From positions 1 to 27,374 of IMG/VR virus record IMGVR_UViG_3300049793_000049: DNA of 27,374 bases. The stretch is one strand, 5' to 3'. Made by a program: the position numbers and the translations under genes. Under the pieces are notes generated by a model. That model was not told where the DNA came from. It saw nothing but the letters and a program-made list of their open reading frames with translations, and ran no database searches. The stretch is from a virus. Of this stretch, positions 1 through 27,374 are shown one piece after another. Every line of letters starts with the position of its first letter. Position 1 is the stretch's first letter.

Positions 1-285
1 CTTCATTACACCTTCTCCCTACCAACGCTTTCGGCGGATAGCGATACAAACGGGTGGACCAGCGCATGCGAAGACCTCATTGTCTTCCGCGCTACCTACG
101 ACATGATGGCGAATGTCCTTCGTGTTGGCGACGCTTCCACCCTAGAAAGTTACAAGAGCATGGAAATGGAAGCCTTCAAGATGATCCAATTTGGCAATGA
201 CATGCGGCAAGGTAGTGGCATGGAAGGCGCAGTAACCGGCTCCAACCAAGGCCAGTCTCCAAAAATTCCACACAAACCAACATGA
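1..285 (+). CDS. C-terminal end of a phage head-tail or tail accessory protein (partial)
   Basis: The frame is open from base 1 to a TGA at 283-285, so only the last 94 residues are in the window and the start lies upstream. The visible part is mixed polar and hydrophobic, with DLIVFRATYDMMANVL and a helical Met/Glu-rich stretch, ending in a polar Gly/Gln tail. Its place directly before large virion genes, and the look of the sequence, suggest a head-tail adaptor or tail accessory protein of podovirus-like phages. That role is inferred from context; no catalytic motif is seen. The next gene starts 8 bases after the stop. Confidence 0.75.
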   Translation, partial: LHYTFSLPTLSADSDTNGWTSACEDLIVFRATYDMMANVLRVGDASTLESYKSMEMEAFKMIQFGNDMRQGSGMEGAVTGSNQGQSPKIPHKPT

Positions 286-293
286 GGTAACCC

Positions 294-1775
294 ATGTCAA
301 CCGTAATTCCGTTTGGTGAATGGCTACCTGACCTTCCCCCTTACGGATTGAATGGGGCTACAGTCGCGACTAACGTCCTTCCGGATGCGGAATCATATCG
401 CCCATTCCCGCAACTAGTCCCCTACACAACTAGTGTTGGCGCTCGTGTAGTTGGTGGTATCTATGCTACTGACCCAGCCGGGAACAACTACAATTATGCC
501 GCTACCGGCGCTGCCCTCTACGCATTGACTGGTTCCAGCTTCTCCGATGCCACCCGGCTAGTTGGAGGAGGCTACACTACTAACGCCGAAGAGTACTGGG
601 AGTTCGCCAATTGGGGTAACACTGTTATCGGCGTCAATGGTCTCGTTGATCTTCCCCAACGTATTTCGCTTGGTGCTCTCAACTTCGCGGATATGTCCAT
701 TGGCGTAAAAGCCAAGCACATTGCAACGATGCGAGACTTTCTTGTCCTCGGCAATGTAAGTGACAGTGCTGCCAATGTGTATCGTGTGCGTTGGTCCGCT
801 ATCAACAATCCAACCAGCTTCACTGCTGATGCTGCAACCCTCGCTGACTACCAAGACCTCCCTTCCGAAGGAGGAATTGTTCAACGAATTGTGGGTGGTG
901 AATACGGCGTCATCTTCCAGCAGCGACGTATTTGGCGCATGACCTTCGTCGGTTCTCCTCTCATATTTCAGTTTGATCCGGTTCACAACAAGATTGGTGC
1001 ACTTGTTCCTCAATGCGTCGCCAACTACCAGAACCTCGTGTTCTTTCTTTCCGAAGATGGCTTCTACACTTTTGATGGTTCCCAACTTAATCCTATTGGG
1101 CGTTCCAAGGTAGATAAGTTTTTCCGTTCCGACCTCAACCCAAGTTACATTCAACGCATCATCGCCGCCATTGATCCCATCAACAAATATGTTATGTGGG
1201 CTTACGTTAGTAATGATGCTCCCAGTACCAACCCTGATAAACTTTTGGTTTACTCTTGGGCATTTGACCGTTGGACTATCGTACAAGGTCTTAATGTTGA
1301 ATACATTTTATCGATGGTCACAACCGGCTATACCCTCGATGGCCTCGATGCCATTACAACCAATCTTGATTTGCTGCCCTTTTCCCTCGATTCCTTGCAA
1401 TGGACAGGCGGAACTATAGTTGCCGCCGCATTCAACTCCGAGCATGTTCTTGGGCGTTTCAATGGTAGCGCAATGGCAGCAACAGTCACTACTCGTGAAT
1501 TCATGCTCTACCAAGATCAACGTGCAATGATTACGGAAGTACGTCCTGTTGTTCACGGCCTATCCGCCAGTACAACCATTACGCTTGTCAATCGCAACAC
1601 GCTTACAGAAAGTGCCAGTGTCGGTAGTAGCGCTACAGTTCCAAACGCTACTGGCTTCGTGCAAACCAGATGCAGCGCTCGTTATTTCAAGATTCAACTC
1701 AATACTGCTGTCAGCGTCAATTTCAAACAACTCACTGGTGTTGAAGTAAGTGGTCGTCCAGCGGGAGTCCGATAA
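294..1775 (+). CDS. Phage virion structural protein (tail or DNA-stabilisation type)
   Basis: This 493-residue protein starts at ATG 294 behind a GAGG ribosome site at 285-288. It opens with MSTVIPFGEWLPDLPPYG and is rich in beta-strand-type alternation throughout (GGIYATDPAGNNYNYAATG, LVFFLSEDGFYTFDG), with no signal peptide or membrane segment. The pattern resembles large beta-rich structural proteins found just upstream of tail fibres in podoviruses, where P22 gp10-like stabilisation or tail-tube functions have been assigned. The exact role is not shown by the sequence. The stop overlaps the next start by one base (TAATG), which suggests translational coupling within the late operon. Confidence 0.75.
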   Translation: MSTVIPFGEWLPDLPPYGLNGATVATNVLPDAESYRPFPQLVPYTTSVGARVVGGIYATDPAGNNYNYAATGAALYALTGSSFSDATRLVGGGYTTNAEEYWEFANWGNTVIGVNGLVDLPQRISLGALNFADMSIGVKAKHIATMRDFLVLGNVSDSAANVYRVRWSAINNPTSFTADAATLADYQDLPSEGGIVQRIVGGEYGVIFQQRRIWRMTFVGSPLIFQFDPVHNKIGALVPQCVANYQNLVFFLSEDGFYTFDGSQLNPIGRSKVDKFFRSDLNPSYIQRIIAAIDPINKYVMWAYVSNDAPSTNPDKLLVYSWAFDRWTIVQGLNVEYILSMVTTGYTLDGLDAITTNLDLLPFSLDSLQWTGGTIVAAAFNSEHVLGRFNGSAMAATVTTREFMLYQDQRAMITEVRPVVHGLSASTTITLVNRNTLTESASVGSSATVPNATGFVQTRCSARYFKIQLNTAVSVNFKQLTGVEVSGRPAGVR

Positions 1776-2116
1776 TGAGTATAAGTGCCGGAACCAAGCT
1801 TCCACCTCCATTCTTCATGACCAATATTACAGAATGGCAACGAAAAGCTGTTACATGGATGCTGCAAACCAATCAAGGTCATATAGACAATTGTGGCAGC
1901 GTTTCTCTTTTGTCTGGTACTGCCACTACAATCCTCACTGATAGTCGCATTGGCCTCAACTCCTTCATTGGCTTCATGCCCAAAACAGCGAATGCAGCGG
2001 CAGAAATTGGTGGTGGTACACTATATGTTGGTTCACAAAGCGAAGGTGCAGCAACTCTCACGCATGCCAATGACGTAACTGGTGATCGTACTTTTCGCTT
2101 TTGCATTCTAGGATAA
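1775..2116 (+). CDS. Small conserved virion-associated protein, tail-fibre neighbour
   Basis: This 113-residue protein starts at ATG 1775, overlapping the previous stop, with GGGAG about eight bases upstream. A helix near residues 13-30 (FFMTNITEWQRKAVTW) is followed by a beta-rich part with TTILTDSRIGLNSFIGFMP, then AAAEIGGGTLYVGSQSEGAATLTH and a final RTFRFCILG. Proteins with this layout (tolerance for a TT-D-RI-S-I-P core followed by TANAAAE and a DRTFR ending) are common next to tail-fibre genes in podoviruses. Their function is not established. It probably belongs to the tail or the fibre attachment site, which is inferred from position only. Confidence 0.75.
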   Translation: MSISAGTKLPPPFFMTNITEWQRKAVTWMLQTNQGHIDNCGSVSLLSGTATTILTDSRIGLNSFIGFMPKTANAAAEIGGGTLYVGSQSEGAATLTHANDVTGDRTFRFCILG

Positions 2117-2121
2117 TTATC

Positions 2122-3681
2122 ATGGCTAAAATCGGCACTTGGTCCACGACCGCCGCAAGCAACAACAACACTCCCCCGGATGGATGGCCGGAAGGGCAAG
2201 CTCCCTCTACGGTCAATGATTGTGCGCGGGAAATGATGGCAGCACTTCGCACTGCCCTCCAAGATATTCAATGGTTTGACCACGGCTTTTTTCCTATCAC
2301 TGTTGGTGGCGACGCCTTTACCGTAACTGGCGATCAAAGCGCATTTCTGCAAGCAGGGGGCAAACTTAAACTTTACGATGGTGCTGCCGTAATTTATCGC
2401 AGCATTGCGACTGTAAGCGCGAGTGCTACCACAATGGTAGTAATGGATGCCGGAACAGCCGTAGACTCATCCTTGTCGTCATTTGCAGTCGGAATTCTTA
2501 GTAACACGAATGGTGCAATTCCAAATCGTTTCAGCACATCGGCAATTGAAGTTGCTGTGCTTTCCGCTGCATCGGCTACATTTGCAAATATAAACATTGC
2601 TTCATTAGTGGCAACCACAATAACCGCTACTGATGTTCACATTAGTCGTTTAAGCGCAGCTTCTGCAACTATTGCAACTCTTTTTGTTAATGTCCTCTCA
2701 GTTAGTAGTACAACCCATTTGGTAGGAACTCTCACTCAAGGTGGCTATATCACGGTTGTTTCCAGTGGCCCCCGCGTGGAACTCAATAAAGCTGGCGCAG
2801 GTTTCATGTGGTACATCGATTCCAGCAACAAATTTGGAGTTTCCAATACAAACGGTGATGGCCTTACTCAAACTGAACTCGCTATAATCGATACGAACGG
2901 TAATTTCCGTGCCCTTAATAATCTCAGTGCATCAGGTGTCTTTACTACCAACGCCAACTTTGGGACAATGACAGCAGGTAGCGCTACTATAAATAATTGT
3001 TTCATCGGTAGTGGAGTAATTACTACTCTCACAGTTTCCGCAGTAGTTGTTTTAGGACAATTACGAGGCAAGAATGGAACTGCCGCTTCCCCAAGCATTA
3101 TTTTTGATGTGGGAGACCTTAATACAGGTTTTTATTGGCCCGGTGCAGGACTTATAAGTATTGCATGCGGGGGTACAGCAGCAGTCGGTATCTCGCAATA
3201 TGGTATTTTCATGACTAATGCAGGTCAACGTCTCCAAGTAGGGACTGGTAGTGAAGGTACACCAGCTATTTTCTATGATAATACTGATACTACAACTGGC
3301 CCTTATTGGGTAAGTAGTGGTGTTCTTGGTTGGGCTTGCAATGGGGTACAAGAAGCACGCCTTCTTAGCACTGGCTTCGTTAGTCAAGCTTATACTGTCA
3401 CCTCTGATGCCGCTACTAAAAAAGATTGGACGCCACTTGCTTCCGATTTTGTGTCTCGTTTAGCTGATATGCAAGCTGGCTCTTACACCAAAATTAAGAA
3501 TGACAGACGCGCAATTGGCGTCCCCGCTCAAGATTTACAACAATTGATGCCGGAAGCTGTTCTTGAACAAGACGGGGTTCTTCTCGCTAATTATGGTCCT
3601 GCTGCGATGATTTCAGCGATTGCTCTTGCTAAAAAAGTTGAAGAACTTACTGCGCGTCTTGAAGCATTGGAGAAGAAATGA
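2122..3681 (+). CDS. Tail fibre or tailspike with C-terminal S74 intramolecular chaperone
   Basis: The chosen start is ATG 2122 (MAKIGTWSTTAAS), eight bases after AGGA at 2110-2113; an in-frame TTG at 2101 lies inside the previous gene and is less likely. The protein is 519 residues. Residues about 130-330 hold repeats of the type LSAASATxATL and ISRLSAASATIATL, typical of trimeric beta-helical fibres. Residues about 425-519 match the peptidase S74 chaperone: TSDAATKKDW with Ser428 and Lys433 five residues apart (the known self-cleavage dyad), then RRAIGVPAQDLQQLMPEAV and a closing coiled coil (AKKVEELTARLEALEKK). In the family this domain trimerises the fibre and then cuts itself off. The fibre probably binds the host surface; no receptor-degrading enzyme motif is evident. 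Confidence 0.9.
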   Translation: MAKIGTWSTTAASNNNTPPDGWPEGQAPSTVNDCAREMMAALRTALQDIQWFDHGFFPITVGGDAFTVTGDQSAFLQAGGKLKLYDGAAVIYRSIATVSASATTMVVMDAGTAVDSSLSSFAVGILSNTNGAIPNRFSTSAIEVAVLSAASATFANINIASLVATTITATDVHISRLSAASATIATLFVNVLSVSSTTHLVGTLTQGGYITVVSSGPRVELNKAGAGFMWYIDSSNKFGVSNTNGDGLTQTELAIIDTNGNFRALNNLSASGVFTTNANFGTMTAGSATINNCFIGSGVITTLTVSAVVVLGQLRGKNGTAASPSIIFDVGDLNTGFYWPGAGLISIACGGTAAVGISQYGIFMTNAGQRLQVGTGSEGTPAIFYDNTDTTTGPYWVSSGVLGWACNGVQEARLLSTGFVSQAYTVTSDAATKKDWTPLASDFVSRLADMQAGSYTKIKNDRRAIGVPAQDLQQLMPEAVLEQDGVLLANYGPAAMISAIALAKKVEELTARLEALEKK

Positions 3682-4097
3682 GTGACCTCCACATGCGCGG
3701 CGTTCCTGCCGAAGTTGTCGCCAACCTTTGGCACTATGCCGAACCATACATCAAGCGCGCTCTCGACCATGCTAATGGGGAATTTACACTTGAAGATTTC
3801 CGTCAAATGTGCATCAATCGAGTCGTTCAACTTTGGCTCATCAGCAAAGAAAATCGAGTTGTCGGAGCAATAACAACTGAAATTGTCGTCTATCCTCAAT
3901 GCAAGCACTGCCGCGTCATAACGTTGGCCGGTAGTAATTTTGTTGAATGGGTTGAACTTGCTGATGCTACACTATCGGAATGGGCTAAGGAGCAAGGTTG
4001 CAACGCCCTAGAATCCTATGTTCGTAAAGGACTGGTCCCCAAGATGGAGCCATTCGGTTACAAGCACAAGCATTCTGTGCTGGTGAAGGAGATATGA
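3678..4097 (+). CDS. GNAT-like (N-acetyltransferase fold) phage protein
   Basis: This 139-residue protein starts at ATG 3678, overlapping the fibre stop as ATGA, with GGAG upstream. The order of elements fits a small GNAT fold: an N-terminal helix (VANLWHYAEPYIKRAL), a strand with QLWLISKENRVVGAITTEI, a strand with CRVITLAGSN, a helix with LADATLSEWAKEQGC, then YVRKGLVPKMEPFGYKHKHSVLVKEI, where a G-x-x-K-x-x-E-x-F-G-Y-K ending is typical of these phage proteins. Similar genes sit between fibre and ejection genes in several podoviruses. The canonical acetyl-CoA loop (R/Q-x-x-G-x-G/A) is not obvious, so enzymatic activity is uncertain. Confidence 0.65.
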   Translation: MSDLHMRGVPAEVVANLWHYAEPYIKRALDHANGEFTLEDFRQMCINRVVQLWLISKENRVVGAITTEIVVYPQCKHCRVITLAGSNFVEWVELADATLSEWAKEQGCNALESYVRKGLVPKMEPFGYKHKHSVLVKEI

Positions 4098-4098
4098 A

Positions 4099-5490
4099 AT
4101 GAGTAAAGGCGGCAGCAGCGGAGGCGGTTCAACCACTACCGTCCAGAAAGCGGACCCTTGGGTTGGTCTTCAACCAGCCCTGTCACAGCTATACAATAGT
4201 GCGCTTTCCAACTATCAAAGTGGTGGTCCCCAATATTATCCGGGGCAAACGCTTGCTGGTAGTAATCCGGAAATTAGTTCTGCTCTCAATTTAGGATGGG
4301 GCACCAGCGCTAATAATTTAAATCAAATCAACACAGCGGAAAGCCAACTTGGACGAACTGCTGCTGGTCTTACTCCATGGGATAATCCGGCTTACACCCA
4401 ACTTCAACAAATCTCTCAAGGCGGCAACATTGATAGTAATCCTGCATTCGGAACACTTTGGGACATAGGTCATGGGGTTTTCAATGGATCTGGTACAACT
4501 CCCGGTCAAGATATCCAACAGCAACTTGCTGGCAATGGCGGTACATTTGGGCAATTCGGCAGTGGCGCATTCATGGGGGGCAACACAGCTAATCCTTACT
4601 TAAATAGCACAGCCAATGGCAACTACCTCACCGAACAAACCAATCCATATTTGCGCGGCATGTTCAACGACGCTACTGGAGCAATTACAGACCAATTTAA
4701 GAATGCCATCGCTCCCGGCTTAGCTTCTCAATTTAGCGCAGCAGGGCGGACAGGCAGCGGTGCAGCCGCAAACGCATTCGACAATGCCAGCGGTACTCTT
4801 GGTCGTACCCTCAATAATGCCGCCAGCAGCATCTACGGCGGCGCATATGAGAATGAACGTCAACGCCAGCAACAAGCAATTAGCATGCTTTCTGGTAACT
4901 ACAACACTGAACGTGGTATGCAACTGCAAGGCGCATCCGGCCAACTTGGTGCGGCCCAAGGTCTCTCCAATCTTGGTATGAATCGTGCTAATCTCCAATT
5001 ACAAGGCGCACAAGGTCTTGCCAACCTTAATTCCACAGAACGTGCCCAACAATTGCAAGCTATGCAAATGCAAACCAGCCAATATGGACTTGAACGTGGG
5101 TTACAGCAACAAGCACAACTCGCTGTACCGCAGATGCAAGCTGCTCAACAACAAAATTTGTCACAGCTACTTGGCATCGGCCAATATGAGCAAGGCCAGC
5201 AACAAGACATCATCAATGCGGACATGGCTCGTTATAATTATGGACAACAATTGCCAACTCAAAATTTGCAAACTCTCAATCAACTTTTGCAAGGTGGTTC
5301 CGCATATAGTGGTTCTCAATCCACCAGTAACCAATCTCTCAATCGCAACCCATTCGCTTCCGCACTCGGAGGTGCAAGCGCTGCATATGGGATTGGTGGT
5401 GCATTAGGAGCAGGTAGTGGATTAGGTGGTATGCTCATGGGATGGCCGGGGATGCTTGGCGGTGCATTACTCGGTGGCCTTTTCGGCTAA
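4099..5490 (+). CDS. Putative internal virion / DNA ejection protein (Gln/Ala-rich, first of three)
   Basis: This 463-residue protein starts at ATG 4099 with a strong AAGGAG site inside the end of the previous gene. It begins MSKGGSSGGGSTTTVQKADPW. Residues about 240-400 form a helical, glutamine-rich repeat region (ERQRQQQAISMLSG, ERGMQLQGASGQLG, LQLQGAQGLANL). The last 45 residues are Gly/Ala-rich and hydrophobic (ASAAYGIGGALGAGSG, GMLGGALLGGLFG), like a membrane-inserting tail. Size, composition and position before a transglycosylase-containing gene match the internal core proteins that podoviruses inject ahead of DNA. Function is inferred from architecture and order. Confidence 0.7.
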   Translation: MSKGGSSGGGSTTTVQKADPWVGLQPALSQLYNSALSNYQSGGPQYYPGQTLAGSNPEISSALNLGWGTSANNLNQINTAESQLGRTAAGLTPWDNPAYTQLQQISQGGNIDSNPAFGTLWDIGHGVFNGSGTTPGQDIQQQLAGNGGTFGQFGSGAFMGGNTANPYLNSTANGNYLTEQTNPYLRGMFNDATGAITDQFKNAIAPGLASQFSAAGRTGSGAAANAFDNASGTLGRTLNNAASSIYGGAYENERQRQQQAISMLSGNYNTERGMQLQGASGQLGAAQGLSNLGMNRANLQLQGAQGLANLNSTERAQQLQAMQMQTSQYGLERGLQQQAQLAVPQMQAAQQQNLSQLLGIGQYEQGQQQDIINADMARYNYGQQLPTQNLQTLNQLLQGGSAYSGSQSTSNQSLNRNPFASALGGASAAYGIGGALGAGSGLGGMLMGWPGMLGGALLGGLFG

Positions 5491-5508
5491 TCGTAATTGG
5501 GGAATATC

Positions 5509-7071
5509 ATGGCTTTCGACTTCGGCGCACTCCTACAAAATCCTGCCTTTCAATTTGGTACAACCCTGCTTGGCTCCGCACGCCAACCGGGTGCGATTGG
5601 CAATGCCTTTTCGTCCATCCAAAAGCTACAAGAGTACAAGCAACAGCAAGAATTGCAGAAAGCACAAATTGAGAATATGCAGGCACAACGCCGCGCAGAA
5701 GAAGAACGCGCTCGTATCGCGCAAGGTCAACTTGATCGCCAAAATGACATTGCAGAACGGGTAGCCGTAGCTGAAGAACGTAAGCAACAAATTCAAGATG
5801 CTTTTATGAAGCAATTGCAAGGACTTGGCATTATGGGAGGCGCACCGCCTCAACAGCAACAAATGCCAGCCCCTCAACAAGATCCACAAAGTAGCATTAC
5901 CCCTCAGTTAATGGACTCGCTCGCTCAAGTGGAAAGCAGCGGCAATCCTACTGCCATTAATCCGCAAAGTGGTGCGCAAGGCATGTATCAATTTATGCCA
6001 GCCACAACCCGTATGATCCAACAACGAAATCCGCAATTCGATCCAATGAATCCGCAAATGGCTCGCACTGCTGCACAACAATATTTGCAAACTCTTACAG
6101 CCCAACATGGAGGCTCTCTTGAGCGCGCTCTCGCCGCTTACGGGGGCTTTAAGAAGAAGGACCCAACAGTTTACATTCAAAAAGTAATGGCGGGTGCTGG
6201 CATGCAGCCGCAACAACCGCAAGCTGCTGCTGGTTCTCCTGTCCCTGTTGCGGGTGGCATGGCTAATCAAGGACTAGATATTGCGCGTCTTGGTGTTGGT
6301 GCTGGTGTTGCCGGGGTTCAGGGTGCTGCACAAATTATGGAACTCGCTAAAATCATGGCTCCACAAAATGTAACTGCTGGCTCTTATCAACGTACTTCTG
6401 ATGGGCAAATGCAGTACGTTCCAGATCCCAAGGAAGCTGTACGTAATGAACAGGAAGCTGCTCGTATCGCATTGGAGCAGCAACGCACAGCTAACGACAC
6501 TGCACGCGCCAATGCTACCATCGATGAGAAAAACCAAAAAGTTGCAACTGCAAAAGAAGGAGCCATTAGTGGATTTCGTGAAGTTACAGACTCTATGGAT
6601 AACCTCTCCAAAGCTGCTAAAGAACTTCTAGCTATGCCCGGTCTTCCTTCGACTACCGGGTTAAGTGGTGTTGCAAAAATCTACAACCTCACACAAGAAG
6701 GCCGTGATGCTGCTGCTGCTCTTGAAACTCTTCAAAGTAAAATAGCCGTTGACCAACTCATGAAAATGAAAGCTCTTTCCGCTAACGGCGCAAGCGGGTT
6801 TGGCGCGTTATCCGGCCCTGAATTGCGTCTTCTGGAAACATATCAAGTAAATCTCAGTAAAGCGACTAGTCTTCCTGCTCGACAAAAAGCTCTTAAAGAC
6901 TTGATGGACTTCGCTGATCTTACTAAAGCTAGAGTTCGTGATCGCGTTAAAGGAACTTATGGTGAAGAAGCGATTAAAGACTCAGCTTCTCCTAGTAGCC
7001 CAACTTCCAGCACAAATGAAATCCTCACACCAGAACAATATATTCAGAAGTACAGCAAGCCTAAACATTGA
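5509..7071 (+). CDS. Internal virion / ejection protein with lytic transglycosylase domain
   Basis: ATG 5509 (MAFDFGALL) is preferred over TTG 5497 because GGGGA lies at 5499-5503. The product is 520 residues. Residues 38-105 are a Gln/Glu/Arg coiled coil. Residues about 127-230 are an SLT-type lytic transglycosylase: SLAQVESSGNPTAINPQSGA with catalytic Glu142, then GMYQFMPAT, and a final AYGGFKKKDPTVYIQKVMAG. The C-terminal half is helical and charged. In related podoviruses such proteins enter the envelope at infection and cut peptidoglycan locally so DNA can pass. The usual AYNAGP motif is altered to AYGGFKKK, so substrate contacts may differ. The stop overlaps an in-frame TTG of the next gene. 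Confidence 0.85.
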   Translation: MAFDFGALLQNPAFQFGTTLLGSARQPGAIGNAFSSIQKLQEYKQQQELQKAQIENMQAQRRAEEERARIAQGQLDRQNDIAERVAVAEERKQQIQDAFMKQLQGLGIMGGAPPQQQQMPAPQQDPQSSITPQLMDSLAQVESSGNPTAINPQSGAQGMYQFMPATTRMIQQRNPQFDPMNPQMARTAAQQYLQTLTAQHGGSLERALAAYGGFKKKDPTVYIQKVMAGAGMQPQQPQAAAGSPVPVAGGMANQGLDIARLGVGAGVAGVQGAAQIMELAKIMAPQNVTAGSYQRTSDGQMQYVPDPKEAVRNEQEAARIALEQQRTANDTARANATIDEKNQKVATAKEGAISGFREVTDSMDNLSKAAKELLAMPGLPSTTGLSGVAKIYNLTQEGRDAAAALETLQSKIAVDQLMKMKALSANGASGFGALSGPELRLLETYQVNLSKATSLPARQKALKDLMDFADLTKARVRDRVKGTYGEEAIKDSASPSSPTSSTNEILTPEQYIQKYSKPKH

Positions 7072-7082
7072 TTGGAATCGCC

Positions 7083-8609
7083 ATGCCTCGCGTTCGTATG
7101 CCAACCGGCGAAATTGTAGATATGCCCGATAATCCAACACCGGAATTACTGGCACAACTCGCCGCAATTCAAGCCCCGCAGCAAGCCACGCCTGACCCTC
7201 GTTACGCTGCTATGAACCCTGTTCAGCGCTTCCTGTCGGATAAACCATTCGATGACCCAACACTTGCCAATCTCGCGCAAGGAACTGGTCTTGCCGCAAA
7301 AGCTCTTACTCAAGGAGTAACTAGTAGTGGCACAATGATTGCCGATCCCCTTATAGCGATGGCAAATATGGCTACTGGTTCCAATATGCGATTGCCCTCC
7401 CAAGGAATCAGCAAAGCCTTCCCAAAGGCTCGCAATACTACAGAACGCGTCATGGAAACTCTTGGCTCGATGCTGGCCGGATCACGTGACCCACTCATGA
7501 ATGCTGCAACCTCCCGTTACTTGCCTCCTGCTACCAGTCGCATTCCTACTGCTCGCGAAGACGCCATTCTCAAAGGTCAGCAACTCGGCTACAAAGTCCC
7601 CCCATCCGAATCGACAGGCGGCGTCATCGGGACCCAACTTGAACGCACTGCTGGTAAGGAGCCTCTCTACAATACGATGGCCCTAGAGAACCAAAACCTC
7701 ACGGATAAACTTTCCCGGCAAGTGGTCGGCCTCGCCCCCGGCCAACGTATTACACAGGAGGCCATTGATACTGCCAAAAAAGCAACCTATGCGGCAGGTT
7801 ATGAGCCTATTAAAGCAATCGGCACTATTACCACAGGCAAGACCTACCGGCAAGCGCTTGACAAGGTTCTTACAGACTTCCAAGGTGCGCCGGGCAGCTT
7901 CCCTCTCGCCACAAAGAACGATGTGAAGGGGCTTGTCGATGCCTATAGAGTTCGCAGTTTTGATAGTTCACACGCTATCGAAGCTATCCAAAACTTGCGG
8001 CAAGACGCAACTCAATCCTTTCGAAGCGGCAATCCCAATCTTGGGCAAGCTCAAAGTGCTGTAGCCAAAGCTTTAGAGAATAATGTAGAGCAAAATTTGC
8101 AAGGCATGGGGCAAGACGGCGCAAAAATGTTGGCCGAATTTCGGGCGAGCCGTGTGCAACTTGCCAAGCAAAACGTCATTGCCAAAGCTTTAGAAAAAGG
8201 CACCGGGGAAGTCAATGCGCAGAAAATTGCAGGGATGCTTAAACGCAATGGTGAGAACTACCTTACGGATAAACTCTCCACAATTGGCAACTTCGCTGCC
8301 AACGCCCAAAAAGTAACGAAGGTTCCGCAGATGCAATCTGTCCCTGTTTATCGTCATCCCATTGGTACAGCACTTGGGACCGCAGGACTTGCTTCATTGA
8401 TTCCCGGTGGGCAAATTCCCGCTGCAATGATTGCTGGATTTCCTCTTGGGCAAGCTGGCCTTCGTCAAGCCATGATGTCGTCCACTGCCCAACGCATGAT
8501 AGGCCCTCAACTTGATCCCAACATTCTTGCTCGCCTAGCTGGCAATCCCTCAGTCATTAATGCCTTGCCAACTGGTTTGGAACAGACTGGCCTATTCGGT
8601 CCCCGGTAA
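7083..8609 (+). CDS. Putative internal virion / DNA ejection protein (third of three)
   Basis: This 508-residue protein starts at ATG 7083 (MPRVRMPTGEIVDMPDNPTPE) with GGA at 7074-7076; an in-frame TTG at 7068 is the alternative. It is mostly helical and Ala/Gln-rich, with a proline-rich N-terminal 45 residues and a hydrophobic Gly/Pro-containing stretch near residues 420-460 (GTALGTAGLASLIPGG, AAMIAGFPLGQAGL) that could interact with membranes. No enzyme motif is seen. Position after the transglycosylase protein and immediately before the lysis genes is the usual place of the last ejection protein in podoviruses. The role is inferred from order and composition. Confidence 0.7.
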   Translation: MPRVRMPTGEIVDMPDNPTPELLAQLAAIQAPQQATPDPRYAAMNPVQRFLSDKPFDDPTLANLAQGTGLAAKALTQGVTSSGTMIADPLIAMANMATGSNMRLPSQGISKAFPKARNTTERVMETLGSMLAGSRDPLMNAATSRYLPPATSRIPTAREDAILKGQQLGYKVPPSESTGGVIGTQLERTAGKEPLYNTMALENQNLTDKLSRQVVGLAPGQRITQEAIDTAKKATYAAGYEPIKAIGTITTGKTYRQALDKVLTDFQGAPGSFPLATKNDVKGLVDAYRVRSFDSSHAIEAIQNLRQDATQSFRSGNPNLGQAQSAVAKALENNVEQNLQGMGQDGAKMLAEFRASRVQLAKQNVIAKALEKGTGEVNAQKIAGMLKRNGENYLTDKLSTIGNFAANAQKVTKVPQMQSVPVYRHPIGTALGTAGLASLIPGGQIPAAMIAGFPLGQAGLRQAMMSSTAQRMIGPQLDPNILARLAGNPSVINALPTGLEQTGLFGPR

Positions 8610-8641
8610 CAATAATGAATACCAATATGGGAGTACCTATC

Positions 8642-8839
8642 ATGGAATACGAAAAACCAACTATGGTCACTAATCAAGACCTTTACGAGCGCATGAATGA
8701 ACTCGAAAATAAAGTGGACATCATCTGTGCAAAAATGGAGCAAGCAACAGGTGCATGGACATTCATCAAAATTCTTTGCAGCGTAGCATTTGGCATTGCT
8801 GTTATTTGGAATTCCATTTCTACTTACATGAAACCTTAA
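8642..8839 (+). CDS. Small coiled-coil membrane protein in the lysis cassette (possible holin-class or XhlA-like)
   Basis: ATG 8642 is chosen over ATG 8615 because GGGAG at 8629-8633 sits eight bases upstream of it and nothing comparable precedes 8615. The 65-residue protein has a polar N-terminal helix with heptad character (DLYERMNELENKVDIICAKMEQ, residues about 12-33) followed by one membrane span (FIKILCSVAFGIAVIW, about 41-58) and a short basic end. This layout resembles the XhlA-type haemolysin/holin-accessory proteins. It precedes the endolysin, so a role in lysis timing or membrane permeabilisation is likely but unproven. Confidence 0.7.
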   Translation: MEYEKPTMVTNQDLYERMNELENKVDIICAKMEQATGAWTFIKILCSVAFGIAVIWNSISTYMKP

Positions 8840-8858
8840 TCACATATAGGAGTAACAA

Positions 8859-9314
8859 GTGAAGCTGTCAAACAATGGGTATCAGTTATTGAAAGACGCA
8901 GAAGGTCTTCGTCTAAAAGCTTATAAAGATTCAGCAGGAATTTGGACAATCGGCTGGGGGCATACTTCACCGGGCATTACAGGTCGTACAACATGGAATC
9001 AACAACAAGCGGAAGATGCTCTCTTTAATGATGTAAAGGATGCGGAGCGCTGCATCAACGTTAGTGTCCGTTGCCACCTCAATCAAAATCAATTTGATGC
9101 ACTCGTTGTCTTTGCATACAACATTGGAGTTGGAGCATTTGCGGATAGCAGTATGCGCAATCTCTTGAATCGGCGCAGCTACGAGGGAGCCAGCCAACAA
9201 TTTGGACGTTGGAACAAAGTCTTTAATACTAATACTGGTCGTCATGATGTAAGTAATGGATTAACTACAAGACGCGCAGCAGAGCGCGCCCTCTTCGACA
9301 AACCAATGGAGTAA
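8859..9314 (+). CDS. GH24 (T4-type) endolysin, muramidase
   Basis: This 151-residue enzyme starts at GTG 8859 behind AGGAG at 8849-8853. The T4-lysozyme catalytic triad is clear: Glu15 in DAEGLRLKAYKD, Asp24, and Thr30 in IWTIGWGHT. The rest fits the phage muramidase fold (FDALVVFAYNIGVGAF near 80-95; GLTTRRAAERALF near the end). It cuts the MurNAc-GlcNAc bond of peptidoglycan from the cytoplasmic side once a holin opens the membrane. No N-terminal signal or signal-anchor segment is present, so release depends on a holin, consistent with the next gene. Confidence 0.93.
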   Translation: MKLSNNGYQLLKDAEGLRLKAYKDSAGIWTIGWGHTSPGITGRTTWNQQQAEDALFNDVKDAERCINVSVRCHLNQNQFDALVVFAYNIGVGAFADSSMRNLLNRRSYEGASQQFGRWNKVFNTNTGRHDVSNGLTTRRAAERALFDKPME

Positions 9315-9317
9315 ATC

Positions 9318-9587
9318 ATGACTACGCTCAAACTCATTAAAGAAAAGCTGCAAGGCTCCCTCCAATCCTTGACAATATGGTTCAACGTCTTCATGGCGCA
9401 ACTCCCAGCTTCCCTTGATTACGCACAACAACATCTTCCCTTGTTGCATGACTACCTCCCTGCTCCGCTTTATGCATGGGCATTCGTAGTATCTATTGTA
9501 GGAAACATTCTGCTACGCTTCTTTAAAACGGAAGTACCACTGGAAGAAAAACCTCTACCAGTAGCCTTGAAAGAATTTAAACAATGA
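9318..9587 (+). CDS. Predicted holin
   Basis: This 89-residue protein starts at ATG 9318 after GGAG at 9307-9310, three bases downstream of the endolysin stop. A hydrophobic segment near residues 18-34 (LTIWFNVFMAQLPASL), a linker and a second span near 52-69 (YAWAFVVSIVGNILLRFF) are followed by a charged, Pro/Glu/Lys-rich tail. Two hydrophobic segments with a charged C-terminus, between endolysin and spanin genes, are typical of phage holins that form the inner-membrane lesion. The family is not assigned. The stop overlaps the i-spanin start (ATGA). Confidence 0.75.
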   Translation: MTTLKLIKEKLQGSLQSLTIWFNVFMAQLPASLDYAQQHLPLLHDYLPAPLYAWAFVVSIVGNILLRFFKTEVPLEEKPLPVALKEFKQ

Positions 9588-9943
9588 ATCTCACTATTAT
9601 CGCTGCAATCATAGCTGCTTCAATCGGCGTCGGTGTGGGTTACAAGATTGCGAGCAACGCCGCTGATGCCAAGGAACTTATTGCTGCAAATGCGGCAAGG
9701 GAGAAATACAATGCCATCGAACTTCAATACAACGCAGCATCGGGACAACTTGAAGCTGTGCTTGCCGCCCACCGAACCATCGCCAAAGAAACTACTCGCA
9801 CCATCAACAAGATTGTGGAGCGCCCTATTTACCGCAATTTGTGTTTGGATGATGTTGGGTTGCGCGCAGCAAACGCCGCGCTTATCAACGCCCCAAGTAC
9901 CATCCAACCTGCTCGTCCAATGCCCCGGACTGCAACCCCTTGA
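9584..9943 (+). CDS. Rz: i-spanin (Rz-like)
   Basis: This 119-residue protein starts at ATG 9584, overlapping the holin stop. Residues 3-22 (LTIIAAIIAASIGVGVGYKI) form an N-terminal signal anchor. Residues about 25-80 form an Ala/Glu-rich periplasmic coiled coil, and the C-terminus is Pro-rich. This is the standard layout of Rz-type inner-membrane spanin subunits, which pair with an outer-membrane lipoprotein to fuse both membranes in the last step of lysis. The partner is encoded in the +1 frame inside and beyond this gene. The family is recognised by architecture and location, not by a conserved motif. Confidence 0.85.
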   Translation: MNLTIIAAIIAASIGVGVGYKIASNAADAKELIAANAAREKYNAIELQYNAASGQLEAVLAAHRTIAKETTRTINKIVERPIYRNLCLDDVGLRAANAALINAPSTIQPARPMPRTATP

Positions 9944-10052
9944 AGATGGAACTGCGGCAAGCGTACTCCGAAAACTTGGGGAAGTGGCAGCACAATACTA
10001 TGAATGCGCTGACCGCCACAACGCTATTGTAGATGCTTTGCGCTTACATTAA
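9711..10052 (+). CDS. Rz1: o-spanin lipoprotein (Rz1-like), overlapping Rz in the +1 frame
   Basis: The frame carries a lipoprotein signal: a hydrophobic run LWSALFTAICVWMMLGC ending in a Cys that fits a lipobox (M-L-G-C), then a Pro-containing mature domain of about 60 residues. ATG 9711 has an excellent GGGAG seven bases upstream and gives 113 residues with Cys51, but a 34-residue leader before the hydrophobic core is unusually long. TTG 9813 would give a compact signal peptide (Cys17) but has no clear ribosome site. The gene overlaps Rz by 233 bases in the +1 register, as in lambda, and runs 109 bases past it. It overlaps the convergent gene on the other strand by 29 bases. Confidence 0.8.
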   Translation: MPSNFNTTQHRDNLKLCLPPTEPSPKKLLAPSTRLWSALFTAICVWMMLGCAQQTPRLSTPQVPSNLLVQCPGLQPLEDGTAASVLRKLGEVAAQYYECADRHNAIVDALRLH

Positions 10053-10554
10053 TACGTACAACAGTCCTCTGCGAAGAAACTAACATAGGTAAAGAGGCAT
10101 GTAATGTATAAGCATTTCCTTTGAATATGGTATTAGCTCTCAATGGAATTGCCTTCATATTTTGCAATGATACACATTCACAATTTCCTCCCTCCTTAAT
10201 TAACTTTTCGTCGTACTCTCCTATATACGCTATACACCCTAATACATCTGTTGCTAGTATCAACGTATCTGCCTCCTTTTGTATGCGATGTCCGTGATCC
10301 ACCCCATTCCAAGAACCATCTATATGTAGTCCTGCTCTTCGATGAAAAGTTCCTTGTCTTACATAAGCTTGATCTACCATTAAAAAAGCTTGCTCTTCTT
10401 GTAATCCATTAGTCATGCGCTTTATTACTTCTTGCCACCGTCTCAATAAAAATGGTAAAGCTTTTCCTATTGTGAATGGTTCCATGTAAATACATTCTCC
10501 TTCCCATTTTGGAAATTCTAATACTTCTCCATCTTCCTTTATGTTACTAATCAT
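10024..10554 (-). CDS. Putative 2OG-Fe(II) oxygenase-like (double-stranded beta-helix) protein
   Basis: This 176-residue protein starts at ATG 10554 with GGGGGAG just upstream. I do not recognise a named family, but it carries a spaced set fitting the Fe(II)/2-oxoglutarate site: His77-x-Asp79 in RRAGLHIDGSW, a distal His152 in GNAYTLHASLP, and Arg163 eleven residues later (with a second Arg167 in TVVRINVS). The strands around these residues and the helical N-terminus fit a small jelly-roll dioxygenase. Phage members of the superfamily hydroxylate bases or proteins, but the substrate here is unknown. It is the last gene of the leftward operon and overlaps the o-spanin gene tail-to-tail by 29 bases. 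Confidence 0.6.
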   Translation of the reverse strand: MISNIKEDGEVLEFPKWEGECIYMEPFTIGKALPFLLRRWQEVIKRMTNGLQEEQAFLMVDQAYVRQGTFHRRAGLHIDGSWNGVDHGHRIQKEADTLILATDVLGCIAYIGEYDEKLIKEGGNCECVSLQNMKAIPLRANTIFKGNAYTLHASLPMLVSSQRTVVRINVSAKHLQ

Positions 10555-10567
10555 TTACTCCCCCTTT

Positions 10568-10849
10568 TTATTTGTGCCCACACCACGCTGACGCCTCCCC
10601 TGCCGCTTCTCGCTCTAACTGCGATTTAGCTAATTTAGCAGTTGGCGCAGTTCCACGGAAGTGACCATCAATCCATTTGTACCAGCAGTCGCCGGTTGCG
10701 CAGGTTGGTTGGTAGACGAGGATATGATGGCCGTGAAGGTCTCGTTTCCAAGCATGCGCCCAAGCAGTTGCCCGGTGCCATCCATCCTTTTCCCTTGTTG
10801 CCCGATGTCGCCGCTCAAGGCACTCCACGCTTTCGTTATGACGTTCCAT
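10568..10849 (-). CDS. Hypothetical Trp/His-rich small protein
   Basis: This 93-residue protein is not recognised. It is basic and rich in Trp, His and Arg (GWHRATAWAHAWKRDLHGHH, CWYKWIDGHFRGTAPTAKL), with three Cys. ATG 10849 lies 13 bases after GGAGG at 10863-10867, longer than usual. A competing frame starts at ATG 10854, eight bases after the same GGAGG, and runs to 10630 as 74 residues of bland composition. The 93-residue frame is preferred because its W-x(n)-G-x-x-P-x-A pattern resembles the small protein encoded at 12403-12597. It lies between the helicase and the oxygenase-like gene. Confidence 0.5.
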   Translation of the reverse strand: MERHNESVECLERRHRATREKDGWHRATAWAHAWKRDLHGHHILVYQPTCATGDCWYKWIDGHFRGTAPTAKLAKSQLEREAAGEASAWCGHK

Positions 10850-10878
10850 TTCATTCTTCGCACCTCCAAAGTTGCTTG

Positions 10879-12069
10879 TTATTTTCGGGGCATCAGCAAT
10901 GGTTTTGCCACTGTATCCTGCTCCATGATAAGCTCCGCTTGAATTGCACTTGCAACTGCTTCATTATATTCTCCTGTCGTTAATGTCCGAAAAAATTGTG
11001 TTTTATAAAGTATCCGTTTTTCTACGCTTCCTAGGCGTAAAACTGCTTCCACTATCTCCCGCGCTGCACTCGTCACCTTCGACTGCCCTACGTACCCGAA
11101 TACTCTGCGTGTGTCCACATCGAGTGCATTCAATTGTCGCTCTGCTTCCTCCATATGTGAGACTGTTATCAATGGAAATTCGCAACGGGCAGCACAAATC
11201 ACCATTGCCAATTTGTGAAGATGAACTTGTTTGCGGACAACAAACCCACTTTCCAGATTCTCCGACCCCAATAATCGAAGTTTCATCCTCTCGCTCTTGT
11301 ACCACTCGTCGCCCCATTGGTAGGCCTCTTCTGTAAGTTCAAAATCGCCAGAGTATCTCGCAATAGCGCTTAGCCGTTCTACGAGCCCAGATTCCTGCTG
11401 TCTTCGTTCCTTCATATTGCCCATCTTGCGTTTCGGGTATGGCACATCTTTGTCTACTGTAGGCATATCTTCGTAGAGGTATATAAAACGTCCGGCCAAG
11501 CCTCCACCCACCAAGTTCTCTCCAAAGTTCTGCGCCAACCATTTTGGAGTCGTCGCTGCAATGATATTTATCCATGGATTCACCATTTCATCGTTACCGC
11601 TGGTCTTGGTCATCTTCGTGATAGTGTCCAGCTTACCATCCCAAAGGTCAGTTAAATTGTCGATAAGCTCTCGATTTTGTGGATCAAAGAACGAACCAAA
11701 CTCTGATAATGCGAGTGTAATGCAAGACATAGGAAAGATTTCACCATCTGGCAACGCCACTTCCTCCATAGATTGCGCAATATATTCGATTAGTTTTTGC
11801 CATGTTACAATTGCAGGACCTCGGTTAATGCCCTCGATCTTCTTTAAGAGGCGCATCCCAATGTCTATGCTGGTGGATTTTTTGATTGCACCGGGAGGAC
11901 CAACGATCAAGATATAGAAGTTGGGGGACCATTGGAAATACTCTTGGTCGAACCAAACCTTACGACGTAAGACAGCAGCAACCGTAGCAACTCCCACCCA
12001 ATACATAACGCGAGGACTCGCTTCCCCGTAACTGGCGTATTCTGTGAAGTCGTCCAACCAGCTATTCAT
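10879..12069 (-). CDS. DUF3987-like replicative helicase / primase-helicase ATPase
   Basis: This 396-residue protein has a P-loop ATPase core: Walker A VGPPGAIKKSTS at residues 56-67 (Lys63 as the nucleotide-binding lysine, with Ile where Gly is usual), a Walker B-like strand ending LALSEFGSFF (119-128), a sensor-type IIAATTPKWL (169-178) and an arginine-finger region GGGLAGRFIYLYED (188-201). These match the DUF3987-type helicase proteins common in phages that lack a DnaB-type helicase. It would unwind DNA for the polymerase encoded upstream in the same operon. No primase domain is visible. The start overlaps the previous stop by eight bases. Confidence 0.8.
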   Translation of the reverse strand: MNSWLDDFTEYASYGEASPRVMYWVGVATVAAVLRRKVWFDQEYFQWSPNFYILIVGPPGAIKKSTSIDIGMRLLKKIEGINRGPAIVTWQKLIEYIAQSMEEVALPDGEIFPMSCITLALSEFGSFFDPQNRELIDNLTDLWDGKLDTITKMTKTSGNDEMVNPWINIIAATTPKWLAQNFGENLVGGGLAGRFIYLYEDMPTVDKDVPYPKRKMGNMKERRQQESGLVERLSAIARYSGDFELTEEAYQWGDEWYKSERMKLRLLGSENLESGFVVRKQVHLHKLAMVICAARCEFPLITVSHMEEAERQLNALDVDTRRVFGYVGQSKVTSAAREIVEAVLRLGSVEKRILYKTQFFRTLTTGEYNEAVASAIQAELIMEQDTVAKPLLMPRK

Positions 12070-12406
12070 CTGCTGCTTTCTTAGACTTCAAAAGAGCTTC
12101 CTGCATTAAAGCAAAAGTAGGGTCTTGTCCATATTCAATAATAACAGTAACGCTACCTGCTGTTTGAGAATCTTTTGCAGCTTTAACAGGAAATGCAGTA
12201 ACTTTTTGACATTCAGCCCACGATAATTCCGCCTTACATTTATGTAATGCGCGCCTTACTTCCATCAATTCCTCTCCAAAGGCCTTAATACGATTTACTC
12301 GCAAGCTGGCAAGCCGGGATTGCTTTTCTTCTTCAAGCCTATGCACTGCGTTTTCTTCGGCAGTTTCAAGAACCTCAATAACGACTTTCCAGTCTTCAAT
12401 GTTCAT
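12062..12406 (-). CDS. Hypothetical coiled-coil protein
   Basis: This 114-residue protein starts at ATG 12406, overlapping the upstream stop (ATGA), with AGGAG before it. Residues about 8-75 are a continuous charged helix with heptad character (VLETAEENAVHRLEEEKQ, FGEELMEVRRALHKCKAEL). The C-terminal third contains a short strand (SVTVIIEYGQD) and a Lys-rich end. No catalytic motif is seen. The position between zinc/J-like proteins and the helicase, with overlaps on both sides, suggests a replication accessory role, which is inference only. Confidence 0.65.
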   Translation of the reverse strand: MNIEDWKVVIEVLETAEENAVHRLEEEKQSRLASLRVNRIKAFGEELMEVRRALHKCKAELSWAECQKVTAFPVKAAKDSQTAGSVTVIIEYGQDPTFALMQEALLKSKKAADE

Positions 12407-12597
12407 AGCATTCTCCTAGCTGCAATTTTACCAAAGTTCAACGTTACCCAATTCTTATAAGCTTCACAGGGGGTCCACCCCCAACCAATCCATTCATACC
12501 GCCCGTTCTTTGCTCGCCAATGTCGATCCCAATCTGGTACACGTTTGGAGTAGCAACGCCACATATTGTTTGCAGATTTACAAACAAATGGCTTCAC
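12403..12597 (-). CDS. Hypothetical small Trp-rich protein
   Basis: This 64-residue protein starts at GTG 12597, overlapping the J-like gene stop as GTGA, with AAGGA upstream. It has seven Trp residues, many Arg/Lys, and a WTPCEAYKNW segment near the C-terminus (residues about 41-50). The N-terminus (MKPFVCK..MWRCYS) resembles the 41-residue product at 13054-13179 (MKPHIRK..CWGMFR), so the two may be diverged copies. The composition suggests nucleic-acid binding, but no family is recognised. The stop overlaps the next start (ATGA). Confidence 0.65.
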   Translation of the reverse strand: MKPFVCKSANNMWRCYSKRVPDWDRHWRAKNGRYEWIGWGWTPCEAYKNWVTLNFGKIAARRML

Positions 12598-13064
12598 TTT
12601 AACTTTTCCTTTATAGCCAATAACTCTTTAGTGACGGCATTCGACATTTCGCTTCCAGAATGTTTATCTGGATGACACAACATTATAAGCCGCTTCAAGA
12701 GATCTTTAGATATGACGCAAGTTGCTTCGCTGCTGGCTGATTTTGAAGTGGTATCATTGTAGTGGAAGCCGCTGCTATTTTGCCGTGATTGTTGCTTCCA
12801 TTGTTGCTCATATTGTCTACGAAAAAATTCTTCCGCAGTTTCTTGGTTCTGTCTGTATTGATGGAAGTCTGCTTTAGCTTGTTGACGTATAGCTTCTTCC
12901 GCCGCCCTTTGTCGTTGGGCATTTCGATAAAAATTATCAAATCCGTTCATATATTCCTCATTAAATGTAGCCCCACAAGCCCAACAATCGTATGAATGAT
13001 TACTAAAATTTTCATGTAGCATATCCGGATCACCACAACGCGGACATCGTTTTCTAGAAGCCAA
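12594..13064 (-). CDS. Zinc-ribbon protein with C-terminal DnaJ-like HPD motif
   Basis: The start is TTG 13064, seven bases after AAGGGG; the first ATG lies within the zinc ribbon, so TTG is favoured. The 156-residue protein has a zinc ribbon at residues 7-30 (Cys7, Cys10, Cys27, Cys30 in CPRCG..CWACG), a charged Gln/Arg coiled region (45-95), a Ser-rich linker, and a J-domain remnant at 118-156: KDLLKRLIMLCHPDKHSGS with HPD at 131-133, then a closing helix. J domains stimulate Hsp70 ATPase through HPD. Here only helix II, the loop and helix III seem present. It may recruit host DnaK to replication, but this is inferred. It sits between the polymerase and helicase genes. Confidence 0.75.
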   Translation of the reverse strand: MASRKRCPRCGDPDMLHENFSNHSYDCWACGATFNEEYMNGFDNFYRNAQRQRAAEEAIRQQAKADFHQYRQNQETAEEFFRRQYEQQWKQQSRQNSSGFHYNDTTSKSASSEATCVISKDLLKRLIMLCHPDKHSGSEMSNAVTKELLAIKEKLK

Positions 13065-13179
13065 TTGCCCACCCCTTCATTCTTTGAAAACTTACGAAAA
13101 CGTAATAAGGAATGGAGGTATTGCGGTCACGGAACATTCCCCAACAACCAGTTTCAAGCTTACGAATATGTGGTTTCAT
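13054..13179 (-). CDS. Hypothetical 41-residue protein
   Basis: This small frame starts at ATG 13179, overlapping the polymerase stop as ATGA, with AAAGGA upstream inside the polymerase end. It runs to TAG at 13054-13056, overlapping the start of the J-like gene by 11 bases. The product begins MKPHIRKLETGCWGMFRDR and continues with an aromatic strand-like part (IPYYVFVSFQ). It fills the only gap between the polymerase and the J-like gene exactly, which is strong support for a real gene. It resembles the N-terminus of the protein at 12403-12597. Function unknown. Confidence 0.65.
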   Translation of the reverse strand: MKPHIRKLETGCWGMFRDRNTSIPYYVFVSFQRMKGWAIGF

Positions 13180-15590
13180 TTGGGCCATCCTTTCCTACTT
13201 CCTTCTCCTTTGCCGCAGTCCCCCCAACTTACGATACTCGTTTTGAGGCCCATAGGTACAATCAACGGATCATCATAGGGAACGACTACTTGCGTTGCTG
13301 CGTACAGTTGCGGAAGAATTTCTGCTTCCCTAGCTGTAGGGTAGATGCCTACAACACTATCATAGCATTGCAGCAAGACAGTCACACCGGGAATTTTCTC
13401 CATATTCATGTGCACCAAACTGGCAACGATTGCAATTGTAGATTGTGGAATCCAAGCCAGCGCTTCCGGCAACAACCCCTCCACCCTATCAAAAAATGTC
13501 ATCTTGTAACCAAAGGCATTCCGTACCATGCGGCCATCAGCAAGTTGCGCCGCCGTTCTGGTGTGCCAAGTCTTGATGCCTGGGTGTAGCACAAACCAAC
13601 GCCGTTGAGCCATGTCAGCTTCGTGAACGGTGCTACCAGTCTTAATCGCACATGTGCGTGCGCAACCTGCATAGTCAGTAAGATGAACGAAAGTCTTACC
13701 CTTTTCCCGCTGTACAGGTGTGGGTTCAGCGATGCCGAATAGCTCTTTAGCGTTTTCATAGTGTATGTCTACTCCTGCCTGTAATTTGGCTTTTAGGTCG
13801 GCGTCGTCAGCTTCCCACACCACCACTTGCAAGTCAGCGCGCTCTAGGTCGCAGTCAAAAATCGTATATCCAACCGGAGGAACAATAGCGCGTCGGAAGT
13901 TTGGAACCTTGTTTCCACTATGCGTTGTGCCACTTCCTGATACGTTAAGTAGGTTCGTTCCGCGCCTAAAATTGTTTTTGCTGCTCGTAAGGCGAAAAGT
14001 CTCTGTTCCAGTCGCCATGAAAGAGGACCGTAATTTTCCGTCCGGGTCAAGTTTCGCTCTAAGGAAATTACTGCGCATACTTGCAAGCGATCTGTGTTCC
14101 AGTATGGCGGTGAGAACTGCCGCGTACTCCGGGTGCCACAGCGCCACTTGGCGCAATTCTTCATCTCCTGTACCACCTGGAGTCTTACCTTTTCGCCCCG
14201 GTTTACGGCAGCCCCATTCATTGTAAAGTAGCTTAGAGACCTGTACCGGCGACGTAGGATTAATTGGGTAGCCAGCCGCATCGCAAATGATGATCTTGCG
14301 TTCTTGGAGTGCTTCCTCGACTTCATCATCAAGTTTTTGCGTAACGGTTTCATCCCGAATTACTCCTTGCTGCATCATGTCGTACACCGAATGATTGTAG
14401 GTCATGCGCTCAGAAAATTGTGCCATTAATCCACCTCGTTCTATAGCTACACGTTGCTTTTGCGCGGCCTCCCAAGTTGCACATACATCACGACAGTTGT
14501 ATCTGAAAAGTCTATCGAAGTCTTTGAGGTTAGACCAATCTCTAGCGTCATCCTTCCAATAACAATGCCAATCGCAGTACATGCTAGAGAGGTATCCAAG
14601 TCCTCGGGGAGTTCCCGGAAAAAGTACAGTTTGGGCAATAAGCGTGTCAAACGCAACGCGTGGAATAAATTGGAAATTGTCATCAAAGTAGCTCGCATCA
14701 TAGTTAAAATTTTGCCCAATAATCTTTACTTCTGGCGACGAAAGTTTTTGTTGGAGTGCCGCGATAACGATTTGCGCGTCAAGGGCCGACCAATACGCGC
14801 CGTAGTTCTCAGATATAAACGGTATGCACATAGCATGCGTAGCTGATACACCAAGGCCAACGCAAACAATACGATTCCTTGAAGTCTCCACATCCACGGC
14901 AATATCGCCTGCAAGAGACTCGATAAACGATAAAGCATCAGCCAGAGTAGGTTCATAGTTGAAGTCCCATTGTGGGGTTACAAAGCCGCTTCGGAGGCGT
15001 CGGGCGACTCGTTGTTTAAGGTCATGCGCTGTAAAAGGACGAGTGGACCAGTTGCACAAAATTGAGGTTGGATGAAGGGTTGGTACGAAGGGGCAGTTTC
15101 GCTCGTCTGATAACGCCACCCCCATTTCGCTTCCGCGCCAATCCAGTATGCCCCACTCGCCTGCGAGCGCCCATAGAGCAGTGTTCCCGAGGCCAATAAT
15201 GATACGGGGGTTGCGATCAAGTATCTCGCCCCGCAATTCTGCAAGACCTTCACCAATTTCTTCACTGTAATAACGCCCATCTTTGTACTCCCATTCGTTA
15301 GCTATTCCGAGTTTCTTTTTGTCTGTCATCCAATGTTCAAGAGGATTAGATACTTGTTTGCTTGTGGGAGGACGATACTTACAGACATTTGTGATGTAGC
15401 ATGCGCGAGGATCAATACCAGCTTCACGAAGCATCGTTCCAAGTAGCCTACCGGCTTGCCCAGTAAGGGGTCTGCCTTCAACTTCATCGTCAATAGTAGG
15501 GCATTCCCCAACGATCACGATGTCAGCTTGGGCAGGACCGTAGCCGGAAACACGACGAAGACCATTGTCATTCAGCATTTTGCAGTCCAT
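13176..15590 (-). CDS. Uracil-DNA glycosylase-like / 3'-5' exonuclease / family A DNA polymerase fusion
   Basis: This 804-residue replicative polymerase has three parts. Residues about 15-200 resemble family 4/5 uracil-DNA glycosylases: GECPTIDDEVEGRPLTGQAG (28-47) and TLHPTSIL (171-178). Residues about 225-385 are a DEDDy exonuclease: D233-x-E235, D298 in GQNFNYD, and Y364-x3-D368. Residues about 400-804 are the polymerase: motif A with Asp581 (FDCDLERADLQ), motif B with Arg628, Lys632 and Tyr640, and motif C with Asp744 (QCYDSVVG). Two positions are unusual: His636 replaces the Phe762/Tyr526 position of the O helix, and motif C reads YDS instead of HDE. ATG 15590 is used; ATG 15578 with a nearer GGA is possible. 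Confidence 0.92.
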   Translation of the reverse strand: MDCKMLNDNGLRRVSGYGPAQADIVIVGECPTIDDEVEGRPLTGQAGRLLGTMLREAGIDPRACYITNVCKYRPPTSKQVSNPLEHWMTDKKKLGIANEWEYKDGRYYSEEIGEGLAELRGEILDRNPRIIIGLGNTALWALAGEWGILDWRGSEMGVALSDERNCPFVPTLHPTSILCNWSTRPFTAHDLKQRVARRLRSGFVTPQWDFNYEPTLADALSFIESLAGDIAVDVETSRNRIVCVGLGVSATHAMCIPFISENYGAYWSALDAQIVIAALQQKLSSPEVKIIGQNFNYDASYFDDNFQFIPRVAFDTLIAQTVLFPGTPRGLGYLSSMYCDWHCYWKDDARDWSNLKDFDRLFRYNCRDVCATWEAAQKQRVAIERGGLMAQFSERMTYNHSVYDMMQQGVIRDETVTQKLDDEVEEALQERKIIICDAAGYPINPTSPVQVSKLLYNEWGCRKPGRKGKTPGGTGDEELRQVALWHPEYAAVLTAILEHRSLASMRSNFLRAKLDPDGKLRSSFMATGTETFRLTSSKNNFRRGTNLLNVSGSGTTHSGNKVPNFRRAIVPPVGYTIFDCDLERADLQVVVWEADDADLKAKLQAGVDIHYENAKELFGIAEPTPVQREKGKTFVHLTDYAGCARTCAIKTGSTVHEADMAQRRWFVLHPGIKTWHTRTAAQLADGRMVRNAFGYKMTFFDRVEGLLPEALAWIPQSTIAIVASLVHMNMEKIPGVTVLLQCYDSVVGIYPTAREAEILPQLYAATQVVVPYDDPLIVPMGLKTSIVSWGDCGKGEGSRKGWPK

Positions 15591-15768
15591 GTTTTTTGAG
15601 GCACCTATGGCTTACACACTTACCAGTCGAGTCCACCCAACAGTGTGTTCCGCAACCTTCACAAAGCACTTGCACATAAACTGTCAAATCTCCTTCCGTA
15701 AGATCAGCCAAGTCCCCAAAGTCCTCATCGAAAATTTCGATACTGCATTGTTTGCAAAAGTCAGCCAT
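15568..15768 (-). CDS. Small cysteine-rich zinc-binding protein
   Basis: ATG 15768 is preferred over ATG 15780 because GGAGG at 15774-15778 lies five bases upstream and the start overlaps the previous stop as TGATG. The 66-residue product has CKQC at residues 5-8, an acidic middle, CEGCGTHC at 36-43, and further Cys at 51 and 56. This suggests one or two zinc sites. It overlaps the polymerase start by 23 bases, so the two are probably translationally coupled. No known family is recognised; a DNA- or protein-binding accessory of replication is a guess from context. Confidence 0.7.
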   Translation of the reverse strand: MADFCKQCSIEIFDEDFGDLADLTEGDLTVYVQVLCEGCGTHCWVDSTGKCVSHRCLKKHGLQNAE

Positions 15769-16190
15769 CACAGCCTCCATAATTGTGGTTTGTAGATAAT
15801 GCGCTCGCCAACAACGACTGCAAGAACATCATACTTTGTTGGATCACGTACTGGATGAGCAAGTGCACCATTCGGACTGTAATTTCCAGTAGTGACCTCC
15901 ACACGATACATTGAATGCGGGTGAGGAGTTTTTATAAGCATATCGCAAGGCATTCCTTGAAACGCTGCCCTATATACCTCAAAGCCACGATGCAGCAAGT
16001 CAATTGCAACGCGCATCTCATTTGCTTCCGCAACTGTACCTTTAGCTAGTTCCCCTGCGGCGGACTTGGGATTGCGTTCACGCCATTGCCGCTGTACGTA
16101 GTTGCGTGCGCAAACTTTGTTGCAGAATTTGCGGTTGGATTTAGCGTTAGCTGGCAAAGGCAAATCACAGTAGCTACAATAGCCGTTCAT
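15768..16190 (-). CDS. Zinc finger plus PD-(D/E)XK nuclease-like protein
   Basis: ATG 16190 follows AGAGGA at a normal distance and overlaps the previous stop (ATGA); a TTG at 16211 is less likely. The 140-residue protein starts with a zinc site CSYC..KFCNKVC (Cys5, Cys8, Cys23, Cys27). Residues about 50-128 resemble a restriction-endonuclease fold of the archaeal or VSR type: a helix (AEANEMRVAIDLLHRGFEV), Asp83 in MPCDMLI, then a strand with Glu98 (YRVEVTTG), where the usual Lys of E-x-K is Thr100, and YDVLAVV. The missing Lys may mean a variant or inactive nuclease. A role in DNA processing near the polymerase is likely. Confidence 0.7.
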   Translation of the reverse strand: MNGYCSYCDLPLPANAKSNRKFCNKVCARNYVQRQWRERNPKSAAGELAKGTVAEANEMRVAIDLLHRGFEVYRAAFQGMPCDMLIKTPHPHSMYRVEVTTGNYSPNGALAHPVRDPTKYDVLAVVVGERIIYKPQLWRL

Positions 16191-16264
16191 TTTATTTGTT
16201 CCTCTGCCCAATCAAGAAAACGCGTCAATGCTCCAACTTGCGCAATTCCTTCCTCGTTAGTCAT
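16187..16264 (-). CDS. 25-residue acidic helical microprotein
   Basis: This tiny frame starts at ATG 16264 with AGGAGGG ending four bases upstream, one of the best ribosome sites in the region. It ends with TGA overlapping the next start (AAATGA). The peptide begins MTNEEGIAQVGALTRF and ends DWAEEQIK, compatible with one amphipathic helix. It also overlaps the upstream gene by eight bases. Perfect fit between two genes supports translation. It could be a functional microprotein or just a coupling leader for the nuclease-like gene; function unknown. Confidence 0.55.
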   Translation of the reverse strand: MTNEEGIAQVGALTRFLDWAEEQIK

Positions 16265-16454
16265 AATCCCTCCTGTCTATGCTATCAGCATCAGCCATCC
16301 AATCATCAATCGCAGCATCTACCCCATCCATCCACCCAACAAGCGGATTTTCAAAGCCCCGCTTCTCCACATAATCTGTTGTCTGTCCATTCGTGAGTAA
16401 GGTAATTGCCCACACATAGCCGTTAGCAGCGTTCCGACGTTTCTCCGCGTCCAT
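16257..16454 (-). CDS. Hypothetical acidic protein
   Basis: This 65-residue protein starts at ATG 16454 with AGGAG six bases upstream; the start overlaps the stop of the upstream membrane peptide as TGATG. The sequence has a short strand-like N-terminus (NGYVWAITLLTNGQTTDYV) and an acidic helical C-terminus with many Asp (DGVDAAIDDWMADADS). No signal, membrane segment or zinc motif is present. Small proteins of this type with an N-G-x-T-T-D-Y-x-E core are frequent in phages, but no function is established. Confidence 0.65.
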   Translation of the reverse strand: MDAEKRRNAANGYVWAITLLTNGQTTDYVEKRGFENPLVGWMDGVDAAIDDWMADADSIDRRDYD

Positions 16455-16561
16455 CACTTTCTCCTAGTCAAAAGTTCCCATAATGCACCAATGGCAAAGG
16501 CGAACAACAACATGAAGCCAATGCCCCCTACAGTCATTATTACCGCAATGAATACCTCCAT
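16454..16561 (-). CDS. 35-residue single-span membrane microprotein
   Basis: This frame starts at ATG 16561 with GGAAGG upstream and ends in a TGA that overlaps the next start (TGATG). The peptide is a hydrophobic span (FIAVIMTVGGIGFMLLFAFA, residues 4-23) followed by ALWELLTRRK, so the C-terminus is probably cytoplasmic. An overlapping 40-codon frame on the same strand, starting near 16587, has a weaker ribosome site and was not chosen. It is one of several tiny membrane peptides in this operon. Function unknown. Confidence 0.55.
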   Translation of the reverse strand: MEVFIAVIMTVGGIGFMLLFAFAIGALWELLTRRK

Positions 16562-16612
16562 ACCAACCTTCCTCTTTCATAGTCATGATAAGCTTCTTAT
16601 GGCCTTCTAGTC

Positions 16613-16651
16613 AAAAAATTTTTAGCAATCGTACCACCCCTTACGATAGCT
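16613..16651 (-). terminator. Rho-independent terminator candidate
   Basis: On the - strand, a ten-position stem (AGCTATCGTA pairing with TACGATTGCT, one mismatch) encloses an eight-base loop and is followed by AAAAATTTTTT. It overlaps the stop of the gene at 16641-17012. The stem has few GC pairs, so termination is probably partial, allowing read-through to the replication genes. Confidence 0.55.
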
Positions 16652-17012
16652 TCTTTTGCAGGGCATCAAGCCAGTCGTTTGCATCACGTTCACAAGCACA
16701 AGTCTTAATGAGAATGTCCCGGTCGCCAATAGTGCCTAAGACCGCCCAGTTGCCGTTGCTTTTGTATTGAACGTAAAGGGAGTCAAGTTTAGTCCCATTG
16801 ATTACTTTTTTGTGTGCGAATTCCGCTTCAATCCAAATGTCAGCGCTGGCGGCTGCAACGATGCCAGTGCCAATAACAGCTGGACGTTGACTCATTAATA
16901 CTTTACCTCCTATTGTCGATATTGTCCCCGTAAAAGCAGGGCAAGTAGATGGAGTGGCGGGGCAAGCTTTCATTAAATCTATATTCATCTGACATTTAAC
17001 ACATTGCGACAT
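16641..17012 (-). CDS. Hypothetical cysteine-containing protein
   Basis: This 123-residue protein starts at ATG 17012, with AGGAGG seven bases upstream. The N-terminus has CVKC (residues 4-7) plus Cys17 and Cys24, which could bind a metal. The middle is beta-rich with a GIVAAASADIWIEAEFAH stretch, and the C-terminus has KTCACERDANDWLDALQKK, with two more Cys before a helix. No known family is recognised. It is the last gene before a terminator, so it belongs to a transcription unit with the secreted protein upstream (two-base gap). Confidence 0.65.
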   Translation of the reverse strand: MSQCVKCQMNIDLMKACPATPSTCPAFTGTISTIGGKVLMSQRPAVIGTGIVAAASADIWIEAEFAHKKVINGTKLDSLYVQYKSNGNWAVLGTIGDRDILIKTCACERDANDWLDALQKKLS

Positions 17013-17013
17013 A

Positions 17014-17349
17014 TCATACCTCCTTTATACTTATACTTAGGTCATGACGATTGCACATATCGTAGACGATGCGGGCTGCTTGCTCAGATGTGTAATTGCT
17101 GTTGTACGTTACAATAACAAGTTGTGTAATTAATTGCGCATCTCCATCAAAGCGTATCAAGCTACGATCACTCTCGTCTATAGCATCATCAAGAGCCGCC
17201 AAAACTTTCATAAGAGGAGCCTGCTCCGTTCGTAGGAGAGCGGCAGCACCAGCGGTTGCAGCAAGTCCACGACATTCATTTTGATTAAATGCTCTCCCTT
17301 CCGCCACGCTTACTAACGCGAACAACAGCAGAAGAACAAGCGGTTTCAT
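17014..17349 (-). CDS. Small exported protein with Sec signal peptide
   Basis: ATG 17349 follows GGAGG at a normal distance; an upstream in-frame start at 17364 overlaps the previous gene. The 111-residue product begins MKPLVLLLLFALVSVAEG, a classical signal peptide with a Lys and a long Leu/Ala core, cleavage likely after AEG or GRA. The mature part is helical with two Cys (ECRGLAA near 26, YDMCNRH near 97) that could form a disulfide in the periplasm. A secreted protein in the early region suggests an envelope function such as superinfection exclusion, but nothing in the sequence fixes this. Confidence 0.7.
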   Translation of the reverse strand: MKPLVLLLLFALVSVAEGRAFNQNECRGLAATAGAAALLRTEQAPLMKVLAALDDAIDESDRSLIRFDGDAQLITQLVIVTYNSNYTSEQAARIVYDMCNRHDLSISIKEV

Positions 17350-17350
17350 T

Positions 17351-17695
17351 TTATTTACCTCCACCTATCACACGAATTTGTGCTGCCAAATTCTTTGGGA
17401 AAGCTTCCCCGGCCAACACACAAAGAAGCTCCATAATGGTTTCATTAGTAGCGAGTTTCATAAATAACGGCGCTTCGTTAAGCTGTAAAAGAGCGGCTTG
17501 ACGACCATAGTGCTTATTGTAATGATCGGTTGGATTGCAGCGTGCAATGCCTACAGCATAACCCACCGGTTCTACTTTGCGATAAGCGATTGTAAGTCCA
17601 CCAGTTGGGCCTTTGTCGAAACCCGTCATGCTGTCGGAGCGGATTGTAACGAATGGTCGGCGTAAGTGCAGGAATGTTGCGTTGTATTGGTTCAT
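17351..17695 (-). CDS. Hypothetical protein
   Basis: This 114-residue protein starts at ATG 17695 with AGGAG six bases upstream; an upstream in-frame ATG at 17713 has no site. It starts with a beta-type segment (YNATFLHLRRPFVTIRSDS), continues with GLTIAYRKVEPVGYAVGIARC and ends with a helical part (LCVLAGEAFPKNLAAQIRVI). No motif is recognised. It is the first gene after the gene-poor tRNA-like stretch, and its leader contains a small perfect hairpin at 17732-17746. The secreted-protein gene follows two bases later. Confidence 0.65.
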   Translation of the reverse strand: MNQYNATFLHLRRPFVTIRSDSMTGFDKGPTGGLTIAYRKVEPVGYAVGIARCNPTDHYNKHYGRQAALLQLNEAPLFMKLATNETIMELLCVLAGEAFPKNLAAQIRVIGGGK

Positions 17696-17731
17696 GTTCG
17701 TCTCCTTAATCAATTAATGAGTGGGTTGTCA

Positions 17732-17746
17732 TCGACCTCCGGTCGA
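17732..17746. promoter_or_regulatory. Short perfect hairpin in the leader of the gene at 17351-17695
   Basis: TCGACC and GGTCGA form a six-bp stem around a three-base loop, about 37 bases upstream of the start codon. There is no T-run after it on the - strand, so it is not an intrinsic terminator; it could stabilise or regulate the mRNA. Confidence 0.35.
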
Positions 17747-17929
17747 TTCCGGGAGAAATCTTTTGTTGCCATGCAGTATGAGGGCAGGAGCTACTACCCA
17801 ATGCCACATCAATACGTTCTCCCGGCGCATGATGCAGTGTTGGTTGCTCCTGCTTAAAACTGGCGGTCCTGTCCTCACCAGAGGTCCATCACAGAATCGA
17901 ACTGCATTTCCTTCGCACCAACGACTCGG

Positions 17930-18005
17930 CCAACGAGCAGGAATCGAACCTGCGTGTTTGAACGGTTCCCCACTACGCATGATGGTGCACCGAAAACGTC
18001 GCTGG
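17930..18005 (-). tRNA. Possible divergent tRNA or tRNA remnant
   Basis: Seven bases CCAGCGA (18005-17999) can pair with TCGTTGG (17936-17930, one G-U pair), bracketing exactly 76 bases, and a perfect T arm GCAGG-TTCGATT-CCTGC (17953-17937) sits directly before the 3' acceptor strand. The anticodon arm does not fold well; the best loop candidate GTGGGGA would suggest a GGG (Pro) anticodon with only three stem pairs. The D arm is also irregular. No encoded CCA is seen. This may be a degenerate or non-functional tRNA. Confidence 0.3.
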
Positions 18006-18289
18006 CCTGCTGCCATCACCCGCGCAGGCTGCGGTTAGGAGGCGAAGTGCAGATGGCTTGCTCGCTCAACGCTCCTTCTTTGTTGCGGAGGATCCACCTC
18101 TATCCCCCCGCATGTCCTACGAAGGGTCGTCCTAATCACCTACCGCCCGGTCAGGGGTTTCGGTGCATGGAATCGCTGACTAGGCGACGGTGAATCCAAA
18201 ACTGTCCCGGCCTTACACCGAGTCGCCAACATTGCGTTGGTAGCTGCTGCCATTAGCGTCATCCCGGAAGTAACGGCAACCGCAGTGCA

Positions 18290-18493
18290 TCATGCTACAT
18301 CATTAAGTTTGACAATACGCGCCATCATAGTTTCCGGGTCAATGGCAACTGTAAATTCCCCACCGTTAAAGTAGGAATCGGCACGCAACCTTCCGCCTGC
18401 AATGTGTTTTTCAAGGCGAAGTTGATCTGCAAATTTGTCCGCTGCTTCCGAGCTTTTGACGGTCAACCAAACTTCTCGTGATACTCGGCTCAT
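18290..18493 (-). CDS. Hypothetical small protein
   Basis: This 67-residue protein starts at ATG 18493, one base after the preceding stop codon, with GGGATGGG upstream as a weak ribosome site. It begins MSRVSREVWLTVKSSEAAD and appears as strand-helix-strand, with a basic middle (LRLEKHIAGGRLRADSYF) and an acidic strand (FTVAIDPETMMARIVKL). The pattern suggests a small alpha/beta fold, perhaps nucleic-acid binding. It follows the SSB-like gene and is probably co-translated with it. Longer frames upstream of ATG 18493 overlap the SSB-like gene and are not credible. Confidence 0.6.
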   Translation of the reverse strand: MSRVSREVWLTVKSSEAADKFADQLRLEKHIAGGRLRADSYFNGGEFTVAIDPETMMARIVKLNDVA

Positions 18494-18494
18494 G

Positions 18495-19160
18495 CTAGTA
18501 CCCATCCCCAAGTGATGCGCCAATCGAAGGTTGGCCGGGTTCATTGGCGTCTCCCTTGCGACCGTCGCGAGTTTTGAGACCACGCAACATCTTGTCCACT
18601 TTTTGTGGTACAGATTTACGCTCCTTGATTTCGCTCGCAGTAAGTTTCGTTGTGGTGTCGAATGCACCGTACAGATTGAAACGGAATTTCTCCCCAGCGT
18701 CGCTACGTTTGCCAGTAAGTTCCTTCTCAAGGATGAGGCCAATTGGCTTGCCAATCAACGAAGGATAGATAGTGCCGTCCGCTTCTACTTTCTCACGGTG
18801 TCCATCCGGCCCATCCCACTTCATCACTTTACCCGGTGCACCGCGAAGTGTGCCTTTACCGCCAAGCAGGAAGTGAAGGCCTGCCACTTGGTCAGCGCCG
18901 AAGGTTGGCGCGCCGGATTTGCCTACTGTGTAGATGGTGAAATTGACCTTGCCGCCATCGTTGTTCTCAAACTCAAATTCGATGCCCTTTGCGCCGCCTT
19001 CCGTTGTGATTGCGGCTGCACTGTTGAAGTGGCCGAGGTATGCGCCGCCTTCCGTTACTCGTGCGGCGTTTTTGTCAGCTTTCGTGATTGCGGTGTCATC
19101 AAACGTGTAGTCAAAATTTTCCGATTGCTCGGTCCCACTTGATTCGATTTCGTTACTCAT
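18495..19160 (-). CDS. Putative single-stranded DNA-binding protein (DUF669-like)
   Basis: This 221-residue protein starts at ATG 19160, overlapping the previous stop (ATGA). After an acidic N-terminus it has GAYLGHFNSAAAITTEGGAK and GIEFEFENNDGGKVNFTIYT (residues about 40-78), a Gly-rich middle with VAGLHFLLGG, then YPSLIGKPIGLILEKELTG and FRFNLYGAFD, and a basic tail (RGLKTRDGRKGD). This order fits phage DUF669-type proteins proposed to be SSB or recombination mediators with an OB-like core. It lies two genes downstream of an AAA/Sak4-like ATPase, the usual partner arrangement. The assignment is by pattern, not by search. Confidence 0.6.
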   Translation of the reverse strand: MSNEIESSGTEQSENFDYTFDDTAITKADKNAARVTEGGAYLGHFNSAAAITTEGGAKGIEFEFENNDGGKVNFTIYTVGKSGAPTFGADQVAGLHFLLGGKGTLRGAPGKVMKWDGPDGHREKVEADGTIYPSLIGKPIGLILEKELTGKRSDAGEKFRFNLYGAFDTTTKLTASEIKERKSVPQKVDKMLRGLKTRDGRKGDANEPGQPSIGASLGDGY

Positions 19161-19660
19161 GCTGTTACTCCTTCTTTGGTTACGGTTGCTGTAGCTGGCG
19201 TAGCGGGTTGCGAAACTTCTTTGACAAGGTTCGACATCATTGTGGAGAAAGCGATGTCATCTGGGATTGGAACAGGAATGGTTGGTTGCACAAGATCACA
19301 GATTGCAGAATTCAATCTGTACTCTATAGCTAACTTTCTTAAATCAGAATCCCATAATGAGGGAGGGCTTCCATCATGCATTCTTTGCAAACCCAACAAA
19401 AGCTGAATTTTCTTGCTGTTAATAGATTCAGAGTCAATAACACCAGCTTGATACAAATAATCTAAAACGCATAAGCTAGTTACTCTCCGCCCTTCTAACC
19501 TACTATCGTATAAGGGGTCTGGAATTAAGGCTCCAATTGCACATTTCAATCCATTTACCCCTCTATATCGGCAAGCTTCTATACTGTTCGTGGATCGTGC
19601 ATTTTGCCGCAACAGATGTGTTGCTACCTTATCGAAAATTTCTTGCATCGTCATACTCAT
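19157..19660 (-). CDS. Conserved phage protein of unknown function
   Basis: This 167-residue protein starts at ATG 19660 after AAGGGG. The N-terminal half carries TMQEIFDKVATHLLRQNARS followed by CRYRGVNGLKCAIGALIPD and a YxxxxEG segment. This C-x-YR-x3-GLKCAIGxLIPD block is a recurrent domain in proteobacterial phages and prophages with no established role. The C-terminal part is less conserved in appearance and ends in a Pro/Ala/Thr-rich tail (QPATPATATVTKEG). It sits between the ATPase and the SSB-like gene, so it may accompany recombination or replication. Confidence 0.7.
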   Translation of the reverse strand: MSMTMQEIFDKVATHLLRQNARSTNSIEACRYRGVNGLKCAIGALIPDPLYDSRLEGRRVTSLCVLDYLYQAGVIDSESINSKKIQLLLGLQRMHDGSPPSLWDSDLRKLAIEYRLNSAICDLVQPTIPVPIPDDIAFSTMMSNLVKEVSQPATPATATVTKEGVTA

Positions 19661-19672
19661 GTTGTCACCCCT

Positions 19673-20314
19673 TTAAACTGTTGGATAATATTTGCAGATT
19701 GCTTCATCAACTGCGTTAAGGTCATTCGGAATTGTTTCAGCTTCAAACATGCCCATCGGAGTTTTTACGGTGTCACTGCCATTGTTGCGCGTTGTGAACA
19801 GGTACTCACCATCGCGGACTACAGCACGCATCACGAGTGTGAACATGCCTTCCACCGTGATCTTTTCGTCCAGCATGCGCCCGATGGTCTTCATCTTGAC
19901 GCGCCCTGCATCATTGGTATCAGTGTGTGCCAACACATAAACCCGGATATCGGGCGGTAATTGCCCCACCATCATCAAGATGTTCCATGCGTTGCGCCCA
20001 ATCTCTGTGAATTTGTCATAACCTTTCTCATCGCTGCGGCGCATGAATTCGTTAGCCATCGTGTATTGAAAGTCGTCCAGCACAATGATCTTGCGCTTCG
20101 TATTCTGCATGATCGTCATAATGTCCGTTGCCCTATCTGTGACGATGATATTGCCCGTTTTGGCAGCACTATCGAAGGGCTTCCATGCGGGGTTCTTGAA
20201 AGGCAAGGGCTTGGCAAGGGCTTGCAGCAAGAGAGTTTTAGCGGGGTCCATATTGCGCATGGATGCGGATTTGCCGCCGCCGCTCTCTCCAAGAATGAGG
20301 ACTGCGGTACTCAT
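19673..20314 (-). CDS. AAA/RecA-like ATPase, Sak4-type recombinase candidate
   Basis: This 213-residue protein starts at ATG 20314, overlapping the previous stop. The Walker A motif GESGGGKS is at residues 9-16 and the Walker B motif KIIVLDD at 75-81, followed by FQYTMANEF. VYVLAHTDTND (126-135) fits a sensor/L1 region, and the C-terminal LFTTRNNGSDTVKTP strand pair resembles AAA_24 phage ATPases. Proteins of this size and motif set include Sak4-type single-strand annealing/recombination ATPases. Neighbouring SSB-like and nuclease genes support a recombination or replication role. Confidence 0.8.
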   Translation of the reverse strand: MSTAVLILGESGGGKSASMRNMDPAKTLLLQALAKPLPFKNPAWKPFDSAAKTGNIIVTDRATDIMTIMQNTKRKIIVLDDFQYTMANEFMRRSDEKGYDKFTEIGRNAWNILMMVGQLPPDIRVYVLAHTDTNDAGRVKMKTIGRMLDEKITVEGMFTLVMRAVVRDGEYLFTTRNNGSDTVKTPMGMFEAETIPNDLNAVDEAICKYYPTV

Positions 20315-20460
20315 TCAAAACCCCCGGTATCGTTATCTTCATTCTTCATGTCGGCAAGCTTGGCCTTCACTTTGGTGCCGTACTTAGCCCACAAATCCTG
20401 AGCTACCCAACCTACCCCAACACCTAGCCCATACCCAATTAAAAATCCAAGAATATCCAT
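20311..20460 (-). CDS. 49-residue single-span membrane protein
   Basis: ATG 20460 overlaps the upstream stop as TGATG, and GGAG lies about eight bases before it; ATG 20463, three bases earlier, is an alternative. The product has a Gly-rich membrane span (ILGFLIGYGLGVGVGWVA, residues 3-20) then a basic stretch (KYGTKVKAKLADMK) and an acidic C-terminus. The topology is probably N-out with a cytoplasmic tail. Function unknown. It overlaps the ATPase start, indicating one transcript. Confidence 0.65.
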   Translation of the reverse strand: MDILGFLIGYGLGVGVGWVAQDLWAKYGTKVKAKLADMKNEDNDTGGFE

Positions 20461-20672
20461 CATTGCTCTCCTTCGTCTTGTTCCATAGCGCACCACTTAC
20501 ATATTAATTCTTCCTGATAAGTTTGTGGCTCCATTTCATAAAATGTGTGATTGCATCTTGGGCATCTTGGGAACTCATACCCATCTGGACAGGACCAACC
20601 AACGATTGCCCCATGGTCATCATAAATTCTGGAAGGGTGCACATCGTTTCGTTTGCGAATTTGTTCAGCCAT
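20460..20672 (-). CDS. Zinc-ribbon protein
   Basis: This 70-residue protein starts at ATG 20672 with AAGGA upstream, formed from the end of the preceding gene. CPRC at residues 37-40 and CKWC at 58-61 form a zinc ribbon; Cys28 is extra. The N-terminal half contains RIYDDHGAIVGWSCPDGYEFPRC, and the C-terminus is acidic (MEQDEGEQ). Such small ribbons in phage replication regions may bind nucleic acid or host proteins. No named family is recognised. Confidence 0.7.
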   Translation of the reverse strand: MAEQIRKRNDVHPSRIYDDHGAIVGWSCPDGYEFPRCPRCNHTFYEMEPQTYQEELICKWCAMEQDEGEQ

Positions 20673-20674
20673 CG

Positions 20675-20962
20675 TTACTTTCCTTTCATAACAGTCTTGG
20701 CGGCAGCGCTAACTGGCGTCGGTGTAGGTGTCGGAGTTGGGGTAGGTGTGGGCGTTGGAGTTGGCGGCTTAACTTTCTTAGCGCGTTTAACAGGCGCACG
20801 GAAGTTACGCTCAAACCAGCACAAGATATCTTTATGCGGCATATCCTGCACCATATCATCATCCATTTTCGTGAGCAGGGGTTGCCGCGCATCATGCGCA
20901 TCTGCATCCTTCGCTGTATCAAAAATCGAGCCATCTGCTGAAACATATTTACGTGTTGCCAT
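20675..20962 (-). CDS. Hypothetical protein with a Thr-Pro repeat linker
   Basis: This 95-residue protein starts at ATG 20962 with AGGAG upstream. Residues 1-60 are a charged helical domain (DGSIFDTAKDADAHDARQ, DKDILCWFERNF-like end), followed by a basic patch (VKRAKKVKPP), then eight alternating Thr-Pro units (about residues 68-83) and a short Ala/Lys tail. The TP run is an extended, rigid linker; mixed codons encode it. The domain may bind a partner and the tail may act as a spacer or protein-binding peptide. Function unknown. Confidence 0.7.
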   Translation of the reverse strand: MATRKYVSADGSIFDTAKDADAHDARQPLLTKMDDDMVQDMPHKDILCWFERNFRAPVKRAKKVKPPTPTPTPTPTPTPTPTPVSAAAKTVMKGK

Positions 20963-21206
20963 TATTTTCTCCTAGTGGATTAGGGCAGTTATTGCGCCCA
21001 GTTGCGTTTGGCGTTCCAAACGGTACTTCTATAAGACCCCATCGCAAGATGCAGTCCATCTTCTCTTCTGGATAGCATATGCTCCACATGCTGCCGTATT
21101 CATTGTACATCTTATCAATGACTTCCTTGTGAGTTTCTGCTTCAATGCGCACATAGTTATCGTGGAGTCGAGTTCCCATGCCGAAAGTGCAGTAAAAAGT
21201 TTTCAT
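20949..21206 (-). CDS. Hypothetical protein
   Basis: ATG 21206 overlaps the preceding microprotein stop as ATGA and is preferred over ATG 21218. The 85-residue product starts MKTFYCTFGMGTRLHDNYV, continues with a helix (AETHKEVIDKMYNEYGSMW), a strand (WGLIEVPFG), and a polar Asn/Gly-rich end that overlaps the next gene by 14 bases. The beta-alpha-beta pattern with Y-C-T-F-G-x-G at the start is recurrent in small phage and plasmid proteins without assigned function. Confidence 0.65.
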   Translation of the reverse strand: MKTFYCTFGMGTRLHDNYVRIEAETHKEVIDKMYNEYGSMWSICYPEEKMDCILRWGLIEVPFGTPNATGRNNCPNPLGENNGNT

Positions 21207-21352
21207 CGTTTTACCCATTCTTTAAGCATTTCATCGGCAAATTTTGCTGCTCGGATCGCGGCTTCTTCTGGTCCGTAAGCTGATATAAGACCTTGTAAAG
21301 CTGCTGCTGCAAATTTCACCCATGCCTTATCTTTTCGTTCTAATATATCCAT
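21203..21352 (-). CDS. 49-residue helical protein
   Basis: The frame starts at ATG 21352 with GGGAG six bases upstream and ends in TGA overlapping the next start (ATGA). The peptide begins MDILERKDKAWVKFAAAAL and contains GPEEAAIRAAKFADEML, ending with KEWVKR, so it is probably two helices. It fits exactly between its neighbours, which supports a real gene. Small helical proteins with an A-x-x-A-D-x-ML-K-E-W ending are common in phages; no function known. Confidence 0.65.
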   Translation of the reverse strand: MDILERKDKAWVKFAAAALQGLISAYGPEEAAIRAAKFADEMLKEWVKR

Positions 21353-21355
21353 CAG

Positions 21356-21412
21356 TCACTCCCAATCGTAATACATTAATGCTATAAACAGTATCATCAA
21401 TACCCATGCCAT
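21356..21412 (-). CDS. 18-residue hydrophobic microprotein
   Basis: ATG 21412 follows AAAGG at a six-base spacing and the frame ends at TGA 21356-21358, inside the ribosome site of the next gene. The whole peptide, MAWVLMILFIALMYYDWE, is one membrane-spanning helix with two acidic residues at its end. It fills the gap between two genes and couples them. Translation is plausible; function unknown. Confidence 0.45.
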   Translation of the reverse strand: MAWVLMILFIALMYYDWE

Positions 21413-21414
21413 AA

Positions 21415-22083
21415 TCAACCTTTCATCAGAGCCTCAAGCTCTTGTAATTTAACTTGTACTAATGGAGTTTCTTCCACTTGATCTGTAAGTTTAAGCATAT
21501 CGTCTAAGAGTTGTAACCGCGATTCAACAAGTTCTTTGTAAACGGCGGTGGCATCGGCAGCGGCATCGGCGGCATCGGCAGCGGCGTAGGCGGCATAAAC
21601 AGCAGCGGCATCGGTGGCATCGGCAGCGGCATCGGCGGTGGCATAGGCGGCGTAGGCGGCGACAGCGGTGGCGTAGGCAGCAGCGGCGGCTTTGCCCTTC
21701 AATGCAGTTTTCTTATCCACAATTTTGTCGCAGCTTTCTAACATTTTAGCTTGTGCTTCCAGCTTTTGTACCCGTAATGCAATTGGAGCAAATTTTCGTA
21801 CAGCGTAATCTGCCGCCATAAATGCACGTTGTTTTTCAACTTCCAATGAAGACTTGCTTCCAGCAATCCGTAATACAAATGGAAGCAGCAATTGCCGTTC
21901 TTCCCCCTTCATCCAGTCATTTGTCCGAATAGCAAAACTTGTTACAACAGGACAAGCACATTTTGGATGATCTGTATGTTTCTCTCCTTCAATATAAGCA
22001 ACACATTCCATAATGCACATACCATCTTGCGGATTGCTATGGGCACCTTCTGAAAGCTTAATAGCCAAGTCATTAAAGTTCAT
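21415..22083 (-). CDS. Conserved phage protein with Ala-rich repeat
   Basis: This 222-residue protein starts at ATG 22083 with AGGAG upstream. The N-terminal domain carries MCIMECVAYIEGEKHTDHP followed by KCACPVVTSFAIRTNDWM, a Cys/His-rich block seen in many phage proteins of unknown function; Cys23, Cys27, Cys43 and Cys45 with His could bind metal. Residues about 132-180 are a low-complexity Ala/Tyr/Asp/Thr repeat (AAYAAYATADAAADATDAA). The C-terminus is a coiled helix (ELVESRLQLLDDMLKLTDQ). The repeat probably varies in length between relatives. Confidence 0.7.
   Translation of the reverse strand: MNFNDLAIKLSEGAHSNPQDGMCIMECVAYIEGEKHTDHPKCACPVVTSFAIRTNDWMKGEERQLLLPFVLRIAGSKSSLEVEKQRAFMAADYAVRKFAPIALRVQKLEAQAKMLESCDKIVDKKTALKGKAAAAAYATAVAAYAAYATADAAADATDAAAVYAAYAAADAADAAADATAVYKELVESRLQLLDDMLKLTDQVEETPLVQVKLQELEALMKG
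21544..21690 (-). repeat. GC-rich imperfect hexamer repeat coding Ala-rich sequence
   Basis: About 147 bases are built from GGCxxC-type units on the + strand (GGCATC, GGCAGC, GGCGTA variants). They encode runs of Ala with Asp, Tyr, Thr or Val on the - strand, and base composition differs sharply from the flanks. It lies inside the gene at 21415-22083 and keeps the frame. Confidence 0.8.
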
Positions 22084-22099
22084 TTTAATCTCCTAAAAA

Positions 22100-23014
22100 T
22101 TACTTCTTCATTCCAGCAACAGGATTCCATACAACTGTGTGATACGTTCCTTCTATAAGCCGTTCAGGATTCGGACTACAGCATAATGCTGTATAGTCGC
22201 ATGGTCTATTGTAGCTTACGCATGCATTACCATGTTGTGCCATATCCCAATCGTTACGTTGATAAGCATCCACCATGCGATGTACCAGCCCTAGCATATT
22301 GGTGTACCAGCGATCAACCATCCATTGTGGTCTGCTAATTGGAATTTCCACATGCCCATTACCATCTTTAAGAATCGAAACGCCACGAATTTGCGCCAAA
22401 ATTGAAGGGAATTCCCCAAGTCCTTCCCCACAAATTCGCTCTTGTTGAACACTCCAAATGTAACCTGTCATCTGTGAGTCAAGATCCCATTGATTAACCC
22501 AACTGTCGCCAAGTTTGCTCGCTGTCTTCTCATCCACGATGTACAGGCGTCCTGTCGCGTCTTCCGTTGCCAGCATATCGTAGCGCCCTGCATACTCTAA
22601 GAATTCCCCGGTAATCGGATGCAAAATAGGGATAGGTATGCTGAACATGCATTCAATGCCATTTCCAACCGGTGTAAAGCCATCTTGCCCGAGAGGCCAC
22701 ACTTCAAAATAGTATCGGAGCGAACGAACAAGCGTACCTAACGATTTATACGATTTAGTAGGTTCTTGAAAGTTGCCCCATTCCTTGGCTGCGGCCTCAA
22801 TGCCGCCTTGTACCGCCATATCTGAGGTAGCATGCGCCGCCCAAAAGAGTTTGCGAACAAACTCAACGCCAGTCGCAAAGCACTTCCCAAAATGTAGGTC
22901 CACCATCTTTTCATTAATGAGTCGCAAATTCTCAATGTGGCGATGCTTGGTCATCGTTGGGCAAGTCACGAAGGACTTGAGAATCGTATTGTCAATAACA
23001 GTTGGGAAGCTCAT
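22100..23014 (-). CDS. Cas4/RecB-like PD-(D/E)XK exonuclease with probable Fe-S cluster
   Basis: This 304-residue protein starts at ATG 23014, overlapping the previous stop (ATGA). The nuclease core is clear: Asp146 in YAGRYDMLAT, Asp161-Glu162-Lys163 in YIVDEKTAS, and the helix QMTGY with Gln181 and Tyr185 (QxxxY motif). Cys18 near the start (FVTCPT) and the C-terminal group Cys265, Cys272, Cys278/279 (NACVSYNRPCDYTALCC) are placed as in Cas4/AddB-type 4Fe-4S nucleases. It probably resects DNA ends for recombination with the Sak4-like ATPase and SSB-like protein encoded downstream. No CRISPR array is present. Confidence 0.85.
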   Translation of the reverse strand: MSFPTVIDNTILKSFVTCPTMTKHRHIENLRLINEKMVDLHFGKCFATGVEFVRKLFWAAHATSDMAVQGGIEAAAKEWGNFQEPTKSYKSLGTLVRSLRYYFEVWPLGQDGFTPVGNGIECMFSIPIPILHPITGEFLEYAGRYDMLATEDATGRLYIVDEKTASKLGDSWVNQWDLDSQMTGYIWSVQQERICGEGLGEFPSILAQIRGVSILKDGNGHVEIPISRPQWMVDRWYTNMLGLVHRMVDAYQRNDWDMAQHGNACVSYNRPCDYTALCCSPNPERLIEGTYHTVVWNPVAGMKK

Positions 23015-23271
23015 ATTTTACTCACATCAAACTCAAGTTCCGCCTTGTTGTACTCCGTAACCTTGTCTTCCTCAACTTTTGCGAGATACCAATTGAGCCA
23101 GCGATGCACTGGCATCTCAATATTTGGTACTTCAAGTCGTCCCCACAATCCTGCAACCGTACGGTACGCTATCACTTCCTCTTGATAATAGACAATTTGC
23201 TCACCATTCGCCATCAACACAATGGTGCGGTTGCCCGGCATACTCTCCATCGGCGTCGTTATGATTTTCAT
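23011..23271 (-). CDS. Hypothetical protein
   Basis: This 86-residue protein starts at ATG 23271, overlapping the upstream stop (ATGA), with AAGGAT before it. It is beta-rich at the N-terminus (RTIVLMANGEQIVYYQEEVIAY) and helical later (HRWLNWYLAKVEEDKV). No motif is recognised. It is translationally coupled to both the upstream gene and the nuclease gene, whose start overlaps its stop, so it may be a nuclease partner; this is inferred from position only. Confidence 0.65.
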   Translation of the reverse strand: MKIITTPMESMPGNRTIVLMANGEQIVYYQEEVIAYRTVAGLWGRLEVPNIEMPVHRWLNWYLAKVEEDKVTEYNKAELEFDVSKI

Positions 23272-23600
23272 TTTTCATCCTTTTTGTTCTGTTCAAAACT
23301 GCGTCCAAGCAGAGTTGCCACATCGCTATCTTCCTTAAAGCGAAAATGAACGTCAGTACCAAAAATAACTACTTCCTTACGTGCCAAATTAGGAAGTTTG
23401 TATTCAGAATCTTGTGGCGACAACGTAGCTTCCCAAGCTTCCTGCGCTTTCCGTGCTTTATACCACTCAAGTCGTACTTTCTGCGCCTCTTTTAGACTGT
23501 CGCAATGCACTACATAGTTTTCTTCAGGATGGTCATTGAAGCGTTCAAACAAAATGGCCCAATTGTCACTGTATTTCTTGATGTCTTTTGATGCACTCAT
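23268..23600 (-). CDS. Hypothetical charged protein, first gene after the regulatory region
   Basis: This 110-residue protein starts at ATG 23600 with AAAGGAA upstream. It is highly charged: a helix (DIKKYSDNWAILFERFNDH), a strand (NYVVHCDSLKEAQKV), a long helix (RLEWYKARKAQEAWEA), then VVIFGTDVHFRFKEDSDV and a Lys/Asp-rich end. No family is recognised. As the first gene downstream of the TATAAT promoter at 23642-23647, it leads the nuclease/ATPase transcription unit. Confidence 0.65.
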   Translation of the reverse strand: MSASKDIKKYSDNWAILFERFNDHPEENYVVHCDSLKEAQKVRLEWYKARKAQEAWEATLSPQDSEYKLPNLARKEVVIFGTDVHFRFKEDSDVATLLGRSFEQNKKDEK

Positions 23601-23641
23601 GCTATATTCCTTTCTGCTGCTATATGCCTCTCATATATATA

Positions 23642-23670
23642 ATTATAGTCCTCTACCATAATTTAGCTAA
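23642..23670 (-). promoter_or_regulatory. Sigma-70-like promoter for the nuclease/recombination unit
   Basis: On the - strand a perfect TATAAT (-10, 23647-23642) lies 17 bases after TTAGCT (-35-like, three of six consensus positions). Transcription would start near 23635, leaving a leader of about 35 bases before ATG 23600. Confidence 0.5.
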
Positions 23671-23760
23671 TTGAGATTGGCTATCGTCAGTGGTAAAGCG
23701 ATAGCTATTGTTCGTGTACATGTGGGCCGCAGAGAACCACAGTGTCCATGTGACCAGCAC
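23653..23760 (-). CDS. Possible 35-residue protein in the regulatory region
   Basis: GTG 23760 lies seven bases after a very strong AAAGGAGG (23775-23768). The frame encodes MLVTWTLWFSAAHMYTNN followed by a polar end and stops at TAG 23653-23655. Part of it lies in the left arm of the long inverted repeat; the corresponding frame of the other arm is broken by a TAG. A second frame using GTG about 60 bases upstream would give about 51 residues with GGGCWSHGHCG. Whether any is translated is unclear. Confidence 0.3.
   Translation of the reverse strand: MLVTWTLWFSAAHMYTNNSYRFTTDDSQSQLAKLW
23680..23705. promoter_or_regulatory. Seven-bp inverted repeat in the regulatory region
   Basis: GCTATCG (23680-23686) and CGATAGC (23699-23705) form a perfect inverted repeat around 12 bases, ten bases upstream of the -35-like hexamer. 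It could be an operator or an RNA hairpin. No T-run follows. Confidence 0.4.
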
Positions 23761-23783
23761 CCCCCACCCTCCTTTCCGAAAAA
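23715..23783 (+). repeat. Left arm of a long imperfect inverted repeat
   Basis: About 69 bases match the reverse complement of 23930-23998 without gaps at roughly 75 percent. Fully conserved blocks are TGTACATGT (23715-23723), TGTCCATGTGAC (23743-23754) and a CCCCCACCC tract; the spacing between the first two blocks is identical in both arms (28 bases). Confidence 0.8.
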
Positions 23784-23836
23784 CCTTACAAAAGGATTCC
23801 AAAAAGAAACATCTTGCACTTTTCCTTTAAAGACGC

Positions 23837-23854
23837 TACTCTATATATAGAGTA
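23837..23854. promoter_or_regulatory. 18-bp perfect palindrome, probable operator
   Basis: TACTCTATATATAGAGTA reads identically on both strands. It lies about 11 bases from the midpoint of the long inverted repeat, in a gene-free region. Such sites are typical for dimeric regulators or an origin core. Confidence 0.6.
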
Positions 23855-23908
23855 AGATAGGGGAAGTATTGTCTAATCTCCTATATTTCTCTTTCGTGTG
23901 ACGCGCGT

Positions 23909-23925
23909 AGCAAATGCCATGCCAA
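23909..23925 (-). promoter_or_regulatory. Sigma-54-like promoter element
   Basis: On the - strand TTGGCATGGCATTTGCT matches the RpoN -24/-12 consensus (TGGCAyr-N4-TTGCw) with GG and GC ten bases apart. It points towards the leftward genes. Only one core consensus base (C to T) differs. Confidence 0.4.
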
Positions 23926-23929
23926 TAGT

Positions 23930-23998
23930 TTTTGTGGAAGTGGGGGTGGGGGCTCCCAGTCACATGGACATAGCGGCTTACTGTGGCTTACATGTACA
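23930..23998 (-). repeat. Right arm of a long imperfect inverted repeat
   Basis: Reverse-complement partner of 23715-23783. It starts directly after the stop codon of the gene at 23999-24292. GTCACATGGACA is at 23959-23970 and ACATGTACA at 23990-23998. Most differences in the middle block are A/G changes. Confidence 0.8.
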
Positions 23999-24292
23999 TC
24001 AATCTTCCCTCTCTCCCGCATGCTTTTTCACTGTTGCATCCACCTTACGAATGAGTGCTTCAATCAGCAAATACGTGTCATCCAGTGTTGCGCAGATTAC
24101 CTCCAAGCCACGCTCCGAGCTACCTTCTTTAGCTTTGATGTGAGCGCAGAACACGAAACCAGCTATATCTTCCGCATCCAGTTCTGCAATTTGTTTCAGC
24201 GCCCACTCAACGCTGCCTTTACTGACAAACGCCTTCTCCCCATCCTTGGCGAAGTGAGAGTTGTCCACCCTTTTGATGTTGTCAGTTGTCAT
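23999..24292 (-). CDS. Hypothetical protein, paralogue family A
   Basis: This 97-residue protein starts at ATG 24292 with AGGAG upstream, overlapping the previous gene by 11 bases. After a polar start (MTTDNIKRVDNSHF) it has a helix (SVEWALKQIAELDAED), a strand (IAGFVFCAHIKAK), a strand (RGLEVICATLDD) and a helix (TYLLIEALIRKVDATVKK). The same order and several residues recur in the proteins at 24282-24551 and 25025-25309, so these look like diverged tandem copies. No function is known. It is the last gene before the 398-base gene-free region. Confidence 0.65.
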   Translation of the reverse strand: MTTDNIKRVDNSHFAKDGEKAFVSKGSVEWALKQIAELDAEDIAGFVFCAHIKAKEGSSERGLEVICATLDDTYLLIEALIRKVDATVKKHAGERED

Positions 24293-24551
24293 CTTGTTCT
24301 CCTTCCAGCTCCCGCTCCCCTAGCAACACTAAGGTATGCACCGCGCAATTTATCAACGTACCTTTTTCGCCACCCAAAGCACAAATGATTCGCCCTTCCC
24401 GCAACTTTGCAGTAAAGACAAATGCCTCCACATCAATACCTGTCATACCTCGGATTTGCGACAGCGCCTTTTCGATGTCAGCTGCATCTCCTGTTGTATC
24501 GCGGCTTGCCCCTTTGTGAATCTCAAATTCCTTCAATTGTTCAGTTGTCAT
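24282..24551 (-). CDS. Hypothetical protein, paralogue family A
   Basis: This 89-residue protein starts at ATG 24551, one base after the preceding stop. It begins MTTEQLKEFEIHKG, parallel to MTTDNIKRVDNSH of its downstream neighbour, and shares the core DIEKALSQI, VEAFVFTAKLREG, RIICALGGEKG, then a helix INCAVHTLVLL and an acidic end. The repeated layout supports origin by duplication. No motif beyond this alpha-beta-beta-alpha pattern is seen, and no function can be assigned. Confidence 0.65.
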   Translation of the reverse strand: MTTEQLKEFEIHKGASRDTTGDAADIEKALSQIRGMTGIDVEAFVFTAKLREGRIICALGGEKGTLINCAVHTLVLLGERELEGEQDDN

Positions 24552-24552
24552 G

Positions 24553-24837
24553 TCAATACTCCAAAGTCATGTTGTTGTTAAATGGGACAACAAATTGCCC
24601 CTCATCCATATTCCAATATCCATCCTCAAAACTACTCCGCACAATCAGATCACACGCTGAAAAAGGCCCATATTGCGTACTCTCTGGATTTGCCCGAATA
24701 TAAAGGACATCTTTACATCTGAACAAATCGGCACGCATGGTCGCATTGTATTCAGGAAAGAACACAGTTATGCCAGTTTTGATGCAACCCATATCGTTTC
24801 GTTGCAATATTTCTTTTAAAGTAGTTGGATATTCCAT
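24553..24837 (-). CDS. Hypothetical protein
   Basis: This 94-residue protein starts at ATG 24837 behind GGAGG. It starts with a helix (TTLKEILQRNDMGC) and continues with strands (TGITVFFPEYNATM, DLFRCKDVLYIRAN) and an aromatic, acidic end (FEDGYWNMDEGQFVVPF). No family is recognised and no membrane or signal segment is present. It lies between a membrane microprotein and the family A paralogues, with almost no spacing to the next gene. Confidence 0.65.
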   Translation of the reverse strand: MEYPTTLKEILQRNDMGCIKTGITVFFPEYNATMRADLFRCKDVLYIRANPESTQYGPFSACDLIVRSSFEDGYWNMDEGQFVVPFNNNMTLEY

Positions 24838-24871
24838 ATTTCCTCCATCATGTTAAAAAAGTAGCAATGTG

Positions 24872-24964
24872 TTACATGTACTTCCAGTTCTCAACAATCG
24901 GCCAGCACAACAGCGCCGTAATGGCGACGATTGCAACTGCATACGCCCAGTCCCTACCTCTCAT
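24872..24964 (-). CDS. 30-residue membrane microprotein
   Basis: ATG 24964 follows GGAGG at a five-base spacing, and the frame ends at TAA 24872-24874. The peptide starts MRGRDWAYAVAIVAI and continues TALLCWPIVENWKYM: a positively charged N-terminus and one membrane span, so N-in topology. It occupies the only gap between two confident genes. Function unknown; the type resembles other tiny membrane peptides in this operon. Confidence 0.55.
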   Translation of the reverse strand: MRGRDWAYAVAIVAITALLCWPIVENWKYM

Positions 24965-24989
24965 ACCTACCTCCACACATTAAGGGCTT

Positions 24990-25012
24990 GGGAAGGCTCC
25001 TAAGCGCTTCCC
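24990..25012. repeat. Six-bp hairpin in an intergenic gap
   Basis: GGGAAG (24990-24995) pairs with CTTCCC (25007-25012) around 11 bases. It follows the stop of the gene at 25025-25309. No T-run follows on the - strand, so it is not a classical terminator; it may protect the mRNA or attenuate. Confidence 0.35.
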
Positions 25013-25024
25013 TTGCCACAATTT

Positions 25025-25309
25025 TTAGCCCAGCAAAGAGTCATCCTCCTCATTACGGAGTTGTAACTTTCGCAAAGCATTTATCAAAGTTCCCAACATG
25101 ACTTTCTGCATCCGGGGTGGGCCCCCAATTTCACATTTTATGTTAAACCCTTCTGTATCCTCCGTATCCTCTCCACTTTTCACTGCCGTTACCAACAAGT
25201 AACCTTCTACGGAAGTTGGATCAAGCCGCGCAAACCCAAACTGAGCATCCAATACAGCTTGTGTCTTTTCTTCTTTTGTAGAAATTACTTTATGATCGCT
25301 CTTATCCAT
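25025..25309 (-). CDS. Hypothetical protein, paralogue family A (more distant)
   Basis: ATG 25309 is preferred over TTG 25351; it overlaps the preceding stop by eight bases in the arrangement ACAAAATGGATAA. The 94-residue product has a polar start, SVEGYLLVTAVKSG (strand), an acidic loop, FNIKCEIGGPP (strand) and a helix MQKVMLGTLINALRKLQL. The order of elements and residues such as the conserved Val-Glu-x-[FY], G and C-x-[LI] positions match the proteins at 23999-24292 and 24282-24551. Function unknown. Confidence 0.6.
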   Translation of the reverse strand: MDKSDHKVISTKEEKTQAVLDAQFGFARLDPTSVEGYLLVTAVKSGEDTEDTEGFNIKCEIGGPPRMQKVMLGTLINALRKLQLRNEEDDSLLG

Positions 25310-25667
25310 TTTGTTGCTCTTTGGGATTTGTGAGTGGACTGATTGTGTCAAGAAAACTCATTAATGCATCCAATGTTTTATTAGCATCACCTTCTGCGCC
25401 CTTAAGTGCTTCTGTACAGCTTTGCACTTGGTCGGCAACTTCTGGGCAATCTTTTTCATCCAGTGATTGCAACCAATTGAGCGCCAATTTCAAATCAGCA
25501 AGTTCCAAGGAAGCAATCAGTAAAACATGCGTGCTTTCAGGTGTGGCATTTGTTTTTGAGCCTCCTGCTACTGCGAGTGCGGCGTCCACATCCTTTTTAA
25601 TCTTGTCCGCGAGTACTTGCATAGCAAGCGTCCTGTAGCTATGTTCATCTTTATTACGTAAAGCCAT
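25302..25667 (-). CDS. Hypothetical helical protein
   Basis: ATG 25667 with GGAG upstream is chosen over 25679. The 121-residue protein is mostly helical: TLAMQVLADKIKKDVDAAL, then STHVLLIASLELADLKLAL (about residues 48-68), CPEVADQVQSCTEALKG and TLDALMSFLDTI. It is acidic and Ala/Leu-rich, with no signal or membrane segment. Residues 48-70 (a strand-like run then helix) faintly resemble the family A layout, but this is not convincing. The stop overlaps the next gene. Confidence 0.65.
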   Translation of the reverse strand: MALRNKDEHSYRTLAMQVLADKIKKDVDAALAVAGGSKTNATPESTHVLLIASLELADLKLALNWLQSLDEKDCPEVADQVQSCTEALKGAEGDANKTLDALMSFLDTISPLTNPKEQQNG

Positions 25668-25696
25668 GTTATTCTCCAAAACAATTGATATTGCGT

Positions 25697-25909
25697 TTAA
25701 TTAACCATAGTTTGCCAAAATTGCTGCACATCTTCCATAAACTTATCCGGCGCGATTCCGTCGTTGTGCGCGCACTCCATCAGTTGTTCCGGCGTCATGT
25801 TGTTGTAGCTCGCCATGCAACTGATCTTGTATGTGAGCATCGGATTTTCGGTTTTGCCATGTTCGAATATCCGCGTCAGTTCGTTTGCCTCGCTGCTGTT
25901 CGTTTCCAT
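25697..25909 (-). CDS. Hypothetical small protein
   Basis: This 70-residue protein starts at ATG 25909 with AAGGAG upstream. It begins METNSSEANELTRIFEHG and contains a helical C-terminus MTPEQLMECAHNDGIAPDKF followed by MEDVQQFWQTMVN, a compact helix-turn-helix-like pattern typical of small phage proteins. It shares 167 bases with another frame on the same strand (25743-25997). Its own frame has the more natural amino-acid composition over the shared part. No function known. Confidence 0.6.
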   Translation of the reverse strand: METNSSEANELTRIFEHGKTENPMLTYKISCMASYNNMTPEQLMECAHNDGIAPDKFMEDVQQFWQTMVN

Positions 25910-25997
25910 TACGTTCTCCTTGCGCTTGTTTGCGCTCCTTTAATTCCCTGTTCGCCGCAATCTCATTGAGTCGGACGATTGTTTCGATGCTATGCAT
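25743..25997 (-). CDS. Overlapping frame; N-terminal part may be a separate small gene
   Basis: ATG 25997 follows GGAG at eight bases and encodes MHSIETIVRLNEIAANREL then KERKQAQGERNGNEQQ. The first 30 residues look like a normal amphipathic helix. Beyond about residue 30 the frame runs inside the gene at 25697-25909 and becomes Arg/Gln/Asp/His-rich with little structure, as expected of an out-of-phase reading. It may be a short gene that lost its stop, an overlapping gene, or part of a frameshifted product. Confidence 0.35.
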   Translation of the reverse strand: MHSIETIVRLNEIAANRELKERKQAQGERNGNEQQRGKRTDADIRTWQNRKSDAHIQDQLHGELQQHDAGTTDGVRAQRRNRAG

Positions 25998-26018
25998 TAT
26001 CTCGCTCCAAAATGTCAT

Positions 26019-26210
26019 TTAGTCAGGGTCAGGAATTGCTGCTGCATGGCAAATCCCTTCTTGCAACAACCTCGTTGCATGACGCCCATAAAAACCTTGC
26101 AGTTGCCATGCTTCCCCGGTATCAATGAGATGCTGAAACAACTTAATCTCGCTCCAATTATCAAGTGTTCCACTTTCCCATGCCATCATCGCATCAATCA
26201 TATTATCCAT
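26019..26210 (-). CDS. Hypothetical small protein, paralogue family B
   Basis: ATG 26210 (MDNMIDAMMAWESG) follows GAGG at nine bases and overlaps the upstream stop; ATG 26240 in frame is possible. The 63-residue product contains SEIKLFQHLIDTGEAWQLQGF followed by YGRHATRLLQEG. The LFQxLIDTGxAWxLQGxYGR block is a recurrent small phage protein with no assigned function. The upstream gene encodes a diverged version, so this looks like a tandem duplication. Confidence 0.7.
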   Translation of the reverse strand: MDNMIDAMMAWESGTLDNWSEIKLFQHLIDTGEAWQLQGFYGRHATRLLQEGICHAAAIPDPD

Positions 26211-26397
26211 TTTGTTTGCCTCTTTCTTGAATAACTCCATCTCGTTTCATACATTCCAATACTACCTTATGCCGCAGATGATTTGGTAATGTATCACTAT
26301 CAACATAATGTTGAAACAATACTATCATTTCATCATTAGGAACGTGATCTACATTAGGATCATTTAATGCCAATTCAATTTCTTGCCATGTTCTCAT
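26203..26397 (-). CDS. Hypothetical small protein, diverged paralogue family B
   Basis: ATG 26397 (MRTWQEIELALNDPN) has GGAG six bases upstream; an in-frame TTG 26409 is not needed. The 64-residue product contains EMIVLFQHYVDSDTLPNHLR followed by KVVLECMKRDGVIQ, matching the LFQH-(L/Y)-(I/V)-D block and spacing of the protein encoded just downstream, but with the AWxLQGxYGR part replaced. It overlaps that gene by eight bases. Function unknown. Confidence 0.65.
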   Translation of the reverse strand: MRTWQEIELALNDPNVDHVPNDEMIVLFQHYVDSDTLPNHLRHKVVLECMKRDGVIQERGKQNG

Positions 26398-26421
26398 TTC
26401 GTTCTCCAATAAAAATGTTAT

Positions 26422-26517
26422 TCAGGGAAATTGCCAAATACCATCATCCGTAATCAAAACGAACAATGCTTCTACAAAAACATGCCCCGCAACTGCGAGG
26501 CACAAAATGGTAATCAT
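26422..26517 (-). CDS. 31-residue membrane microprotein
   Basis: ATG 26517 follows GGAG at about six bases; an in-frame ATG at 26538 lacks a site. The peptide has one hydrophobic span (ITILCLAVAGHVFVEALFVL, residues 2-21) and a short polar end with TDDG. It fits between two other small genes. The leader (ATGGCATTTTTGGAGCGA) is nearly the same as that before ATG 25997. Function unknown. Confidence 0.45.
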   Translation of the reverse strand: MITILCLAVAGHVFVEALFVLITDDGIWQFP

Positions 26518-26539
26518 CTTTCGCTCCAAAAATGCCATA

Positions 26540-26809
26540 TTAGTGTGAATGAATCACATACCCACTATAAATGAAGAAGTGGATCGCGTAATCGTGAATG
26601 CCATGCAAAACAGTTGGATGAAACAGCCACACTATCCAATGGTTTTGCGAGATGCGTTGCACAATCACGAAATGCGAAACGCGTTCCCAAGCTTTTGGCA
26701 TTGCTTTCACCACGATTTGCAATCCAAGAAATACAGCAAAGATTGTTGCTTCCATTATTTGTCCCATGCTGAGTTTAAATGGACAAGCCATCCCGTTCTG
26801 GCAAGTCAC
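26540..26809 (-). CDS. Hypothetical protein with possible membrane segment
   Basis: GTG 26809 lies six bases after AGGA and gives 89 residues; ATG starts further in (MGQIMEATIF, MEATIF) are also possible, the latter with GGGA upstream. The sequence has CQNGMAC near the start, a hydrophobic stretch (MEATIFAVFLGLQIVVKAM, residues about 20-38) and a His/aromatic-rich C-terminus (HWIVWLFHPTVLHGIHDY). Composition is unusual, so a shorter product or no gene at all cannot be excluded. A + strand frame over the same bases lacks a ribosome site. Confidence 0.4.
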   Translation of the reverse strand: MTCQNGMACPFKLSMGQIMEATIFAVFLGLQIVVKAMPKAWERVSHFVIVQRISQNHWIVWLFHPTVLHGIHDYAIHFFIYSGYVIHSH

Positions 26810-26820
26810 ATGATTCCTGC

Positions 26821-26838
26821 ACTTTAATTGATTAAAGT
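26821..26838. repeat. Perfect AT-rich inverted repeat over a stop codon
   Basis: ACTTTAAT and ATTAAAGT flank a two-base centre. It overlaps the TAA at 26832-26834 of the upstream gene. The stem is weak (mostly A/T), so it is more likely a DNA-binding half-site pair than a terminator. Confidence 0.4.
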
Positions 26839-27005
26839 TGGCCGTTAGGCAGTGGTTTGATATTGTGCAATGCATACTCTGATGCATAACCTTTAGATGG
26901 CGAAAATACCCACACACCAAAATTAGTATTTAAATGTTCTGGTTTAACCACAATACCTATTTCATTGTTGTTTAGAACTACACGCTGGCCTACCATGAAT
27001 TCCAT
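26832..27005 (-). CDS. 57-residue small beta-barrel-like (KOW/SH3-type) protein
   Basis: ATG 27005 follows GAGGTG at a five-base spacing and the frame ends at TAA 26832-26834. The product begins MEFMVGQRVVLNNNEIGIVV, continues with KPEHLNTNFGVWVFSPS and ends YALHNIKPLPNGQL. The spacing VGQRVVL..EIGIVV..VWVF..YALHNIKPL fits a five-stranded KOW/SH3-like fold, often found in small phage proteins that bind nucleic acid or RNA polymerase. The family is inferred from pattern only. Confidence 0.65.
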   Translation of the reverse strand: MEFMVGQRVVLNNNEIGIVVKPEHLNTNFGVWVFSPSKGYASEYALHNIKPLPNGQL

Positions 27006-27018
27006 AATTCACCTCTTT

Positions 27019-27074
27019 TCAATTTACAATTTTGTGACTGTGCTTCTCAAAGCGATATTTCATCGCCCTTGCAT
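27019..27074 (-). other. Two tiny coupled frames in a leader
   Basis: ATG 27074 has a strong AGGAGG five to six bases upstream but encodes only MQGR before TGA. That TGA overlaps ATG 27063 (ATGA), which opens a 14-residue frame (MKYRFEKHSHKIVN) ending at 27019. They could be a leader peptide pair controlling the KOW-like gene at 26832-27005, or remnants of a decayed gene. Confidence 0.35.
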
Positions 27075-27099
27075 ATCACCCTCCTAAACAAAATAACCT

Positions 27100-27342
27100 C
27101 TAAATTCGGCGAAGTTCATTAAAATCTTCAAAATTTCGCAACTCTTCTTCCATTTCCGCAGCTTTCGCCGCATCATGTTCTTGTTTCCTTGCTTCATAGT
27201 ATCCATCTTCCCATGCCGCCCACATACCATGATCCTCATGGTAGTCAAATGGATTAACGAAGCTCCGTGCACCGAATGCCCACATGCCAAGCTCATAAGG
27301 GCTCTCATAGGCGCTCTCACTCATCCTAAATTCGTAACTCAT
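27100..27342 (-). CDS. Hypothetical acidic aromatic protein
   Basis: This 80-residue protein starts at ATG 27342 with AGGAG upstream. It has a Tyr/Ser/Trp-rich N-terminal half (SAYESPYELGMWAFGARSF, DYHEDHGMWAAWEDGYYEA) and a charged helical C-terminus (DAAKAAEMEEELRNFEDF). The W-A-A-W-E-D-G-Y-Y-E-A motif is typical of small phage or plasmid proteins that end in a charged helix. No function assigned. It is the most upstream early gene in the window; its promoter is probably to the right of the window. Confidence 0.7.
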   Translation of the reverse strand: MSYEFRMSESAYESPYELGMWAFGARSFVNPFDYHEDHGMWAAWEDGYYEARKQEHDAAKAAEMEEELRNFEDFNELRRI

Positions 27343-27374
27343 GACGTTCTCCTATCGACACCTTATTCAAAATA

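Follow-up and report, generated by a model that had tools for sequence, protein, structure and literature searches.

Gene layout and the inverted repeat

The DNA analysed here in its whole length (the window) is a 27,374-nt fragment of IMG/VR virus DNA; it comes from a podophage. Structural genes lie on the left and are read rightward; replication genes lie on the right and are read leftward, and include those for a UDG-PolA fusion polymerase, a DUF3987 primase/helicase-like protein, an SSB, a Sak4-like protein and a PD-(D/E)XK exonuclease. The polymerase gene (13176-15590) specifies a DNA polymerase I with an N-terminal uracil-DNA-glycosylase domain, an arrangement retained in relatives. The gene at 21415-22083 contains an alanine-rich repeat (YAAYATADAAAD-like), the length of which differs between the window and the contig G001.

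A long inverted repeat (about 23715-23998, the element) lies between two genes that, as the initial annotation stated, are both read leftward. The upstream gene (23999-24292, minus strand, 97 aa) has no family match; the first gene downstream (23268-23600, minus strand, 110 aa) belongs to a family kept at the same place in relatives. For the product of the downstream gene, modelled with pLDDT 86.6, Foldseek and VIA returned no informative fold (the best VIA match, Z 5.3 to the Stn1 C-terminal domain, is below trust level); there was no convincing Pfam family and no convincing sequence match in PDB (best E 0.32), and the best BFVD match was an unnamed viral protein (E 1.7e-3). We consider this product only a candidate for the arm-binding protein.

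The arms, read inward, occupy 23715-23786 (plus strand) and 23927-23998 (minus strand); they are 72 nt each, align without gaps with 53 matches (74%) and are separated by 140 nt. The second arm borders directly on the stop codon of gene 23999-24292. The inverted-repeat score was 34; when the whole window was dinucleotide-shuffled 200 times, the highest score obtained was 18. The arms of ∼69 bases at ∼75% identity described initially are thus present and prove to be 3 nt longer; the remark that changes between the conserved blocks were mostly A/G was about right, 12 of the 19 arm mismatches being transitions and 7 transversions. Two blocks, TGTACATGT (23715-23723) and TGTCCATGTGAC (23743-23754), do have exact partners in the other arm (23990-23998 and 23959-23970, minus strand), with starts 28 apart in both arms as had been claimed. 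The outer unit of arm 1 can be written as TGTACATGTG (23715-23724, plus strand) and shares the core TGTMCATGTG with the inner unit 28 bp inward; each arm has two such units, and helical phasing in the window alone is not decisive. An extra TTACATGTAC, resembling the outer unit, was seen at 24872-24881, ∼0.9 kb upstream of arm 2.

Inward of the repeat units each arm has a C-rich block, CCCCCCACCCTCC in arm 1 (23760-23772, plus strand) and CCCCCACCCCC in arm 2 (23942-23952, minus strand); similar blocks are present in relatives (ACCCCCCACCCCCAG in L094, TACCCCCCACCCTCC in L335). The centre (23787-23926) is AT-rich, with 37% GC versus 47% for the window, and we propose it, on composition only, as an unwinding region. 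It contains the 18-bp perfect palindrome TACTCTATATATAGAGTA (23837-23854), centred 11 bases from the repeat centre in agreement with the initial annotation, the core of which, CTATATATAG, is common to L094. It also contains a block TTGCTACGCGCGTCACACGAAAG (23891-23913, minus strand), of which ACGCGCGT is common to L177, with a related block in L012. Immediately beyond arm 1, towards the early genes, a promoter-like site TTAGCT-17-TATAAT (23642-23670, minus strand) points at gene 23268-23600; it is purely a consensus match (9 of 12).

The element in related phages

To collect more distant relatives we used the exonuclease, polymerase, primase and Sak4 genes as anchors, as well as a pattern for C- and G-runs, and scanned the sequences for inverted repeats. 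Most are metagenomic contigs, several of them incomplete, and the primase-anchored loci mostly stopped short of the element. Where records extend far enough, the PolA polymerase is encoded, in most cases together with the DUF3987 protein. In 22 genomes of one podophage group we found one strong element each (score 29-47), located in early non-coding DNA, every other inverted repeat in the same scanned stretch being near background. Two of these genomes are circular records, MW202489 (arms 38405-38472/38546-38613) and MW202554 (35772-35844/35946-36018). Isolated relatives, Microcystis phage Mel-JY34 and Vibrio phage VS-ABTNL-3, have the element in weak form only. Loss of the second arm in related phages, or conservation due to codons in a single arm, had been named beforehand as refuting; both arms were kept in the 22 genomes, and an explanation by codons was not found.

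In a sample selected by gene kinship only (26 contigs, scanned over ∼20 kb upstream of the exonuclease), 12 contigs had a strong element, 4 a weak one and 10 none at this sensitivity. Unrelated phages and prophages, sampled as 77 loci with a Sak4 gene (937 kb), had no element with a score of at least 29. L177 was picked up solely by the C-run/G-run pattern and then shown to be kin (polymerase 63% identical); the pattern-only look-alikes L186, L196 and L208, C-rich or of low complexity, were left out of the counts. A search of phage records with the nucleotide sequence of the element region gave no match, and a search of IMG/VR with the exact arm pattern returned only the near-identical G001. 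This contig is 95-99% identical to the window; its base 1 corresponds to window position 23758, inside arm 1, and because it starts there it cannot show the second arm.

Other repeats were observed along the way. Other exonuclease relatives, most without the element (L113, L114, L116, L119, L127, L139 and L169), have GGATTACT..AGTAATCC palindromes, perhaps terminators or another repeat system; the virus record L208, the pattern-only match, has at its locus end (13818-14070) a 119-nt inverted repeat that is 99% perfect.

The spelling of the arms differs between genomes, and the two arms of one genome match each other. The repeat unit is TTTAGTTCTC in L094, CTAGATTRCTCC in L344, GGCGAATGAT in L342, TGTCTGGT in L177 and TGTMCATGTG in the window; L094 and L344 have three to four units per arm. 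Arm length across the family is 45-115 nt. Autocorrelation pooled over the arms of 24 elements has peaks at lags 10, 11 and 12 (z 5.5, 3.1 and 4.4) and troughs at 5 and 14-17: the arms are made of short repeats on one helix face, phased at 10-12 bp. Many members have, inward of the repeats, a C-rich block such as ACCCCCCACCC.

GC content of the core is mostly 0.3-0.5, that of the genomes 0.45-0.64. A run of 8-21 T is present on the early-gene strand in 16 of 24 cores, with A instead in one core; of the 30 A/T homopolymers of at least 8 nt in 793 kb of relatives, 19 fall within 2.9 kb of cores. The window and its nearest kin have no such run, the T8-T21 tract being missing from the window's own core, and have core blocks of CTATATATAG type and ACGCGCGT type instead. 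Because the window is without the T-tract and has only two repeat units per arm, its case rests on the relatives.

DNA sites, RNA structure and other explanations

An inverted repeat of this size could act as RNA, the early transcript, which runs leftward, forming a long hairpin there (an RNase III site or a regulatory RNA). Predicted RNA folds of either strand of the window element are indeed much more stable than those of shuffles (z −8.5 and −7.1), which made this reading attractive; as any inverted repeat folds as RNA, we discounted the strong fold. Selection on RNA should favour G.U over A.C mismatches on the transcribed strand; counted on the sense strand of 24 elements, arm mismatches numbered 89 G.U versus 90 A.C, so that neither strand gives a sign of selection for wobble pairs, and we rejected the hairpin on this count. 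Helically phased direct repeats are not expected of RNA either, and there was no Rfam match at the gathering threshold or at E 5; an RNA role is therefore very improbable. The lack of wobble bias together with helical phasing points to double-stranded DNA sites read by a protein, and argues for the arms being DNA sites of a putative co-evolving binding protein. More generally, a strong RNA fold predicted for a long inverted repeat does not make it an RNA, and the wobble count tells RNA and DNA elements apart.

Sites for a protein could also constitute a long-range operator or enhancer, with a phage regulator bridging both arms into a loop and switching the adjacent early promoter, with no role in replication. 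This is the main rival to an origin. Promoter matches in the 200 bp that follow the element downstream, towards the early genes, were better than in shuffles (mean best 8.9 versus 7.8 of 12; at least 10 of 12 in 7 of 23), the core and the upstream side being at background, and phased repeats would suit cooperative regulators too. However, operators rarely need arms of 45-115 nt with a homopolymer, unwinding-like core; the universal single copy and the AT-rich core would be left unexplained, and a neighbouring promoter directed away is also used by origins, as in lambda (PMC5043065). We therefore hold a purely regulatory role to be unlikely. A start site of packaging (pac/cos), the arms being binding sites of the small terminase, is less probable again. 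A small-terminase-like gene does lie within ∼3 kb, on the other side of the element, in 11 sister genomes, and in six records (G001, G012, G033, G037, G017 and Mel-JY34) the element is within ∼660 bp of the contig or record end. On the other hand, within the window's subgroup ∼4.6, 6.4 and 9.3 kb separate the element from the large terminase gene, which does not match the position in or beside the small terminase gene expected of a pac/cos site; the majority of contigs continue past the element, mirror symmetry would leave packaging without a direction, and contig ends inside G/C runs resemble assembly breaks. Least probable of all is a plasmid-like centromere segregating or positioning phage DNA: known plasmid centromeres of ParR/TubR type are phased iteron arrays, but the window's family matches include no motor/adaptor pair, and a lytic phage has no clear need of one.

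Two further candidates were rejected. Ends of a MITE or transposon would not fit the absence of a target-site duplication (flanks TTCG versus TCAA) and the single copy per genome; for a protelomerase telomere site there is no shared perfect palindrome, that of the window being only partly present in L094 and other members having T-tracts. Packaging, transposon and telomere readings all fit worse than an origin. As to the record ends themselves, the element is found at base 1 of G001 (L006) and of L012, at 46.6 kb of 47.1 in G033, near the ends of G037 and G017 and at 44116-44304 of 44433 in PP438425; six such ends are more than random expectation, and could be assembly breaks at G/C and T runs or physical ends. 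The two contig breaks inside arms beside G/C runs look like an assembly effect.

A probable replication origin

We interpret the element, from its sequence and that of its relatives, as a probable phage replication origin of iteron type, with mirrored arrays around an unwinding core; we put the probability at about 0.6. The initial annotation had offered an origin, a partition or packaging element and a looped operator. The origin is the best supported of these, because of the phased repeats in both arms, the AT-rich core, the single copy, the early region and the conservation of both arms in relatives; the operator keeps some support from the promoter-like site seen across the family, and packaging is disfavoured by the terminase distance. 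The linked replication genes, one copy per genome and the early non-coding position fit an origin as well.

Several points count against it. No GC-skew switch was seen at the element, although skew gives little guidance for or against an origin, profiles being flat or mixed with no consistent difference (Wilcoxon p 0.13), and no DnaA box was found in the 24 elements scanned; to these are added the promoter-like neighbour site, the 10 of 26 sister contigs without the repeat and the window's want of a T-tract. In favour of an origin, the core of MW202554 has one perfect DnaA box, TTATCCACA. In the G004 contig, GC skew (2-6 kb) is about −0.42 directly upstream of the element and far milder in adjacent kilobases.

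If the element is an origin, a presumptive phage-coded initiator would bind the two mirrored arrays of short repeats and load symmetrically from both sides, so that the AT-rich core might be strained or melted; the phage DUF3987 primase/helicase-like protein, the UDG-PolA polymerase and SSB would then enter at the core. We infer in this way that replication starts at the element. No known initiator gene was identified, and we found no paper on replication origins of these phages, nor on such a site in them.

In layout the closest match is with the SV40/polyomavirus core origin and herpesvirus oriS/oriL, where inverted initiator sites are placed around an A/T tract. These viruses and their initiators are unrelated to the phages, and their sites are few, in contrast to the 45-115 nt arms of the phage element. 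In make-up, repeated helically phased sites beside an AT-rich region are what is found in lambda ori, SPP1 oriL/oriR and iteron plasmid origins (PMC5043065; PMC6316719). Lambda ori has iterons and a 40-bp A+T-rich region, and helical phasing is typical of initiator iterons (PMC5043065); as in the phage element, several initiator sites lie beside an A+T-rich region that opens, and a nearby promoter may point away (PMC5043065). In lambda, however, the iterons make up a single array within the O gene and the AT region flanks it on one side, whereas the phage element is non-coding and has its AT core between two mirrored arrays; a gene resembling O was not found. SPP1, likewise a lytic phage, combines direct repeats with an AT-rich unwinding element in oriL and oriR, of which oriR is intergenic (PMC6316719); it differs in having two origins with direct-repeat arrays, the phage element being one per genome with mirrored arms, a C-rich block and a T-tract. 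In the RepA_N-type origin of the phage satellite PLE, inverted sub-repeats of iterons converge on a poly-A tract (PMC7145576), but these inverted repeats lie inside each iteron, and no RepA_N homologue was seen in the window phage.

One could go further and suppose an undescribed origin design common to the family: iteron arrays, mirrored and in helical phase, together with C-rich blocks around a stranded T-tract, in an animal-virus-like layout, with repeats turning over rapidly together with the initiator while the layout stays fixed. We give this proposal even odds. Most environmental phages have no known origin; a mark recognised in the bare sequence, by layout and not by letters, would provide testable origin calls for the podophage group (22 genomes) as well as a handle on the initiator. 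Fast turnover of arms with the pairs still matched would preserve a natural trace of shifts in the specificity of a DNA-binding protein.

A family of ∼180-aa proteins with the motif HGLxQKxxDAAA was also observed near the element. It has no clear PHROG match and was not detected in the window's subgroup; it is encoded no farther than 6 kb from the element in 17 genomes (L322, L310, L313, L101, L334 and 12 others), often as two diverged copies and mostly where the core has the T-tract.
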